Assembly (NCBI RefSeq): GCF_900107635.1
Contig: NZ_FNRD01000005.1
Coordinates: 124,001-188,000 of the forward strand
Direction of reading: 5' to 3'
Source: Flavobacterium gillisiae
GTDB taxonomy: Bacteria > Bacteroidota > Bacteroidia > Flavobacteriales > Flavobacteriaceae
Length of the DNA: 64,000 bases
Shown here: positions 1 through 64,000 of the stretch, one piece after another
Position numbering within the stretch: position 1 is the first letter of the stretch
Layout: the number at the start of each line of letters is the position of its first letter
Made by a program: the position numbers and the translations under genes
The notes under the pieces: model-generated
What the model saw: only the letters and a program-made list of their open reading frames with translations
Database searches by the model: none
What the model was told of the DNA's origin: nothing

Positions 1-11
1 GCATTGTATCA

Positions 12-962
12 TTAATATATTTTAGCACTTATTCTTTCCTCAAACTTTAAAATTATTCCATTTTCGCTTGTCCATTCATTATTGTCAATAGAATAAGCGA
101 AAATTGAAAGCTTCGGCGATGTCAATGTTTCAACAACAACGCAAAGTCTATAATTTCCTTTGTCTGCTTTTAAGTTTTTATATTCATTTGGTGTCAATTC
201 AGTTGCAATGTCTTTTCCTGATAAACCTTTAACTTCTAATTTTAAATTGATTTTTCCGTTAGTAGCGTTTAAGTCCCAACCTACATTGTCCTTTTCAACC
301 GACTGAATTTCGTACCCTAGTTTTTTATAATGTTCAATTACTTTTTTAACAGCGAGGGTTTCAACTTCAATTCGTTTTAATGGGTCTGTTTGTCGCGCTA
401 TACTTTTGCTAATACTTTTAGGTTTTGGAAATTGGCCACTTTTTATATAGTTAAATACTTGATCAGTAAAGTCAGGATTGTTATCACCATACCAAATGTT
501 TCTTTGTCCCATACCGCCTTTACCTCTTGGTATTTGAACAATTCTTTCATCTCTTGTTAATAATTTAGCGTCTTCTTCTTTTGCGGTAACAAAATACCCA
601 ATTTCATAATCATTCCATGCTCTATTAGAGTTTTTTTCTGGACTTTGTTCATTGCGATAAACGGTGGCATTTTTATACCAACCGACAATATAATTACCTC
701 CAGAAAATGGTTTTTTTGCTACCCAAACAATTGTTATATTATCAATCGCTTTATCTATTTTTTTTGCTCCGAGACGGTTTAAGTTTATTTGCCCTCCAAC
801 TTGGCCATATCCAAACATTCTCTTTTTTGACGGCTTAAAATTAAACATTTCTCCACCCCAACCATGTTTTTCAATATGTTTTCCTCCACCTTGCATTTGG
901 TCATCTACAATTCCTTGATAACCGTCCATCCAAGCTGTATTGAAAAATAAAATTTTATCCAT
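12..962 (-). CDS. DUF3883 domain protein, PD-(D/E)XK nuclease-like
   Basis: This is a complete 316-aa protein. The C-terminal third (about residues 195-300) resembles DUF3883, the domain also found at the C-terminus of plant NO VEIN proteins. Visible features are GWDL (228-231), KLEVKG (241-246) and LTPNEY (256-261). The spacing D230...E243-V-K245 fits the catalytic core of PD-(D/E)XK nucleases. DUF3883 is often found in restriction and defence proteins, but no methylase or helicase partner is adjacent here. The N-terminal 190 residues are rich in Gly, Trp and Lys and I do not recognise them. Biological role is unknown; the nuclease-like fold is inferred from motifs. Confidence 0.75.
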   Translation of the reverse strand: MDKILFFNTAWMDGYQGIVDDQMQGGGKHIEKHGWGGEMFNFKPSKKRMFGYGQVGGQINLNRLGAKKIDKAIDNITIVWVAKKPFSGGNYIVGWYKNATVYRNEQSPEKNSNRAWNDYEIGYFVTAKEEDAKLLTRDERIVQIPRGKGGMGQRNIWYGDNNPDFTDQVFNYIKSGQFPKPKSISKSIARQTDPLKRIEVETLAVKKVIEHYKKLGYEIQSVEKDNVGWDLNATNGKINLKLEVKGLSGKDIATELTPNEYKNLKADKGNYRLCVVVETLTSPKLSIFAYSIDNNEWTSENGIILKFEERISAKIY

Positions 963-1188
963 TTACGTTTTTTTTTAGAATTGCACACAAAATGTAGAGA
1001 GTCTTCGCATAATATCGCATAGACAAATAATATTATTTGGATAAAGGATTTACCTCAATTATCAAATATATACTTTTTTTACGATTATTCTGATAAAAAA
1101 TAACGCTCTGCATTGTTTTCAAATATACTTTCTTAATAGATAGTTTCTTTACGGAAAACCGTAAACGAGATTCATTTGCACTATCCTC

Positions 1189-1332
1189 TAGCCTCGATAG
1201 CAGTGAAAAGCCTTTATGGACTGAAACTACTTTTTTCTGGTTGTGGCAGTGCGACCAAAGGAAGCGCCTGCCACAACCTAGAAAAAGGGTTGAAGGTCAT
1301 AAAGCTTGAAACGAATAGCGAGAAAAGCTCCT
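1189..1332 (+). repeat. Dispersed structured intergenic element, copy 1 (long form)
   Basis: This is the first of four copies of an element with conserved flanks around a variable hairpin. The 5' flank reads TAGCCTCGATAGCAG and the 3' flank GAATAGCGAGAAAAGCTCCT. CTCG and CGAG can pair, as can AGC and GCT. The interior is longer than in the other copies. It holds one helix of AAGCCTTTATG with CATAAAGCTT, and inside it a long stem in which GGTTGTGGCAG pairs perfectly with CTGCCACAACC. It lies upstream of the drug exporter promoter at 1402. Confidence 0.6.
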
Positions 1333-1401
1333 AGAAAAAGGAATTATGAAAAGTGGTGTTATATTACATAAGATGCTTGCCATTTTCGGATTCTAAATAT
1401 T

Positions 1402-1409
1402 TACATTTG
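1402..1409 (+). promoter_or_regulatory. Bacteroidota -7 promoter box for the drug exporter
   Basis: The sequence TACATTTG matches TAnnTTTG exactly and sits 21 bases before a TTG start at 1431. A TTG at 1377-1379 could serve as the -33 element with a 22-base spacer. Transcription would begin near 1415, inside the longest reading frame, which rules out the upstream GTG start at 1353. Confidence 0.6.
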
Positions 1410-1430
1410 CAAAAAAATAAAAAAGCAATT

Positions 1431-2642
1431 TTGAGTACTACTACACATCAATCTAAATTAAAATATTTCCAACTCGTTTTAATTTTAGGTTTTCTTACCG
1501 CACTTGGCCCGTTTTCAATAGATATGTATTTACCTGGTTTTTCGGCCATTGCAACAGACTTGAATACCACCGTGGCCAAAGTAGCCATGACCTTATCGAG
1601 TTATTTTATAGGGATTTCGGCAGGGCAATTGCTGTACGGTCCGTTATTAGACCGTTATGGTAGAAAAAAACCATTGTTTATAGGACTGCTGGTTTACATT
1701 TTGGCATCCTTGGGTTGCGCATTTGTTACTGACATTGATACGTTTATTGGTTTGCGATTCATACAAGCTGTAGGAAGTTGTGCTGCTACGGTGGCTTCGG
1801 TTTCTATGGTGCGCGATTTGTTTCCGGTACGTGATATTCCTAAAGTATTTTCTTTACTGATGCTGGTTGTTGGGATTTCGCCAATGTTAGCGCCTACTGT
1901 CGGTGGTTACGTAACAGATTATTACGGTTGGCATACCGTGTTTTTTATCTTAATGTGCATTGGAATTGCTATTTTATTGGCGGCTCAATTTGGTTTGCCC
2001 GATACCTATGCTCCAGACCGCACGATTTCATTAAAACCAAAACCGATTATTCTGAATTTTTTAAGTGTCCTTAAAGAACCTCAATTTTATACCTATGCTT
2101 TTACTGGTGCGATTGCCTTTTCTGGTTTGTTCACCTATGTAGCAGCCTCCCCTATTCTATTCATGGATTTATTTAAGGTAGATCCTAAAACCTACGGTTG
2201 GATTTTTGCGTTTATGTCTTTGAGTTTTATTTTGGCGAGCCAACTAAATTCGGTTTTACTGAGATGGTTTACAAGCGAGCAAATTATTTATGGTGCTTTA
2301 TTGACACAAACAATTACCGTTATTGCTTTTTTAATTGCTGCCGAAAATAATCTTTTGGGATTGTACGAAACCATAGCGATGTTATTTCTATTTCTAGCTT
2401 GTATAGGCTTATCTAACCCCAATACCGCTGGTTTGACACTGGCTCCATTTGCCAAAAATGCTGGAAGTGCCTCGGCTTTAATGGGTGCCATTCAATTAGG
2501 ATTGGGAGCCTTGGCTTCGTTTGCAGTTGGGATTTTTCTAAAAGATTCTATGGTGCCTATGGTTATCATCATGGCGGTATCTACTATCGCGGCTTTTGTT
2601 CTTTTGAATGTTGGAAAACGGAAGATAAAAGTAAGATATTAG
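1431..2642 (+). CDS. Bcr/CflA-type MFS multidrug exporter
   Basis: This is a 403-aa inner-membrane protein with about 12 hydrophobic segments. The opening FLTALGPFSIDMYLPGF and motif A (GPLLDRYGRKK, about residues 70-80) are typical of Bcr/CflA proton-driven drug exporters in the DHA1 branch of the major facilitator superfamily. The frame opens at a GTG at 1353, but the promoter box at 1402-1409 lies inside that extension. I therefore place the start at TTG 1431, giving an N-terminus MSTTTHQSKLKYF and a normal family length. The substrate cannot be told from sequence. It has no operon partner. Confidence 0.88.
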   Translation: MSTTTHQSKLKYFQLVLILGFLTALGPFSIDMYLPGFSAIATDLNTTVAKVAMTLSSYFIGISAGQLLYGPLLDRYGRKKPLFIGLLVYILASLGCAFVTDIDTFIGLRFIQAVGSCAATVASVSMVRDLFPVRDIPKVFSLLMLVVGISPMLAPTVGGYVTDYYGWHTVFFILMCIGIAILLAAQFGLPDTYAPDRTISLKPKPIILNFLSVLKEPQFYTYAFTGAIAFSGLFTYVAASPILFMDLFKVDPKTYGWIFAFMSLSFILASQLNSVLLRWFTSEQIIYGALLTQTITVIAFLIAAENNLLGLYETIAMLFLFLACIGLSNPNTAGLTLAPFAKNAGSASALMGAIQLGLGALASFAVGIFLKDSMVPMVIIMAVSTIAAFVLLNVGKRKIKVRY

Positions 2643-2818
2643 GGTATTGTGTTTTTAAACATATAAGTTAAAGAAGCCAGAGGATTAGTGTAGACGAGAG
2701 TAATTTCTTTTTTTTAACCACATAGAGACATAGACTTTTTTGTCTTTAAAAAGAAGCTTTGCTTAGATAGAAGTCAGAGGAGTTGTGGAAATAAAGTCTA
2801 CAGAAAACTTATATGACC

Positions 2819-3152
2819 GTAACATGTACTAAAATTTCTTTAGACACGAATTCCACCAATTTTCACTAATGCTGTAAAAGTTACAATAGTATTTCACTAA
2901 TTTTTTTAAATTAATTGTGTAATTCTTAGGAGAATTTTACTCAAAAACTGTACTACTTAGTTTGTCACGCTGCAAGCATCTCAATGTAACATGTACTACA
3001 ATTTCTTTAGACACGAATCCCACCAATTTTCACTAATTCTGTAAAAGTTACGATAGTATTTCACTAAATTACTTTAATTAATTATACATTTCTTGGTAGA
3101 ATTTTACTCAAAAAAAGTACTACTTAGTTTGTCTCGCTGAAAGCGTCTCAAT
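2819..3152. repeat. Tandem duplication, two 167-bp units
   Basis: Unit A (2819-2985) and unit B (2986-3152) start with GTAACATGTACTA and end with CTCAAT. They abut exactly and differ by scattered substitutions, roughly one base in seven by eye. Both contain AGACACGAAT...CCACCAATTTTCACTAAT, which resembles intergenic sequence found again in the hisB-hisC spacer of this window. No open frame spans the units. Confidence 0.8.
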
Positions 3153-3186
3153 AGCTATGAGCAAATTTGCCGAGACGCTTTCAGCG
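3135..3186. repeat. Inverted repeat with 15-bp perfect arms
   Basis: CGCTGAAAGCGTCTC (3135-3149) is the perfect reverse complement of GAGACGCTTTCAGCG (3172-3186), with a 22-base loop. Imperfect pairing extends a few bases further (TTTGT against ACAAA). There is no T-run on either strand, so a standard terminator is unlikely. The left arm is the diverged end of tandem unit B. Confidence 0.75.
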
Positions 3187-3258
3187 TCACAAATAGTAAG
3201 AGTGATTTATAGTTAAACCGCACTACAAGAAAACTTATATGACTTATATATTTAAAAA

Positions 3259-4533
3259 TTAATTATTACTTTTCTTCTTTGTCTTATCTGGTCTGATGAT
3301 CATTCGCAATGATTGATCTTGAGAGAAATAAGAAATCATCCAGTTAAAGAAGGTTTGCACCCTGTTACGATATGTTATCAGTGAGATAAGGTGGATAAAT
3401 AACCATATTAACCAAGCAAAAAAGCCTTTGAAATGCATTTTTGGTTTGGGTAAATCAACGACAGCCTTATTTCTACCTATAATGGCCATCGATCCTTTAT
3501 CGTTATATTTAAAAGGTATTAAAGGTTTGTTGCTACCCATTAACTTGAAGTTTTCTGCTAAATTGAGCCCTTGTTGAATTGCGACTTGTGCCACTTGTGG
3601 GTGTCCACCAGGAAAATCGGTATCGGTGAGTTGGATGCAAGTATCGCCTATCGCGTATATATTCTCCGTTCCGTTTACTTTATTAAAATCATCGGTAGCC
3701 ATTCTTCTTCCGCGACCGTAACTTTCGGCTGGTATGCCTTCAAATACCATAGCTGAAACACCGGCAGCCCATATTAAATTTTTTGTTTGAATCGTTTCTC
3801 CAGTAGATAAAAATACCGTGTCATCTACGTAATCGGTAACCTGAGTATTCAATTGTACAACGACTCCTAAATTAGTAAGTGCTTCAAGCGTGTCTTCCTG
3901 TGATGCTTTGCTCATAGGCGCAAGCAACGCAGGTCCTCCATCAATTAAATAGATATTACTGGCCGTGGTTCCTAGTTCTGGGTATTCTTTTTGGAAAATG
4001 CTTTTTCTCATTTCGGCGTACATACCAGAAACTTCTACTCCTGTAGGTCCTCCGCCGGCTACAACAATGGTCAGTAGTTTACGACGTTCACGGATATCCT
4101 TACAAATAGCCGCTTTTTCTAAATTTTTTAAGATAGTGTTCCGCATTTCGATGGCGTCATTGAGTGTTTTCATCGGAATGGCATTTTTCTTTACATTTTC
4201 CATTCCGAAATAACTCGTTTCGGCACCAGTGGCAAAAACCAGATGGTCGTAGCTCAACTCACCGTTGTGCAATATAATTTTATTTTCGGATGGTACTACT
4301 TTTAGGAGTTTGCCAAGACGAAACTGCAAGTTCTTCTTTCCTGCAAAAAATTTACGGAAAGGATAACTGATACTGGATGGTTCCAGAAAGGCGGTAGCCA
4401 CCTGATAAATCAGCGGTGGGAAGAAATTGTAATTGTTTTTGTCAACAAGAGTTACTTGAATTCCTTTTTGGTTTAAAAGTTCTTTGGCTAGGTTAATCCC
4501 TGCAAATCCTCCGCCTATTATGACAATATTCAT
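3259..4533 (-). CDS. ndh: Type II NADH:quinone oxidoreductase (NDH-2)
   Basis: This is a 424-aa single-subunit FAD enzyme that passes electrons from NADH to membrane quinones without pumping protons. The FAD-binding Rossmann motif GGGFAG is at residues 7-12 and the NADH-binding motif VVAGGGPTGVEVSG at about 157-170. Between and after them are ATGAETSYFG and, near residue 295, a second FAD contact AIGDTC. A hydrophobic, aromatic stretch at about 370-392 fits the membrane-attachment segment of NDH-2 enzymes. Length is normal for the family. It stands alone; the promoter is not clear (TATCTTTA on the minus strand near 4580 is one base off the -7 consensus). Confidence 0.9.
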   Translation of the reverse strand: MNIVIIGGGFAGINLAKELLNQKGIQVTLVDKNNYNFFPPLIYQVATAFLEPSSISYPFRKFFAGKKNLQFRLGKLLKVVPSENKIILHNGELSYDHLVFATGAETSYFGMENVKKNAIPMKTLNDAIEMRNTILKNLEKAAICKDIRERRKLLTIVVAGGGPTGVEVSGMYAEMRKSIFQKEYPELGTTASNIYLIDGGPALLAPMSKASQEDTLEALTNLGVVVQLNTQVTDYVDDTVFLSTGETIQTKNLIWAAGVSAMVFEGIPAESYGRGRRMATDDFNKVNGTENIYAIGDTCIQLTDTDFPGGHPQVAQVAIQQGLNLAENFKLMGSNKPLIPFKYNDKGSMAIIGRNKAVVDLPKPKMHFKGFFAWLIWLFIHLISLITYRNRVQTFFNWMISYFSQDQSLRMIIRPDKTKKKSNN

Positions 4534-4770
4534 ATGCTGTTATTTAATAGTTTTAGATAAAAAAAATCTCCCATAAAGATACATTATTTATGAGAGGCTA
4601 TTAAATTTTGAAATAGTAAAAAACTATGGTACGATTGCTTTAGTATTGCTCGTGGTGCTTCGTGCGCTTGCTTTGAGGTTCTAGTGACCATTTCGCTGCG
4701 ATCGATCGATTTTTGGGCTATTCAGTACCAAATAGTACTTAACCGTTAGTGAGCGTTTTTCTTGTACTTT

Positions 4771-5268
4771 TTATTTGGGATCAAAAGTTTGTGGAATTCT
4801 ATTGTTTTCTGTTTCTCTGTCAAAAACTACAGAAATAATTTCCCATCTGTCGTCAGCGTAAAAAAGCTGGATGCTATTTATGCCGCGTCGTGCCACAATG
4901 CCATTTTTTTCTAATCGAGTTTCATACGTACTCCAAACATTTGCAATATTTCCGAATACTTTTACTTCTCGATTAATTTCTGTTTCATAAAAGGCCGTTT
5001 CTAAAACCATATCGTCGGTTTCTTTATGAAAATCCTTAACGGATAAAGTTAGTTGTTTTAATTCTCCGTTGACATTTGAGATATAGGAATAAATTGCATT
5101 TGGATTGTGAATGGACAAATCTCTTTCCCATTGTCTTTTTTTCCCAGCTTCGCCTGAAACAACTTCGTAAAACGCTTTCATTAAACCGTTTATTGTTGCA
5201 GTATCTTCAATTAACGGATTGTATTTTTCTGTTTTCAGCTGTTGTAAATTTCCTTGTTGAGTTAGCAT
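4771..5268 (-). CDS. NTF2-like (SnoaL-like) protein
   Basis: This is a small 165-aa protein with no signal peptide or membrane segment in the called frame. The order helix (TINGLMKAFYEVVSGEAG) then RDL..HNPNAIYSYI, followed by alternating strands ending in GINSIQLFYADDRWEIISVVFDRE, is typical of the cone-shaped NTF2/SnoaL fold. The family includes isomerases, hydrolases and pure binding proteins, and no catalytic residues stand out, so no reaction can be assigned. It stands alone in front of a LytTR gene on the same strand. Confidence 0.65.
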   Translation of the reverse strand: MLTQQGNLQQLKTEKYNPLIEDTATINGLMKAFYEVVSGEAGKKRQWERDLSIHNPNAIYSYISNVNGELKQLTLSVKDFHKETDDMVLETAFYETEINREVKVFGNIANVWSTYETRLEKNGIVARRGINSIQLFYADDRWEIISVVFDRETENNRIPQTFDPK

Positions 5269-5410
5269 AATTAAAATAATTAGTTTTAAGACGGTTCGTA
5301 TCCTATTGTATGATTTGAAAACAAACTAACTACCTTTAATTCCGTTAAAAAAAATATTTATGTACTCTTCTGGATTTTTTATGCAAAAGACTTCAAATTC
5401 GATTTGGTTG

Positions 5411-5734
5411 TTACAGCAGTAACTTATTAATTGCAGTATTCAGACATTCTCGGTAACTTTTTGAAACCGAAATTTTAGTTTCGTTTAATAGAATATGATT
5501 GTCTTCGAAAGAATCTATATTTGTTAAATTCACGATATACGAATTATGGACTCGCATAAATTCATTTGGCAAATTGTCAATCAATTCTTTTAAGGATTTA
5601 TAGTAAATGTATTTTTTATTTTCAATCGTTAAAATTTCAACGTAATTCCCTAAACCTTTAATCACTGTTATTTCATCAAAGTAAAGTTTGATTAGTTTTT
5701 TATCCGTTTTTATAAAAGCAAAATTATTAGTCAT
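5411..5734 (-). CDS. Stand-alone LytTR DNA-binding regulator
   Basis: The 107 residues are essentially one LytTR domain: F-IKTDKKLIKLYFDEITVIKGLGNYVEI, then the typical KSLKELIDNLP..FMRVHNSYIVNLTNID and a C-terminal SVSKSYRECL. LytTR domains normally sit behind a receiver domain; none is present, and an in-frame TAA directly precedes the ATG, so it is not simply a mis-called start. Free LytTR proteins are known in Bacteroidota. The upstream 110 bases hold no recognisable receiver remnant. Target genes are unknown. Confidence 0.85.
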   Translation of the reverse strand: MTNNFAFIKTDKKLIKLYFDEITVIKGLGNYVEILTIENKKYIYYKSLKELIDNLPNEFMRVHNSYIVNLTNIDSFEDNHILLNETKISVSKSYRECLNTAINKLLL

Positions 5735-5850
5735 TTACTTAATTTTTTTGTGTCGAGGAGACTATGTTGTTCAGGAATATTTTTTGAGCAATTTTATCTT
5801 GCTCATGGCGAATGCTGTTTTCTGCAATCAGCTTTTATTTTTAATCATAC

Positions 5851-6531
5851 CTAGTTACTTATTTTATTAAAGTCGTCGTATTGTAAAATTTCTAACCCTT
5901 TTCCAGTTGTAAAAATGTTGTTTGCTATCGCTGTACCTAATTTCTCTACTGCTATCCCTCGGTATTTTCGCCACTTTCCTTGAAGAATAAAATTTAGTTT
6001 AGGCCATACTTTTAAAACAATGGCCTGCGAAAGACCGTATCTATTGGTTGGCGTTAAAATCATGGAGGGTTGAAAGATACTCAAGCGATCAAAGTGAAGT
6101 TTTTCTAATTCGGCTACTAATTCTCCTTTGGTTCTCAAAAAAAAGTTAGACGAAGTGGCGCTAATTCCCACTGAAGACAAAAGTTCAAAATGTTGAACTC
6201 CGTTTTTTTTACATATTCGAGCAAAATCTAAAACGGCTTGTTTGTCTATCTTCAGAAACTCTTCTTTACTCATTTTAGAAGGTTCGCCTACCCCTAATGT
6301 ACAAATGCCCACGGATGCATTTTTTACAAAAGACTCATAAGTGGCTGGATCAAAAATATTGATTTCATGTTGCTGCACAAAATCAGCCTGTATAGCGTCA
6401 ATAGATCGTCTTCCTAACAGAATCAAGCTTGTAAGTTGTTTTGACTTTAAAAAGCGGTTTAAAGCTTGTGTGCCCACGGCTCCACTTGCTCCAAGCATCA
6501 CTACTGATTTATTTTCGTTAGTATTATTCAT
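5851..6531 (-). CDS. NAD(P)-binding atypical SDR (HTATIP2-like)
   Basis: This 226-aa protein begins with a Rossmann nucleotide-binding motif, VVMLGASGAVGTQAL (about residues 10-24), followed by LILLGRR. LSSVGISATSSNFFLRTKGELVAELEKL and RLSIFQPSMIL match atypical short-chain dehydrogenases of the HTATIP2/TIP30 type, which are often annotated as oxidoreductases or NAD(P)H-binding proteins. The classical YxxxK pair is not obvious, so catalytic activity is uncertain. It has no clear operon partner. Confidence 0.75.
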   Translation of the reverse strand: MNNTNENKSVVMLGASGAVGTQALNRFLKSKQLTSLILLGRRSIDAIQADFVQQHEINIFDPATYESFVKNASVGICTLGVGEPSKMSKEEFLKIDKQAVLDFARICKKNGVQHFELLSSVGISATSSNFFLRTKGELVAELEKLHFDRLSIFQPSMILTPTNRYGLSQAIVLKVWPKLNFILQGKWRKYRGIAVEKLGTAIANNIFTTGKGLEILQYDDFNKISN

Positions 6532-6655
6532 TTTTGTTTTGATATGGTATTATTTAGTAATCTCTTTTATACTACTGCAAATTTCGCTAGTACCTATAAC
6601 CTAATTTTGACCTCGTGGATAATAACTAGCTGCTACATTAGAGCGACTTTGATCT

Positions 6656-9600
6656 TTATCGTTTCAGCGTAAAATGTCCAGAAAAAATAACTTTCATATT
6701 AAGGTTAGCGTTAAACCAATAATCACTAGACGGCATTTCTTTTCCATTAAAGTAACCATCCCATCCAACATCATTTGACGATATTTCTTTCAATAACTTC
6801 CCATACCTATCGAATATTGATATCTTCGAATTTGGAAATTTATTTATACCTTTTATCTGCCAATAGTCATTTTTTCCATCATTATTAGGAGTAAAGAATT
6901 TTGGATAGTCAATCACAGTAACTTCTTTCGAATCTTCACCACAACCCAATTTATCCCTTATATATGCAGTATAATTTCCTCCTTGAATATTAGGAAAATA
7001 ATTACTGTCTTGATAGTTTATACCATCTATAGAATATTCAAAATCTCCATCACCTGCTGCTATAATTTCAATAAAATTATTTTCTGATAATTCCTTATAT
7101 TTTATTTCAGTAATAGAGGGAAGAACAGATCGTACTAATTTAAATCCAAAACTATTTTCACAATAAATACCATTTTGTAACTTACTAACTGTAAGTGTAT
7201 AATCTCCCGCATTTACTAAATTAGCTTCGTAAGTATTTGAAATAATAGTACCATCTTGAAATTGCCAATTATAACTATCTAAATTATTCGCTACACTTAA
7301 AATCAAAGAAGGCTCTATATTGCATAAAAAATAAGTTTTCTCGATGTTAACAGATGGTAAATCATTTACTATTAAGTCAAAACTTGTCTCAGAATAACAT
7401 AGACTATTAATAGCATTCTCAACTCTTACTTGTATGGTTTGAGACCAAGCTTGCGTATTTTTAAATGAAGCTGGAAACTGACTTGGTAATTCATTTCCAT
7501 TACTATCGAAATACATTATTTTTAACCCTGATTGATTACCTATAATTTCAGTTTCCAAATTAGACGTATCAAAACTGGCAAAACCATTACCTTCGTCGCA
7601 GGCATATTTATTTGATGGTTTATTTATTTGCGGTTGTATAGCCGTTTTTAAGACTAAAGGCGTATCTGTATAACAATTAGTTAAGGGATTAGCCACTCGT
7701 ACCGTTATTGTTTCTTTATTGCTACTGGAGTTTGTATAAGGATTGGGTAATGGACTTGGTAATTGATTTCCACTAGCATCAAAATAAGTAACTTCCATTC
7801 CTATTTGGTTTCCTAAAACACTGGACTTTATATTTGAAGTATCAAAATATTCAGAGATACCATCATTATTATCGTCACAGCCAATAATTTCTTGTAAAAT
7901 ATTTGCTACTGGCAGTTGATATGCGACTAATTTGAAGGTTGATTCCTTAAAACAATTTGTATCTGTATTAATGGCTTTTACTGTCGCTAATTCTTCATTG
8001 GCAATTACATTACGAATAGCATTCAAAGGTGTTTGTATTTGTTGACCATTTTCATGATAAAATTCAACTCTTATATTGGTCGCCGTTCCTATAATCGAAG
8101 TTTCAAGTGCTTGTAAATTAAAAAGTGCAAGACCATCAGTGTCATTATCACATACATTTATGTTCGAAACAGAAGTTAAGTCTGGCAATGGATTTACAAT
8201 TAAATCGAAAGTGATTTCAGAATAGCAACAATGATTTTCTTTATGAGCGACTCTTACTGTTATTGTTTCTCTATCTTTAATGGTGTTAGTAAAGGGATTA
8301 GGTAAGGAATTGTATTTATTACCCTTACCATCTATGAAAGTAACATCTTTATCAATTTGCCCTCCTAAAACTTGCTCAGTAATCATCGAAACATCAAAAG
8401 ATGATGAGAATCCAGTATTAAAACTATCTTCACACGCATAAACATTGTTTATTCCGTATGCTTTTGGCGGCTCTTTAACGTCAATTGTTTCCGATAAAAG
8501 CTCAACTGTTCCATCTATACCAGTTACGGTGGCGGTAATAGTATAAGTTCCATCTGCTGAAAAATCGTGAAAAGGGGATAAATCATTGGAGGTATTCGTT
8601 ACTCCTGAAGCAGGATCTCCAAAATTCCATACTATTGAAGCTATTTTTGATTGATCCTCAACACTAAATTCCTTCAAAAAATCAGAGCAAATATTTGAAA
8701 AATTCATTTCAAAATTATTAGTAACATGATTTACATTTCCAGTTACGTTGATGTAAAAATTTGCATTTGGATGTCCAAAGTCAGCACTAGCAATATATTT
8801 ATTTTGATCAAAAGTAGGGCCACCAGGCAGAGTAGTACAACCTTTTTGCCATGACACACCATTATCTTGCGCCGAACCAGCTATAAAAGCGACTCCATCT
8901 CCCCAGCCAATTCCTTTGTGCACTTCTACCAGAATTTTTTTAACACCAGGTGGAATAGTTATTGGTGTAACAAAATCTACCTGTATAACTCGAGATTCAT
9001 GATTATAACCTATGCTAGTTGGAAGGGCTTGGATTTGACTACTCCCGATTAAATCAGTTTCGGAAAAAGAAGCAGGAAAATTGTCATCTATTTTATAGAT
9101 ATTAAAATTTACCTCTGAGTGTGAAGAACCTGTACCACTAATTCCAACTTGACCAGATTTAATTACAAATTCTTCATTATCTGATATGCCAAAATCTTTT
9201 AAATCAAAAGTTCTTGCCCAATCTATATAAGTAGAGGTACACGAAGGAATTCCTGTATTTATTACATCATCACATACGTTATGAGAGAGCCTGGTTATTG
9301 GTCCTGAACTTTTTGAGTTAAATGCTTCACCAGTAACGTTTATATAAAAATTAGCATTTGGAACGGGTATCGTTAAATCTTTAGTAGAAACTAAAGTGTA
9401 ACCAGTGCCACAACCATTATACCAGGATTCTTCTGTATCTTCTGCAGTACCTGCGACAAGAACTTCAGTCGGTGTTGGATCAGAATAGTCTTTATACTTT
9501 TCTACCGTTACCAAAATTCTATCAATCCCAGCAGGAACAACTATTGGTGCATCAAATTCTGCTTGAACAATTTCAGGAGCACCATTAATAATTGGTGTTT

Positions 9601-9961
9601 TTCCGAGGCTACCGCTTCCTAACATTCTTGTGTGGTATGGGTATGCTGAAGAGACTAATCCAGAAAAATCCGAATCAATACTAAAAACGGTAACATACAA
9701 AGTTGTACTAATATTAGATTTACTAAGTCCTATCTGCCCTGATTTAATGATAAATTGCTCATTTGGTTTTATACCAAAATCTGATAATTGAAACACTCTT
9801 GACCAACTTTCAGTATCATCACAAGGAAGCATATCAGTTTTAACTAGTGTTGTTCCAATATTATTAGTTAGAGTTATTTGGGCACCTATATATTGAAAAG
9901 ACAGCACAAAAAAAAGTAACGCTTTGATTTTAATTATACTTCTTGAGTTAGTTAATTTCAT
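6656..9961 (-). CDS. Secreted multidomain protein with T9SS type B sorting domain
   Basis: This 1101-aa protein carries an N-terminal signal peptide (hydrophobic LLFFVLSFQYIGAQ). Two related ~200-residue modules follow, each opening with a Cys and containing FxLxDFGIxxNExFxIKSGQxGxS. A PKD-like domain lies at about 420-500, with VWNFGDPASG and GTYTITATVTG. After it come several ~95-residue repeats of the form ACDxxxx...xxxIIGxQ...ITVRVxNxxxxCY. The last ~80 residues (FFTPNNDGKNDYWQIKGI ... SIFDRYGKLL ... GWDGYFNGK ... DYWF) are the gliding-motility-type C-terminal signal for the type IX secretion system. It is expected on the cell surface or outside the cell. Its binding target is unknown. 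Confidence 0.9.
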   Translation of the reverse strand: MKLTNSRSIIKIKALLFFVLSFQYIGAQITLTNNIGTTLVKTDMLPCDDTESWSRVFQLSDFGIKPNEQFIIKSGQIGLSKSNISTTLYVTVFSIDSDFSGLVSSAYPYHTRMLGSGSLGKTPIINGAPEIVQAEFDAPIVVPAGIDRILVTVEKYKDYSDPTPTEVLVAGTAEDTEESWYNGCGTGYTLVSTKDLTIPVPNANFYINVTGEAFNSKSSGPITRLSHNVCDDVINTGIPSCTSTYIDWARTFDLKDFGISDNEEFVIKSGQVGISGTGSSHSEVNFNIYKIDDNFPASFSETDLIGSSQIQALPTSIGYNHESRVIQVDFVTPITIPPGVKKILVEVHKGIGWGDGVAFIAGSAQDNGVSWQKGCTTLPGGPTFDQNKYIASADFGHPNANFYINVTGNVNHVTNNFEMNFSNICSDFLKEFSVEDQSKIASIVWNFGDPASGVTNTSNDLSPFHDFSADGTYTITATVTGIDGTVELLSETIDVKEPPKAYGINNVYACEDSFNTGFSSSFDVSMITEQVLGGQIDKDVTFIDGKGNKYNSLPNPFTNTIKDRETITVRVAHKENHCCYSEITFDLIVNPLPDLTSVSNINVCDNDTDGLALFNLQALETSIIGTATNIRVEFYHENGQQIQTPLNAIRNVIANEELATVKAINTDTNCFKESTFKLVAYQLPVANILQEIIGCDDNNDGISEYFDTSNIKSSVLGNQIGMEVTYFDASGNQLPSPLPNPYTNSSSNKETITVRVANPLTNCYTDTPLVLKTAIQPQINKPSNKYACDEGNGFASFDTSNLETEIIGNQSGLKIMYFDSNGNELPSQFPASFKNTQAWSQTIQVRVENAINSLCYSETSFDLIVNDLPSVNIEKTYFLCNIEPSLILSVANNLDSYNWQFQDGTIISNTYEANLVNAGDYTLTVSKLQNGIYCENSFGFKLVRSVLPSITEIKYKELSENNFIEIIAAGDGDFEYSIDGINYQDSNYFPNIQGGNYTAYIRDKLGCGEDSKEVTVIDYPKFFTPNNDGKNDYWQIKGINKFPNSKISIFDRYGKLLKEISSNDVGWDGYFNGKEMPSSDYWFNANLNMKVIFSGHFTLKR

Positions 9962-10175
9962 TCTTGTTTATGTTGTTTTCGACGTGCTAACGCTAAGAGT
10001 TTCTGTAGCTTCTCAATGCATTTTTTTTCTTTTGGAAAAAGATGAAGTTATGAAAAGTACTGTTAGCTGTTCGTCTTTAGCACAAAACCGAAAATGCCTT
10101 GAAACGGCCGTTATTTGATGTTTTATTCTTATGCTAAAATATATAAATTATACTACAAGTCATCAAATAAGAAAC
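9962..10175. other. Gene-free upstream region of the T9SS gene
   Basis: This is the upstream part of the 425-base gap between the secreted protein and the next gene. It probably holds the minus-strand promoter, but I see no exact TAnnTTTG box. Small open frames on both strands lack recognisable motifs. The remainder of the gap (10176-10320) is repeat remnant, listed separately. Confidence 0.4.
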
Positions 10176-10262
10176 TAAAAAAAAACATCGCAATACTTCT
10201 TCAAGGATCACAATGGTTTACCATTTATAAAACAGCATAAATACTATTTCGTTTTATGTCTT
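10176..10262 (-). repeat. Decayed copy of the DEAD-box helicase 3' end and terminator
   Basis: This stretch aligns with 15050-15140, the terminator and last codons of the helicase at 15120. Shared blocks include CTTCTTCAAG, CAATGGTTT, CATTTATAAAACAG and TACTATTTC. Translated on the minus strand it ends KRHKTK-stop, against KRQKMK-stop in the helicase. Small indels and substitutions show decay. It is followed at about 10283-10315 by CGCTATGTTAGTG...TATATCCGAGC, which resembles the outer side of the right REP of the RAYT element. Confidence 0.6.
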
Positions 10263-10386
10263 TTATGACGCTCGTTTATTCTCGCTATGTTAGTGTAGTT
10301 ATATCCGAGCGATCCAGAGAATATTGAAATGAACTTCCGTCCTATCGACGTTATGACATATCTAAGCGACCAGCGTTCATTTGCTT

Positions 10387-10950
10387 TTAAGTCATAACTT
10401 TTGGCACCAATTCTTTTCTGTACAAAAGTAGCCCTAAGCCAGAAGCAAATATAACGCAACTCGTTAACATCAAATTTCCATTATTCCAGATAAAATAAGA
10501 GATTCCAACAAACGGACCCCCTATTATCACCATAAGCGAAGGTATTGGATTCGTTTTGATAAAATTGAACGCATGAACTGCTAAACCAAGAAATAGTAAA
10601 GATGGTCCTACTATTACAAAAGGGTATAAAATTAGTGGTGTATTGCTAATATGTTCACTTAATTTTTCACTACTGATAGCATCATCTCCAAAACTCCACA
10701 TGATAAAGTCAATAGTGCAAAGGCCGATGTGAGCGATCACTCCTAAAGCCGTCAAAACAGAGGCAACGGAACTAATTTTGTTTTTAGGAAATACAAAATT
10801 AAAAGAAAACAGTAATACTGCTCCAATCAAATTAAACCAATGTGCTAAATCAATATGTTTTTGTGCACTTAATGATCCTTGCGCAAATAATACGTAACTC
10901 GTTACAAAAAATAGTAATCCTAGAAGACATAAGGTTTTTGGTTTGGCCAT
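10387..10950 (-). CDS. Unrecognised small integral membrane protein
   Basis: This 187-aa protein has about six hydrophobic segments; the first (LLGLLFFVTSYVLFAQG) is an uncleaved signal anchor or membrane helix. I do not recognise a family with confidence. Short loops and the sequence HIGLCTIDFIMWSFGDD suggest a small four- to six-helix membrane protein of the kind common in Bacteroidota accessory regions. The neighbours (a T9SS-exported protein and a broken phosphoesterase gene) do not suggest a role. Confidence 0.65.
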   Translation of the reverse strand: MAKPKTLCLLGLLFFVTSYVLFAQGSLSAQKHIDLAHWFNLIGAVLLFSFNFVFPKNKISSVASVLTALGVIAHIGLCTIDFIMWSFGDDAISSEKLSEHISNTPLILYPFVIVGPSLLFLGLAVHAFNFIKTNPIPSLMVIIGGPFVGISYFIWNNGNLMLTSCVIFASGLGLLLYRKELVPKVMT

Positions 10951-11127
10951 AATTTACTTTTTTTAATTCTATGTTGTATAATTTAGTATTAAGAGTTCTT
11001 GAGAATGCACTTGTTTTGATTAATGATGTATTGCGGGTTTAAATCTACTATTAAATAGCTCGAATGCCAAACGATGTACTTTCGTGGCGTTTCTAAATGT
11101 GAGCGAGCTTGTTATTGCCAATAGTTT

Positions 11128-11940
11128 TTATATATCCATTTCTACCATCTCTGCTCTTGCTCCAAAACGGATTGGTAAAATACTGGTGCCAATTCCTTTC
11201 GAGATATACATTTTTGGTTCAGATTCAGTATACCAACCTTTTAAATATTTTCCACTTCCTTTAGGCTTGAATGGAGCAATTCCTAAAAATGTAATTTGTC
11301 CTCCGTGGGTATGACCGGAAAGGACTAAATCAATATTTAAATTTCCTTTTTCTTTTGTAATAATATCTCTGTGTTCCGGACAATGTGATAAAACAATAGT
11401 AGTTTCGGTCTCTTTTAGATTCTCAACCGCTTTTCCAAAATCGGCATTTCCACCAACAAAATCATCGATTCCAATTATTGATATTTCCCGATTTCTTATT
11501 GAAATAGTTCGGTTCTCATTTATTAATAATTCACAATTATTTTTAGAATATACGCTTTTAAGTTCTTGTAGATCAATATCTCCCCACTATTCCCAATTTC
11601 CAGTGATTGCATACTTTTGGATAGACTGATCAATTAATTGAAGGAATTCATTCAGCGATGCTGTTTTTCCAGTTTTATCGACTGAATCTCCAGTGATAAA
11701 TACTAGATCTGGTTGTATCGAATTAATTTTTTTTGCAATAGTTTTGTGAAAATACCTTAATTCGTCAAAATGTAAATCTGAAATCTGAATAATTTTTATT
11801 CTATTCTTTTTTGATTTTGAGATATCAAAATAGTTCCAATCGATAACATATTTCTCAAACCAGATTGAGTCCAAAAGAACTAACCCAATTAAGGCTAATA
11901 TTCCTCTTTTAATAAATTTTCTTCTGGTTAAATTTGTCAT
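11128..11940 (-). pseudogene. Tat-exported metallophosphoesterase, interrupted by one TAG codon
   Basis: The frame runs for 270 codons and is broken only by a TAG at 11587-11589 (codon 118). Before it come a twin-arginine signal (TRRKFIKRG, residues 5-13), a hydrophobic helix, and the metallophosphoesterase motifs ISDLHFD and PDLVFITGDS. After it the same frame continues with IIGIDDF, VLSHCPEH and VLSGHTHGGQI, the remaining metal-binding motifs, and ends in IGTSILPIRFGARAEM. This order is that of the YkuE-like exported calcineurin-type phosphoesterases. The stop falls directly after GNWE, where the family normally has GNxEYW, so one base change of a Tyr codon is the simplest explanation. Both halves otherwise look intact, so the lesion is recent, read through, or a sequencing error. 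Confidence 0.85.
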
Positions 11941-12020
11941 TTTTTAAATTTCGGCTGTCGTTGCGTTGCAAGATAAGGACGATCTGAGTTATTTACTTTA
12001 TTTGCGATTTCTTAATTTGA

Positions 12021-12452
12021 TTAATTTAATTTATCGGTGGATTTATAGATTTTAATTAATCTATCGCGCTCATTCTTCCTTTTATTTGAAGATATAAATA
12101 GAGGAATTGACACTCCTAATTCAATAGCACCCATAGCTACAAACATGCTTCCTATTGATTCTCCAACACCTTCTTGGTCATTTTTCGAACCAGAAATAAC
12201 CATAAAGCCAAATGCTGTGGTCAAGGCAGAAAGCGAAGTGAAAACTATTCCTAAAGTTTTTTTTGTTCTTCTTTCTTTATCTTTTTCTAAAATAGTACCC
12301 AAATTCAAATAGCTAAGTGAGTTACTTAGTTCATTTGGTTTCATATTTAATTGAAATGACTCCAGTCTTTTTAATTCGTAATTTTTGAATTCTTGAGAAA
12401 AACAATTTGTGAATGAAAATAAAGCAGTTAAAATAATTAGTGTCTTTTTCAT
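12021..12452 (-). CDS. Exported protein of unknown function
   Basis: This is a 143-aa protein beginning MKKTLIILTALFSFTNCFSQ, a signal peptide; the Cys might make it a lipoprotein, although CFSQ also fits ordinary cleavage. A TAnnTTTG promoter box lies at 12479-12486 on this strand, between this ATG and an upstream in-frame Met, so the shorter start is the right one. The mature part has two hydrophobic segments (IVFTSLSALTTAFGFMVISG and SMFVAMGAIELGVSIPLFI), suggesting a small inner-membrane or envelope protein. I do not recognise a family. Confidence 0.7.
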   Translation of the reverse strand: MKKTLIILTALFSFTNCFSQEFKNYELKRLESFQLNMKPNELSNSLSYLNLGTILEKDKERRTKKTLGIVFTSLSALTTAFGFMVISGSKNDQEGVGESIGSMFVAMGAIELGVSIPLFISSNKRKNERDRLIKIYKSTDKLN

Positions 12453-12478
12453 AAGGTTTACCAACTTGGATGTAGTAT

Positions 12479-12486
12479 CAAATATA
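12479..12486 (-). promoter_or_regulatory. -7 promoter box for the exported protein
   Basis: Read on the minus strand this is TATATTTG, an exact TAnnTTTG match 26 bases before the ATG at 12452. It lies downstream of the upstream in-frame Met and so decides the start. Confidence 0.6.
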
Positions 12487-12525
12487 TACAACTTTTCTTA
12501 TATTAAAATTAAATAAGAAAAAAAA

Positions 12526-12645
12526 AAGAATTGCCCCCTTTCTTCAAGCTTTTTACTGGTTTTCCTTTTACAAATCAGAAAAAATACTATTTCATTCTCT
12601 ATACTTTAACCGGTTTTTCTACTGGTTCGTTTTTGTTTTGTATCC
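12526..12645 (-). repeat. Second decayed copy of the helicase 3' end, abutting a REP palindrome
   Basis: This segment parallels 15057-15176. On the minus strand it still reads NKNEPVEKPVKV-stop-RMK-stop, against NKNEPIEKPVKRQKMK-stop at the end of the DEAD-box helicase. Past the stop the terminator region is also recognisable (CTTCTTCAAG becomes TTCTTCAAG). Similarity ends at TTTTGTTTTG (12640), exactly where the REP sequence TATCCCGATAGCGCGG of the RAYT element begins. Confidence 0.65.
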
Positions 12646-12678
12646 CGATAGCGCGGATTTGCAATCCGCGCCCGCTCC
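12641..12678. repeat. Left REP palindrome of the RAYT element
   Basis: The core is GCGCGGATT (12651-12659), loop TGC, AATCCGCGC (12663-12671). It is preceded by CCCGATA and followed by CCGCTCC. The same sequence in inverted orientation lies on the other side of the transposase gene. The common form is GATAGCGCGGAwTTGyAwTCCGyGCCCG. Confidence 0.8.
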
Positions 12679-12687
12679 AAAAGGCAA

Positions 12688-13242
12688 CTAAAATAAATTT
12701 AATATAATTACATCTAGATCATTTTCTAAACTAGCATAATTTCTAGCTGAACTAAAATAATAATCTTCAGGTAATGTGACGATTTTTTCTTTGACAGGAT
12801 TATTGTGAATGTAATTTATCTTTTGCTTTATAAACCAGTTCGTTTCGACAATTTCGGCATGATACCCATCTTGCCAAACTTTATATTCTTGTTCTCGTTT
12901 GAGATGAGCACATGCTTTTTGAAAATGTTTTAACATCCACTCTCTTCTACTCTCTGGCTCTTCGCTAATAGTTTGAATTATCTTCTTTGAAGTATATTTT
13001 TTGAAATCACGCATCACATCAGATAATATAAAACCATTTGTTGCTTTACATAACAAATGAATATGACTACTCATAATGCAATAAGCATAAATCTCTAAGC
13101 CCTTATTTTGCTGACAATGTTGTAATGCGTTTATGAGAACGTATTTTTGATTTAACCTCGTGAAAACATCTACCCAGCCCACTGTTGTTATAGTGATAAA
13201 ATAAGCTTCTTCTGTGGTTGTAGCTTTATATTTGGTTGACAT
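12688..13242 (-). CDS. REP-associated tyrosine transposase (RAYT, Y1 family)
   Basis: This 184-aa protein belongs to the IS200/IS605-like Y1 transposases. The HUH metal-binding motif is SSHIHLL (about residues 58-64) within AYCIMSSHIHLLCKA. The catalytic Tyr is in KQKINYIHNNPV (about residues 138-149). The WQDGYHAEIVE stretch is typical of the RAYT branch, whose members are domesticated single copies that process REP palindromes. Inverted REPs on both sides (12641-12678 and 13281-13304) support this. It appears complete. The insertion sits next to a truncated copy of a helicase end, so the element or its target has rearranged. Confidence 0.9.
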   Translation of the reverse strand: MSTKYKATTTEEAYFITITTVGWVDVFTRLNQKYVLINALQHCQQNKGLEIYAYCIMSSHIHLLCKATNGFILSDVMRDFKKYTSKKIIQTISEEPESRREWMLKHFQKACAHLKREQEYKVWQDGYHAEIVETNWFIKQKINYIHNNPVKEKIVTLPEDYYFSSARNYASLENDLDVIILNLF

Positions 13243-13280
13243 TGTCGTTGCTTTATTTACTTATGGTTGCTTTTGTTTAC

Positions 13281-13330
13281 GGGCACGGAATACAATTCCG
13301 CGCTATCGTTGCGGAGATATATCCGAGCAA
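13281..13330. repeat. Right REP palindrome of the RAYT element
   Basis: GCACGGAAT (13283-13291), loop ACA, ATTCCGCGC (13295-13303) forms a hairpin with one mismatch. CTATCGTTGCGGAGATATATCCGAG follows outward. It is inverted relative to the left REP. The outer part has a diverged copy near 10283-10315. Confidence 0.75.
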
Positions 13331-13399
13331 TCTCGTCTACAATGTTCATATTTACTACTATCTCGGCTATTATTTTTATACTTTGTTGTGCTCTCGTCT

Positions 13400-13801
13400 T
13401 TATCTTTTCATTATCATTTTTCTATGTTCCAATCCCCAATTTGTCAATTCGATTATTAATGGAACTAGTGTATATCCATAGTCAGCCAACTTATAGGATA
13501 CTTTTACTGGGATTGAATCATATACTTTTCTTTCCACCAACCCGTTAATTTCCAAATCTTTCAATTCTTTAGATAGCATTCTAGGAGTAATTTTCGGTAT
13601 TCCTTTCTCTAATTCTGAATATCTAAATTCTTTATTGCAGAGTAATGCAATTATCGGCATTTTCCACCTTCCTTGCACAATCTCCATTGTATCTTGAATG
13701 GCTTGCAATTCCTTTCGATAATGTTCGATTATTTCCAAAGGAGGCTTGTCTATTCTGTAACTCTTGAACTCTTCTATTTTATCTTTTAAAGCCTTATCCA
13801 T
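13400..13801 (-). CDS. HxlR-family transcriptional regulator
   Basis: This 133-aa protein has a winged-helix DNA-binding domain: MEIVQGRWKMPIIALLCNKEFRYSELEKGIPKITPRMLSKELKDLEINGLVERKVY. It is the HxlR/MarR-like fold typical of redox- or electrophile-sensing regulators, with an N-terminal helix for dimerisation. The frame opens at TTG 13819, but a TATATTTG promoter box covers 13817-13824, so I place the start at ATG 13801. A 20-bp palindrome just upstream and the divergent DoxX/NAD(P)-binding gene pair suggest it represses itself and its neighbours. No conserved Cys is evident, so the signal is unknown. Confidence 0.85.
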   Translation of the reverse strand: MDKALKDKIEEFKSYRIDKPPLEIIEHYRKELQAIQDTMEIVQGRWKMPIIALLCNKEFRYSELEKGIPKITPRMLSKELKDLEINGLVERKVYDSIPVKVSYKLADYGYTLVPLIIELTNWGLEHRKMIMKR

Positions 13802-13816
13802 TTCTATCGGTTTTTG

Positions 13817-13824
13817 CAAATATA
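13817..13824 (-). promoter_or_regulatory. -7 promoter box of the hxlR-type gene
   Basis: On the minus strand this is TATATTTG, an exact TAnnTTTG match. It touches the operator palindrome at 13825 and leaves a leader of about ten bases before the ATG at 13801. Confidence 0.55.
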
Positions 13825-13861
13825 CACTATACTTTGGTATAGTGCTATATAATGTATAGTG
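13825..13861. promoter_or_regulatory. Probable HxlR operator palindrome with an extra half-site
   Basis: CACTATAC (13825-13832), spacer TTTG, GTATAGTG (13837-13844) is a perfect palindrome. A third half-site, GTATAGTG, lies at 13854-13861. It occupies the stretch upstream of both divergent promoters and abuts the hxlR -7 box, as expected for an autorepressor site. Confidence 0.65.
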
Positions 13862-13870
13862 AATGTTTCA

Positions 13871-13878
13871 TAGATTTG
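13871..13878 (+). promoter_or_regulatory. -7 promoter box of the DoxX-like gene
   Basis: TAGATTTG matches TAnnTTTG and lies 29 bases before the ATG at 13907. The extra operator half-site ends ten bases upstream of it. Confidence 0.55.
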
Positions 13879-13906
13879 CGTCATTATTATTTTAAAAAGT
13901 AAAAAA

Positions 13907-14272
13907 ATGAAAATATTATTTTGGATAGTTAGTGTTGGATTAGTTGCTTTTGAAATGGCAGCAGGAATTGGAAAACAATTAGGCGGCAAAATGGCTGTTG
14001 AATGGATGAATAAATTGGGGGTTGCTAAACCTTTTATGAGTGCATTCGGAGGATTAGAAGTGGGAGCTGCTGGTGTTATTCTTTACAGTCTTTTTAACAA
14101 GAATCCTTTCTTTGACAAACTTGTTCCTTGGGCTTGTTTGGTGCTTGTTGTGCTGAAAGTAGTTGAACTAATTTTACAAAATAAAGCAAGTGAACCTTTT
14201 GCTGCAATGGTCGGACCTATTGTCGTTCTTGCACTTGTAACTGCATTTTATTTCATCAGACAAAGCATATAA
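13907..14272 (+). CDS. DoxX-like membrane protein
   Basis: This 121-aa protein has four hydrophobic helices with the short loops typical of DoxX/DoxD-like proteins (FEMAAGIGKQLGG..AVEWMNKLGV, then FGGLEVGAAGVIL). Such proteins are often linked to quinone or redox metabolism, but their activity is mostly unproven. The next gene starts two bases after its stop, so the two are co-translated. The divergent HxlR-type regulator and its palindrome imply induction by an electrophile or redox signal. Confidence 0.8.
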   Translation: MKILFWIVSVGLVAFEMAAGIGKQLGGKMAVEWMNKLGVAKPFMSAFGGLEVGAAGVILYSLFNKNPFFDKLVPWACLVLVVLKVVELILQNKASEPFAAMVGPIVVLALVTAFYFIRQSI

Positions 14273-14274
14273 AA

Positions 14275-14907
14275 ATGAAAAAAACAGTTTTAGTATTCGG
14301 TGCAAATGGTAATGTAGGTAGTCATTTTGTCAATCAAGCATTAGAAGCGGGTTATAAAATAAAGGCTTTTGTTAGAAGCCCTGAAAAATATACGGTTTCT
14401 GATAATCCAAATGTTGAAGTGGTCAAAGGTGATGCTACTAATTTTGGTGATGTAGAGAATGCAATGAAAGGTGCTGATTTAGTAGTGAGCTGTTTAGGCA
14501 ATCCATTAAAGAAAAAAATCTATATAATGGATAAATCCTATGAAATTATAATGTTAGCTGCATCCAAGCAACCAAAGCCACCAAGGTGTTTAATGATTTC
14601 AAGTATTGGCGCGAATGGTTCTTCTTGGTTTGTTAGATTTTTGCTTCAACGTTTTAACGGAAAAGAAGGTTTTACAGATTATGAAAAAGCAGATAAAAGG
14701 GTTCTTGATGAAAAAAATGTTCCCTTTGTTGTTATCCGACCCGCCGGGCTCACAGATAAAAAAGGGGAAGGAAAATATCGAGTGATTGACAAGCCAACTG
14801 TTTTCTTTCCAAAATTCATTTCTCGCTCTGATGTTGCTAAGTTTTTTGTGGATTGTCTAACCAATACTTCTTTTGACGGTAAATCGGTAATGATTCAAGG
14901 TGTTTAG
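14275..14907 (+). CDS. NAD(P)H-binding protein, NmrA/SDR a5-like
   Basis: This 210-aa protein begins with the Rossmann motif VLVFGANGNVGSHFVNQALEAG (about residues 5-26), followed by KAFVRSPEK and VVKGDATNFGDVENAMKGADLVVSCLG. This order is that of NmrA-like and SDR a5 oxidoreductases, which include quinone-responsive and flavin-reductase-like members. MISSIGANG and VIRPAGLTD complete the fold. It is the second gene of the HxlR-controlled pair; a role in quinone or aldehyde stress is inferred from context only. Confidence 0.82.
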   Translation: MKKTVLVFGANGNVGSHFVNQALEAGYKIKAFVRSPEKYTVSDNPNVEVVKGDATNFGDVENAMKGADLVVSCLGNPLKKKIYIMDKSYEIIMLAASKQPKPPRCLMISSIGANGSSWFVRFLLQRFNGKEGFTDYEKADKRVLDEKNVPFVVIRPAGLTDKKGEGKYRVIDKPTVFFPKFISRSDVAKFFVDCLTNTSFDGKSVMIQGV

Positions 14908-15053
14908 TTTTTTCAGATGGAGCACAACTAGTATATAACATCAAATATACACCTCTTTTTGTGCTTTTTCAATAAACAATTAATCTTTTTCCTATGTTTT
15001 GCGCTTTGGGCTAAAACAAGGATAATAAAGAAACTACTTGAACTAATTAAAAC

Positions 15054-15098
15054 AAAAAAAACCATTGCACCGCTTCTTCAAGCATCGCAATGGTTTTT
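15054..15098. terminator. Bidirectional terminator between convergent genes
   Basis: An A-run and ACCATTGC (15061-15068) pair with GCAATGGTTTTT (15087-15098). The hairpin has A and T runs on both sides and can serve both the plus-strand pair ending at 14907 and the minus-strand helicase ending at 15120. Two diverged copies of this terminator occur at 10176 and 12526. Confidence 0.75.
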
Positions 15099-15119
15099 CA
15101 TTTATAAAACAGAAAAGTA

Positions 15120-16457
15120 CTATTTCATTTTTTGTCTTTTTACCGGTTTTTCTATTGGTTCGTTTTTGTTTTGTGACAAATAATTAGCCAATAACTTTTC
15201 GATCAATTCGTCCTTAGTCAAGTGATGAAAAACAGTTTTTATTTTTGTTTTCAGTTCCGCATCCACCTCGTGGTTGGGTTTGGTTTTGAATATTTGTTTT
15301 GCCCAAAGTAAGGTATTGTTTTCTTCGATGCTTAGCGCGCTTGGTTTTTTAAATTCAGTGAATTTGATTCCTAGCTCTTTTTCAAAGTCGGCGATTTCTA
15401 CTACTTCTTCTGGTTGTAAAACTGTTAATGAAAGTCCCTTTGCTCCTGCTCTAGCTGTTCTTCCGCTACGGTGTACGTAAGCTTCGTAAACATCAGGTAA
15501 ATGGTAATTGACTACATAGGATATTTCTTTTACGTCAATTCCTCTAGCAGCTAGATCTGTGGCTACTAATATATTGATGTGTCCTTCACGAAATTGCTCC
15601 ATGATTCGGTCTCTAATTCCTTGTGACAAACTACCGTGCAAGGCTCCAGATGAAAAACGGTTAATAGCTAAGTTTTTAGCTAGTTTATTTACTGCTGCTT
15701 TGGTCTTGCAAAATATGATTCCGCGTTCCCCTTCTTTTGAATTAAGGAAATGCATTAAAACATCTAGTTTTTCAATAGGATCTACCACAATGTATTCGTG
15801 ATCGATTCCTTGATTTCCTACCGTTTCCATATTTGCGCTCACCTGAACTACATTTTTATTCAAGTAGTTCTGGATCAGCTGTTTTATGGTTCCTGGCATA
15901 GTAGCCGAAAACAATAATGTTTTGTGTTCCTTTGGTAATTCGGCAATAATTTCATCTAAGCTTTCTTTCAAGATAGTCACCATTTCATCGGCTTCATCTA
16001 AGACAAGAAATTTAGTTTCCTTAAGATTGATTGCTTTGCGCTGAATAAGATCAATTAAACGACCTGGTGTCGCTACCACAATATGTGTGGGTGCAACTAG
16101 GCGTTCGATTTGTGGTTTTATTGGAATTCCACCGCAGGTTGCAGCAATAGAAACTTCAGGAAGGTATTTTGCAAAATCTTCTAGGTTTCTAAAAATCTGA
16201 TGTCCTAACTCTCTTGTAGGAACCAGAATAAGCGCTTGTACCGTTGGCGAAGTGGTATCTATTAATTGTAAAAGAGGCAATCCAAAAGCTGCTGTTTTTC
16301 CGGTTCCTGTTTTAGCAAGTCCAACTAGATCAGTTGTATTGGCTAAAAGTAGCGGAATTGCTTTAAGCTGAATTTCTGTGGGTTCAACAATATTCAATTC
16401 GGAAATTGCTTTTAGAATTGGTGCTGAAATCCCTAAATCAGAGAATTGTTTTGGCAT
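15120..16457 (-). CDS. DEAD-box RNA helicase
   Basis: This is a 445-aa ATP-dependent RNA helicase. Motif Q region precedes motif I AKTGTGKTA (48-56), Ia PTREL (80-84), Ib ATPGR (about 129-133), II DEAD (154-157), III SAT (184-186), and C-terminal motifs ATDLAARGID and HRSGRTARAG. After the two RecA domains comes a short basic tail, EKPVKRQKMK. Length and tail fit the RhlE/SrmB-like group rather than DbpA, but the exact RNA target (ribosome assembly or mRNA decay) cannot be told. Two fossil copies of its 3' end lie within 5 kb downstream. Confidence 0.9.
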   Translation of the reverse strand: MPKQFSDLGISAPILKAISELNIVEPTEIQLKAIPLLLANTTDLVGLAKTGTGKTAAFGLPLLQLIDTTSPTVQALILVPTRELGHQIFRNLEDFAKYLPEVSIAATCGGIPIKPQIERLVAPTHIVVATPGRLIDLIQRKAINLKETKFLVLDEADEMVTILKESLDEIIAELPKEHKTLLFSATMPGTIKQLIQNYLNKNVVQVSANMETVGNQGIDHEYIVVDPIEKLDVLMHFLNSKEGERGIIFCKTKAAVNKLAKNLAINRFSSGALHGSLSQGIRDRIMEQFREGHINILVATDLAARGIDVKEISYVVNYHLPDVYEAYVHRSGRTARAGAKGLSLTVLQPEEVVEIADFEKELGIKFTEFKKPSALSIEENNTLLWAKQIFKTKPNHEVDAELKTKIKTVFHHLTKDELIEKLLANYLSQNKNEPIEKPVKRQKMK

Positions 16458-16509
16458 TTTTTTGGATTTATTATTTTATAAAAAATAGTTATTTTGTATG
16501 CTGGATTTC

Positions 16510-16586
16510 TAGCCCTGATGGAAACGGCATCCTGTTGTGGTGGTGTTCACCACAACAGATACAGTGTACAGCAGGAAAAGCTCCTT
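16510..16586 (+). repeat. Dispersed structured intergenic element, copy 2
   Basis: The 5' flank is TAGCCCTGATGGAAACGGCATCC. The hairpin is TGTTGTGGTG with CACCACAACA. The 3' flank is GATACAGTGTACAGCAGG followed by AAAAGCTCCTT. CCTG pairs with CAGG and AGC with GCT. It lies between two helicase genes that run on the opposite strand and ends just before the second one's stop codon. Confidence 0.7.
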
Positions 16587-16589
16587 ATA

Positions 16590-18134
16590 TTATTCATCAT
16601 CAGGTTCGTTCATGATTTTCTCACGATACTTCTTCCCGATCATTAATGTCATTTTTAATTTGTAATCATCAACTAACCATTCGCGGTAGTTTTTACTACA
16701 CTGGCTCAAACACTTAGAATAGCGTTTGATACGGCAGTCAATGTCATCGTCCAATTCGCGGGACAATGATTTTGCTTCCTGTAATGTCTCCGTATTATCT
16801 ACACACATCGAAGAATGTTGCTCTAACGACTTGTCTAAAACTACTTTTGAACGCAGGTTTTGGGCAATGATGAGTTTGTGTTCTTCATCGACATCAAAAC
16901 TTACTTCGGCCGTTTTACTAAATTTAGCACGCAATTCTGGCGGCATAGAGTACTTGAAATACAATTCTATCTCCGTGTCATCACGTAAATTTTCTAGATA
17001 AAACTCTGGCGATTTAAAGATATGTTGCCAGTTTACAGGCTCACTCCACAAACCGAAACGGGCTGCATTATTTCCTAAATCGATTACCGTAAACATATCC
17101 TTGTTAGGCAGTTTTCTCGATCCACGACCAATCATTTGGTAGTATAATGTCAATGATTTTGTTGCTCTATTCAGAATGATAGTTTCCACGGTAGGCTCAT
17201 CAAAACCAGTGGTCAGGATCCCAACCGAAGTCAAAATCGCATCTGGTGTTTTCTTGAACCACTGTAGAATATCTTTACGTTCCTCAGCGCTACTAGTATT
17301 GTCTAGATGGCGGATAGGGTAACCGGCTTCTCTAAACGTTTCATAAACGTATAAAGAGGTATTAATTCCGTTATTGAAAATCAGCGTCTTTTTACCTAAT
17401 GATTTCTCTGTATAAGCATGCAATAATTTCTCCTGCATCGCCATATTAGTATACAAATCATCAGATGATTTCACGGTGTAATCTCCGTTAATTCCGACTT
17501 TCAACGACGTAAGACCTACATCATAACTATATGTAATTGCTTTTGCCAAGAAACCGTTTTCAATCAATGAATTAATGGTATCCCCTACGATTAATTCATC
17601 GTAGCTTTCGTGCATTGGCAGTTTTATATTTGAACTCAAAGGGGTTGCTGTAACTCCTAAAATAAAAGCATTTGTAAACGAACTCAATAATTTTCTAAAT
17701 GAGTTGTAATGCGCCTCATCGATGATTACCAGTCCTACATTATCTAAATGTAGTTTCTCATCATTGATACGGTTTTTCAGCGTTTCTACCATCGCCACAA
17801 AACAAGAATATTCGTTTTGGTCTGGAAGGTCTTTTACCTTACTGTTGATAATTTTGTTTTTTACGCCAAAACCTTTCAACATCTTAGAAGTTTGTTTACA
17901 CAACTCAATTCTGTGTGTTAAAACAACTACTTTATTGTCACTTTTAGATAAATAGCGACGAACGATTTCAGAGAACACAACCGTTTTACCACCACCGGTA
18001 GGCAGTTGATACAACAGGTGATGTTGCTTTGGTGCATTGTCTATCCGTTCAAAAATGGAATCAATATCTCCTTTTTGGTATCCATAGAGTTCTTTTCTGT
18101 CTTCTTTTTCTATTTCTATAGTATTTTCAAACAT
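16590..18134 (-). CDS. Superfamily 2 DEAD/DEAH helicase (UvrB/ResIII type)
   Basis: This 514-aa protein has motif I LPTGGGKTVV (44-53), motif II DEAH (139-142), motif III TATP (162-165) and a second RecA domain with TSVGILTTGFDEP and motif VI QMIGRGSRK. It matches the type III restriction/UvrB-like (ResIII plus Helicase_C) group of DNA translocases. The C-terminal 130 residues, rich in charged residues and Cys, are not recognised. No nuclease or methylase is nearby, so a housekeeping DNA-repair role is as likely as defence. A promoter box at 18155-18162 fits the ATG at 18134. Confidence 0.85.
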   Translation of the reverse strand: MFENTIEIEKEDRKELYGYQKGDIDSIFERIDNAPKQHHLLYQLPTGGGKTVVFSEIVRRYLSKSDNKVVVLTHRIELCKQTSKMLKGFGVKNKIINSKVKDLPDQNEYSCFVAMVETLKNRINDEKLHLDNVGLVIIDEAHYNSFRKLLSSFTNAFILGVTATPLSSNIKLPMHESYDELIVGDTINSLIENGFLAKAITYSYDVGLTSLKVGINGDYTVKSSDDLYTNMAMQEKLLHAYTEKSLGKKTLIFNNGINTSLYVYETFREAGYPIRHLDNTSSAEERKDILQWFKKTPDAILTSVGILTTGFDEPTVETIILNRATKSLTLYYQMIGRGSRKLPNKDMFTVIDLGNNAARFGLWSEPVNWQHIFKSPEFYLENLRDDTEIELYFKYSMPPELRAKFSKTAEVSFDVDEEHKLIIAQNLRSKVVLDKSLEQHSSMCVDNTETLQEAKSLSRELDDDIDCRIKRYSKCLSQCSKNYREWLVDDYKLKMTLMIGKKYREKIMNEPDDE

Positions 18135-18154
18135 TGTTTTTTGTTGGGTTTTTG

Positions 18155-18162
18155 CAAAAATA
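18155..18162 (-). promoter_or_regulatory. -7 promoter box of the ResIII-type helicase
   Basis: On the minus strand this is TATTTTTG, an exact TAnnTTTG match 20 bases before the ATG at 18134. Confidence 0.55.
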
Positions 18163-18242
18163 CACCTAAAAAACAGTTATTATGTTATATTTAATTTAAA
18201 ATATAGGGAGGGATTGAAGAAATTTCTGTTATGGGGAGCCGA

Positions 18243-18773
18243 CTAATACTCGAATCTCTCGATGATTGCGTCAAATTCTGGCTCATTTTTCCATTTTTGC
18301 GTAATAGTTTCCTTATGAATGGCGTTGATTCTAGATTTGAATTCGTTAAGAACCCCATTTGCAATCATAAATACCACCGCTTGTTCAAAAGAGTTGAACA
18401 TACTTTTAAAAAAGAGTTCTTGTTTGATGGTGTTTTCAGAGGAGAAAGCTTGTGCGATTTCGATATTATACAGCATAACATCTGCTATTACAAATGGATC
18501 TACACCCAAAGAGATAAAGTGCTTGATGTACTTCTGGGCAACGGAACGACGCATTTTTGGCTTTTTGCGTTTCTTGGCGGCCGTTTGTAGTGGAAAGTAT
18601 TCGTTCGAAATTTTAAGCTTGCATTCCTGCAGCAGCGTTTCTTCCTTTGGATTGAACACAAAATTATAATACACTTTTACGGGACTAAATTTCTCATACA
18701 ATTCGAGAATCTGCTCTTCAAGTTGCTCTTTTGTAAGTTGGTTCAAATATTTTTTTAAATCGCGTTTGCTCAT
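18243..18773 (-). CDS. DUF6155 family protein
   Basis: This is a 176-aa soluble protein opening MSKRDLKKYLNQLTKEQLEEQILELYEKFSPVKVYYNFVFNP, which I recognise as the DUF6155 family, common in Bacteroidota. A basic stretch KKRKKPKMRRSVAQKYIKHF (about 68-86) is followed by a helical C-terminal half ending in FDAIIERFEY. Its function is unknown. It has its own promoter box at 18792-18799. Confidence 0.75.
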   Translation of the reverse strand: MSKRDLKKYLNQLTKEQLEEQILELYEKFSPVKVYYNFVFNPKEETLLQECKLKISNEYFPLQTAAKKRKKPKMRRSVAQKYIKHFISLGVDPFVIADVMLYNIEIAQAFSSENTIKQELFFKSMFNSFEQAVVFMIANGVLNEFKSRINAIHKETITQKWKNEPEFDAIIERFEY

Positions 18774-18791
18774 TTTAAAAGGTTCAGGTTA

Positions 18792-18799
18792 CAAAAGTA
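18792..18799 (-). promoter_or_regulatory. -7 promoter box of the DUF6155 gene
   Basis: On the minus strand this is TACTTTTG, an exact TAnnTTTG match 18 bases before the ATG at 18773. Confidence 0.55.
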
Positions 18800-18842
18800 A
18801 AAGAGTTTAAGATGGAATACCTATAAAATCAATCATATTACT

Positions 18843-18850
18843 TAATTTTG
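18843..18850 (+). promoter_or_regulatory. -7 promoter box of the DUF3817-MscS operon
   Basis: TAATTTTG matches TAnnTTTG and lies 26 bases before the ATG at 18876. Confidence 0.55.
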
Positions 18851-18875
18851 CTCATAATTTCTAAAAATAAAGTAC

Positions 18876-19160
18876 ATGCTCAAGTTTTTTAAGGTGGTAG
18901 CGATTCTAGAAGGAATCTCTTATTTGGTTTTGTTTTCGAATATGTTGTTTATCAAACCCAATAATTTTGATCTTTATAAAACCTTACTTTATCCGATAGG
19001 AATGAGTCATGGTGTATTATTTATTGGTTATGTTATCTTAGCGTTCATATTAAGGAAGCCTCAAAATTGGTATTTTAAAACTTTTTCTATTATCCAATTA
19101 GCCTCTTTAATTCCATTTGGTACTTTTTATGTAGAGAAGAAATACTGTGTAAATGCTTAA
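18876..19160 (+). CDS. DUF3817 small membrane protein
   Basis: This 94-aa protein has three hydrophobic helices and the DUF3817 signature FFKVVAILEGISYLVLF...YPIGMSHGVLFIGYV...ASLIPFGTFYVEKK. The family (YdzA-like) is widespread and uncharacterised; in actinobacteria and Bacteroidota it is often annotated simply as membrane protein. The stop codon overlaps the start of the mechanosensitive channel gene by eight bases, so the two are translationally coupled. Confidence 0.8.
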   Translation: MLKFFKVVAILEGISYLVLFSNMLFIKPNNFDLYKTLLYPIGMSHGVLFIGYVILAFILRKPQNWYFKTFSIIQLASLIPFGTFYVEKKYCVNA

Positions 19161-20409
19161 ATTCATAGAAAAGACATTCACTTTTTTTTATCCGATATTC
19201 CGTAAATGGGGAATGGGATACAGCTTTGCGTCCTATTTAAGTCTGATTCTTAATATAGCTGTGCTTTGCATTGTGGCATACAGTATTTATATTGTATTCC
19301 GATTAGTGTTAGTGACTATAATGATCTTTATAGCGCGAAAAACCAGAACAAAATTTGATGATTTATTGGTGACCAATAAAACCGCTAAATACATCGCGCA
19401 TTTAATTCCGTTGTTGTTTATTTATAAATCAGTTCCTGTGATTCTGGAGCGTTATGAATATTGGGAAGGCGTTTTTGGAAAGTTAGTCGGAATCTATATT
19501 GTTATTCTAGTGTTATGGATTATTCGTACCGTTTTTAACGCCTTACGCGATTATCTAAAACTAAAACCAAGATACAGCGATAAACCCATCGATAGCTTTA
19601 TTCAAGTTATCATGATTGTGTTATGGATCGTGGGAATTACTATCATCATATCGAGATTATTTGATATTGGTCATGCCGAGCTTCTAACGACCTTTGGAGC
19701 AGTATCTGCTTTGATTATATTAATTTTTAGGGATATTATTTTGGGTTTTGTAGCCAGTGTCCAAGTATCTGTAAATGATATGGTTCGAATAGGTGACTGG
19801 ATTACTATGGCAAAATTTGGTGCTGACGGAGATGTAATCGAGATCAATTTGACTACGGTAAAAGTGCAGAATTTTGACAATACTACCACCACGATTCCAA
19901 CGTATAGCTTGAGTTCTGATTCTTTTCAAAACTGGCGTGGAATGCTTCATTCTGATGGGCGACGTATAAAAAGACACATACTTATTAAAACCAGTAGTAT
20001 TCATTTTTTGAATAATGAGGAGTTACTAAAGCTAAAGAATATCACGCTTATCAGTGACTATATTGATACCCGTATGACCGAGGTTGATAAATACAATCAA
20101 GACAACGAGATTGATAAATCGCTCGCTATAAATGGTAGAAACATCACTAATTTAGGGTTGTTTAGAAAATACATTACCCAATACCTAAACAATCATCCGG
20201 CGATAAACAAAGATCTACTCCTACTCTGTCGTCAATTGCAATCGACAGCACAAGGCGTTCCTTTAGAAGTGTATGCTTTTACCAGTGACAAGCAGTGGCA
20301 AAATTATGAGTATATCATGTCTGATATATTTGATCATATAATAGCATCAGTTCCTTTCTTTGGACTGGAGTTATATGAACTGCCTTCTAACAATGAGTTT
20401 CTTCAATAA
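19153..20409 (+). CDS. MscS-family mechanosensitive ion channel
   Basis: This 418-aa inner-membrane protein has about four to five transmembrane helices followed by the pore helix and beta domain of MscS: LTTFGAVSALIILIFRDIILGFVASVQVSVNDMVRIGDWI, then VIEINLTTVKVQNFDNTTTTIPTY. Such channels open under membrane tension and release solutes during osmotic down-shock. The long C-terminal part (about 260-418) with DGRRIKRHILI is typical of the YbdG/YnaI-like branch. It is coupled to the DUF3817 gene by an eight-base overlap. Confidence 0.88.
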   Translation: MLKFIEKTFTFFYPIFRKWGMGYSFASYLSLILNIAVLCIVAYSIYIVFRLVLVTIMIFIARKTRTKFDDLLVTNKTAKYIAHLIPLLFIYKSVPVILERYEYWEGVFGKLVGIYIVILVLWIIRTVFNALRDYLKLKPRYSDKPIDSFIQVIMIVLWIVGITIIISRLFDIGHAELLTTFGAVSALIILIFRDIILGFVASVQVSVNDMVRIGDWITMAKFGADGDVIEINLTTVKVQNFDNTTTTIPTYSLSSDSFQNWRGMLHSDGRRIKRHILIKTSSIHFLNNEELLKLKNITLISDYIDTRMTEVDKYNQDNEIDKSLAINGRNITNLGLFRKYITQYLNNHPAINKDLLLLCRQLQSTAQGVPLEVYAFTSDKQWQNYEYIMSDIFDHIIASVPFFGLELYELPSNNEFLQ

Positions 20410-20437
20410 TAAGTAGGGATTCAGATTTAATTTTAAA

Positions 20438-20482
20438 CATAAAAAAGGGAATGAAGATTAGATCTTCATTCCCTTTTTTATG
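20438..20482. terminator. Bidirectional terminator
   Basis: A perfect 21-bp inverted repeat, with left arm 20438-20458 and right arm 20462-20482, starts with AAAAAAGGG and ends with CCCTTTTTT. It separates the convergent MscS and thioesterase genes. Confidence 0.88.
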
Positions 20483-20496
20483 TTTGTCCAAACTTA

Positions 20497-20880
20497 TTAC
20501 AACCGATTTTTCACAAATTCTATCTCTGTTTTTCCGTGTGCCTTAGGTTTACCATCTTCTCCAAGGTTTACCATCGTGGTGCTCGCTATTGAAATAATCG
20601 TTTCGCGGGTCATCATATTACGAACCTCGCATTTTAACGTAAGGGAACTGTTTCCAAACTTTACCACATCAATACCAATTTCGATAATATCTCCCTGTTT
20701 TGCGGAGCTTCTGAAATTAATTTCCGACATGTGTTTAGTAACTACTCTTTGGTTTTCTAATTGAATAATAGAATATAAAGCTAATTCTTCATCTATCCAA
20801 GCTAACAACTGACCCCCAAATAAAGTTCCATTTGGATTCAAGTCTTCTGGTTTTATCCATTTTCTAGTGTGAAATCGCAT
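20497..20880 (-). CDS. Acyl-CoA thioesterase, hotdog fold
   Basis: This 127-aa protein has the hotdog pattern of YciA/BACH-type acyl-CoA thioesterases: PEDLNPNGTLFGGQLLAWIDEELALYSI (N- and GG-containing loop before the long helix), then VTKHMSEINFRSSAKQGDIIEI. The GTLFGG...D-E segment holds the usual catalytic Asp/Glu. It would hydrolyse acyl-CoA to free acid and CoA in the cytoplasm. Chain-length preference is unknown. A near-consensus box TACTTTCG lies at 20900-20907 on this strand. Confidence 0.85.
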   Translation of the reverse strand: MRFHTRKWIKPEDLNPNGTLFGGQLLAWIDEELALYSIIQLENQRVVTKHMSEINFRSSAKQGDIIEIGIDVVKFGNSSLTLKCEVRNMMTRETIISIASTTMVNLGEDGKPKAHGKTEIEFVKNRL

Positions 20881-20948
20881 ATTTTTTTATTTAATAACGC
20901 GAAAGTAACCTATCTCCATTGATTTTTTTATAATTTTAAAGAAAAAAG

Positions 20949-21365
20949 ATGGACTCAAGAGATGTTTTTTTAAAAGAATTCCGCGGAGAAACAATTGGAA
21001 GTGTTAGTACACAATCCTCATCCGAGGAAATGTTCCAGAACGAAGTACTTCGTCCTATATTAAAGCTACAAAATGATTTGTTTATTGCTTCTTTCACAAA
21101 TTATTCGGCGAAATACAAGGGTGATTTCTACGCTCAAACCACCGAAAAGAAGATGGCTACCATTGAAAATGCAATTCAAAAAGACATAAAATACCGAAAT
21201 GCATTAAAAGGAATGGTAATAGGATTATTCACAATAGAGGAATATTCATTCTATATCAAGAATTCATCAAATCTCAATAAAAGAATGATGAACATGCTAA
21301 TCGAAAGGTTAAAAAGCCAGGTTCAGTTGTTTGAAGCTGATTCCAGTGAGAAATCAAGGCTGTAA
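20949..21365 (+). CDS. Conserved flavobacterial protein of unknown function
   Basis: This is a 138-aa soluble protein. MDSRDVFLKEFRGETIGSV...EEMFQNEVLRPILKLQNDLFIASFTNY is a pattern I associate with a small Bacteroidota family sometimes labelled glyoxalase. No glyoxalase metal ligands or beta-alpha-beta-beta-beta pattern are visible; the sequence is mainly helical. I therefore leave the function open. It precedes the amidoligase island but is separated from it by 226 bases. Confidence 0.65.
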   Translation: MDSRDVFLKEFRGETIGSVSTQSSSEEMFQNEVLRPILKLQNDLFIASFTNYSAKYKGDFYAQTTEKKMATIENAIQKDIKYRNALKGMVIGLFTIEEYSFYIKNSSNLNKRMMNMLIERLKSQVQLFEADSSEKSRL

Positions 21366-21591
21366 AATATTGATTTTATAGAAATTAGCTTTCATTTTAA
21401 TCGAAAGTTATAGTAGCGTGTGTTTAGTTTTATTTGCAGATTCTCAATAAAATTAGGCTTTCACTCGAGAATAGTCAAAATATCTAATACTTTAAGGAAT
21501 CATACTATTTTTAATGTAAAAAGGAAGATTATATAGGTAATTTCTCCACTTTAAAAGAATATTTTCGTTATTATTGTTAAAACCAAAATAT

Positions 21592-22305
21592 ATGAAAGAA
21601 GAATATTTCAAGTGGTATTCTCCTAACCTAAATAAGGAGATTGAGATGTTAGTTTTTGGGCATGCCGGATATCCGGTAATCCTATTTCCTACTTCAATGG
21701 GTAGTTACCATGAAAACAAGGACATGGGCCTGATCGAATCGGCTAAATGGTATGTGGAGCAAGGATTAATACAAATATTCTGTCCAGATAGTATTGATAA
21801 AGACAGTTTTTATAACAAACACATTCACCCTATACATCGCATCGAAAACCATGTGCGATACGACAAAATGATCTGTCACGAAATTGTAGAGAAAGTCAAA
21901 AACAATACTCCATCTGGGAAGGTTGCAGTTGCCGGTTGCAGTTTTGGAGGATATCATGCAGCTAATTTTGCTTTTAGACACCCCGGTTATGTTAGCCATA
22001 TGTTTTCTATGAGTGGAGCTTTTGATATAAAAAGCTTTCTGGATGGTTTTCATAACGATGATGTTTTTTATAACAGTCCTGAGGATTACTTATATGGATT
22101 AGAAGACCCTGAATTATGGAAAATGGATATCGTTCTAGGTACTTCAAATTGGGACATTTGTTTTGATGCTAATCTCAAATTAAGCAAGGTTTTAAGTCAA
22201 AGAAATATACACCACTGGCTTGATATTCGTCAGGACAAAAATCATGATTGGCCTATATGGAAGGAAATGTTTCCACATTATTTATCCCGAATCAAGTTTT
22301 TTTAG
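21592..22305 (+). CDS. Esterase-family alpha/beta hydrolase
   Basis: This is a 237-aa cytoplasmic alpha/beta hydrolase. The nucleophile elbow GCSFGG puts the Ser near residue 117, and KNHDWPIW near 212 supplies the catalytic His. The fold matches the esterase D/antigen 85 (PF00756) group. The frame opens at a TTG at 21574, but ATG 21592 gives the natural start (MKEEYFKWYSPNL). It is the first gene of a plus-strand run with ATP-grasp, carboxylate-amine ligase and amidotransferase genes, so it may remove or transfer an acyl group of the metabolite they make. Confidence 0.8.
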   Translation: MKEEYFKWYSPNLNKEIEMLVFGHAGYPVILFPTSMGSYHENKDMGLIESAKWYVEQGLIQIFCPDSIDKDSFYNKHIHPIHRIENHVRYDKMICHEIVEKVKNNTPSGKVAVAGCSFGGYHAANFAFRHPGYVSHMFSMSGAFDIKSFLDGFHNDDVFYNSPEDYLYGLEDPELWKMDIVLGTSNWDICFDANLKLSKVLSQRNIHHWLDIRQDKNHDWPIWKEMFPHYLSRIKFF

Positions 22306-22361
22306 ATCGAGAAATTAAACACAAAAAATACAATTATATTAATAAGGTAAAATAGATAAAA

Positions 22362-23309
22362 ATGAAAAAAATTGGAATTTTATTTGGAATGGAAGACACC
22401 TATCCTCAAGCATTTATAGACCGTGTTAATTCAAAAAACGAAAAAGGAATTATTGCAGAAGCAGTTTCTATTGACAAAGTAGTTCAAAATAAAGATGGAG
22501 AATATGCAGTCATCATTGACCGTATTTCACAAGATGTTCCCTTCTATCGTGCGTATCTGAAAAATGCCGCTTTGACGGGTACAAATGTCATTAACAACCC
22601 TTTCTGGTGGAGTGCCGATGATAAATTTTTTAATAATGGATTAGCAGATACGCTTGGAGTACCGTTACCCAATACGGTTTTACTGCCTTCTGCAGAACAT
22701 CCAACAGATACAACTGGGAAGTCATTCAGAAACTTAAAATTCCCAATGGACTGGGAAGGAATATTTGATTATATAAAATTTCCAGCTTACATGAAACCTT
22801 ACGCCGGTGGTGGATGGAAAAATGTGTATCGTTTAGAAAACAAAGAAGAATTCTGGGAGAAACATCAGGAGACTGGGCAGCTGGTAATGATGCTTCAAGA
22901 AGAAATTGTTTTTACAGAATATTTCAGAGTGTATTGCTTAGGTGGTAAAGCGGTTAGAATCATGCAATACGAACCAAGAAACGCTCCTCACCTACGTTAT
23001 GTAATTGATGGACCTCCAGTCGATAAAAAGTTATTGGCAACGGTAAAAGATTACACATTGAAACTTTGTAAAGGCTTAGGATATGATTTCAATACCGTTG
23101 AATTTGCTGTGCGTGATGGAATTCCTTATGCTATCGATTTTGGTAATCCAGCACCGGATGCTGAATTGACCTCTGTAGGTGCAGAAAATTTTGAATGGGT
23201 AGTCGAAGAATCAGCTAAAATGGCTATTGCTGCGGCAAAAAAACAAAAGCCCGGAAAAATGAATCTGACTTGGGGAACATTTATGAAAGACGCGGTTGCG
23301 GCCAAATAA
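22362..23309 (+). CDS. ATP-grasp carboxylate ligase, RimK-like
   Basis: This 315-aa protein has an N-terminal pre-ATP-grasp domain (KKIGILFGMEDTYPQAF) and a C-terminal ATP-grasp domain. ATP contacts are likely in FPAYMKPYAGGGW (K near 147), LQEEI and FRVYCLGGKAVRI. The metal site is likely formed by NTVEFAV and IDFGNPAPD. The unusual DFGNP in place of the common ExN suggests a divergent subgroup. ATP-grasp enzymes join a carboxylate to an amine through an acyl-phosphate. The substrate is unknown. It is followed by a structured intergenic element and the COG2170 ligase. Confidence 0.8.
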   Translation: MKKIGILFGMEDTYPQAFIDRVNSKNEKGIIAEAVSIDKVVQNKDGEYAVIIDRISQDVPFYRAYLKNAALTGTNVINNPFWWSADDKFFNNGLADTLGVPLPNTVLLPSAEHPTDTTGKSFRNLKFPMDWEGIFDYIKFPAYMKPYAGGGWKNVYRLENKEEFWEKHQETGQLVMMLQEEIVFTEYFRVYCLGGKAVRIMQYEPRNAPHLRYVIDGPPVDKKLLATVKDYTLKLCKGLGYDFNTVEFAVRDGIPYAIDFGNPAPDAELTSVGAENFEWVVEESAKMAIAAAKKQKPGKMNLTWGTFMKDAVAAK

Positions 23310-23331
23310 ATTTCTGAGGAACCAGAATGCC

Positions 23332-23434
23332 TTGCCCAGATAGAAGAGAAAATCCCATCTCGTTTATAAAACGAGATGGATTGTATCGAATAGCTGGACA
23401 CGAGCGAAGCGAACTGACGAAGTAAATTGCTCCT
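23332..23434 (+). repeat. Dispersed structured intergenic element, copy 3, within an operon
   Basis: The 5' flank is TTGCCCAGATAGAAGAGAAAATCC. The hairpin is CCATCTCGTTT, loop ATA, AAACGAGATGG. The 3' flank is GAATAGCTGG, then about 30 extra bases and TTGCTCCT. Here CCAG pairs with CTGG. It fills the gap between the ATP-grasp and COG2170 ligase genes. Confidence 0.65.
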
Positions 23435-23448
23435 AAAAAAATTGAAAA

Positions 23449-24555
23449 ATGAAAAAATTACCTGCTTTCACCCTTGGTGTTGAAGAAGAATATCAAATTA
23501 TAGACCCTGAAACAAGAGACCTACGTTCGCATTTGTCGAAAATTGTTGATGGAGCCAAGATTATATTGAACGAACAAGTAAAGGCAGAAATGCACCAGTC
23601 TGTAGTGGAAGTTGGGACTAATATTTGTACAAATGTAGACGAGGCCGAAAAAGAAATTAAATTCCTGCGTACGAAAATTGTTGAATTGGCAGATAAGCAA
23701 GGATTAATTGTGGGTGGAGCTGGAACACACCCTTTTTCGAAATGGCAAGACCAACCCATCACTGACGATCCAAGGTATCATAACATTGTGAACGAGTTGC
23801 AGGATGCGGCACGTTCCAACTTGATTTTTGGGATGCATTGTCATGTGGGAATAGAAAATCGCGAAATAGGGTTGAAATTAATGAATCAAGCCTGCTATTT
23901 CTTGCCTCACATATTTGCGCTTTCAACTAATTCTCCTTTTTGGGAAGGGAGACAAACGGGTTATAAATCCTTTAGAACAAAAGTATTTGATAAATTTCCA
24001 AGAACCGGATTGCCTGAATATTTTGATTCAGTTGCATCCTATGATAATTTCCTAGATACCTTAGTAAACACCAATTGTATTGATAATCCAAAGAAAATTT
24101 GGTGGGATTTGCGTTTGCATCCTTTTTACGACACAATTGAATTTCGCATTTGTGATATGAGTTTAACGGTTGAAGAGACCATGTGTATTGTTGCTGTAAT
24201 ACAGGCTGTTGTAGCTAAGTTATATAAGCTAAACATGCAAAACATGAGCTTCAATATTTACAGACTAGCATTGATAAAAGAAAATAAATTCCGTGCTTCA
24301 CGTTATGGAATCGAGGGTCATATGATTGATTTCGGACTTCAGAAAGAAGTAGAAACAAGAGTGCTGATTCTTGAATTACTTGATTTTGTTGATGATGTTG
24401 TAGATGAATTAGGAAGCCGTGAACAAATTAATTACGTGCATCAGATTTTGAAAAATGGAACTGGAGCCGCAAAACAACTGGCGGTATTTGAGAAAACGAA
24501 TGACATTACTAAGGTGGTTGATTTTATAACTGATGAATTCACTAAGGGGTTGTAA
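23449..24555 (+). CDS. Carboxylate-amine ligase, GCS2/YbdK family (COG2170)
   Basis: This 368-aa protein belongs to the glutamate-cysteine ligase 2 family, relatives of glutamine synthetase. Signature sequences are TLGVEEEYQIIDPETRDLRSH at the start, VEVGTNIC, GGAGTHPFSKW, MHCHVGIENRE and WWDLRLHPFYDTIEFRICDM. The acidic and His residues in these motifs bind Mg-ATP. Family members make amide bonds, and YbdK has weak glutamate-cysteine ligase activity. Its neighbours (ATP-grasp, GATase, peptidases) suggest a dedicated biosynthetic role rather than glutathione synthesis; no gshB is seen. Confidence 0.88.
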   Translation: MKKLPAFTLGVEEEYQIIDPETRDLRSHLSKIVDGAKIILNEQVKAEMHQSVVEVGTNICTNVDEAEKEIKFLRTKIVELADKQGLIVGGAGTHPFSKWQDQPITDDPRYHNIVNELQDAARSNLIFGMHCHVGIENREIGLKLMNQACYFLPHIFALSTNSPFWEGRQTGYKSFRTKVFDKFPRTGLPEYFDSVASYDNFLDTLVNTNCIDNPKKIWWDLRLHPFYDTIEFRICDMSLTVEETMCIVAVIQAVVAKLYKLNMQNMSFNIYRLALIKENKFRASRYGIEGHMIDFGLQKEVETRVLILELLDFVDDVVDELGSREQINYVHQILKNGTGAAKQLAVFEKTNDITKVVDFITDEFTKGL

Positions 24556-24600
24556 GTTATTAGATTACCTTTGCAGGCTACTATAATTAAAGATTGCCCC

Positions 24601-25431
24601 ATGAATAAGAAAAAAATTACAATTGCCCTTTTAGACATGTACGACGGAGTACCTAATCAGGGAATGCGCTGTATAATTGACATAATTAATAGATTTAGTC
24701 CTTTTGTAACCTTCAAAATATATGATGTGAGAGGCAAATGTGAATTGCCCGAAATTGACCAATACGACATTTATATTTCTACAGGAGGCCCGGGAAATCC
24801 ATTAATTGGTGACGGCGCCTGGGATACAAAATACTATGCTTTTATTGATGCCTTAACAAAATGGAACCTAGAAAACCCAGTTAAAAAACATGTGTTATTC
24901 ATTTGTCATTCCTTTCAAATGGCTTGCAAGCACTTTGGCCTAGCAGAAATAACCAAAAGGAACGATACTTCCTTCGGAGTTATGACGATTCATAAAACGA
25001 AAGAAGGGGAAAATGATCCTCTTTTTGAAGGGTTAAGTGATCCTTTCTATGCCATTGACTCCAGAGATTACCAAGTGGTGCAGCCTAAGCTAAGTGTTTT
25101 TAAGAAAAAGGGAGCTAAAATTATTTCCTTGGAAAAAATAAGAGACCATGTGCAATACGAACGTGCAATTATGGCGGTACGTTTTACCGATTATTTTGTG
25201 GGAACACAATTTCATCCTGAAGCAGATCCTATAAGCTTTGTTTCTCATCTTAGAAATAAGGAAGCCAAGGAAAAAATAAAAGAGATGAAAGGAAAAAGAA
25301 AGTTCAGAAATATGCTGGAAGATTTAATGGACGATGACAAAATCTACAGAACAAATGAAACTTTGATTCCTAATTTTCTTAGAACGGCTATAAACGACCT
25401 GATGAAAACAAAAAAGATGATGTCTAATTAA
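24601..25431 (+). CDS. Class I glutamine amidotransferase-like protein
   Basis: This 276-aa protein has the class I glutaminase triad: nucleophile Cys102 in FICHSFQMA, and His205 with Glu207 in GTQFHPEAD. STGGPGNP supplies the oxyanion-hole region. The domain would release ammonia from glutamine for a partner enzyme, or hydrolyse a gamma-glutamyl bond as PuuD-like relatives do. The C-terminal ~60 residues (KEMKGKRKFRNMLEDLMDDD) are an extra basic helical tail. The start is ATG 24601, not the TTG at 24571. It is 45 bases after the COG2170 ligase and 15 bases before the next gene. Confidence 0.85.
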   Translation: MNKKKITIALLDMYDGVPNQGMRCIIDIINRFSPFVTFKIYDVRGKCELPEIDQYDIYISTGGPGNPLIGDGAWDTKYYAFIDALTKWNLENPVKKHVLFICHSFQMACKHFGLAEITKRNDTSFGVMTIHKTKEGENDPLFEGLSDPFYAIDSRDYQVVQPKLSVFKKKGAKIISLEKIRDHVQYERAIMAVRFTDYFVGTQFHPEADPISFVSHLRNKEAKEKIKEMKGKRKFRNMLEDLMDDDKIYRTNETLIPNFLRTAINDLMKTKKMMSN

Positions 25432-25446
25432 TCCCACCTATTCGCC

Positions 25447-26637
25447 ATGATTTCAAAATATCGAAAACTATTTAATGAGCAATTCACAGAAGAAAAGTAT
25501 CAACACTTAAAAGATGATATCGCTTCTGATTTTGATTATGAACCTACTTTTCGAATTGGGGAAACTCCTTTTTTTATATCTAACGAGCTGAAAGAACAAT
25601 TAATAGAAGGCTGTAATGAAGTTGTATCTTTAATTCAAGAAGATAGCTTTAAGTCATTAACAAATAAAGCATTAGAATTAAACAATAAAGTACCCACTGA
25701 AGATGAGCACACCACTTTTTTGGCGGTCGACTTTGGAATCTGTGAGGAGAACGGAGCTGTAGTTCCTAAACTGATTGAAGTACAAGGATTTCCTTCTTTA
25801 TATAATTATCAGACTAATTTATACGATAAGTTTATAAATCAGTATCCCTTTCTTAACGAGTTGACACCGTTCTTTAACGGTATCAATTCACAAGAATACT
25901 TGAAGATTATAGATGAAGTAATCTGTAACCATCATACCAAGGAAAATGTTATTTTACTCGAAATAGAGCCGGAAAAACAAAACACGAAAATTGATTTTTA
26001 CTATTGTAAAAGAGATATCGGAATACCTATTGTTTGTGTTACGGAAATAATTAAAAAAGGAAGGCAGCTGTTTTATAAAAATGAAAATAACGAAGAGATC
26101 CTAGTAAAGCGTATTTACAACAGAGTCATCTTTGACGAACTTGATTTAAGAACGGATTTGAAACTAGATTTTAGTTTCTCAGATGATCTTGATGTCGAAT
26201 GGGCGGGACATCCTAATTGGTTCTTCAGAATCAGTAAATTTATATTGCCTTTCTTAAAAGGAAAATATTTCATCGAAACGACATTGTTGAGTGAGTTAAC
26301 TGAAATCCCCGAGGATTTAGAAAATTATGTTTTAAAACCTTTATTTTCTTTTTCAGGAACGGGAGTTATTTTTCATGTCAAAAAAGAAGATATTGAAGCA
26401 GTTGTAGAAAAAGAACTTTACATTCTTCAAAAAAAGGTGAATTACATCCCCATCGTACAATCTCCAGATGGTAAGGTAAAAGCGGAAGTTCGCGTACTTT
26501 GCGTTTGGAAAAAAAACGATGCCGCTCCTACTCTATTGTGTAACTTAGTTCGCTTGAGTCGTGGTGAAATGATTGGAGTGAAATTCAATAAAGACAAAGA
26601 CTGGGTGGGTGGAACTATCGGTTTATTTGAAAGGTAA
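25447..26637 (+). CDS. Unrecognised ATP-grasp-like protein, probably circularly permuted
   Basis: This 396-aa protein has no family name I can give with certainty. A candidate metal motif, KLIEVQGFPSLYNYQTNLYD, lies at about residues 113-132. The candidate ATP-binding loop, ENYVLKPLFSFSGTGVIF (near 293-310), lies much later, and KAEVRVLCVW near 346 follows. Metal motif before ATP loop is the order of circularly permuted ATP-grasp enzymes such as glutathionylspermidine synthetase. As last gene of the plus-strand run it would be a further amide-bond-forming enzyme. This is inference from motif order only. Confidence 0.6.
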   Translation: MISKYRKLFNEQFTEEKYQHLKDDIASDFDYEPTFRIGETPFFISNELKEQLIEGCNEVVSLIQEDSFKSLTNKALELNNKVPTEDEHTTFLAVDFGICEENGAVVPKLIEVQGFPSLYNYQTNLYDKFINQYPFLNELTPFFNGINSQEYLKIIDEVICNHHTKENVILLEIEPEKQNTKIDFYYCKRDIGIPIVCVTEIIKKGRQLFYKNENNEEILVKRIYNRVIFDELDLRTDLKLDFSFSDDLDVEWAGHPNWFFRISKFILPFLKGKYFIETTLLSELTEIPEDLENYVLKPLFSFSGTGVIFHVKKEDIEAVVEKELYILQKKVNYIPIVQSPDGKVKAEVRVLCVWKKNDAAPTLLCNLVRLSRGEMIGVKFNKDKDWVGGTIGLFER

Positions 26638-26645
26638 TAATTTAT

Positions 26646-27341
26646 TTATTTCCAAAGTTTTTGAAACAAAACAGGGCAAACTTTCCCCATAGTTGCGGGT
26701 TCGTCTGGATTCCAGCTAAATTTTAGTAAGGGATAGTTTTCGTCATTGGTCACGAAAGTATCGTAGTCAATATAGGAATATAGATCTTCACCCGTGCTGT
26801 TTTTGAACGCATTCATTGCTACGTACCAAAAACCTTCAAATTCGTAGGATTCCTTGCCTTCAACCACTTCATTAATTAAAGCGTCAGGGTTAGATTTTAC
26901 TTTATAAAACACTTCTTTACCTTGAGAAATCAACCAACATCTAAAATATTCAAATCCTCCATCAGAACATCCACCGCTTACAATATAAGCTGCGCACCAT
27001 AATTCTGGATTGTAGCTGTCATAAAGTAGCTGGTCTGTTCGTAAACGAAAGCCTATCATTTCTTGAGGAGTCAACTTTTCAATTGCCGAAACAAGAAAAA
27101 TTTCTTGGTCTTCTTGGTTTGTTGTTTGTTTTAAAGAATTGTCAATTATCGTCCAAAAGCTGTCCTCACTTAGCATTTCACTTGATTTTGGGAGCGTAAT
27201 AGAATCAAGATTAATTCGAACTGCCATTTCAGGATTTTCAATACTACCCAATGACTCTTCTTGATTTTGCGCGTTGTTTTGGCCACAAACAGCTATACTG
27301 AAGAATAGAAATAACGATAGTAATGTAATTGAATTTTTCAT
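26646..27341 (-). CDS. Exported DUF4240 protein
   Basis: This 231-aa protein has a signal peptide, MKNSITLLSLFLFFSIAVCGQ; the frame opens upstream at a TTG (27362), but this ATG gives the clean signal. The mature part has the DUF4240 pattern: SEDSFWTIIDNSLKQT, LTPQEMIGFRLRTDQLLYDSYNPELWCAAYIVSGGCSDGGFEYFRCWLISQG. DUF4240 proteins are usually cytoplasmic; export here is notable. It ends eight bases from the plus-strand operon and 58 bases downstream of the M1 peptidase gene on its own strand. Function unknown. Confidence 0.78.
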   Translation of the reverse strand: MKNSITLLSLFLFFSIAVCGQNNAQNQEESLGSIENPEMAVRINLDSITLPKSSEMLSEDSFWTIIDNSLKQTTNQEDQEIFLVSAIEKLTPQEMIGFRLRTDQLLYDSYNPELWCAAYIVSGGCSDGGFEYFRCWLISQGKEVFYKVKSNPDALINEVVEGKESYEFEGFWYVAMNAFKNSTGEDLYSYIDYDTFVTNDENYPLLKFSWNPDEPATMGKVCPVLFQKLWK

Positions 27342-27399
27342 AAAACAAAAGGAATTTGACAATTTGGCTCTTAATATACCTGTGTAAAATTAACCAATT

Positions 27400-29055
27400 T
27401 TATTCTGTAATATCAAATTCCGCCACATAAAAATTCACATCAATTTTAAGATGTGGATTTTCTACTGTAATGGAATCAGTTCCCCAGTCGGTAGTTGGTT
27501 TAAGCCATTTTTCTTCGCCGTTCAGGGTTACTTTTACTTGCATATTGAAACCTGTGACACAATTAGTCCAGCGAAATCCTAGTTTTTTATCTTTAAAGAA
27601 ATATTCTAAGGTTGGAATTCTAGTGTCTCTTAAATACTGATTAAAAACGGATGATAAATCAACACCAACGGAAGTCGATAAATAATCTTCTATTTGCTTT
27701 GTAGTTACTGTTTGATGATAAAAAGTACTGTTTAAACCTCTTAAAATAGTTCTCCATTTTTCATCGTCATTTACAATTTGACGAATCGTATGCAGCATAT
27801 TAGCCCCTTTATAGTACATATCGCTCGAACCTTCACTGTTTACGTCATAGTGACCAATGATTGGCTTATCGTTTTCAATATTCTTTCGAATTCCTCTAAC
27901 GTATTCATAACCGGCGTCTTTTCCGTAATAATATTCTAGAAAAAGACTTTCAGAATAGTTTGTAAAACTCTCGTGAATCCACATGTCTGCGATATCTTTA
28001 TCGGTGATATTATTGGCAAACCATTCATGTCCTGATTCATGGATAATGATGAAATCAAATTTAAGACCCCAGCCTGTTCCGCTCAAATCCCGTCCTCGAT
28101 ATCCATTTTGAAATCCATTTCCGTAGGTAACTGAACTCTGATGTTCCATTCCAAGATAAGGAGCTTCAACTAGTTTGTAACTGTCTTCATAAAATGGATA
28201 AGGTCCAAACCAATGTTCAAAAGCTTTTAGCATTCGAGGAACATCTTTAAATTGTTCTTTGGCTTTGGCCAAATTGTCTCTCAAAACATAATAGCTGCAA
28301 TCTAAATCGCCTTTTTCCCCTTTGTATTTTTCTGAAAAAGAAACGTAATCCCCAATATTTATGTTTACCCCGTAATTATTGATAGGATTAGAAACATACC
28401 AGTTAAATGTTTTTGTACCGTCTTTTAGTTTTTTAACGCTAAGCAAACGTCCGTTAGAAACGTTGGTCAAATTTCCGGGAACATTTACACTAATCAGCAT
28501 ACTTTCTACTTCATCATACATATGATCTTTATTTGGCCACCATACACTAGCCCCCAATCCCTGACAAGAAGAGGCTATAAATGGCTTGCCATTACTGTCT
28601 TTCTTCCAGGTAATACCTCCGTCCCATGGCGGATTTACGGCCACTTTTGGTTTGCCGCCATAGAAAACGGTAAGTTCTTTTATGGTACCCGGTTTTTGAA
28701 ATGCAACCAATTCAATAAAAAAGGCATTCCCTTCTCTGCTATATTTTAATTCGACGCCATCCTGAATTACTTTATAAATTCCTAAAGGATTTTGCAAATC
28801 AATTTGCATGCGGTTGTATTCTTGTACTACTTGATATTTAATAGTATTAGAACCTGTTATAGTACTGTCTTTAGGATTTACTTTAATATCCAAATGATAA
28901 TACTTCACGTCCCACCACGCTCGTTCTTTAGTAATGCTTCCTCTGAGGCTGTCTTGTTTGGTAAACACCACTTCTGACTTGCCTAAAAGACCTTGAGCAG
29001 TACTACCATTCGAAATAAATACTATGGAACAAATAATAACAAAAAAATTTTTCAT
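27400..29055 (-). CDS. Exported M1-family zinc aminopeptidase
   Basis: This 551-aa protein has a signal peptide (MKNFFVIICSIVFISNGSTAQ). The zinc site is HESGH (339-343) with third ligand Glu362 in HESFTNYSE. The exopeptidase motif GAMEN is replaced by GMEHQ (302-306), a common M1 variant. An N-terminal beta-saddle domain (WDVKYYHLDIKVNPKDSTITGSNTIKY) is present. It would trim N-terminal residues from peptides in the periplasm or outside. It sits in the minus-strand half of the amidoligase island, upstream of DUF4240 and downstream of an ATP-grasp gene. Confidence 0.9.
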   Translation of the reverse strand: MKNFFVIICSIVFISNGSTAQGLLGKSEVVFTKQDSLRGSITKERAWWDVKYYHLDIKVNPKDSTITGSNTIKYQVVQEYNRMQIDLQNPLGIYKVIQDGVELKYSREGNAFFIELVAFQKPGTIKELTVFYGGKPKVAVNPPWDGGITWKKDSNGKPFIASSCQGLGASVWWPNKDHMYDEVESMLISVNVPGNLTNVSNGRLLSVKKLKDGTKTFNWYVSNPINNYGVNINIGDYVSFSEKYKGEKGDLDCSYYVLRDNLAKAKEQFKDVPRMLKAFEHWFGPYPFYEDSYKLVEAPYLGMEHQSSVTYGNGFQNGYRGRDLSGTGWGLKFDFIIIHESGHEWFANNITDKDIADMWIHESFTNYSESLFLEYYYGKDAGYEYVRGIRKNIENDKPIIGHYDVNSEGSSDMYYKGANMLHTIRQIVNDDEKWRTILRGLNSTFYHQTVTTKQIEDYLSTSVGVDLSSVFNQYLRDTRIPTLEYFFKDKKLGFRWTNCVTGFNMQVKVTLNGEEKWLKPTTDWGTDSITVENPHLKIDVNFYVAEFDITE

Positions 29056-29107
29056 GAATGCGGAATCTTTTAATACAATTCTATTTTTCGAATCGGAACT
29101 ATTACTA

Positions 29108-30322
29108 TTAATGTAGTTTTGAGACTGTTTCTTGAGGTACTACCACAGTAAAATCAGCCACTAAGCGATCTACATAATCGTTTAGTAACTCTAAAACTCT
29201 TTCACTTTTATCAGACTGAACCACTAATCCGGCATGGTAATCTAGAGGAACTCTAAAGCAAACTTCAGGATCAGAAAAAGAAGATAGATCAGGATTTTGA
29301 TATTTAGACAAAGTCAATACAATTCCTGCATAGCCTTTTTTTACTTTTGGCAACTTATATTTTTGATCTCTTACCAATGCATCTTCAATGGCGGCCCATT
29401 CTTTCCAAAGATTTATATTTGAAGCAGCTTCGACCATTTCTGCTAGATGCGCTCCGCCTACGCGAGATGATGTTTCTAAAAAGTAAATTTTTCCATCTTC
29501 ATCACTTTTAATAAATTCAGTATGTGCGGCGCCATGTTTTAATCCAAAATCTTTCATGACTTGCTCATTTACCTTTTTTATCGCTTTATCGTCTTCCGAA
29601 TTATAAGGAATATTGGAGCTACGAAAAACGCCACCACCTTGTGATATTTCCATTGGCGTAGCCAAATATTTTGAAGTCAAGCTAAAAATAACTTTTCGTT
29701 CAGAAATCAAACTATCACAATGATATACGGCACCTGGTTTGAACTGTTCCAATAAGTATTTAAAACGGTTGTTTCCCATTTCGTTAATATGAATCCACAG
29801 CGTTTCCTTATCATAAACTTTTATAATACCTGTGGCTGAGGCTTCTGAACGTGGTTTTAAAACCCATGGAGCAGAAACGGTGTCAGCAAAAGTATTGATG
29901 TCATGATCATTAAATAAAGAACAGAAAGCAGGAATAGAAATAGCACAACTCTTCGCTCTCATACGCATTGCCAGTTTATCTCTAAAATAACGTCCCGTAG
30001 TTTGTCCCATACCATCAATACGCAGGTTTTCTCTCAGATAGGTTGCTTTTTCTACATCATAATCATCTAATGCTACAATGGCATCAATTTGATTCGACTT
30101 CATTAAGTTCCCAACACCCAATAATAAATGCTCTAAGTTCCAATCGATATCCTGACCTTGCATATAAAATGTTTCGTCTATAGAATCATGCGGCCATGGT
30201 TTGTCTCTCAGTTTTTCACTGGTTATGAGGTAGACTTTGTTGCCCAGACTTTTTAAATGAATTAAAAAATCGGCTCCCTTGAAATAATTCGAAATACAAA
30301 TGAAGGTTTTAGGATTTTGCAT
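29108..30322 (-). CDS. ATP-grasp ligase, carbamoyl-phosphate-synthetase-like type
   Basis: This 404-aa protein has a pre-ATP-grasp domain (FICISNYFKGADFLIHLKSLG), ATP loop VSAPWVLKPRSEASATGIIKV (about 163-183) and metal site EFIKSDEDGKIYFLETSSRVGGAH (about 275-298). The ExxxRxGG form is that of the biotin carboxylase/carbamoyl-phosphate synthetase branch, which includes L-amino acid ligases. The frame opens at TTG 30340 inside the preceding peptidase gene; ATG 30322 lies four bases past that stop and is preferred. It would make an amide bond, perhaps a dipeptide, that the adjacent peptidases can cleave. Confidence 0.82.
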   Translation of the reverse strand: MQNPKTFICISNYFKGADFLIHLKSLGNKVYLITSEKLRDKPWPHDSIDETFYMQGQDIDWNLEHLLLGVGNLMKSNQIDAIVALDDYDVEKATYLRENLRIDGMGQTTGRYFRDKLAMRMRAKSCAISIPAFCSLFNDHDINTFADTVSAPWVLKPRSEASATGIIKVYDKETLWIHINEMGNNRFKYLLEQFKPGAVYHCDSLISERKVIFSLTSKYLATPMEISQGGGVFRSSNIPYNSEDDKAIKKVNEQVMKDFGLKHGAAHTEFIKSDEDGKIYFLETSSRVGGAHLAEMVEAASNINLWKEWAAIEDALVRDQKYKLPKVKKGYAGIVLTLSKYQNPDLSSFSDPEVCFRVPLDYHAGLVVQSDKSERVLELLNDYVDRLVADFTVVVPQETVSKLH

Positions 30323-30326
30323 AAGC

Positions 30327-31757
30327 TTATAAATTTTCAATGAATTTGGTTAATAAATGTACTCCGTATGCCGTAGCATGTTTGCTTTTTGCAAATTCAT
30401 CGTCGCCAAATGCTACACCAGCGACATCCAAATGTGCCCAAGCAGCATGCTCGTTTGTAAAATATTCTAAAAATTTAGCCGCGCTAATAGCACCAGCTAC
30501 TGGTTTTCCGCTATAATTTTTTACATCTGCAATGTCACTTTCAATGTCTTGTTTGTAGACATCCCAAAGTGGTAATTGCCACAGACGCTCGCCTACTGAA
30601 TCTCCCGCTTCCTGCAGCTTTTTGGAAATAGTTTCATTATTGGTAAACAAAGCACCACATTCGTATCCTAATGTTCCAACACTACTTCCAGTAAGTGTAG
30701 CGATATCAACTATATATTCTGGCTTGTAATTTTTTATAAGATAGGAAATACCATCTGCTAGGACCAAACGACCTTCAGCATCAGTATCAATAATTTCGAT
30801 TGAAGTTCCGTTGTAACTATGAATCACATCACTTGGTAAAAATGCTTTTGCATCGACAGCATTTTCTGCACAAGGGACAATAGCAGTAACTTTTACAGGC
30901 AATTGCAAATCAGCAATCAATTGCATGGCTCCAAACACGGCAGCACCACCAGCCATGTCACACTTCATATGAACCATTCCTGCTGTTTTTATATTCAAAC
31001 CTCCAGTGTCAAAAGTAATTCCTTTACCCACTAGCCCAACATGCTTTAAGTTAGGAACATCTTCTTTTGGGGTATAAGTCATGATAACAAATTGTGGTTC
31101 ATTTTCACTGCCTTTTCCAACCGCTAAAAAAGCACCGAGTCCTTCTATTTGACATGCTTCAAGACCAAGAACATTGACCTCAAATCCGTATTTATCTCCT
31201 TTATCTTGAGCCCAATTTGCTAGATACTTCGGTGTTACCTTATTTGGAGGTAAATCAACCAATTCTAAAGTTTGAAGTTGCGCGCGAGCAATTTTTATCG
31301 CTTTATTGATTGTTGCCGAATAATCTTTAGAAGATAAAATTTCGAGTTCAAAATCAGGATTTAAAAAAGGATGTTCGTCCACTTTTTTGAAATGACCTAA
31401 ATTATAAGTACCTAACAATAGACCAGAAACGGTTGCTTCTACTTGGTCAGTATTGAATTCTTCTGGAACAAATAATGCTACATTTTTTCCAAAAGATTCT
31501 TTTTCCTTAGCGGAAATTCTCCTCGCTATTGTTTTTAATGCCTTGTAATCTATTACTTTACCTAGTCCAATAAATAGATAGGTAATGTTATTATTCTCGG
31601 CTAAATAAGAGGTATCCTTCTTGCCGTAGAAAACTTTAGACGATATTTCTAAACCTTCAAATTGGATTGGAACTATACTTTTTGCATTAGTTTCAAAAAC
31701 GGGTATTAAAACGGTTCCTGAAAAATTCTCTAATTTATCTATTTGCTTCGTTTTCAT
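30327..31757 (-). CDS. Leucyl aminopeptidase family (M17) peptidase
   Basis: This 476-aa cytoplasmic enzyme has the M17 signature IIDTDAEGRLVLADGI and the metal/active-site segments VGKGITFDTGGLNIKTAGMVHMKCDMAGGAAV, with Lys and Asp ligands. The C-terminal catalytic domain is complete; the N-terminal domain is the usual macro-like fold. M17 enzymes cleave N-terminal residues and often Cys-Gly or other dipeptides. Its ATG directly follows the TAA of the upstream esterase gene and an ATP-grasp ligase follows after four bases, so all are one transcript. Confidence 0.92.
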   Translation of the reverse strand: MKTKQIDKLENFSGTVLIPVFETNAKSIVPIQFEGLEISSKVFYGKKDTSYLAENNNITYLFIGLGKVIDYKALKTIARRISAKEKESFGKNVALFVPEEFNTDQVEATVSGLLLGTYNLGHFKKVDEHPFLNPDFELEILSSKDYSATINKAIKIARAQLQTLELVDLPPNKVTPKYLANWAQDKGDKYGFEVNVLGLEACQIEGLGAFLAVGKGSENEPQFVIMTYTPKEDVPNLKHVGLVGKGITFDTGGLNIKTAGMVHMKCDMAGGAAVFGAMQLIADLQLPVKVTAIVPCAENAVDAKAFLPSDVIHSYNGTSIEIIDTDAEGRLVLADGISYLIKNYKPEYIVDIATLTGSSVGTLGYECGALFTNNETISKKLQEAGDSVGERLWQLPLWDVYKQDIESDIADVKNYSGKPVAGAISAAKFLEYFTNEHAAWAHLDVAGVAFGDDEFAKSKHATAYGVHLLTKFIENL

Positions 31758-32894
31758 TTAATTATCTTTTGTGTTAAAAAAAAGCCACTCAATAGCTTTA
31801 GGAAATTCATCACTCCAATAGGTCTCGTTGTGTTTTCCTTCTTTATTGATGCTCAAATTAATTTTCATTTTATCTTTTACAAATTCGTTTGCAATGGCGC
31901 GATCCTTGAATTTTTTTACATGTTCAATCATGGTATCGCTTTCATCTCCACCGGCATATAAATATATTTTGGTGTCTTCTGTCACATCTTCATCCACATT
32001 AATTTTCATATCAGGTTTAACCCAAAGCGACGGAGAAAAAATCATCAATTTACCAAATACTTTCGGGTATCTCAGTCCGCTAAAAATACTGATTAAAGCA
32101 CCCATTGAACTACCACCTATTCCGGTATTAGCACGATCTGTTTTGGTACGGAAATTATTATCTACAAACGGTTTCAACGTTTTGGTTACAAAACGAATGT
32201 ATTTTTTTCCCTGTCCTTTTCCTAATATTGTTTTGCCTACACTATATTCTCTTATTCTATCTTCTTCAGCGTGTTCAATCGCAATTATAATAATCTTTCC
32301 AATTTTATACTCTGACATTACAGCCAGTTTTTTGTCAATTTCCCAATTGCCGTATTCAGCATCCTCATTGAATAAATTTTGAGCATCCTGTAAATACATT
32401 ACGGGATAGCTTTCGTTTGAAGAATCATAATCGTGAGGAAGTAACGCCCATATTTTTCGTGTTCTATTCAGCTGAGGAATCTCAAATTCATCAGAAATAA
32501 GTAAAACTTGAGGCAAATAATTTTGCTTATATGGCAACCAATTTTTTCTCCATCGTGCCACATGGTCCTTTTGTGTTCCTGTATGTTTTTTTGTCGCCCT
32601 ATTTTCAGTACGGTTTCCGTTGCTGTCAATTTCTACTTCACTCCAATCCCCTTTTGTAAATTTATACAACAACGTTTCTGGATAGTCAAAATCATGTGTA
32701 AATTTAAAATGATATAAACCGTTTCCAATTTTTTCCATCATGAAGCGCTTATCCTGCGTCAACCAGTTATTAAAATTTCCCGACATATATACTGGACGTA
32801 AATCATCTTCATCAGTGGTTAATATTATGTGGAGTCCTGTTTTTATGATAGTATTGTTAAGTTCTAAAGTACTGCTTGTATTGTCAAAATTCAT
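31758..32894 (-). CDS. Esterase with N-terminal CBM48/E-set-like domain
   Basis: This 378-aa protein starts with an immunoglobulin-like E-set or CBM48-type module (about 15-105: VYMSGNFNNWLTQDKRFMMEKIGNGLYHFKF). It continues with an alpha/beta hydrolase of the esterase D family: YPVMYLQDAQNLF, GIGGSSMGALISIF (Ser263) and a C-terminal His in EGKHNETYW. This arrangement is that of Fes/IroE-like and related esterases that hydrolyse ester-linked peptides or siderophores. No signal peptide is seen, so it should act in the cytoplasm. It is the first gene of the minus-strand operon. Confidence 0.82.
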   Translation of the reverse strand: MNFDNTSSTLELNNTIIKTGLHIILTTDEDDLRPVYMSGNFNNWLTQDKRFMMEKIGNGLYHFKFTHDFDYPETLLYKFTKGDWSEVEIDSNGNRTENRATKKHTGTQKDHVARWRKNWLPYKQNYLPQVLLISDEFEIPQLNRTRKIWALLPHDYDSSNESYPVMYLQDAQNLFNEDAEYGNWEIDKKLAVMSEYKIGKIIIIAIEHAEEDRIREYSVGKTILGKGQGKKYIRFVTKTLKPFVDNNFRTKTDRANTGIGGSSMGALISIFSGLRYPKVFGKLMIFSPSLWVKPDMKINVDEDVTEDTKIYLYAGGDESDTMIEHVKKFKDRAIANEFVKDKMKINLSINKEGKHNETYWSDEFPKAIEWLFFNTKDN

Positions 32895-32965
32895 AACGTG
32901 TATTGTGGTATTTTATAAAATAATAGTAAATATAGGGGATTGCAACTTGAAATAAAAGAAAAAAG

Positions 32966-33001
32966 AAAACCCAACAGCAAATGAATTTACTGTTGGGTTT
33001 T
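32966..33001 (-). terminator. Terminator region of the histidine operon
   Basis: AAAACCCAACAG (32966-32977) pairs with CTGTTGGGTTTT (32990-33001), and ATT/AAT pairs further in. It lies 30 bases after the hisIE stop on the minus strand and before the esterase operon promoter region. Confidence 0.75.
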
Positions 33002-33030
33002 ATATAGTATAATTAACAAGAAAAAAATCT

Positions 33031-33630
33031 CTATTTCTGGCGACTTTTTAATACGTCAACTACATCATTGATTTTGAATCCTTTCGCCTGAAGCAAAATT
33101 AGGTAATGAAAAAGTAAATCGGCACTTTCACTTAAAAACAAGTCATCGTTATCATCTTTTGCCTCAATAACCACTTCGATTGCTTCTTCACCAACCTTCT
33201 GTGCAATTTTATTGATTCCCAATTTGAATAAAGAAGCCACATAACTCTTTTCAGAATCTGCATTCTCTCTTCGTACTTGAATGGTATCTTCCAGAGTAGA
33301 AATGAAACCGTAATTCGTTTTGTTTTCTGTTGCCCAGCAGGAATCAGTTCCTTTGTGACATGTAGGTCCTTCCGGTTTTACTTGAATTAATAAGGTATCG
33401 TTGTCGCAGTCATTTTTAATGTCAACCAAATTCAAAAAGTTACCGCTTTCCTCGCCTTTCGTCCAAAGTCTTTGTTTAGATCTGCTGTAAAAAGTGACCT
33501 TTTTAGTATCCATTGTCTTTTGATACGCTTCTGCATTCATATAACCCAACATTAAAACAGCGTTAGTTTCGCTATCTTGAATTATGGCAGGAATTAATCC
33601 GTCTGTATTTTTCGAAAAATCTATGTTCAT
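33031..33630 (-). CDS. hisIE: Bifunctional phosphoribosyl-AMP cyclohydrolase / phosphoribosyl-ATP pyrophosphatase
   Basis: This 199-aa fusion catalyses steps 2 and 3 of histidine synthesis. The N-terminal HisI domain shows GYMNAEAYQKTMDTKKVTFYSRSKQRLWTKGE and the zinc motif DCDNDTLLIQV...CHKG..SCW. The C-terminal HisE domain (from about residue 110) shows YVASLFKLGINKIAQKVGEEAIEVVIEAKDD and SESADLLFHYLILL. The HisI-HisE fusion is usual in Bacteroidota. It is the last gene of the operon, 49 bases after hisF, with a palindrome in the spacer. Confidence 0.95.
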   Translation of the reverse strand: MNIDFSKNTDGLIPAIIQDSETNAVLMLGYMNAEAYQKTMDTKKVTFYSRSKQRLWTKGEESGNFLNLVDIKNDCDNDTLLIQVKPEGPTCHKGTDSCWATENKTNYGFISTLEDTIQVRRENADSEKSYVASLFKLGINKIAQKVGEEAIEVVIEAKDDNDDLFLSESADLLFHYLILLQAKGFKINDVVDVLKSRQK

Positions 33631-33647
33631 TTTTATTTAGGATTTAG

Positions 33648-33665
33648 TCCCGATAGCTATCGGGA
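33648..33665. repeat. Perfect 18-bp palindrome flanked by 11-bp direct repeats
   Basis: TCCCGATAGCTATCGGGA lies between hisF and hisIE. The sequence ATTTAGGATTT occurs on both sides (33635-33645 and 33670-33680), like a target-site duplication. The half CCCGATAGC also begins the left REP of the RAYT element in this window. Confidence 0.65.
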
Positions 33666-33679
33666 TTCGATTTAGGATT

Positions 33680-34435
33680 TTAAAGCCTAACTTCGATATT
33701 GCTGTTTTTAAGTTCTTTTTTTAATGTTTTGATTTCGATTTCTTTAAAGTGAAATACGCTTGCCGCCAGTGCTGCGTCTGCTTTTCCATCTTTAAAAGTA
33801 TCTACAAAATGGTGAATGTTCCCAGCACCACCCGAAGCAATTATTGGAATATTGACTAAACTTGAAAGTTTGGCTAAAGCTTCATTTGCAAAACCATTTT
33901 TCGTTCCATCATTATCCATTGAGGTAAACAAAATTTCTCCTGCTCCGCGTTGTTCTACTTCTTTTGCCCAATCAAATAAGTTTAATTCCGTTGGTACTTT
34001 TCCCCCTACCAAATGAACAACCCATCGACCTTCAATCTGCTTGGCATCTATTGCAACAACGACACATTGACTTCCAAATTTCTGTGCCAAGTCATTAATC
34101 AGCTGAGGATTTTTTACTGCCGAGGAATTTATAGATACTTTATCTGCTCCATTTTGAAGCAAAATCTCTACGTCCTCCACGGATGAAATTCCGCCACCTA
34201 CCGTAAATGGAATATTAATCGTAGAAGCCACCTTTCGAACTAAATCAACCAAGGTTTTTCTTCTTTCTTCTGTCGCAGAAATATCTAAAAACACTAATTC
34301 ATCGGCACCTTCATTTGAATAGATCTTCGCTAATTCTACCGGATCACCAGCATCACGCAAATCTACAAAATTTACACCTTTAACGGTACGTCCATTTTTT
34401 ATATCTAAACAGGGTATTATTCTTTTTGTAAGCAT
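33680..34435 (-). CDS. hisF: Imidazole glycerol phosphate synthase, cyclase subunit
   Basis: This 251-aa (beta/alpha)8 barrel joins PRFAR with ammonia from HisH to give imidazole glycerol phosphate and AICAR. It opens [19 protein letters not shown] with catalytic Asp in CLD, and shows [35 protein letters not shown] and [11 protein letters not shown]. Catalytic Asp residues 11 and about 131 are in place. Length is typical. It partners with HisH, encoded three genes upstream. Confidence 0.96.
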
Positions 34436-34500
34436 GTCATTTTTTGTTACGCAGAGTTTCGCAGAGTTTCCATAGAGATACGCAAAACTTTTGTGAAGCT

Positions 34501-34650
34501 ATGTGTTCTCATTGTGTCACTTTGCCGAATACTCTATGGCATTATACATTCATTTAATTGTTATTCCACATAGCTTATCGAAGTTTGCACACAGACAAAC
34601 AAAAATCTCGGTGAATCTTCGTGTTTCCTTTGTGTCTCTTTGCGAAATAC
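34501..34650. repeat. Diverged direct repeats in the hisA-hisF spacer
   Basis: The 215-base spacer holds two related blocks. GTGTCACTTTGCCGAATAC near 34515 matches GTGTCTCTTTGCGAAATAC near 34632, each preceded by a GTGTT/TTCT-rich stretch. GCAGAGTTTCGCAGAGTTTC at 34451-34470 is a short tandem repeat. This is the GCAAAGwGACACA type of sequence that I associate with Flavobacterium intergenic repeats. Confidence 0.5.
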
Positions 34651-35415
34651 TTATTTATTTAATATGTAGTTTTCTAATTGTTTCAGCGAAATTCTTCCTT
34701 CGTAAATCGCTTTTCCAATGATCGTTCCTTCGCAACCTAATTCGGCTAATCTTGGTAATTCATCAAAGGTCGAAATTCCACCGGAAGCGATTAATTTTAT
34801 TCCTTTGGCTTCTGCCAACTTCTCGACTGCGCTCGAAGTGACATTGCATTCATCAAGAATTTTTTTATATAAATCGAAACTCGGTCCTTCAAGCATTCCA
34901 TCTTTGGCTATATCTGTACAAATAACGTATTGAATCCCTTTAGCTTGATATCCTTGTATAAATGGAATTAAGTCTTCATCAGATTCTTCTAACCAACCTG
35001 ATATCGCTACTTTTTCATTATTAGCATCTGCTCCAAGAATGATTTTATCAGCACCGTATTCTTGAATCCATTTTTCGAATAAGGCTCTATTTTTGATCGC
35101 AATACTTCCGCCGGTAATTTGGTTAGCGCCACTTTCAAAAGCAATTTTCAAGTCGGCATCTGATTTTAATCCACCTCCAAAATCAATCTTTAACTTTGTT
35201 TTAGATGCAATTTGCTCCAATATTTTGTAGTTGACAATCTGACTTGATTTTGCACCGTCAAGATCTACTAAATGTAAATATTCAATTCCGTGCGCTTCAA
35301 ACTCTTTGGCTACTTCTAGCGGATTTTCGTTATAAATTATCTTGGTGTTGTAATCTCCTTTTGACAAGCGAACACATTTTCCGTCGATGATATCTATTGC
35401 TGGTATTATTCTCAT
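34651..35415 (-). CDS. hisA: ProFAR isomerase
   Basis: This 254-aa (beta/alpha)8 barrel catalyses step 4, the Amadori rearrangement of ProFAR to PRFAR. The start [22 protein letters not shown] carries the catalytic Asp8. [12 protein letters not shown] and [11 protein letters not shown] follow, with [15 protein letters not shown] holding the second catalytic Asp and IASGGIST the phosphate loop. It is homologous to HisF and complete. The hisH gene ends 80 bases upstream. Confidence 0.96.
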
Positions 35416-35494
35416 TTGATTTTCGATTGTAGATTAACGATTTTTGATTTCAGATTGTAATTGAAATTAATTTTTGCCACTGCCATTAAAATAG

Positions 35495-36076
35495 TTATAA
35501 TTTCAGAAAATTTCCTAGAATTTTCTCTCCCACATCACCACTTTTCTCGGGGTGAAATTGGGTTCCATAAAAATTATCCTTTTTTAAAGCCGATGCATAT
35601 TCCATTTGATAATTAGTTGTGGAAATGGATTCTTCACAATCTGGGGCATAAAAACTATGTACTAAATACATGTATTCGTTTTCAGCGATTCCTTCGAATA
35701 AAGCCGACTTCAAGTTATAAATCTGGTTCCAACCCATTTGTGGCACTTTTACTTTTGAAGTAAATTTAATCACATCTACATCAAAAATCCCCAAACCTTT
35801 GGTATCTCCTTCTTCTGATTTGTTACACATCAATTGCATTCCCAAACAAATTCCTAAAACAGGTTGTTTTAATGTTGGAATTAAACGGTCCAATCCGCTT
35901 GCTAAAAGCATTTTCATCGCTGAACTTGCTTCACCAACTCCTGGAAAAATCACTTTGTCTGCAGCTTTAATTTCCTCAGGGTTGTTACTCAAAATCGCTT
36001 TGAATCCCAATCTTTCGATAGCAAACATAATGCTCTGAATATTTCCTGCCCCGTAATTTATGATTACTATTTTCAT
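35495..36076 (-). CDS. hisH: Imidazole glycerol phosphate synthase, glutaminase subunit
   Basis: This 193-aa class I glutaminase supplies ammonia to HisF. It opens IVIINYGAGNIQSI, has the oxyanion region FPGVGEASSAM, nucleophile Cys in LGICLGMQL (about residue 77) and catalytic His and Glu in GTQFHPEKSG (about 176-178). All triad residues are present. It lies between hisB and hisA. Confidence 0.96.
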   Translation of the reverse strand: MKIVIINYGAGNIQSIMFAIERLGFKAILSNNPEEIKAADKVIFPGVGEASSAMKMLLASGLDRLIPTLKQPVLGICLGMQLMCNKSEEGDTKGLGIFDVDVIKFTSKVKVPQMGWNQIYNLKSALFEGIAENEYMYLVHSFYAPDCEESISTTNYQMEYASALKKDNFYGTQFHPEKSGDVGEKILGNFLKL

Positions 36077-36092
36077 CTATTTTTGTTTCAAG

Positions 36093-36146
36093 TTTAAAGT
36101 TTCAGGTTTAAAGTTATCGTGCTAACTTTAAACCTGAAACTTTAAA
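36093..36146. repeat. Perfect 24-bp inverted repeat in the hisB-hisH spacer
   Basis: The left arm (36093-36116) starts TTTAAAGTTTCAGG and the right arm (36123-36146) is its exact reverse complement, with a six-base loop TCGTGC. There is no T-run on the minus strand, so it does not look like a terminator. A decayed relative lies in the hisG-hisD spacer at 39812-39860. Confidence 0.85.
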
Positions 36147-36154
36147 TAACTTTT

Positions 36155-37291
36155 TTAAAGCATCCCTTTCGTACTTGGCAAAATCATTTTCTCGGTATCG
36201 CGTTTTACGGCTACTTTTATCGCTTTGGCGAAAGCCTTAAAAATTGCCTCAATTTTGTGATGTTCATTTTGTCCTTCCGCTTTGATGTTAATATTTGCTT
36301 TGGCACCATCAGAGAAAGATTTAAAGAAATGCAAAAACATCTCTGTTGGCATTTTACCAACCATCTCACGCTTGAATTCGGTTTCCCAAACCAACCAGTT
36401 TCTACCTCCAAAGTCAATGGCTACTTGCGCTAAGCAGTCATCCATTGGTAAACAAAAACCGTAACGCTCAATCCCTAGCTTGTTTCCTAATGCTTTCGCA
36501 AAAACTTCGCCTAAGGCAATCGCAGTATCTTCAATTGTGTGATGTTCGTCCACTTCTAAATCCCCTTTTACAAGGATTTCTAAGTCCATTTGTCCATGGC
36601 GCGCAATTTGATCTAGCATATGATCAAAAAAAGCAATCCCAGTTTCAATTTTGCTTTTCCCTGTTCCATCTAGATTTAAATTGATGTAAATATCTGTTTC
36701 ATTGGTTTTTCTCGAAATTGTAGCCGAACGTGCTTCTAATTTCAAAAACTCATATATTTCTTTCCAGTCCGTTGATTGTAATGTAATGACATCATTTAAT
36801 TCTTCACGCTTAGAAGCGATTTCTGTACTTCCCGCACCTTCACTCACGTTCATAAAAATAGCTTTTGCACCTAGGTTTTTAGCTAATTCTACATCTGTCA
36901 AACGATCTCCTAGTACAAATGAGTTAACCAAATCATAAGCTGGATTGTCAATATATTTTGTCAACATTCCCGTTCTTGGTTTGCGTGTTGGTGCATTATC
37001 TTCTGGAAAAGAACGATCCACAAAAATATCATCAAAAAGAACGCCTTCATTTTCGAAAGCTCTTAGAATGAAATTCTGCGTTGGCCAAAACGTATCTTCT
37101 GGAAAACTATCCGTTCCCAATCCGTCTTGATTCGTCACCATAACCAATTCGTATTCTAATTCCTTAGCGATTTTAGCTAAATATTGAAATGCTTTTGGAT
37201 AAAATTCTAATTTATCTAAGCTATCTAATTGATACCCTTCTGGTTCTAAAACCATAGTTCCGTCACGGTCTATAAAAAGTACTTTTTTCAT
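36155..37291 (-). CDS. hisB: Bifunctional histidinol-phosphatase / imidazoleglycerol-phosphate dehydratase
   Basis: This 378-aa fusion catalyses steps 6 and 8. The N-terminal HAD phosphatase has DRDGT (8-12, nucleophile Asp8), MVTNQDGLG and [15 protein letters not shown]. The C-terminal dehydratase (from about residue 190) has the manganese-binding motifs [22 protein letters not shown] and [12 protein letters not shown]. The fused form is shared by Gammaproteobacteria and Bacteroidota. The protein appears complete. Confidence 0.96.
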
Positions 37292-37307
37292 TTGTTATGA
37301 TTTAAAA

Positions 37308-37473
37308 AAAACACAAATTTCATAGATTTTCACGAATTGAAAATCACTAAAATTCTATTTTTTTGAGTTTTATTTTTTTACTATTTTACTAAAACAATAT
37401 ATTGTTTTTAATAACTAAACTTTTAAAATAACACTATTTAAAAATCAGTGCTAATCTGTGAAATCTGTGTTTT
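37308..37473. repeat. Imperfect inverted repeat filling the hisC-hisB spacer
   Basis: The left arm AAACACAAATTTCATAGATT (37308-37327, continuing CACGAATT) matches the reverse complement of the right arm (37441-37473), AAACACAGATTTCACAGATT. The interior is AT-rich and contains no gene. The ACACAGATTTCACAGATT form is, from memory, common between Flavobacterium genes. Confidence 0.6.
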
Positions 37474-38521
37474 AAATTGATTTTAAAACCTCCATTAACT
37501 TCTTGTTTTCTTCTGCTGTACCAATAGTCAAACGTAAGGTGTTTTCACATAAAGGTTGCGTTGTTCGGTTCCGAATCACGATTCCTTTTTGAATTAGTTC
37601 ATTATACCTCTTATTGGCATCATCCACTTTAATCAAAACAAAATTAGCTTCTGTCGGATAAATTTTTGATACAAAATTAACTTCATTTAATACTTTAAGT
37701 AAATCGTCTCTTTGTATTACAATTGAGTCTATTTCTAATTGTATTTTTTCTTTATCAGCTAATCTTTCTAATGCTCTCTGTTGTGTTAACTCATTCACAT
37801 TATAAGGTGGCTTTATTTTGTTTAAAACCGAAATGATAGCTGCAGATGCATAGCAAATCCCTAAACGAATTCCTGCTAAACCATATGCTTTTGATAAAGT
37901 TTGTGTAATGATTAAATTAGGATATTCGTCCAATTCATTTAACCAACTTTGCTTTTTTGAGAAATCAATATACGCTTCGTCAATTACTACTAATCCCTTA
38001 AAATTTTGAAGCAAAGTAACCACACTTTCATCATCAAATGAATTTCCTGTAGGGTTATTCGGCGAACACAAAAAGATCATTTTTGTATTTCTATCAACCG
38101 CTTCTAAAATCGCATCAATCTCAGGTTGGAAATCTGTAGACAATAAAACTTCTCTGTTTTCAACTGCGTTAATATTAGCCAATACGCTATACATTCCATA
38201 TGTTGGTGGCAAAGTAATTACGTTATCTGTTTTAGGTTCGCAAAAAGCCCTGAACAATAGATCCAATACTTCGTCGCTTCCATTACCTAATAAAACTTGG
38301 TCTACTTTCAGGTTTCTTTGTTTAGCCAAAACTGCTTTTACGCTGCTTTGTTGCGGATCAGGATAACGATTCACTCCATTTTGATATGGATTTTCATTGG
38401 CATCCAAAAATATCATTTGAGCAACATCAAAATCTTTGAATTCATCACGCGCCGATGAATACGGCTTCATGGTTTTAACGTTCTCACGAACTAAATTATT
38501 TATGTCGAAACTATTTTCCAT
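37472..38521 (-). CDS. hisC: Histidinol-phosphate aminotransferase
   Basis: This 349-aa PLP enzyme (fold type I) catalyses step 7. The signature sequences are FLDANENPYQNGVNRYPDP, LGNGSDEVLDLLFRAF, LCSPNNPTGN, VVIDEAYIDF and the PLP-binding Lys in TQTLSKAYGLAGIRLG (near residue 209). The start overlaps the end of hisD by 11 bases, indicating translational coupling. Confidence 0.95.
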   Translation of the reverse strand: MENSFDINNLVRENVKTMKPYSSARDEFKDFDVAQMIFLDANENPYQNGVNRYPDPQQSSVKAVLAKQRNLKVDQVLLGNGSDEVLDLLFRAFCEPKTDNVITLPPTYGMYSVLANINAVENREVLLSTDFQPEIDAILEAVDRNTKMIFLCSPNNPTGNSFDDESVVTLLQNFKGLVVIDEAYIDFSKKQSWLNELDEYPNLIITQTLSKAYGLAGIRLGICYASAAIISVLNKIKPPYNVNELTQQRALERLADKEKIQLEIDSIVIQRDDLLKVLNEVNFVSKIYPTEANFVLIKVDDANKRYNELIQKGIVIRNRTTQPLCENTLRLTIGTAEENKKLMEVLKSI

Positions 38522-39803
38522 CTTTAATCGCTTTTAATCGTAATGTCACTGCATTTTTGTGTGCTTGCAAGCCTTCCGCTTCTGCCATCACTTCAATCGC
38601 TTTTCCAATATTTTTAATTCCTACTTCAGAAATCTTCTGAAAAGTCATCGATTTTGTAAAACTATCTAAGTTTACACCGCTATAATTTTTAGCATAACCA
38701 TTTGTTGGTAAAGTATGATTGGTTCCAGAAGCATAATCTCCAGCACTTTCAGGCGTGTAATTCCCTATAAAAATAGAGCCTGCATTTTCGATTCCATCAA
38801 TATAAAAATCATCTGATGATGTACAAACTATAAAATGTTCTGGTCCGTATTCATTGATTAAATCCAAAGCGATTTGGTTATTTTCGACAAAAATCAACTT
38901 TGAATTAGCAATTGCTTTTTCGGCAATTTCTTTTCGAGGTAGCGCTTCTAATTGAATTTGAATCTCTTCTTCAACAGCATCGATTAATTTTTTTGAAGTT
39001 GAAACCAAAATCACTTGACTATCCGTACCGTGTTCTGCTTGAGACAATAAATCGGAAGCTACAAATGAAGGAACTGCGCTATCATCTGCAACAACCAATA
39101 ATTCAGATGGTCCAGCAGGCATATCAATTGCTACACCAAACTGTGTTGCTAATTGTTTCGCTACGGTTACAAATTGATTTCCTGGTCCGAAAATTTTATA
39201 TACTTTAGGAATTGTTTCCGTTCCAAAAGTCATTGCAGCGATAGCTTGTATCCCTCCTACTTTTAAAATTTTAGTAACTCCACATAAATTGGCAGCATAT
39301 AAAATTGCTGGATTTATATTTCCTTTTTTATCTGGTGGTGAACACAAAACAATTTCTTTACAACCTGCAATATTTGCAGGAACAGCCAACATTAAAACGG
39401 TTGAAAACAAAGGCGCTGTTCCGCCTGGAATGTATAAACCAATCTTTTGAATTGGTCTTTTTTCTTGCCAACATTCAACTCCTGCAACCGTTTCAACGGC
39501 TACTCTTGCTGTTTTTTGAGCAGCATGAAACTTTTCGATATTGTTTTTAGCTAATTGAATTGCTTCTTTCAATTCTGTCGAAACAGCAGCAACAGCGGTT
39601 TCAATTTCAGCTTTGGTCACTTCTAATTTATCGATGGCAACACCGTCAAATAGAGAAGTATATTTGGCTACAGCCTCATCTCCTTTTTTTTGAACTTCCT
39701 TAAAAATTTCTTTTACCGTTAGTTCGATATCGTCTACCGTTTTTGTAGGTCTTTCTAGTATTTCAGACCAAGTTTCCGGCGTTGGGTTGTATATTTTATT
39801 CAT
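38511..39803 (-). CDS. hisD: Histidinol dehydrogenase
   Basis: This 430-aa zinc- and NAD-dependent enzyme catalyses the last two oxidations to histidine. Motifs are GLYIPGGTAPLFSTVLMLAVPA, GGIQAIAAMTFGTETIPKV, GPGNQFVTVAK, MPAGPSELLVVADDSA, SQAEHGTDSQ and the metal-site segments GPEHF and AGDYASGTNHTLPT. It appears complete and normal in length. Confidence 0.97.
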   Translation of the reverse strand: MNKIYNPTPETWSEILERPTKTVDDIELTVKEIFKEVQKKGDEAVAKYTSLFDGVAIDKLEVTKAEIETAVAAVSTELKEAIQLAKNNIEKFHAAQKTARVAVETVAGVECWQEKRPIQKIGLYIPGGTAPLFSTVLMLAVPANIAGCKEIVLCSPPDKKGNINPAILYAANLCGVTKILKVGGIQAIAAMTFGTETIPKVYKIFGPGNQFVTVAKQLATQFGVAIDMPAGPSELLVVADDSAVPSFVASDLLSQAEHGTDSQVILVSTSKKLIDAVEEEIQIQLEALPRKEIAEKAIANSKLIFVENNQIALDLINEYGPEHFIVCTSSDDFYIDGIENAGSIFIGNYTPESAGDYASGTNHTLPTNGYAKNYSGVNLDSFTKSMTFQKISEVGIKNIGKAIEVMAEAEGLQAHKNAVTLRLKAIKDGK

Positions 39804-39811
39804 AAATTATA

Positions 39812-39860
39812 GTTTGAAGTTTAAGGTTTAAAGTTAGTCATAGTATAAGAAACTTTAAAG
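39812..39860. repeat. Decayed palindromic repeat in the hisG-hisD spacer
   Basis: AGTTTAAGGTTTAAAGTTA and, about 15 bases later, GAAACTTTAAAG match the two arms of the perfect palindrome in the hisB-hisH spacer, with a deletion in the right arm. It appears to be a second, older copy of the same unit. Confidence 0.55.
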
Positions 39861-39895
39861 CGCTTAATACTTATGAATTACTACTTAAAACTTAA

Positions 39896-40753
39896 TTAAA
39901 GTACCATTTTCTCAATTGGACAAATCAAAATCCCTTCGGCACCAGCGTCTTTCAACTGGTCAATTACATCCCAAAAAGTGTCTTTATCTATTACCGAGTG
40001 TACACTACTCCATCCTTCTTGTGCTAAAGGCAATACCGTTAAACTACGTAAAACAGGAAGGATTTTACCAACTTCCTCAATTTTATCATTTGGCACATTC
40101 ATCAAAATATATTTTGATCTACGCGCTCTTAAAACTGATTCTATTCTGAATTTTAGGGTGTCGATTAATTTTTGAACTTCTGGAGTCACTTTTGGAGAAA
40201 CCGCTAAAACTGCTTCACTTTTGTAGATAATCTCTACTTCCTTCAAATTGTTTTTAAACAAGGTACTTCCGCTGGAAACAATATCTACAATGGCATCTGC
40301 AAGACCAATATTAGGAGCAATCTCCACAGAACCTGAAATTTGGTGAATGTCAACTGTTACTCCAAAAGAATTGAAATATTCAATTACGGTGTTGGGGTAA
40401 GAGGTTGCAATACGTAGTCCGTTTAAATCTTGAATCGAATTATATTCGAATGTTTTAGGAACAGCAACTGAAACTTTACACTTAGAAAAACCTAATTTTT
40501 GAACTACTTGAATTCCTTTCCCTTTTTCGACTAATAAATTATCTCCAACAATGGCGATGTCTACCACACCATCAATTAAGTATTGAGGAATATCTGAATT
40601 TCTTAAATATAAAACTTCTAATGGGAAATTTGATGCTTCGGCCTTTAATTGATCAATACCGTTATTGATAGAAATTCCGCAATCTTTAAGGATTTGAATG
40701 CTTTCTTCGTTTAAGCGTCCTGATTTTTGAATTGCAATTTTTAATGTACTCAT
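39896..40753 (-). CDS. hisG: ATP phosphoribosyltransferase, long form
   Basis: This 285-aa enzyme commits ATP and PRPP to histidine synthesis. It begins LKIAIQKSGRLNEESIQIL. The PRPP loop is in DIVSSGSTLFKNNLKEVE. The length and C-terminal domain (from about residue 210: YILMNVPNDKIEEVGKILPVLRSLTVLPLAQEGWSSVHSVI) mark the long, histidine-feedback-regulated form that needs no HisZ. It is the first gene of the operon, about 50 bases after an attenuator hairpin. Confidence 0.97.
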   Translation of the reverse strand: MSTLKIAIQKSGRLNEESIQILKDCGISINNGIDQLKAEASNFPLEVLYLRNSDIPQYLIDGVVDIAIVGDNLLVEKGKGIQVVQKLGFSKCKVSVAVPKTFEYNSIQDLNGLRIATSYPNTVIEYFNSFGVTVDIHQISGSVEIAPNIGLADAIVDIVSSGSTLFKNNLKEVEIIYKSEAVLAVSPKVTPEVQKLIDTLKFRIESVLRARRSKYILMNVPNDKIEEVGKILPVLRSLTVLPLAQEGWSSVHSVIDKDTFWDVIDQLKDAGAEGILICPIEKMVL

Positions 40754-40804
40754 TGTAATGTTTTTTAGTTTGTTTATAATATTATGTTTGAGTACAAAGG
40801 ATAT

Positions 40805-40842
40805 TAAATAAAAAACCCGTTTGATGTACTCAAACGGGTTTT
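40805..40842 (-). terminator. Attenuator terminator of the his operon
   Basis: On the minus strand AAAACCCGTTTGA pairs perfectly with TCAAACGGGTTTT (13 bp, five-base loop) and a T-rich tract follows. It lies between the leader peptide and hisG. CGTTTGAG of its 5' arm can instead pair with CTCAAGCG inside the leader peptide gene (eight pairs, one G-U), forming an antiterminator. Confidence 0.88.
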
Positions 40843-40869
40843 AAAATATGATGACTTACAACCATATCG

Positions 40870-40929
40870 TTAACACATCGCTTGAGAGCAATAATGGAAA
40901 TGATGATGATGTAATTGTATTGTGAACAT
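40870..40929 (-). CDS. hisL: Histidine operon leader peptide
   Basis: This short frame encodes MFTIQLHHHHFHYCSQAMC, 19 residues, of which residues 7-10 and 12 are His. It starts about 26 bases after a TAnnTTTG promoter box and ends about 28 bases before the attenuator hairpin. If charged His-tRNA is scarce the ribosome would stall on the His run and leave CTCAAGCG (codons 14-17) free to pair with the terminator 5' arm. If not, the ribosome covers that sequence and the terminator forms. This is the classic his attenuation logic, read from sequence. Confidence 0.88.
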   Translation of the reverse strand: MFTIQLHHHHFHYCSQAMC

Positions 40930-40954
40930 AATTTTTGTTGTTTTTTTACTGTTG

Positions 40955-40962
40955 CAAATATA
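40955..40962 (-). promoter_or_regulatory. -7 promoter box of the his operon
   Basis: On the minus strand this is TATATTTG, an exact TAnnTTTG match 26 bases before the leader peptide ATG. No clear TTG -33 element is seen. Confidence 0.6.
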
Positions 40963-41032
40963 AAAGCTTTTTTCATTAAAAAGCTATTTTTAGTTTAACT
41001 TAATGTTGTTTTTTTGTTAAAAAACAATGTCC

Positions 41033-41536
41033 TTAGTTTTCGTCCGTAGCATTTTCTGAATTGGAATTTACGTTTTCAACAGCTGAATTCACAGTATTAT
41101 CACGAATTTCAGTATGACGTATTTCTCCTCCTGACGTTCCCACACTTGAACCTAAAACCGCAGCACCTATCGCTAAAACGAGCGTAATATAAGATGCGAT
41201 TTTAGAAAATTTATGGTTTTTTAAACTTGTGTATAGTGCTACTAAACTAAAGATACCTGTAGCATATAATAGCAAGGCTAGCTTTTCAGCTAATTCTTCA
41301 TGTTTATGAATGATTTGTTTACCAATATTCGGCATATCTTCGACCATTTCTTCCGCTCCTTCTCCAGTAGACATGCTTATAAATGCAAAAATAGCGGCAA
41401 AAACCAATAATACGTAAGCCGTATTTTTGACTGAATTGTTTTTTAAAACCAATCCAGCAATTAAAATTCCCAAACCAAAAATTGTTCCGATAATAGGGAA
41501 ATGGTTTACTACTAAGTGTAAATGTGCGTCGTTCAT
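41033..41536 (-). CDS. Small membrane protein, DUF2231-like
   Basis: This 167-aa protein has four hydrophobic helices beginning HLHLVVNHFPIIGTIFGLGILIAGLVL, a pattern I associate with DUF2231-type and related heme- or metal-associated membrane proteins. The His residues at its start (HLHLVVNH) could bind heme or metal. A Ser/Asn/Glu-rich tail ends the protein. It is the last gene of the metal-efflux run, 25 bases after the VIT transporter. Function is unproven. Confidence 0.65.
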   Translation of the reverse strand: MNDAHLHLVVNHFPIIGTIFGLGILIAGLVLKNNSVKNTAYVLLVFAAIFAFISMSTGEGAEEMVEDMPNIGKQIIHKHEELAEKLALLLYATGIFSLVALYTSLKNHKFSKIASYITLVLAIGAAVLGSSVGTSGGEIRHTEIRDNTVNSAVENVNSNSENATDEN

Positions 41537-41561
41537 AATTACTATTTTTAAAATTGTTTAT

Positions 41562-42287
41562 TTAAATTTTCACACCAAACAGGTAACCGACCCATGCAGA
41601 CAGTCCCATTGCAATTGTACCCCAAATTGTAATTCTTATAATTGCTTTCGAGATGCTTGAACCACCTGTTTTTGCCGACATTGCTCCTAATATGATAAGA
41701 AACAAAATTGTTGATCCATACAGCCAATATTCCATGCCTTTAACTGGTGCAAAAAGCACTACCAATAGAGGTAAAACACCACCAATACTAAAGGAAGCTC
41801 CAGATGCCAATGCCGCCTGTATTGGATTTGCCTGACTAATTTCATTGATTCCTAATTCATCTCTTATATGTGCCGCTAAAGCATCTATTTTTGTCAACTC
41901 AATAGCTACTTGCATTGCCGTTTCTTTTTTAAGTCCTCGTTTTTCATAAATTTGAGCTAATATATGCAATTCTTCTACCGGCATTTCTCTAAGTTCTACT
42001 TTTTCTCGCTCAATGTCTGCCTTTTCAGTATCGGTCTGTGAACTGACAGACACATACTCACCAGCGGCCATGGATAAAGCACCTGCAACCAGCCCAGCAA
42101 CGGTTGCCAAAATAATTGGCTCTCTGCTTGTACTTGCAGCAGCTATCCCAATTGCTAAACTTGAAATAGAAATGATACCGTCATTTGCTCCAAGTACTGC
42201 CGCTCTAAGCCAATTGCTACGATGAATGTAATGATTGTCTAAATAGTTATCAATTGTTATTGTAGACTTACTGTTTTCGTTTGTCAT
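41562..42287 (-). CDS. VIT1/CCC1-family transporter
   Basis: This 241-aa membrane protein belongs to the vacuolar iron transporter family: RSNWLRAAVLGANDGIISISSLAIGIAAAS (helix 1) and VAGLVAGALSMAAGEYVSVSSQTDTEKADIERE, then a cytoplasmic acidic/metal-binding loop and three further helices. Such proteins move Fe2+ or Mn2+ out of the cytoplasm, and some lack clear metal selectivity. It lies 78 bases after the RND adaptor gene, so it likely joins the metal-stress response of this operon. Confidence 0.88.
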   Translation of the reverse strand: MTNENSKSTITIDNYLDNHYIHRSNWLRAAVLGANDGIISISSLAIGIAAASTSREPIILATVAGLVAGALSMAAGEYVSVSSQTDTEKADIEREKVELREMPVEELHILAQIYEKRGLKKETAMQVAIELTKIDALAAHIRDELGINEISQANPIQAALASGASFSIGGVLPLLVVLFAPVKGMEYWLYGSTILFLIILGAMSAKTGGSSISKAIIRITIWGTIAMGLSAWVGYLFGVKI

Positions 42288-42365
42288 AAAATTTCACTTA
42301 ATGTATCGTTTTCTTTACCACTTTAATATTACAACCTAGTTATTTATTAAATCTATAATTTCGAA

Positions 42366-43484
42366 TTAATTAGCGACATCAAAAACGCCTTTTGTTAAAA
42401 TTTTAGAAGAAGAATCAATTTGATTATCAGGAATAATTTCAACATATTTCTCTGACTTCTCTCCTATTTTGACCGCAATCTTTTTAAAGGAATAATTGTC
42501 ATTTTTTTCTTCCTTTAATAAAAGTACGAAATTTTTGTCGTTCTCCGTAATTAATGCTTCTGTTGGGATTGCCAGTCCTTTTTTAGAATCTACTACAATA
42601 GCTGCTTCCACAAACATTCCGGTGATTAATCGTTGTTTCATATTGTCATCTAAATGCCCGTGAACGTTAATTGTTCTGTCATTTCCTTCAATAGACTTCC
42701 CTACCAAATGTACCTTAGCATGGAAAACTTCTGTTGTAGCTTCTGGCACCGTAAAATTGATGTCCTGATCCACTTTTACTTTTAAGATGTCCTTTTCGAA
42801 TACATTCAATTCTAAATGCAAATGATCCGTTTCAATAATTTCAAGCATCACATCTGAAGGCGCAACATACATCCCCACATTGGCATTCATTATCACGATA
42901 TCACCAGCAATAGGCGCATAAATCGTAATTATCGAAGTCAATTTACCATTTTCGACGTTTATAGGATTAATGTTTAACATCTGCAATTTAGCTCTTAAAC
43001 TTTGATACATTGCTTTTGCTCTGCGATACTCACTTTCTGCTTTTAGGTAATTTTTTTGAGAAGTAATTTTTTCATCAAACAATGTCTTTTGACGCTCGTA
43101 TTCGGATTTTAAATATTTAATTTGCTCCGCTACTTCCAAATAGTCTTTTTGAATATCAAGAAACTCTGTGTTTTCTAAAGTCAATAATGCTTGTCCTTTT
43201 CTCACTTTATCACCTACTAATAACGTAGTTGCTTTAATGTTTCCTCCAACGAAAGTAGTTACTTTGGCTCTGTTTTGAGGGGGGACATCTATTTTTCCAG
43301 CTGTTTTTACAGTTACTTCAAAATCTTGTTCCGTAGGACTTCCCATTTCCATTGCCGAAGATTTAAATTGCGGTAAAGTAACCGTAACCATCGTATCATC
43401 AGTAGTTATTGGCTCTTCTGTTTTAGCTTCCTTACATGAAAACAGAACGATTGACAAGGCGAGTATATATAGTGTTTTTTTCAT
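42366..43484 (-). CDS. RND efflux periplasmic adaptor (lipoprotein)
   Basis: This 372-aa membrane fusion protein begins with a lipoprotein signal, MKKTLYILALSIVLFSCKEAK, with Cys at 17. The biotinyl-lipoyl half-motifs GGNIKATTLLVGDKVRKGQALLTLEN and APIAGDIVIMNANVGMYV flank a coiled-coil hairpin (EVAEQIKYLKSEYERQKTLFDE...). It links the inner-membrane pump to the outer-membrane part. It starts ten bases after the pump gene. Unlike CusB it shows no Met-rich N-terminus, which fits divalent metals. Confidence 0.9.
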   Translation of the reverse strand: MKKTLYILALSIVLFSCKEAKTEEPITTDDTMVTVTLPQFKSSAMEMGSPTEQDFEVTVKTAGKIDVPPQNRAKVTTFVGGNIKATTLLVGDKVRKGQALLTLENTEFLDIQKDYLEVAEQIKYLKSEYERQKTLFDEKITSQKNYLKAESEYRRAKAMYQSLRAKLQMLNINPINVENGKLTSIITIYAPIAGDIVIMNANVGMYVAPSDVMLEIIETDHLHLELNVFEKDILKVKVDQDINFTVPEATTEVFHAKVHLVGKSIEGNDRTINVHGHLDDNMKQRLITGMFVEAAIVVDSKKGLAIPTEALITENDKNFVLLLKEEKNDNYSFKKIAVKIGEKSEKYVEIIPDNQIDSSSKILTKGVFDVAN

Positions 43485-43494
43485 TTTTTAGGTT

Positions 43495-46400
43495 TTAGAA
43501 ATTAAGGTATTGTGAATCGAGTTGGGTTGCATTGAATTGAAGTACGTTGTCGAGATATTCAACTTGAATAGCGGTTGCATTCTCTAAACTTTGAATGTAT
43601 TGGAAGAAATCAATTTCTCCGTGTTTATAACTTAAATTCGCCACCTTAATAATTTCATCCGATAACTTTTTTCCATATTGATTGTAATAATTTATTGCTT
43701 CTTGATACTTTGCTAATTCGTTCTTTTTTTGTTGAATAAACTGCTCTCTTTTTTGTTCTTCATTTAGTTTTTGTTGCTCCCAACTTTGCAATTCAAGCTG
43801 AGCCACTTTTGCTTTAGAAACATTTCCAGAGAATAAAAGTGGAACCCCAATTCCGACCTGAAAACCATTTAATGATTGCGACAAACCTTTATTTGATCCT
43901 CTAAAATATTCCAAATGCAAATCAGGTAGCCAATGTTGTTTTTCAAGTATAATTTGGCTTTTATAATTATCCGTAACACTTTCTAAATAGGCATTATGAA
44001 TACGTTTACTTAATTCTTCAGTTGTATTAAATAAAGGAGCTACAGAATTGTTTTTTATAATTATTTTTTCGTCCGTTTGAATTAATGAATACATTAAATC
44101 GTACTGTGCTTTTTTATCATTTTCAATTTGAGAAAGGCTTGTTTTTATTTGTCGGAATTTAGCTTGTGCCGTTATTTTTTCGAGATAATTGGTTTCACCT
44201 AATTCAAAACGTCTATCACTTGCTTTTGAAAAATTTTGATACAAACTATCCAAATAGAAATATAATTTTTCCCGATTTTGTATGTACACAATGCGATAAT
44301 ACACTTTAGAAATTTCCAACGAAAGTTTGTTTTTTTGAATTTCAAAGTTGGCTTTTTCCTTTTCATATTCCGTTACATTTACCTTTTTTTGAGCTCCATA
44401 TACTGTGGGAAAAGAAAACCGTTGTTGCGCTCCAAAAATCTTTAAAGGTTCACTATTAGAAGCCAAATTATTTTGGTCATAATTGTAATAAATAGTAGTT
44501 TTTTCAAAGGTGTAGGCAGTTTTTATATTAGCCTGGTATTTATCAACCTGCAATTGATAGGCTTTTATGCCTTTGTTATTAATGATCCCTTTTCCTATCA
44601 AACTATCTAGTTCTGGATTTGAATTTTGTGAAAAAGCAAACGAAGTACTTAACAACAATAGAATTAAATAGGTGTTACTATTATGTTTTTTAAATTTTGC
44701 CTTTTTAAACTCTTTTCCATCAAAAACTTTAAATAATATAGGAAGCACTATCATGGTCAATATGGTCGCTGTAAACAATCCTCCAATTACGACCGTTGCC
44801 AAAGGTCTTTGCACCTCTGCTCCTGCAGAAGAAGATATCGCCATTGGTAAAAAACCTAAGGCCGCAGCGGCTGCCGTTAATAAAACAGGGCGCAATCTAT
44901 CGGTCGTTCCTTTCAATATCAACTCATCAATGTTTTTCATTCCTTGATGTTTTAATTCTTTAAAATGTTCAATTAATACGATTCCGTTTAAAACTGCAAT
45001 ACCAAAGAGCGCAATAAAACCAACACCCGCTGATATACTAAAAGGTAATCCTCTCATCCATAAGAATAATACTCCTCCCACTGCTGAAAGCGGAATTGCT
45101 GAATACACCATTAAGGCTTCTTTAATAGATCCGAAAGCAAAATACAATAAGATAAAAATCAATATTAACGCTATAGGAACTGCAACCATTAATCTGGCTT
45201 TGGCACTTTGAAGGTTTTCAAACTGTCCTCCATATTGAACATAATAACCTGGAGGTAGTTTGATTTCTGTATTTACAATGTGCTGAATATCAGTAACCAC
45301 ACTTTGTAAATCTCTGTTTCTAACATTAATTCCTACTACTATTCTTCTATTCGTGTTATCTCTTGATATTTTGGCAGGACCTTCCGTGTATTCAATATTG
45401 GCTAATTCTTGTAACGGAATCTGTTGCCCATTAGGAGCTGAAACATATAAATTTTTCAAGTCATTAATATCATGTCTATTGGTTTGATTCAAACGAATCA
45501 CCATATCAAATCGTTTTTCTCCTTCAAATACGTTACCCACTGTTTTTCCAGCAAATCCCAGCGCAATCATATCATTTAGTTCTGAAATATTCAAACCATA
45601 ACGAGCTATTTTAGAGCGATCGTAACGCACGCTCATCTGAGGTAAGCCTTCCGTTTTTTCGATAATAATGTCTGAGGCTCCTTCTACTTTTTCTATGGCT
45701 TTTTTGATTTCGTGAGCTTTTTGAGCCAATACATTCAAATCTTCGCCAAATACTTTTACCGCCACATCAGATCGAGTTCCAGAAATTAATTCGTTGAAAC
45801 GCATTTCGATGGGTTGAGTAAATTCAATTTCCATATTTGGAATCTGTTTTTCAATCGCTGCTTTAATCTTATCTGCTAGTTCATCTTTACTGCTGGCTGA
45901 CACCCATTCTGATTTCGGCTTTAGCTTAACTATAACATCACTTTCCTCCATACTCATTGGGTCTGTAGGAACTTCAGCCGCACCTATTCTGCTCACTACT
46001 TGATCTACCTCAGGAAAGTTTTTTAGAATAATTTGTTCTATTTTAGTAGTGGTAGCAATCGTCTTTGTCAAAGAAGTTCCTGTTTTTAATACGGGCTGAA
46101 TAACAAAATCTCCTTCGTCTAAAGTGGGTATAAATTCCCCTCCCATAGTGGTAAATAAAGCTACTGCCATCACTAACAAACCTAAGGCACCGTATAATAC
46201 TTTTTTTGTATTGGCTAATCCCCAAGTTATAATGGGAATATACCATGAATTAAATTTCCGTATTAATTTACTGGAAAACGAGTTTGGATTCTCTTCTTTT
46301 GGTTTCAAAAATAACGAAGAAACAACCGGCACATAGGTGAAGCAAAAGATCATCGCTCCCACTAAGGCAAAACTAAAAGTCATTGCCATCGGTTTAAACA

Positions 46401-47829
46401 TTTTACCTTCGATGCCTGAAAGAGAAAGAATTGGAATAAAAACAATCAAGATAATCAATTGTCCAAAAATAGCGGAATTCATCATTTTGGAAGCACTCTT
46501 ATAGGTAATCTGGTCAATTTCTAGTTGACGGTCTTCATCAGACATAGGACCTAATTGGGCCGCTTTACTGGCGATTTGAAAAGCTATAAACTCAACGATA
46601 ATAACCGCTCCGTCAATAATAATTCCGAAATCGATAGCACCTAAACTCATCAAATTTGCATCTATGCCAAAAATATTCATCAACGAAATCGCAAATAATA
46701 GACATAACGGAATAACCGAAGCTACTACTAATCCAGAACGCCAGTTTCCTAGTAATAAAACCACCACAAAAATTACGATTAGACAACCTAAAATAAGGTT
46801 CTCAGCAACTGTAAAAGTTGTTTTAGCAACTAACTCACTTCGTTCTAGGAATCCATTGACATAGACTCCGTCTGGTAGTGATTTTTGGATTTCAGCAATT
46901 CTGGCTTTTACATCGTTGATTACCTGTTTAGAGTTGGCACCCTTTAGCATCATCACCTGTCCAAGTACCTTCTCTCCTTCTCCATTACCAGTTATAGCAC
47001 CAAAACGATTCGCATGACCAAAGCGGACATCAGCTACATTTTTTACATAAACGGGCATTCCGTTTATATTCTTAACCACTATATTTTCAATATCGGCTAG
47101 CGATTTTACTTTTCCTTCGGCTCGAATGAAATAACTCTGATTTACTTTTTCGATATAAGCACCACCGGCAATACTATTATTGTTTTCAAGCGCCGTAAAA
47201 ACATCTGTAGTACTGATGTTCATGGCTTTTAATTTAGATGGAGTAATCGCAATTTCATATTGCTTCAAATAACCGCCCCAAGTATTTATTTCAACCACTC
47301 CATTTATTCCTGATAATTGACGTTTTACCACCCAGTCTTGAATGGTTCTTAAATCAGTTACTGAATATTGGTTTTTAAATTCGGGCTTTACTTCCAGCGT
47401 GTATTGGTAAATTTCTCCAAGACCGGTCGTAATAGGACCCATTTCTGGAGTTCCAAAACCTGCTGGTATTTTCTCTGATGCCGATTTAATTTTTTCAGCA
47501 ATTAATTGGCGCGGTAAATAAGTTCCTAAATCATCGTCAAAAACAATGGTTACCACAGACAAACCAAATTTTGAAATAGATCGAATTTCTTTCACTCCAG
47601 GCAAGTTTGCCATTTCTATTTCTACCGGATATGTAATGTATTGTTCAATATCTTGGGTAGACAGATTTCGCGAAGTAGTAATCACTTGTACTTGATTATT
47701 AGTTACATCAGGTACAGCACCTATCGAAATTTGGAATATAGAATAGACACCAAAACCAAATATCCCTAAGGTAAATAATAAAACAATAAGTTTGTTTTTA
47801 AGACTAAAAGCAATAATTTTTTCAAGCAT
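43495..47829 (-). CDS. CzcA-type heavy-metal RND pump fused to a TolC-like domain
   Basis: This is a 1444-aa fusion. Residues 1 to about 1040 are an RND pump with 12 membrane helices and the helix-4 motif DFGIIIDGAVIIVE, which marks the Zn/Co/Cd group of heavy-metal RND pumps rather than the Cu/Ag CusA group. From about residue 1053 a hydrophobic, signal-peptide-like stretch (YLILLLLSTSFAFSQN) leads into about 390 residues of outer-membrane efflux protein with long alpha-helical repeats. Such fusions occur in Bacteroidota. The two parts would have to sit in different membranes, so cleavage after the internal signal is likely. Genes for the regulators lie upstream and the adaptor downstream. 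Confidence 0.9.
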   Translation of the reverse strand: MLEKIIAFSLKNKLIVLLFTLGIFGFGVYSIFQISIGAVPDVTNNQVQVITTSRNLSTQDIEQYITYPVEIEMANLPGVKEIRSISKFGLSVVTIVFDDDLGTYLPRQLIAEKIKSASEKIPAGFGTPEMGPITTGLGEIYQYTLEVKPEFKNQYSVTDLRTIQDWVVKRQLSGINGVVEINTWGGYLKQYEIAITPSKLKAMNISTTDVFTALENNNSIAGGAYIEKVNQSYFIRAEGKVKSLADIENIVVKNINGMPVYVKNVADVRFGHANRFGAITGNGEGEKVLGQVMMLKGANSKQVINDVKARIAEIQKSLPDGVYVNGFLERSELVAKTTFTVAENLILGCLIVIFVVVLLLGNWRSGLVVASVIPLCLLFAISLMNIFGIDANLMSLGAIDFGIIIDGAVIIVEFIAFQIASKAAQLGPMSDEDRQLEIDQITYKSASKMMNSAIFGQLIILIVFIPILSLSGIEGKMFKPMAMTFSFALVGAMIFCFTYVPVVSSLFLKPKEENPNSFSSKLIRKFNSWYIPIITWGLANTKKVLYGALGLLVMAVALFTTMGGEFIPTLDEGDFVIQPVLKTGTSLTKTIATTTKIEQIILKNFPEVDQVVSRIGAAEVPTDPMSMEESDVIVKLKPKSEWVSASSKDELADKIKAAIEKQIPNMEIEFTQPIEMRFNELISGTRSDVAVKVFGEDLNVLAQKAHEIKKAIEKVEGASDIIIEKTEGLPQMSVRYDRSKIARYGLNISELNDMIALGFAGKTVGNVFEGEKRFDMVIRLNQTNRHDINDLKNLYVSAPNGQQIPLQELANIEYTEGPAKISRDNTNRRIVVGINVRNRDLQSVVTDIQHIVNTEIKLPPGYYVQYGGQFENLQSAKARLMVAVPIALILIFILLYFAFGSIKEALMVYSAIPLSAVGGVLFLWMRGLPFSISAGVGFIALFGIAVLNGIVLIEHFKELKHQGMKNIDELILKGTTDRLRPVLLTAAAAALGFLPMAISSSAGAEVQRPLATVVIGGLFTATILTMIVLPILFKVFDGKEFKKAKFKKHNSNTYLILLLLSTSFAFSQNSNPELDSLIGKGIINNKGIKAYQLQVDKYQANIKTAYTFEKTTIYYNYDQNNLASNSEPLKIFGAQQRFSFPTVYGAQKKVNVTEYEKEKANFEIQKNKLSLEISKVYYRIVYIQNREKLYFYLDSLYQNFSKASDRRFELGETNYLEKITAQAKFRQIKTSLSQIENDKKAQYDLMYSLIQTDEKIIIKNNSVAPLFNTTEELSKRIHNAYLESVTDNYKSQIILEKQHWLPDLHLEYFRGSNKGLSQSLNGFQVGIGVPLLFSGNVSKAKVAQLELQSWEQQKLNEEQKREQFIQQKKNELAKYQEAINYYNQYGKKLSDEIIKVANLSYKHGEIDFFQYIQSLENATAIQVEYLDNVLQFNATQLDSQYLNF

Positions 47830-47887
47830 TTTTTACTTTATTTTATATTTCAAAAATACAGTAAATAGATAAGGATTGTCTTAAGAA

Positions 47888-49282
47888 CTACTTAAGGTCT
47901 TCTTCATGAAAGCTTAACATTACCGCCGTTCCCACATTTTCCTGGCTTGAAATTTGAATACCAATAGTAAGTAGTATACATAACTTTTTCACGATTGATA
48001 GTCCCAATCCCGTTCCTTTAATTTCAGGATGCTCTGTTGAATTGGATCTGAAAAATTGATTAAACACTTTTCCAACATCCTTAGAAGCTATTCCAATACC
48101 TGAATCGATTATACTGCATTCGATTGTATTATTATCTTCTGTTATAGTAATAGCTAATTTAGCGTTTTTATCTGAATATTTTAAGGCATTGGAAACTAGA
48201 TTATTAATTACTATTGAGAATAAATAAATATCCGTTTCAATATAATAGTCCTTTTTAAATACGGTTGTAACCTGAATATTTTTGGCCTGAATTGTATTCG
48301 AATATCTTGAAATTGAATCTAGAATAACTGCATTTAAACAAATTTTTTCCTTTTTTAAGCTTTGTTTCTGATTTTCGAATCTCGCAAGCAGCAGCAATTG
48401 ATCAACCAAATTATTTAAACGGTCTACTTCAGAAATGCAAAAATTAATTTTTTCTTCGTACTCGCTAGGGTTTCTTGGTTTTCTTACTAAAACTTCCAGC
48501 GTTCCTTTTATGACCGTCAATGGAGTTCTTAATTCGTGTGAGGCATCAGAGGTGAATTCTTTTTCTCTTTCAATCGTATTTTCAATTCTGTCCAATAAAT
48601 TGTTTATTGTTTTAGATAAAACATAAAGCTCATCACGATTTTGAGGTAATGGAATCCTGGAAGTCAAATTATCTTTGGTAATGATATTAGAAGTCTCGAT
48701 AATAGAACTGATCGGTTTTATGCTTCTTCCGGCAATAAACCGTGCAATCAAAAACAGAACAATTAGAATTAATGGATAAGCAATAATCAATACTTCAGAC
48801 AAATTTTGAAGCACCATCGAAGCGTCTTCCAGCGACATCGCGATCAATAAATAGCCTATTTTTTTAGTTTTTTGGTATATTGGAATCTGTATTTGCCGAA
48901 TTTTGTTATTCAATAATTTGGTATCAAATAACTCGTCATCTTCAATACTCTTATGAAGAGTTAAGGTTTGTTTTTTTAAGTTGGGGGATTTTTCAATTAA
49001 ATCTCCATTCTTATCTAAGAATTGAATAAAAACAGGATTTACATCAACAGTGTTGTGTTCTCTTTCTTTCCACTCCTCCATATGAATAAGAAAAATAGAG
49101 TTATTTCTAATTTCAATTTCGTTCAAGTGATTCTTTACCTCTTTGCCAATATCATTATTAAGATGGTTGTAAACACTAAATTTTACAATAGAATATATAG
49201 TACAAAACACCACTAAAATCAATAAAGCTGTGGTGATAATGTAATTGAAGGCAATTCTGTTTTTGAATGAAAATTGTTGCAT
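47888..49282 (-). CDS. Two-component sensor histidine kinase
   Basis: This 464-aa kinase has two membrane helices (about 10-32 and 165-185) around a periplasmic sensor region. A HAMP segment follows, then the phospho-acceptor SDASHELRTPLTVIKGTLEVL and the ATP-binding NLVSNALKYS, DSGIGIASKDVGKVFNQFFR and GTGLGLSIVKKL boxes. It is the CusS/HmsS-like type that usually senses periplasmic metal. It starts six bases after the response regulator and is followed by the pump gene, so it most likely controls metal efflux. Confidence 0.93.
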   Translation of the reverse strand: MQQFSFKNRIAFNYIITTALLILVVFCTIYSIVKFSVYNHLNNDIGKEVKNHLNEIEIRNNSIFLIHMEEWKEREHNTVDVNPVFIQFLDKNGDLIEKSPNLKKQTLTLHKSIEDDELFDTKLLNNKIRQIQIPIYQKTKKIGYLLIAMSLEDASMVLQNLSEVLIIAYPLILIVLFLIARFIAGRSIKPISSIIETSNIITKDNLTSRIPLPQNRDELYVLSKTINNLLDRIENTIEREKEFTSDASHELRTPLTVIKGTLEVLVRKPRNPSEYEEKINFCISEVDRLNNLVDQLLLLARFENQKQSLKKEKICLNAVILDSISRYSNTIQAKNIQVTTVFKKDYYIETDIYLFSIVINNLVSNALKYSDKNAKLAITITEDNNTIECSIIDSGIGIASKDVGKVFNQFFRSNSTEHPEIKGTGLGLSIVKKLCILLTIGIQISSQENVGTAVMLSFHEEDLK

Positions 49283-49288
49283 TAGTAC

Positions 49289-49951
49289 TTAGTCATTAGC
49301 AATGTAACCTACACCGCGAACTGTTTTTATGTAGTCCTCTTCGATTTTTATATTTAATTTTTTACGGATAGCATTGATAAATACATCAATTACACCGGTG
49401 TCATAATCAAAATGAATGTCCCAAACGTCTTCTATAATTTGATTTCGAGTACATACTTTTCCTTTATTTTTGACAAGGTAACACAACAGCTTAAACTCTC
49501 TATTGGTTAGCTGTACTTCCGTTCCATGAGATAAAACGACGTGTTTTGCAATATCAATCTGTATTGTGCCAAGAGTTAGAATATCTTGTTCATTTTGATT
49601 TCGAAAATGAATTTTGATCCTTTCAACCAATTCTTCAAAACTAAATGGTTTCTTGATATAATCATTGGCTCCCGCCTTTATCCCTTCAATTGTTTCTTGA
49701 ACCGTGTCCTTAGCCGTCAAAAATAGTATCGGTGTGCTAGTGTCTTTTTTTCGAATAGCCTTACACAAATCCAATCCACTCATTTTAGGTAACATCCAAT
49801 CTAATAAAATCAAATCAAATTGCTGTTTCTGTATCAATTCAAATCCTTGCAGTCCATCAGAAGCACTCGTGATTTGGTAGCCTTCCTCCTCTAAACCTTG
49901 CTGGAGAAATTGTACAATACCCGCTTCATCTTCCACTATTAAAATATGCAT
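49289..49951 (-). CDS. OmpR/CopR-type response regulator
   Basis: This 220-aa regulator has a receiver domain (ILIVEDEAGIVQFLQQGLEEEGY, phospho-acceptor Asp in LILLDWMLPKMSGLDL near residue 51, conserved Thr and Lys in LTAKD and YIKKPFSFEEL). A winged-helix domain follows: TNREFKLLCYLVKNKGKVCTRNQIIEDVW ... VINVFINAIRKKL-like and TVRGVGYI. It is the first gene of the metal-efflux operon. A TAAATTTG promoter box lies 24 bases upstream of its ATG. Confidence 0.94.
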   Translation of the reverse strand: MHILIVEDEAGIVQFLQQGLEEEGYQITSASDGLQGFELIQKQQFDLILLDWMLPKMSGLDLCKAIRKKDTSTPILFLTAKDTVQETIEGIKAGANDYIKKPFSFEELVERIKIHFRNQNEQDILTLGTIQIDIAKHVVLSHGTEVQLTNREFKLLCYLVKNKGKVCTRNQIIEDVWDIHFDYDTGVIDVFINAIRKKLNIKIEEDYIKTVRGVGYIAND

Positions 49952-49974
49952 ATCCTTATTTTTTATTCCACAAC

Positions 49975-49982
49975 AAATTTAA
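49975..49982 (-). promoter_or_regulatory. -7 promoter box of the metal-efflux operon
   Basis: On the minus strand this is TAAATTTG, an exact TAnnTTTG match 24 bases before the response regulator ATG at 49951. Confidence 0.5.
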
Positions 49983-50256
49983 AACCTAAAGAACCAATAT
50001 TTGCCCAAAGGCCATCACTTCTTGTATAATGATTCAATCGTAAATCTATTGATTTTAATCCTAAAACAAAGATTTTAGCACTCGTTCAATTGTGGTGTCA
50101 CTATGACACTACATAATCGTCATCAAATGTAACTCTAAATTGAAATCAATATTGTTGATTGCTTCTCATCTTAAGTGAAAATTAAGAATGATTAGCATCT
50201 TAACATAAGCCATTTATCAATCTAAATACCGTAATTTGTGTAAAAAAAAAGTACCT
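49983..50256. other. Divergent regulatory region with a palindrome
   Basis: This gene-free stretch separates the metal-efflux operon from the LTA-synthase-like gene. It contains one palindrome, 50092-50112, in which TGTCA and TGACA lie on either side of CTA with further pairs outside (nine pairs, one wobble). It could be an operator for the response regulator. Near 50170-50215 CTTAAGTGAAAATTAAG forms a weaker repeat. I see nothing else. Confidence 0.4.
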
Positions 50257-52353
50257 ATGTCGTTCTATAAAAAATTATCCCCTTTTTATAACCTTATTTT
50301 TTTCTATGTCGCAGTTAGTTTCATTCTAAGAATTGTACTACTCTTCCACCCCATAACAGACACAACATTTATTTGGACAGATGCTATCAAGATTTTTACA
50401 TTTGGTTTCGTTTCTGATGTTTTTGTTTTTATACTCGCCACCGGTTTTTTATGGCTGTATCTCATTTTTATATCTAATGGGAAATACTTGAAGCCCTTTG
50501 GTTACATCATCTTCGGTTTATTAGTTGCGCTATTGGCATACATCTATTCTGGGAAATCGATTCTGAATGAATATGGCGGTGCTTTACCTAAGATTGGGAT
50601 GATTTTCGTTGGAATCAAGACATTATTATTTGGTCTTTTACTTTTTTTACCAAAGCACAGAGATAAAATTAGATATTGGCTTTTTGCCTTTGTGATGTTT
50701 TTATTTGTTGTTTTGATCTTACAAAATGCCATCAGCGAATACTTCTTTTGGAATGAATTCGGAGTTAAATACAACTTTATAGCGGTTAATTATTTGGTTT
50801 ATACTAATGAAGTTATTGGAAACATCATGGAGTCTTATCCAGTAGTTCCTTTATTTTCAGGATTATTTATAATAGCGGGTACCGTTACTTATTTTATTTT
50901 AAAAGGATCTCGAAGCTACATTGACAGCATCCCTACATTTGTTGAGAAAATTAAAATATCAGGGATTTATTTTGTTTTGTTCGGGCTATCGTTATTAACT
51001 ATTCCGTTTTTGGCTACGAAAGAGAATTCACAGAATATTTTTTCAAATGAGTTACAATCCAATGGTATTTATAAGTTTTATTTAGCATTTATGAATAGTG
51101 AATTAGACTATTTTAAATTTTATAAAACACTGCCAGAAAAAGAAGTTTATGCGATATTAGGACAACAAATTCCCGGCATAACTGGAGAATCTACTTTAAG
51201 ACAAATTAAAAGTGCTGCTGCCGAAAATCATAAAAATGTAGTTTTAATCACTATCGAAAGTTATAGTGCCGACTTTATGAAGGCCTACGGAAACGATCAG
51301 AATATCACACCATTCTTAGATAGTTTAGCGACGCAGAGTTTGCTTTTTACTAATTTCTATGCTTCTGGGAACAGAACGGTACGTGGTTTAGAAGCTGTAA
51401 CCTTGTGCTTCCCTCCTACAGCGGGAGAAAGTGTTGTAAAAAGAAAAGATAATAAAGACAAATTCTCAACGGGAAGTGTTTTTAAAGCGAAAGGATATAA
51501 TGTAAAATACCTTTACGGAGGTGATGCTTTCTTTGATAATATGGAAGATTTCTTTTCAGGAAATGGATATGATATCGTTGATAAAAAAACATTCGAACCC
51601 AACGAAATTACTTTCGATAATATCTGGGGTGTTTGTGATGAAGATATGTACAACAAGGCCATTAAAGTAATGAATAAAGAAGCTAAGGAAAATAAACCTT
51701 TCTTTAATCACATCATGACGGTAAGTAATCATAGGCCATTTACGTTTCCAAATGATAAAATAGATATCCGTGGTGATGCTAAATCACGTGAAGGTGGTGT
51801 GAAATACACTGATTTTGCGATGAAGAAATTCTTCGAAATGGCAGAAAAACAGCCTTGGTTCTCGAATACAGTCTTTGTTATATTAGCAGATCATTGTGCT
51901 TCTAGCGCTGGTAAAACGGAACTTCCGGTAGATAAATACAGGATTCCTGCCATGATATATAGTCCAGGATTTATTCAGCCTCAGCATTTTACAAAACTTA
52001 TGGGCCAAATCGATATTATGCCCACTGTTTTTGGGTTATTAAATTTTAGTTACGAAAGTAAATTCTATGGTCAAGATGTACTGCAAGCGGATTATAATCC
52101 CCGAGCTTTGATTGCGACTTATCAGGATTTAGGAATGATAAAGGACAATGTTTTAACCATCATCTCACCAAAACAAGAAGTCAAACAATTTAAAATGACT
52201 TTATTGCCGAAAGCTGGAGTTGAAGATGATTTTCAAATTTACTACGATCAAAAGCCTTTGAAAAAAGAAAGAACAGATTTAGTGAATGAAACCATCGCTT
52301 TCTATCAAACTGCTTCGGATATGTTGAAGAAAAAGAAATACCAAAAAAATTAA
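50257..52353 (+). CDS. LTA synthase-family sulfatase-like membrane enzyme
   Basis: This 698-aa protein has five membrane helices in the first ~270 residues and a sulfatase-fold domain after them. VVLITIESYSADFMKAYG carries the metal-binding Glu, YASGNRTVRGLEAV the probable catalytic Thr, and VFVILADHCAS the metal-binding Asp-His. LtaS-like enzymes transfer glycerol phosphate or, in Gram-negatives, phosphoethanolamine-like groups to envelope glycans. The start is ATG 50257 rather than the TTG at 50236. The substrate in Bacteroidota is unknown. It stands alone on its strand. Confidence 0.87.
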   Translation: MSFYKKLSPFYNLIFFYVAVSFILRIVLLFHPITDTTFIWTDAIKIFTFGFVSDVFVFILATGFLWLYLIFISNGKYLKPFGYIIFGLLVALLAYIYSGKSILNEYGGALPKIGMIFVGIKTLLFGLLLFLPKHRDKIRYWLFAFVMFLFVVLILQNAISEYFFWNEFGVKYNFIAVNYLVYTNEVIGNIMESYPVVPLFSGLFIIAGTVTYFILKGSRSYIDSIPTFVEKIKISGIYFVLFGLSLLTIPFLATKENSQNIFSNELQSNGIYKFYLAFMNSELDYFKFYKTLPEKEVYAILGQQIPGITGESTLRQIKSAAAENHKNVVLITIESYSADFMKAYGNDQNITPFLDSLATQSLLFTNFYASGNRTVRGLEAVTLCFPPTAGESVVKRKDNKDKFSTGSVFKAKGYNVKYLYGGDAFFDNMEDFFSGNGYDIVDKKTFEPNEITFDNIWGVCDEDMYNKAIKVMNKEAKENKPFFNHIMTVSNHRPFTFPNDKIDIRGDAKSREGGVKYTDFAMKKFFEMAEKQPWFSNTVFVILADHCASSAGKTELPVDKYRIPAMIYSPGFIQPQHFTKLMGQIDIMPTVFGLLNFSYESKFYGQDVLQADYNPRALIATYQDLGMIKDNVLTIISPKQEVKQFKMTLLPKAGVEDDFQIYYDQKPLKKERTDLVNETIAFYQTASDMLKKKKYQKN

Positions 52354-52493
52354 TACAAGATAGTCCGCTAATTAAAAAATCAACAGATTAGACTTACATA
52401 GTATAATCTGTAATTTTAAATTCGTGTCAGAAAATAGTTAAAGTAAAGCGTGATACAAATCACATAATTTTAACTATCATTTGAGAACAATAA

Positions 52494-52527
52494 AAAAGCC
52501 TGTGAATTTAGTTTCACAGGCTTTCTT
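52494..52527. terminator. Bidirectional terminator
   Basis: AAAAGCCTGTGAA pairs with TTCACAGGCTTTCTT across a five-base loop, with A and T runs at the ends. It separates the convergent LTA-synthase-like and Zn-phospholipase-like genes. Confidence 0.85.
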
Positions 52528-52547
52528 ATTATCTAATGCAATTACTT

Positions 52548-53552
52548 TTATTCTACGTCTTTATCGCTTTCCATACCAAAAAGATCTCCTTTTTTAAACA
52601 GTTTAGTATCCTTCTTTAGTGCTTTGCTGTTACGTTTTGTTAAGACTTCAGCATCTAACTTGCTTAGATCCGGTTTTCCTGCGTTTACCCATGCCGTATA
52701 CCAGAAACTTGCTGTTGCAGTAACTGCCTTCTTCATTTGGCTTTCTACCATCCCGTTTAACGCAGTGTGAAATTTACCCGCATATTCATTTGAATATTTC
52801 ACGCCGTTGTATTTGTTTTTTACCACATTTCCATCTGCATCAGTTACAAATATTTGATTTACAGCTAATGCTGTTCTCAAACTTTTATCTGCAGCTAATA
52901 AAGGTTCTACTAAGCTGTGGGTATCCATAATCATATCCCAAGTAGCTTTGTTTACGTCCTCATAATAGTGCGCAGGAGCAACTGTAAATTTGTAGTCTTT
53001 AACAAATAATTCTGGTAGTCTACTTTCCCACAAAGAGTGAATTCCTTTTTGGTCTGTCAATTGTCCGTCGTGATTATCAGAAGTATGTAAAGGCATATGT
53101 GCATCAGCAATATAATGTCCTAGATCAGCAGCAATAAACAAGATTTCTGATTTTCGCTTGTCCTTGAAGGCTTGCGTTAATTTTGTCATCATATCTTGGA
53201 TATGCCAAGGCAGTGTTCCATTTTTAGATAAAAATTTATCATCATACTTCTTTTTTGCTTCTGTCATAGACTGTGGAAAGCTATCAACGCTTCCAAAATT
53301 CTCCATGTCAAAATAATGTCTTGGGTTCTCTGCCTTATCTTGTAAAACATACTTTCTCAAATCTGGAACAGTAGATTCTTGCGTTATAAAATCAATATGG
53401 TTGTAAAAGAAAACCTGTAGCGGTTTTGGCAAAGCCATAACGGCTGCTTTATTAATTCTTTCATGCCCAACGATTCCCCACGATAATGTTAGAAATCCAA
53501 TGATTATTGCAGTTAGCAACAGCATTGTAGGCTTAAATTTGATATTTATCAT
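52548..53552 (-). CDS. Zinc-dependent phospholipase C / P1 nuclease superfamily protein
   Basis: This 334-aa exported protein has a signal peptide followed by WGIVGHERINKAAV. In this superfamily the N-terminal Trp of the mature protein and the His bind zinc. Later ligands are likely in HIQDMM, AADLGHYIADAHMPLHTSDNHDG and SLWESRLPELF. It would hydrolyse phosphodiesters outside the cytoplasm; phospholipase and nuclease cannot be told apart here. The frame opens upstream at a TTG, but a TACATTTG promoter box at 53574-53581 lies in front of ATG 53552, which I take as start. Confidence 0.82.
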   Translation of the reverse strand: MINIKFKPTMLLLTAIIIGFLTLSWGIVGHERINKAAVMALPKPLQVFFYNHIDFITQESTVPDLRKYVLQDKAENPRHYFDMENFGSVDSFPQSMTEAKKKYDDKFLSKNGTLPWHIQDMMTKLTQAFKDKRKSEILFIAADLGHYIADAHMPLHTSDNHDGQLTDQKGIHSLWESRLPELFVKDYKFTVAPAHYYEDVNKATWDMIMDTHSLVEPLLAADKSLRTALAVNQIFVTDADGNVVKNKYNGVKYSNEYAGKFHTALNGMVESQMKKAVTATASFWYTAWVNAGKPDLSKLDAEVLTKRNSKALKKDTKLFKKGDLFGMESDKDVE

Positions 53553-53573
53553 TATATTTATTTTTTTGAAGTA

Positions 53574-53581
53574 CAAATGTA
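53574..53581 (-). promoter_or_regulatory. -7 promoter box of the Zn-phospholipase-like gene
   Basis: On the minus strand this is TACATTTG, an exact TAnnTTTG match 22 bases before ATG 53552. It overlaps the longer reading frame and so fixes the start. Confidence 0.6.
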
Positions 53582-53651
53582 TTTTTTTTTAGCCAATTAA
53601 AAAATATCTAGTTTAAGATTACGTAAATTAAGAAATAACTTATTCATTATT

Positions 53652-54392
53652 ATGTTTCGCCATCAAGGAAAAAACAGAACTTTCATTCATAATTTACGTT
53701 TAGCCACTTTATTGTCATTCGTAGCCGGAACTGTAAATATTACGGGCGTCTTGGCAGTAAACACTTTGACAACTAATGTTACGGGGCATTTTGCCTTTTT
53801 TGCAGAGGAAGTTATTAAACAAAATTATACCGCCGCAATTACATTTTTTATTTTCACTCTTTTCTTTTTAGCAGGTGCTTTTATATCGAATTTTATAGCC
53901 GAATCAGTTGCCATAAAACGACCTGACCTATCACATGTTATTCCAATTTCACTTGAAATACTGATTTTGCTTTTGGTTGGATTTTTTGGTGTACAAAGTG
54001 ATTTATCAACTTTGTCTGGTAAATGGATTGCTTTTTCTATGCTTTTCTCCATGGGAGTACAAAATTCTATGGTAACTCAAATATCAAAATCGGTGGTACG
54101 AACTACCCATTTAACTGGACTATTTACCGATTTAGGAATCGAATTATCACAATTATTTTTCTATAAAAAAGTAAACGAGAGAAAAAGATTGAATGCCAGT
54201 ATTTATTTAAGGTTATCAATTATTGTTTTCTTTTTTATCGGCTGTATCTCTGGAGGTTTCCTTTATACTTTCCTCGAAATTAAGACTCTTTTTGTCGCTG
54301 CATTTTTCCTTTTACTAGCACTTATGTATGATTATGTCCGACTACAATTTTTTGTACTTAAAAGAAAGAAATTCACTCGGGTTCTTAAATAA
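53652..54392 (+). CDS. YoaK-family (DUF1275) membrane protein
   Basis: This 246-aa protein has six or seven hydrophobic helices and the DUF1275 pattern LATLLSFVAGTVNITGVLAVNTLTTNVTGHFAFFAEE, then SMGVQNSMVTQISKSVVRTTHLTGLFTDLGIEL. The family is widespread, probably a transporter, and has no known substrate. The stop overlaps the convergent YeiH stop by eight bases. Confidence 0.85.
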   Translation: MFRHQGKNRTFIHNLRLATLLSFVAGTVNITGVLAVNTLTTNVTGHFAFFAEEVIKQNYTAAITFFIFTLFFLAGAFISNFIAESVAIKRPDLSHVIPISLEILILLLVGFFGVQSDLSTLSGKWIAFSMLFSMGVQNSMVTQISKSVVRTTHLTGLFTDLGIELSQLFFYKKVNERKRLNASIYLRLSIIVFFFIGCISGGFLYTFLEIKTLFVAAFFLLLALMYDYVRLQFFVLKRKKFTRVLK

Positions 54393-55362
54393 AATACAGA
54401 ATGGAAAGCAAGGCCGTTATCGCAATACATGCCCAAAGTAAAACTCCTTGAACTAGAGGTTTGATACCCACAGACTGTAACACGGTATAACGTAAGCCCG
54501 CTCCAATTAAAAACAAGGTAATGGTAAGTCCTATTTTTGCCAAAGAAACTAAATACGGAGCTACAAGTGCCGTTTGTGGGACGTACGTATTTAGTATCAT
54601 AGCCAAAATAAACACTGCGATAAAATAGGGCATTTTAATTTTCCTCGATTTATTTTTAAAAATCATAGCGGTAATCAAAGCAACCGGAATAATCCATAAA
54701 GCTCTAGCCAATTTTACTGTCGTTGCAATCTGCAATGCTTCAGGACCATATTTATTAGCAGCACCGACCACTGAACTAGTATCATGAATTGCAATCGCAC
54801 ACCATAACCCAAACTCTTGTTGGCTTAAATGCAACCAATGCCCTATTACGGGAAATAAAAATAGCGCAATAGAATTCAATATAAAAATCACTCCTAAAGC
54901 CACAGAAGTCTGTTTTTCATCAGATTTAATGACCGGTGCGATCGCTGCAATAGCACTACCGCCACAAATCGCAGTACCGCATGAAATTAAATGAGAAGTT
55001 TTTTTATCAATTTTAAGCCACTTCCCCAAAAAAAGTCCCAAAACTAAGGTGCTAAAGATAGAAGCCACAGTAAAGAATAAACCCGTTTTCCCAGCAGATA
55101 TAGCAGCGTTTACATTCATTCCAAAACCCAAACCGATCACAGAGAGTTGAAGTAAAACATTGATAGCTTTAGCATTAAAACGTAAAAAAGGATTACCTAT
55201 TATATTGGCAGCAATTAAGCCAAGAACTAAAGCAACTGGCGGCGAAATGAACCCAGAAATACAAACCAAAAGTAATAGTACAAAAATGAGTTGCTGTACC
55301 TTAATATTAGTATTAAAGAAAGTAAAGGTATTTTTAGTGATGATTTCAGGCTGATTGTTCAA
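54385..55362 (-). CDS. YeiH-family putative sulfate exporter
   Basis: This 325-aa inner-membrane protein has about ten helices and the YeiH (PF03601) signatures LLQLSVIGLGFGMNVNAAI, ISCGTAICGGSAIAAIAPVI and WCAIAIHDTSSVVGAANKYG. The family is called putative sulfate exporter; E. coli yeiH is induced with a LysR regulator (YieE/CysB-like context), but transport is not firmly proven. Here a LysR gene lies 76 bases upstream on the same strand, so it probably controls yeiH. Confidence 0.87.
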   Translation of the reverse strand: MNNQPEIITKNTFTFFNTNIKVQQLIFVLLLLVCISGFISPPVALVLGLIAANIIGNPFLRFNAKAINVLLQLSVIGLGFGMNVNAAISAGKTGLFFTVASIFSTLVLGLFLGKWLKIDKKTSHLISCGTAICGGSAIAAIAPVIKSDEKQTSVALGVIFILNSIALFLFPVIGHWLHLSQQEFGLWCAIAIHDTSSVVGAANKYGPEALQIATTVKLARALWIIPVALITAMIFKNKSRKIKMPYFIAVFILAMILNTYVPQTALVAPYLVSLAKIGLTITLFLIGAGLRYTVLQSVGIKPLVQGVLLWACIAITALLSILYFI

Positions 55363-55437
55363 GGTAAAATTGTTGAATTACTACCCAACAAAGATGCGAG
55401 GATAAATCGACGTTCACCAATCATAATAAACAATCTA

Positions 55438-56334
55438 CTATAACTTTAAGTTATATTGTTTTGAAATATTCTTAATAAATAAGTCGGAAAGAGCATTTAT
55501 TTTTCCTTGTAAACTAATGATGTAAAAATAACGCTCGATTATAAGGTTATCTACATCGAGAATTACTAACTCCTTGTTTTTTAATTCTTTTTCAATAGCA
55601 TGAATCGAAACAAAAGCAACACAATTTGAGTTCATTAAATAGGATTTGATACTTTCAGTACTTCCCAATTGCATCTCCACAATCAACTCAGACATTTTAA
55701 TTTTCAAAGGTTTTAGAGCATGTTCGATTACTTCTAATGTTCCAGATCCTTGCTCCCGCATTAAAAATCGCAACTGAAGCAAATCTTCTTTTGTGATATC
55801 TTCTTTGTTTACCAATGGGTTAGCTCTATTACAAACCAGCACCAATTCGTCTTTTAAAAACGGCGTATATTTAATCGCTTTATTTTTAGATTGTCCTTCT
55901 ACAATTCCGGTTTCGATTTCTTTATTCAATAAGGCATTTTCAATCTGTTCTGTGTTTCCATTGCGCAAAATGACTTTTACACCCTGCATTTCCTGATGAA
56001 AACGAGCTAGTAATGGCGGAATTATATATTGTGAAATAGTAGTGCTGGCTCCTACTCGAAGCATACCGTACTGCTCTTTTATAAGGGCACTCATTTCAAA
56101 ATCAATTTCACGGTAAATTTCAAAAATATTTTTGGCATGTTTGACTAATTGTTCTCCAGCATGCGTCAGTGAAATCTTTGAGCCGGTTCGGTCAAAAAGC
56201 TTGACTTTATAGGCTTCTTCAAGCTCTTGTATGTGCTTAGATACAGCAGGCTGTGTGATAAATAATTCTGTTGCTGCTTTAGTGAAGCTCAATCTGGTAG
56301 CGACGGTGAAAAATACTTTTAATCTGAAATCCAT
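55438..56334 (-). CDS. LysR-family transcriptional regulator
   Basis: This 298-aa regulator has an N-terminal winged helix (MDFRLKVFFTVATRLSFTKAATELFITQPAVSKHIQELEEAYKVKLFDR) and a periplasmic-binding-protein-like effector domain (LRVGASTTISQYIIPPLLARFHQEM...). The frame opens 37 codons earlier, but MDFRLKVF is the usual start of the family. It is transcribed toward yeiH. A CysB-like role in sulfur or nitrogen metabolism is suggested by context only; the effector pocket cannot be read. Confidence 0.9.
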   Translation of the reverse strand: MDFRLKVFFTVATRLSFTKAATELFITQPAVSKHIQELEEAYKVKLFDRTGSKISLTHAGEQLVKHAKNIFEIYREIDFEMSALIKEQYGMLRVGASTTISQYIIPPLLARFHQEMQGVKVILRNGNTEQIENALLNKEIETGIVEGQSKNKAIKYTPFLKDELVLVCNRANPLVNKEDITKEDLLQLRFLMREQGSGTLEVIEHALKPLKIKMSELIVEMQLGSTESIKSYLMNSNCVAFVSIHAIEKELKNKELVILDVDNLIIERYFYIISLQGKINALSDLFIKNISKQYNLKL

Positions 56335-56366
56335 AATTGTATTGTTTTGGTTAAACCAAATGGAGT

Positions 56367-58394
56367 TTACAACAATCCATTGTATTTCCTCACAAACCAT
56401 TCCGTTGCAAGCAATGAAACAATTAAAATTAACAGCAAAGACCAATCAATCAAAGGAGAACGGTTTACCGTATTTTTTTCTATCGCTTTATAATTATCAT
56501 CTTCTAAAAGTGATTTGATCAGTGTTTCCACGTGGTCTGGAAAATAAACTGCTCCTTGCGTTTGTGTGGCCAACTGTTTTAGTTTTTCCAAGTCCGGATT
56601 GACAAATTGTTTTTCTCTGTCGAAATCTAAAATTTCAAAATGACTCGAATAACTGCTATTTGAATTTAGTTCTTTTACAGAAAAATTATAGTTTCCTGCT
56701 GCAAGTCCGTCTAAATTCACTTTGTAAAATGCATTTCCCTTCAATAAATCGTAGTTTTTGGTTTGCTTCGTGGCTGTATTTGTTACAATAATTGTTAAAC
56801 GTGCTTTATCATCAAATTCGTAGTTTTTATTGAAATATTGAGCTGTAATTTCGATAGCGTCTCCTGAATTATAAAAACTTTCATGATTTACAACCAATGC
56901 TTTTTTAGAACTACTAGATGCTAAATACTGAATTGTTTTATCCATAAAAACGTCAAATTTAGCAAACGACTGTGTATCAAGATGACTTTGCAATCGCCAT
57001 TTCCAAACATTTTCGCCCAATAAAAATGCACTACGGTTTCCTTGATTTTCAGCATAGACTAATAACGGAGAATTAGTTTCCATACTTCTAATTTTAGAAG
57101 AAAGTAAAACAGAGGCGTTACCCTTAACATTTATATTTCCGAAGGCATTTTCCAGTGGAGGAAAAGTTTCGAAACCAATATTATCGATGGCGAACAAATT
57201 AAATTGCGGATTAAAACTCGCCAAATAATTCTCTTTTTGATTACTCATTTTAAACGCTAAACTACTTTGCTGCTGATTTAAAAAGGAGAAATCAGTAGAG
57301 GTTCCAGTAATGATAAAAGTACTAATTCCCGCCGATTTGCTCTCTTCAAAAACAGATTGAAATGCAGCAGTAGGCTGATATAAAATCAAAACATTGTAAT
57401 CTTTTAAAGAACTGACAGCTTTTGGCTTAACAATAGTTACTTTACGCTGCGCATTAGATTCAATACTGCGTTTTAAAGCGCCTATGTCAGGATGGTTTAT
57501 CGCTGCTACTAGCGCGATATTTGTTTTTTGATCAATAACTTCTACGGCAAAATTCTTTGTATTATTATAGGTGTTTTTCTCTTTTTCAGCACTAGAGATT
57601 GTTGCTTTAAAAATTTGGGAACCTATTTTATTGGCCGGTAAAAGAACATTTAAAATTGCTGTTCTTTTAGAGGAAGAAAAGGAAACACTTTGCTTCGTTA
57701 GAACTGAATTGCCTTGTGTTATAGTAAAATCAGCAGATACATGCTTGTCTCCTGAATAGTTCAGAAAAACTTCTACAGGAAATTTATTCTTGTAAAACGC
57801 ATATTTATTGACATTAATCTGGCTGATTTTTAAGTCAACTACCTTGGTCGTATCTCCCAAAACTATTGGAAAAACTTTATTACTACCATCAAAACTATAA
57901 ACATAATCGTTGCCTGAAGTTTGGTTTCCGTCTGTCAAGAGTATTGTTGGAAACGTACTGTTTCTGTTACTACTTCTTAACTCTTTTGAAATTCCGCCTA
58001 GATTAGTTTGTGTTCCTTTGAAATCAAATTGCTCCGAGGGTTCAAACTCCGCGTCAAAGCGATACGATTGTATATCAAACTTTTCATTTAAGGCTTTGTT
58101 AGCTCTTAATACAGCATATACTTCTAACGCTTTTTTGTTGGCGTCTAATGCCGTTATCGAACTTGAATTATCTACAACAATTGCCAAAGGCGGTTTGATA
58201 ATCTCTAGCGTATTTCTGGTTATTATAGGATTAATTAATAATAACAGAATCCCAAACAAAGCTAGAAAACGCAATAAAGCCAAAAACAAATTCAATTTTG
58301 ATTTGCTTTTGGCTTTATAAAAATATTGGTAAAAGGATAAACCACCAGCTACTAGTAATGATAAAAGTATTAATAGTATAGTAGCTTGTGTCAT
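56367..58394 (-). CDS. Membrane-anchored VWA-like protein
   Basis: This 675-aa protein has two N-terminal and one C-terminal membrane helix (DWSLLLILIVSLLATEWFVRKYNGLL). A degenerate von Willebrand A-like domain begins with PLAIVVDNSSSITALD (a DxSxS-like metal site, near residue 73) and includes FPTILLTDGNQTSG. A GATase-like region (LVAAINHPDIGALKRSI) and beta-rich domains follow. This is the usual make-up of the BatA/BatB-like or DUF4159-neighbour membrane proteins of Bacteroidota. Exact function is unknown. It is 80 bases downstream of fabG. Confidence 0.75.
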   Translation of the reverse strand: MTQATILLILLSLLVAGGLSFYQYFYKAKSKSKLNLFLALLRFLALFGILLLLINPIITRNTLEIIKPPLAIVVDNSSSITALDANKKALEVYAVLRANKALNEKFDIQSYRFDAEFEPSEQFDFKGTQTNLGGISKELRSSNRNSTFPTILLTDGNQTSGNDYVYSFDGSNKVFPIVLGDTTKVVDLKISQINVNKYAFYKNKFPVEVFLNYSGDKHVSADFTITQGNSVLTKQSVSFSSSKRTAILNVLLPANKIGSQIFKATISSAEKEKNTYNNTKNFAVEVIDQKTNIALVAAINHPDIGALKRSIESNAQRKVTIVKPKAVSSLKDYNVLILYQPTAAFQSVFEESKSAGISTFIITGTSTDFSFLNQQQSSLAFKMSNQKENYLASFNPQFNLFAIDNIGFETFPPLENAFGNINVKGNASVLLSSKIRSMETNSPLLVYAENQGNRSAFLLGENVWKWRLQSHLDTQSFAKFDVFMDKTIQYLASSSSKKALVVNHESFYNSGDAIEITAQYFNKNYEFDDKARLTIIVTNTATKQTKNYDLLKGNAFYKVNLDGLAAGNYNFSVKELNSNSSYSSHFEILDFDREKQFVNPDLEKLKQLATQTQGAVYFPDHVETLIKSLLEDDNYKAIEKNTVNRSPLIDWSLLLILIVSLLATEWFVRKYNGLL

Positions 58395-58422
58395 TCTTTT
58401 TTTATTTGATTGAAAATTGAAA

Positions 58423-58458
58423 GATTTAAAGATTGAAAAATTAGCAAATCTTTAAATC
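58423..58458. repeat. 12-bp inverted repeat between fabG and the VWA gene
   Basis: GATTTAAAGATT (58423-58434) and AATCTTTAAATC (58447-58458) are perfect reverse complements around a 12-base loop. A weak T-rich tail on the minus strand allows but does not prove a terminator for fabG. The flanking AATTGAAAG-like sequence is a short repeat. Confidence 0.6.
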
Positions 58459-58474
58459 ATTTAATTTTTAAATA

Positions 58475-59221
58475 CTAAGTAAGCATTCCTCCATCCACAT
58501 TCATAACTTGACCCGTAATATACGCGCTCAAATCTGATGCAAGAAAAAGACATGCATTAGCCACATCTTCAGTAGTACCGCCTCTTTTCAAAGGAATTCC
58601 GTCTCTCCAACCTTGAACCACATCATCATTCAATTTTGCAGTCATTTCAGTTTCAATAAATCCTGGTGCAATAGCATTGCAACGAATATTACGAGAACCT
58701 AATTCAAGAGCAACCGATTTTGTAAATCCAATAACACCTGCTTTTGAAGCGGCATAATTCGTTTGACCTGCATTACCCTTCACTCCCACTACACTACTCA
58801 TATTGATGATTGATCCAGCGCGTTTCTTCAAGAAAGTTCTTTGAATTGCTTTGGTCATATTGAAAACAGATTTCAAATTGACATCAATAACTTTATCAAA
58901 ATCTTCTTCAGACATACGCATTAAAAGGTTGTCCTTAGTGATTCCAGCATTATTGATTAAAATATCGACAGTTCCAAAATCAGCTAATACAGCATCAACC
59001 ATAGTTTGAGCTTCATTAAAATCAGCAGCATTAGATTGGTATCCTTTGGCTTTAATCCCAAGTGCATTCAATTCATTTTCCAGTGCTAAAGCGGATTCAA
59101 CAGATGAACTGTACGTAAACGCAACATTTGCTCCGTGTTTTGCAAAAACTTCTGCAATTCCTTTTCCTATTCCGCGACTTGCGCCTGTTATAATGGCTAC
59201 TTTTCCTTCTAGTAATTTCAT
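58475..59221 (-). CDS. fabG: 3-oxoacyl-[acyl-carrier-protein] reductase
   Basis: This 248-aa short-chain dehydrogenase reduces 3-oxoacyl-ACP with NADPH in fatty acid elongation. It shows AIITGASRGIGKGIAEVFA, NNAGITKDNLLMRM (the Asn and the loop typical of FabG), NMSSVVGVKGNAGQTNYAASKAGVIGF with catalytic Ser, Tyr and Lys, and CNAIAPGFIETEMT. All catalytic residues are present. One of the dispersed structured elements lies directly upstream (59249-59328). Confidence 0.95.
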   Translation of the reverse strand: MKLLEGKVAIITGASRGIGKGIAEVFAKHGANVAFTYSSSVESALALENELNALGIKAKGYQSNAADFNEAQTMVDAVLADFGTVDILINNAGITKDNLLMRMSEEDFDKVIDVNLKSVFNMTKAIQRTFLKKRAGSIINMSSVVGVKGNAGQTNYAASKAGVIGFTKSVALELGSRNIRCNAIAPGFIETEMTAKLNDDVVQGWRDGIPLKRGGTTEDVANACLFLASDLSAYITGQVMNVDGGMLT

Positions 59222-59248
59222 GTTCTAAAATTAGTTTAATATTTATTT

Positions 59249-59328
59249 GAAGCTATTCCTGCTATTCACTACAATCTTTTATGTTTTTAAGAAAAAACAT
59301 AAAAGGATTTCCGTTGCTATCAGGGCTA
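59249..59328 (-). repeat. Dispersed structured intergenic element, copy 4
   Basis: On the minus strand the 5' flank is TAGCCCTGATAGCAACGG followed by AAATCC. The hairpin is CTTTTATGTTTTT with AAAACATAAAAG. The 3' flank is GATTGTAGTGAATAGCAGG followed by AATAGCTTC. CCTG pairs with CAGG and AGC with GCT. This copy is co-directional with fabG and ends 28 bases before its ATG, so it would be part of the fabG leader if transcribed. Confidence 0.75.
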
Positions 59329-59407
59329 AAAACGACTTGTCAAATATATAATAATTCCCTTCTTAAAAAAAATTTCAATTCTAATAAACGAGTACTAAAA
59401 CAAAACT

Positions 59408-60730
59408 TTATATTTTAAAAAATTTATTCACCCATTTATCCCAATGCGAACTATAAATGGCCAATAAAGTAAAACCCAATAAAAACAAATGGTACCAAGC
59501 GTTACTGATTAAGTCAAAAAAGTCCAATTTACCATTAGCAAAACTCAATATCAACAAAACCTGCGCTCCGTAAGGTAAAATTCCTTGTACAATACAAGAA
59601 AAGATATCTAAAATAGCAGCTGTCTTTTTAGGATTCAAATCATATTCGTCATTAATCTCCTTTGCAATAGGACCCGTAATTACAATAGACACCGTATTAT
59701 TGGCTATAGCCAAATTAGCAAAACCAACTAATGCTCCTATTCCTGCTTGTGCTGATTTTTTGCTTTTAATACGTCTTTTAATTTGGTGTAATAAATAATT
59801 AATTCCGCCCGCTTTTTCTACCATAGCAGCCAAACCACCTGTAAGCATCGATAATAAAAAGATATCAGTCATGCCCGTAAAACCTTCATATATCTTTTGG
59901 ATAAACTCCATAAAGCTAAAAGAACCTCCAATGTAGCCTATGATACCCGCTAAAAGCGTCCCGATAACTAAGGTAGAAAAAACATTGATTCCAATCAAAG
60001 CCAAAACAATTACTAATATATAAGGTATGATAGGAATCCATTCAAAACTAGCTCGTGGTAATTCCACTGTGACAATCTCTGAATTTAAACCTAAATAAAA
60101 GAATAATACTATGGTAATCAATGCTGCAGGAAGAGCGATAAATAAATTAATTTTGAACTTGTCTTTTAATTCGCAACCCAAAGATTGTGTTGCGGCAATA
60201 GTCGTGTCTGAAATCATAGAAAGGTTATCTCCAAACATAGATCCGCCCAATAAAGCGCCAGAAATAAGTGGCAAAGAGGCTCCGCTTTTATCTGCTAATG
60301 TCACTGCTATAGGTCCTAATGCAACAATTGCTCCCACAGAAGTTCCGGTCGCAGTTGATAAAAAACCTGCAATCAAAAAGATTCCTAACGGAAAATAAGC
60401 AACATCAATAGTACTGATTCCTAAATTAACAACAGCATCAACACCGCCCATTGCTTTACTAACCACCGCAAATGCTCCTGCGAGCAAATAAATTAAACAC
60501 ATGGTCATGATTTTACTTTCTCCACAACCTGCAATTAAGGTGGCTACTTTTTCATCTGTGGAAGACTTGAATAATAAAAATGCGGCTATGATTCCAACCA
60601 ATACGGCAACAGGAGAAGGAAACGCATAGAAATCATGCAATACAATTCCAGCACCTAAAAAAGTAAAAATAAAAACAAACAAAGGAATCAAAGCGTACGG
60701 ATTTCCTGTTTTTTTCGAAAAAATAGTCAT
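59408..60730 (-). CDS. NhaC-family antiporter, MetT-like
   Basis: This 440-aa inner-membrane protein has about 11-12 helices of the Na+/H+ antiporter NhaC superfamily (PF03553): ATGTSVGAIVALGPIAVTLADKSG, LLGGSMFGDNLSMISDTTIAATQSLGCELKDKF and AIANNTVSIVITGPIAKEI. MetT, a methionine transporter predicted from S-box regulation, belongs to this superfamily. A leader with a SAM-riboswitch-like core lies about 85 bases upstream (60815-60883), which favours methionine or a related substrate over simple Na+/H+ exchange. This is inference from context. Confidence 0.85.
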   Translation of the reverse strand: MTIFSKKTGNPYALIPLFVFIFTFLGAGIVLHDFYAFPSPVAVLVGIIAAFLLFKSSTDEKVATLIAGCGESKIMTMCLIYLLAGAFAVVSKAMGGVDAVVNLGISTIDVAYFPLGIFLIAGFLSTATGTSVGAIVALGPIAVTLADKSGASLPLISGALLGGSMFGDNLSMISDTTIAATQSLGCELKDKFKINLFIALPAALITIVLFFYLGLNSEIVTVELPRASFEWIPIIPYILVIVLALIGINVFSTLVIGTLLAGIIGYIGGSFSFMEFIQKIYEGFTGMTDIFLLSMLTGGLAAMVEKAGGINYLLHQIKRRIKSKKSAQAGIGALVGFANLAIANNTVSIVITGPIAKEINDEYDLNPKKTAAILDIFSCIVQGILPYGAQVLLILSFANGKLDFFDLISNAWYHLFLLGFTLLAIYSSHWDKWVNKFFKI

Positions 60731-60814
60731 AAAATTAATTTAAAAATGAATTAAATATGACGAAAAACAAAAGCTAAAAAATGAGAATGAAACAACATTT
60801 TTTCCAAAGGATTT

Positions 60815-60883
60815 GGCTTATCGTTTTAGCACCTTGCTCGTTGTTGCAGGTTGCTATCTCATAATGAGATTCGTGATAACGGC
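60815..60883 (-). promoter_or_regulatory. Candidate SAM-riboswitch-like leader
   Basis: Read on the minus strand: TTATC, ACGA, a 6-bp hairpin (ATCTCA/TGAGAT), then GCAACC, a helix CCTGC/GCAAGG, TGCTAA and GATAAG. GCAACC-CCtGC...GCaaGG-TGCTAA-GATAAG matches the J3/4, P4 and 3' P1 parts of the SAM-I class, and TTATC/GATAA would be P1. The kink-turn and internal-loop parts of P2/P3 (GGGAGGGA and GAAGCC) are absent, replaced by the short hairpin. It could be a reduced or decayed variant or another RNA. A promoter box is placed so that transcription would begin right at its 5' end. Confidence 0.45.
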
Positions 60884-60885
60884 TG

Positions 60886-60893
60886 CAAAAGTA
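60886..60893 (-). promoter_or_regulatory. -7 promoter box of the MetT-like gene
   Basis: On the minus strand this is TACTTTTG, an exact TAnnTTTG match. The predicted start lies at the 5' edge of the structured leader. Confidence 0.6.
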
Positions 60894-60937
60894 GTACATC
60901 TTTTAGTGAAAAACGATAAATATCTTATTTTTATGCA

Positions 60938-60964
60938 TAAAAAAAGCCTTACCGAAGTAAAGCT
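60938..60964 (-). terminator. Intrinsic terminator of the GIY-YIG-like gene
   Basis: On the minus strand AGCTTTAC pairs with GTAAGGCT (one G-U pair) around a TTCG tetraloop and is followed by seven T. It lies 29 bases after the stop at 60993. Confidence 0.85.
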
Positions 60965-60992
60965 CATTTATAATTATATAGATTGAAATGCC

Positions 60993-61415
60993 CTAGAAAG
61001 CTACATTCCATTTTGGTAATCTACCGTTTTCATCTAAGAAATTTTGTAAAACTTGTCCTTCTACAGCAGTTGGAATACCTTTAGTTTTGTCATTGAATGT
61101 TTCGTACCAAACTACTTCTAACAAACTAATATCTTCTTTTTTCATTTGTGCTGGCCAAGAATATTTTCTTCCTGTTTTAGCGAATTGATGTCCTTCAACA
61201 ATCTTTTCTTTTAAACCACCATTTTTTATTTTCAAAGTTCCATCATTTTGTACCGTTCCAGTAGAACCTACCATGATTAACTCTTTTTCTTCTGCTACTG
61301 CATACACTAAAAACACGCCGCTTCCTTCTGAAGCATTACAAACTTGTTCTAAACTGTCATCTGCAGCAAATGAAAATGAGTCGCTAACTTTAAATTTTTT
61401 TAATTCCTTATACAT
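60993..61415 (-). CDS. Small GIY-YIG-like protein
   Basis: This 140-aa soluble protein has GVFLVYAVAEEKELIMVGSTG (about 33-53), which looks like the GVYxIY...YVGSSx core of GIY-YIG nucleases with both Tyr pairs partly replaced. KIVEGHQFAKTGRKYSWPAQM, VVWYETF and a late Glu in AVEGQVLQNFL also fit the fold, and the protein ends GRLPKWNVAF. Whether it cuts DNA is unclear because Tyr at the second position is Val and Tyr in VGST is Met. It has its own terminator. Confidence 0.5.
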   Translation of the reverse strand: MYKELKKFKVSDSFSFAADDSLEQVCNASEGSGVFLVYAVAEEKELIMVGSTGTVQNDGTLKIKNGGLKEKIVEGHQFAKTGRKYSWPAQMKKEDISLLEVVWYETFNDKTKGIPTAVEGQVLQNFLDENGRLPKWNVAF

Positions 61416-61565
61416 ATTTTATTATTTATTTTATTTGGCTTTCACAAAAAAATACCCCACAATAAGTGAGAATTACTACAACCATATGTTTTTTTATTAA
61501 ATTAAAGGACAAAGAATGACCTCTTTTAATAAAGTGCAAAGATATTCTTTAATTCTATTTTAGAA

Positions 61566-61592
61566 TAAAAAAGCCCCACAAATGTGAGGCTT
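61566..61592 (-). terminator. Terminator after sucD
   Basis: On the minus strand AAGCCTCACA pairs with TGTGGGGCTT (one G-U) around a two-base loop and a T-run follows. Confidence 0.85.
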
Positions 61593-61618
61593 ATTGTATT
61601 TTAGTTTAAAATAGCGGA

Positions 61619-62491
61619 CTATCCTAAAACTTCTTTTACTTTTTTACCAATTTCAGCTGGAGAATCCACTACGTGTATTCCACATTCTCTCATGATTTGT
61701 TTCTTAGCTTCTGCTGTATCATCAGTTCCACCTACAATTGCACCTGCATGACCCATTGTACGACCTGCTGGAGCGGTAACTCCTGCAATAAATCCTACTA
61801 CTGGTTTACGGTTACCATCAGCTTTAATCCAGTGAGCAGCATCTGCTTCTAGTTGTCCACCTATTTCACCTATCATTACGATACATTCTGTTTCTGGATC
61901 ATTCATTAATAACTCAACTGCTTCTTTTGTAGTTGTTCCAATGATTGGGTCTCCACCAATACCAATTGCAGTAGTGATTCCTAATCCTTGTTTTACTACT
62001 TGGTCAGCCGCTTCGTATGTTAATGTTCCTGATTTAGAAACAATACCTACAGTCCCTTTTTTGAATACAAAACCTGGCATAATACCAACTTTAGCTTCAC
62101 CTGGAGTAATAACCCCTGGACAGTTAGGTCCAATTAATCTTGCGTTTCTTTCTTTAACATAAGCATTTGCTTTGATCATATCAGCTACAGGAATTCCTTC
62201 TGTAATAGCGATAATCACTTTTATTCCAGCATCTGCAGCTTCCATAATTGCATCAGCAGCAAAAGCTGGTGGTACAAAAAGAATTGAAGTATCAGCTCCG
62301 GCTTGTTCAACTGCATCTTTTACAGTATTAAAAACTGGTCTGTCTAAATGAGTTGTTCCTCCTTTTCCTGGAGTTACACCACCTACAACGTTTGTTCCGT
62401 ACTCAATCATTTGAGAAGCATGGAAAGTTCCTTCGCTTCCAGTAAATCCTTGAACAATTATTTTGGAATCTTTATTAACTAAAACACTCAT
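61619..62491 (-). CDS. sucD: Succinate-CoA ligase, alpha subunit
   Basis: This 290-aa TCA-cycle protein forms the CoA-binding half of succinyl-CoA synthetase. It shows [49 protein letters not shown] and the phospho-His248 site [11 protein letters not shown]. It pairs with SucC, which is not in this window. A TACTTTTG promoter box lies at 62528-62535. Family length is normal. Confidence 0.96.
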
Positions 62492-62527
62492 GATATATAT
62501 TTTATGTGATTTTTAAAAATTGTATTG

Positions 62528-62535
62528 CAAAAGTA
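62528..62535 (-). promoter_or_regulatory. -7 promoter box of sucD
   Basis: On the minus strand this is TACTTTTG, an exact TAnnTTTG match 36 bases before the sucD ATG. Confidence 0.55.
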
Positions 62536-62577
62536 AGGTTTTGAAATTATTTTGTGGCCTTTTCTTATCAAAATAAA

Positions 62578-62940
62578 TTATGATAATTGACTCATTTGAT
62601 AACCTCTGTATAATTTATTGTCTTTTATTTCCCAAATTGCTATAAAATGCGCCAATAACATCTCCTCTCTCGGATTTTCAATTGTTTTTACAAAATGCGA
62701 ATAACGTACACTGATCATATCATTTTCGGAAATGATATGACTAATTCTGATCTTGGAGCGAACATAAGCTCTACCCAATTCTTCAGAAAGATCTAGTAAA
62801 GAATCATAGTCTAGTTGGACCAATCCCTTACTACTATTCCAATCCACTGTAACATCAGCGTGCAAATATTCTTTCAGAGTAGCGCTGTCAATAAGAGCAT
62901 CTGATTTGTAAAAACTTTGAACGAGTTCCTTTGCTGTCAT
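62578..62940 (-). CDS. NTF2-like protein
   Basis: This 120-aa protein has the NTF2/SnoaL layout: ELVQSFYKSDALIDSATLKEYLHADVTVDWNSSKG, LGRAYVRSKIRISHIISENDMISVRYSHFVK and HFIAIWEIKDNKLYRGYQMSQL. It is one base downstream of lpxD and 42 bases upstream of the sucD promoter region, so it probably shares the lpxD transcript. Catalytic residues are not apparent and the function is unknown. Confidence 0.75.
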   Translation of the reverse strand: MTAKELVQSFYKSDALIDSATLKEYLHADVTVDWNSSKGLVQLDYDSLLDLSEELGRAYVRSKIRISHIISENDMISVRYSHFVKTIENPREEMLLAHFIAIWEIKDNKLYRGYQMSQLS

Positions 62941-62941
62941 A

Positions 62942-63871
62942 TTATTTTAATTTATTTAAAATCTCTGGTATTTTTTTAATATTAGCCAGTTGTTTTAATT
63001 TTTCCCTAGATTCTTCTATGGGTGTGCCAAAATAGGATTTTCCGCCTTCGACAGATTTAGTAACCCCTGTCTGACCCATAATCACCGCTTTTTTACCTAT
63101 TGTAATTCCGCTGGTAGTACCTACTTGTCCCCAGATAGTAACTTCATCTTCAATAATAACGCAACCTGCTATTCCAGTTTGAGACGCAATCAAACACATT
63201 TTTCCAATTACAGTGTCATGACCTACATGAACCTGGTTGTCAAGTTTTGTTCCTTCTCCAATGATCGTATCTCCTGTAACTCCTTTGTCTATTGTACAAA
63301 GTGCTCCAATACCCACATTGTCCTTTATTACAACCCTACCACCCGAAAGCAATTGGTCAAATCCGTCATCTCTCTTTTTATAGTAAAACGCATCGCCTCC
63401 AAGAACTGTTCCTGCGTGAATGATTACATTATTTCCAATTACGGTATTATCATAGATGGCAACATTAGCATGAATCAAACAATTCTCCCCTATCACGACA
63501 TGATTACCTATAAAAGCATTCGGTTGAATTACAGTTCCTTGCCCTATTTTAGCTGAAGCAGAAATAGAAGTGCTTGAAGACTCAAAAGGCTTAAAGTATT
63601 TTGTTAACTTATTGAAATCATTAAACGGATCTTCTGATATCAATAATGCTTTTCCTTCTGGGCAATCTACTTTTTTGTTAATCAAAATAATCGTTGCCGC
63701 TGAATTTAAAGCTTTGTCATAATATTTCGGATGATCTACAAAAACAATATCACCCTTTTCTACAACATGAATTTCATTCATTCCAGATACTAAATAATTA
63801 GCATCTCCAACATATTCACAGTTGATAATAGTGGCAATTTCGTGTAGAGCGTAAACTTTTGGAAATTTCAT
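62942..63871 (-). CDS. lpxD: LpxD-type N-acyltransferase
   Basis: This 309-aa protein has the N-terminal uridine-binding domain and a left-handed beta-helix of hexapeptide repeats ([34 protein letters not shown]..., through [33 protein letters not shown]). [17 protein letters not shown] (His active site) and the C-terminal helix are present. LpxD adds the second acyl chain in lipid A synthesis. It follows efp, an arrangement common in Flavobacterium, where two LpxD-like genes are usual; the length and EAFGY-like variation make this the shorter paralogue. Confidence 0.85.
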
Positions 63872-63895
63872 AAATTTAATTAGAAAATGTATTAA

Positions 63896-63935
63896 TTAGA
63901 AAATGTGATATCTATCTAATTATCACATTTTCTAA
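63896..63935 (-). terminator. Hairpin after efp
   Basis: TTAGAAAATGTGATA (63896-63910) and TATCACATTTTCTAA (63921-63935) are perfect 15-bp reverse complements. The hairpin follows the efp stop on the minus strand. The right-hand T content is moderate, so it may stabilise mRNA rather than terminate. Confidence 0.65.
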
Positions 63936-63947
63936 TCATCAAATTAT

Positions 63948-64000
63948 TTACTCTTTTACGCGCTCCATATAAGAACCTGATGCCGTATCGATTTTGATTT
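63948..64000 (-). CDS. efp: Elongation factor P, C-terminal end (cut by the window)
   Basis: Only the last 17 codons are inside the window. They read IKIDTASGSYMERVKE before TAA. This is the conserved end of EF-P (IKIDTRTGEYxERV), which helps ribosomes through proline stretches. The start lies beyond position 64000. Gene order efp-lpxD is as expected for Flavobacterium. Confidence 0.85.
   Translation of the reverse strand, partial: IKIDTASGSYMERVKE

Follow-up and report, generated by a model that had tools for sequence, protein, structure and literature searches.

Strand-specific folding, site occupancy and exchange of hairpin tips in the Flavo-1 elements of Flavobacterium gillisiae

Flavo-1 (RF01705) appears in Table 1 of a 2010 paper as a probable RNA of the Bacteroidetes that is not cis-regulatory (PMC2864571), and a 2022 review, which assigns it no function in the passage that names it, counts it with the most abundant families of small RNAs (PMC9029176). 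The Rfam type entry reads Gene; sRNA. In F. psychrophilum, the part of PMC9723704 that concerns Flavo-1 describes hits in either sense, many of them outside transcribed regions and with no clear strand, and several 5' transcribed regions that coincide with the family. Dispersed, intergenic sequences that form single-strand hairpins are also known as the REP elements of RAYT (TnpA_REP) transposases, in the features that PMC6006769 sets out; unlike these, Flavo-1 does not lie beside the RAYT-like ORFs that we examined and often occurs in genomes that lack a Y1 match. The likeness to the attC sites of integrons, as PMC2727003 describes them in part, would at most be an analogy, that of a folded hairpin that varies in sequence, is conserved in structure and is strand-specific. 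In contrast to attC sites, Flavo-1 occurs as single copies dispersed over contigs and not in cassette arrays.

Four window copies and the Flavo-1 family

The window analysed in this paper is a stretch of 64,000 nucleotides from F. gillisiae, and it carries four copies of Flavo-1, all of type A as defined below. Copy 1 is at 1186..1332 on the plus strand (Rfam match 1186-1329; blocks CTCG/CGAG; 57.6 bits), with a GCTCCT tail at 1327-1332. Copy 2 is at 16507..16585, plus strand (Rfam 16507-16582; CCTG/CAGG; 67.2 bits), copy 3 at 23329..23434, plus strand (Rfam 23329-23404; CCAG/CTGG; 62.1 bits; GCTCCT at 23429-23434), and copy 4 at 59251..59331 on the minus strand (CCTG/CAGG; 81.0 bits). All four passed the RF01705 gathering cut-off of 42 bits in cmscan, with E-values that ranged, over the 64 kb of the window, from 2.4e-16 to 6.7e-10, and none of 14 control genomes gave a Flavo-1 match; together these results exclude a chance origin. 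Membership of the four copies in Flavo-1 is secure.

A sequence-only reading had already placed the four copies correctly, with 5' ends within 3 bases of the Rfam placement, and the four-base blocks are those it had read, although it gave no strand for copy 4, which Rfam puts on the minus strand. It had described a dispersed family of structured elements with a selected fold and compensatory changes, and this description stands, the fold being selected on one strand; its statement that the family had no name was wrong, as all copies exceed the cut-off of Flavo-1, which is also in the 2010 table. The flank scheme it drew as common to the copies has departures: in copy 3 TTGCCC stands in place of TAGCCC and the GCTCCT tail is preceded by about 25 additional bases, copy 4 terminates in GCTTC and not GCTCCT, and a simple perfect hairpin does not describe copy 1, in which the tip is long and nested and 73 bases are unmodelled by Rfam.

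Copy 2 is antisense to both neighbouring ORFs, and its 3' end adjoins the stop of ORF 16590-18134 (-). Copy 3, with its tail extended ahead of GCTCCT, is sense with both neighbouring ORFs, and copy 4 is located in the 5' region of ORF 58475-59221 (-). Nine bases before copy 4 there is a promoter-like TATATTTG (59341..59348, minus strand), a match to TANNTTTG, which we take to be the Bacteroidetes -7 promoter motif. This TATATTTG is not typical of the family; it was kept in 29 of 29 copy-4 segments (window genome included), and copy 4 may therefore act in mRNA. A neighbour of copy 4, ORF 59408-60730 (-), lies downstream of a SAM-I/IV riboswitch (RF01725, 55.1 bits) at 60788-60884 (-).

The window genome gave 111 Flavo-1 match rows, which correspond to 110 places because one palindromic copy was matched on both strands. 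Of these places 99 were above the cut-off, so that the alternative raised earlier, decayed transposon flanks, is not borne out. Matches were present in at least 76 of 81 same-genus genomes, with up to 50 scored per genome (the five in which no match was found were G018, G020, G033, G058 and G076), and, with 15 candidates scored in each, in at least 44 of 296 genomes sampled across the phylum. A search of 398 genomes found G231 as the closest relative (91% at the query), with 114 match rows. Copies were mostly kilobases to tens of kilobases apart, over many contigs, and one of 107 window-genome copies lay mostly inside an ORF of more than 150 amino acids.

The sequences of 107 of the 110 places were typed by a motif rule. 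Type A comprised 85 copies (TAGCCCNGAT...AGCN'GG...GCTCC) and type B the other 22 (GCGTGAGGGAT...AGCCCGACC...GGTCACGCCC). Element ends were sharp, with information dropping to background outside TAGCCC on one side and outside GCTCC and its A-rich run on the other, in profiles of 76 and 72 of the 85 type A copies that were anchored on the end motifs and hence partly impose them. The core carries conserved internal loops that are not Watson-Crick paired, and beyond it is the exchangeable hairpin tip. Two versions of the internal loop swap as matched units (47 long/long, 42 short/short and 4 long/short in 107 copies, of which 14 were unclassified on one or both sides). A nested hairpin, GAGCGACCA.CGGAAGCTC, recurs in the tips of the window-genome elements C18:436621, C18:333433 and C29:180988, and a related form is present in copy 1 (1186-1329).

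Core, hairpin, Bacteroidetes host and many copies per genome are as in the Rfam family. The Rfam model differs in that its outer flanking bases are unpaired, whereas type B here adds an outer basal helix, GCGTG/CACGC, which covaries and encloses a small third stem. Variants of this helix were GCGTA/TACGC, GCGAG/CTCGC, GCATG/CATGC, GCGCA/TGCGC and GGGTG/CACCC, and its mean pairing score over 32 copies (19 from the window genome and 13 from G231, a few of them unpaired) was 8.72, compared with 7.80 for shuffled partners (maximum 8.34 of 500).

Core pairs and the strand that folds

A pair that had not been listed earlier, N-N' (GATNG/ANAGC), was Watson-Crick in 96 of 100 copies and occurred as all four pair types (AT 58, GC 21, TA 13, CG 4, other 4). 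The same 100 parsable copies of 107, with seven unparsed, gave GC 79, AT 16, GT 4 and AC 1 for the R-Y pair, and CG 49, TA 31, TG 19, CA 0 and AA 1 for the Y-R pair. A strand that tolerates G.T but not A.C is the strand that folds, and since G.T exceeded A.C by 24:2 over the three core pairs (sign test 1e-5, relatedness ignored), the Rfam strand is the folded strand. Core wobbles were 6:0 in G103, with 4 other mismatches (27 of 30 copies parsed), and 3:0 in G495, with 2 other mismatches (15 of 17 parsed). Across relatives at three window sites they were 18:0, with 2 other mismatches, in the 62 of 89 loci that passed a filter of 2.5 of 4 pairs, a filter that favours paired copies. RNA energies favoured the Rfam strand in 76 of 107 window-genome copies. 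G495 is a genome of another genus, in which 13 of 17 matches above cut-off (L349-L365) were judged by eye to be type B and carry GCGTTA, or a sequence close to it, at their 5' end, so that type B may be the more ancient or more widely distributed of the two architectures.

The covariation is strong and the Rfam strand is the one that folds. Covariation, the check that had been proposed earlier, held against permutation within single orthologous sites at copies 2 and 3: in the 22 of 30 loci that were parsed at the copy-2 site each of the four core pairs gave p of about 0.0005, and at the copy-3 site p ranged from 0.0005 to 0.04. At the copy-4 site p was 0.0005 for R-Y and 0.18 for Y-R, and the remaining two pairs were without informative variation.

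A generic count of wobbles, taken wherever a pair is flanked by Watson-Crick pairs, gave G.T 27 to A.C 32 over the whole arm and 7:20 in the core. This count runs against folding of the Rfam strand; we discounted it in favour of the column-specific count because the hairpin alignment from which it comes is ignorant of the internal loops. In the hairpin tips G.T stood at 20 to A.C 12 (p=0.22), a strand preference that is not significant, as expected if tips are made at the DNA level. As evidence of selection, compensatory change is sounder in the core pairs; in the tip it is weaker than the sequence-only reading had assumed, since template switching and the swapping of whole hairpins also yield perfect, changing tips.

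Orientation, site occupancy and tip exchange

By our own ORF calls, on which the sense and antisense assignments rest, 50 window-genome copies were antisense and 24 sense (p=0.003). The numbers were 33 and 18 for 80 copies in G231, and 18 and 2 for the 30 best copies of G291; the antisense excess was not seen in the 30 best copies of G103 (7 antisense, 11 sense). If Flavo-1 were an RNA read from neighbouring promoters, antisense copies should decay, and we saw no sign of decay: the median score of type A copies was 69.2 bits when antisense to both neighbours (n=36) and 68.6 when sense (n=21; Mann-Whitney p=0.97), and wobbles in the copies of types A and B antisense to both neighbours were G.T 7 to A.C 0. 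G291 had no replication-strand bias (p=0.54), and that of G103 was modest (best split p=0.013, uncorrected).

In the 150 bases upstream of elements TANNTTTG was not enriched (19 found, 14.6 expected), and the type A profile, at background just outside the element, revealed no common promoter motif upstream of TAGCCC. A small RNA driven by a promoter of this type was rejected on these two results. The motif was in excess between elements and genes, both downstream of sense copies (27 against 9.4 expected) and upstream of antisense copies (22 against 9.2), from which it follows that many elements are outside the transcripts of the genes they precede. An intrinsic terminator was also rejected, by eye, as no T run comes directly after the tip, where instead the GAT..AGC core and then an A-rich tail are found.

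All four window copies have a same-site counterpart in G231; that of copy 1, identified by alignment, reads CTTG/CGAG (a G.T wobble) and is absent from the Rfam rows of G231. The same flanks held a window-genome element for 60 of 80 G231 elements and for 12 of 30 G291 elements examined, a few of the flanks being repeats. Under a lenient rule 59 of 60 window-genome sites were occupied in G231 and 18 of 20 in G291, and 13 of 16 G291 sites in G231, counts that used DNA around the relatives' own elements and so overstate site stability. In evenly spaced regions of G291 both of the unique window-genome sites (2/2) were empty, three other rows sharing a repeated flank, and turnover is therefore real.

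Among the 30 best orthologous loci (window genome included), which were chosen by BLAST score and are biased towards occupied sites, 26 reached the Rfam cut-off at the copy-2 site and 18 at the copy-3 site. Twenty further loci were chosen for split or short matches and 18 were resolved by eye: the element was missing in 7 of 9 at the copy-2 site and in 8 of 9 at the copy-3 site, where one had apparently decayed, and split-match loci such as that of G010 were mostly empty. The intergenic segment of copy 4 was recovered in 28 of 29 relatives. At this site 24 of 29 loci (window genome included) retain 2.5 or more of the 4 core pairs, 23 different inner sequences occur among them, and the element appears by eye to be decayed in G019 and G291. 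None of the compared sites in relatives was cleanly empty and bore a target duplication.

For comparison of tips between the window genome and G231, 39 of 49 parsed site pairs were kept after doubtful parses and repeated flanks (12 element numbers) were dropped. Tips were identical in 10 of these 39 cleanly parsed pairs. There were 11 double changes from one Watson-Crick pair to another (N 2, RY 4, YR 3, basal 2), and one-sided changes involved G.T eight times, A.C never and other mismatches twice. At several sites, such as copy 2 (element 44) and elements 5 and 9, multiple core positions and the tip changed together, which looks like block replacement, and some tip motifs recur between sites. 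Core identity to G231 was 93-94%, against 94% for the downstream flank, and the first block alone stood out (97%), in a comparison from which eight pairs were omitted because their flanks were doubtful or repeated.

Three sites have an arm that is the complement of its partner: in G231 these are copy 4, in the 5' arm, and element 11, in the 3' arm, and in the window genome it is element 86. Such rewritten arms are a signature of template switching, a mutation known at imperfect palindromes in E. coli from the part of PMC7202029 that deals with it. Here template switching destroys the core loops, and its rarity among the copies suggests that these loops are important. Similar insertions, ACTTCAC...TTTTATTTTAAT..GTTCAGTGAA, are found inside Flavo-1 at the copy-4 site of G019 (L041) and the copy-2 site of G215 (L336); they are perhaps another small mobile sequence that targets Flavo-1. 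In the literature searched, neither the exchange of tips nor palindromised copies nor the outer helix of type B is described; the 2010 supplement may say more.

DNA element, RNA family or inert insertion

The likeliest reading, to which we give about even chances, is that Flavo-1 is an extragenic DNA element that folds as a single strand. The Rfam strand folds, fold scores are similar in the two orientations relative to genes and many copies recur at orthologous sites; with the site unchanged, inner modules and tips are replaced, and an arm is sometimes rewritten as the complement of the other arm, as in template switching on DNA hairpins. The element would consist of sharp ends (TAGCCC...GCTCC), a basal helix, the core with its internal loops and an exchangeable tip. 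The selected molecule would be single-stranded DNA, such as a processed strand or the template of the lagging strand, and a putative protein would recognise it through the core. The spread of modules among copies already in place, by conversion or exchange, would be more frequent than the arrival of copies at new sites. Against a DNA element, G.T wobble and conserved internal loops suit RNA equally, the replication-strand bias that single-stranded DNA might show is absent in G291 and modest in G103, the antisense excess holds in the organism's own clade and fails in the 30 best copies of G103, and core identity to G231 is no higher than that of the downstream flank. No mobilising or binding protein for Flavo-1 was found, and this result, the generic wobble count and the lack of cleanly empty sites with a target duplication also tell against a DNA element. 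A bolder form of the DNA reading takes the elements as folded single-stranded DNA sites throughout the genome that hold their places and exchange inner hairpin modules, and not as an RNA gene family; we advance it tentatively, with somewhat more doubt than belief. Exchange would be carried out by a recognising enzyme or by hairpin-guided template switching, and Flavo-1 would then be a new kind of DNA element that evolves in concert.

A true RNA family, of small RNAs or UTR modules in which the core binds a protein and the variable hairpins serve as insulation or address labels, is in our judgement rather unlikely. Covariation with G.U tolerance and the matched swapping of internal loops look like RNA motifs, and both the promoter-like motif before copy 4 and the coincidence of several 5' transcribed regions with Flavo-1 in F. 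psychrophilum (PMC9723704, in the part cited above) favour RNA and tell against DNA. The upstream promoter motif is not shared by the family, however, antisense copies fold equally well, and the published hits are in either sense and often outside transcribed regions. It is improbable that the copies are inert old insertions without function, whose perfect hairpins are kept solely by template switching and conversion. Palindromised copies, the tip wobbles without significant strand preference, tip motifs shared between some sites and sites empty or decayed in relatives would fit such insertions, but template switching would erase the core loops, and these are kept, with strand-specific wobbles, while 99 of 110 places exceed the cut-off.

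Least probable, and in our view very improbable, is the spread of Flavo-1 as single-stranded DNA in the role of cognate REP for a RAYT (TnpA_REP) or other Y1 HUH transposase. An imperfect hairpin that is single-strand-specific, dispersed and intergenic is what such a REP would look like, and the window has a RAYT-like Y1 transposase gene at 12688-13242 (-) (PF01797 3.9e-11, SHIH and YIHNNP motifs), although the palindrome beside it, GCGCGGATT..AATCCGCGC, is other than Flavo-1. In 14 of 81 same-genus genomes, some of them incomplete, at least 33 Flavo-1 matches were found and a PF01797 match was absent. Flavo-1 was above cut-off in only 4 of 20 Y1 regions, each time about 1 kb or more from the ORF, and in none of the 20 within about 1 kb of a RAYT-like ORF. 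By a motif scan, 18 of the 20 regions contained RAYT-like ORFs, 22 in all; 18 of these ORFs had palindromes other than Flavo-1 on both sides (by eye), the other four being judged by the 3' flank only, and across the genus several different palindromes flank such ORFs. Flavo-1-rich genomes without PF01797 and the lack of Flavo-1 beside RAYT-like ORFs make a RAYT or Y1 enzyme an unlikely mobiliser, and RAYT transposases are probably not the mobiliser. One region (L253; G077:C19:49500-58000) contains three consecutive RAYT-like ORFs of the same strand, and palindromes occur in their flanks.

Should DNA prove to be the selected molecule, a large family annotated as RNA would be misfiled, and the inference that compensatory change means RNA would need a control at the DNA level. 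The count of G.T against A.C, the comparison of sense with antisense copies and the record of tip swaps are cheap tests that may be applied to other multicopy "RNA" motifs.
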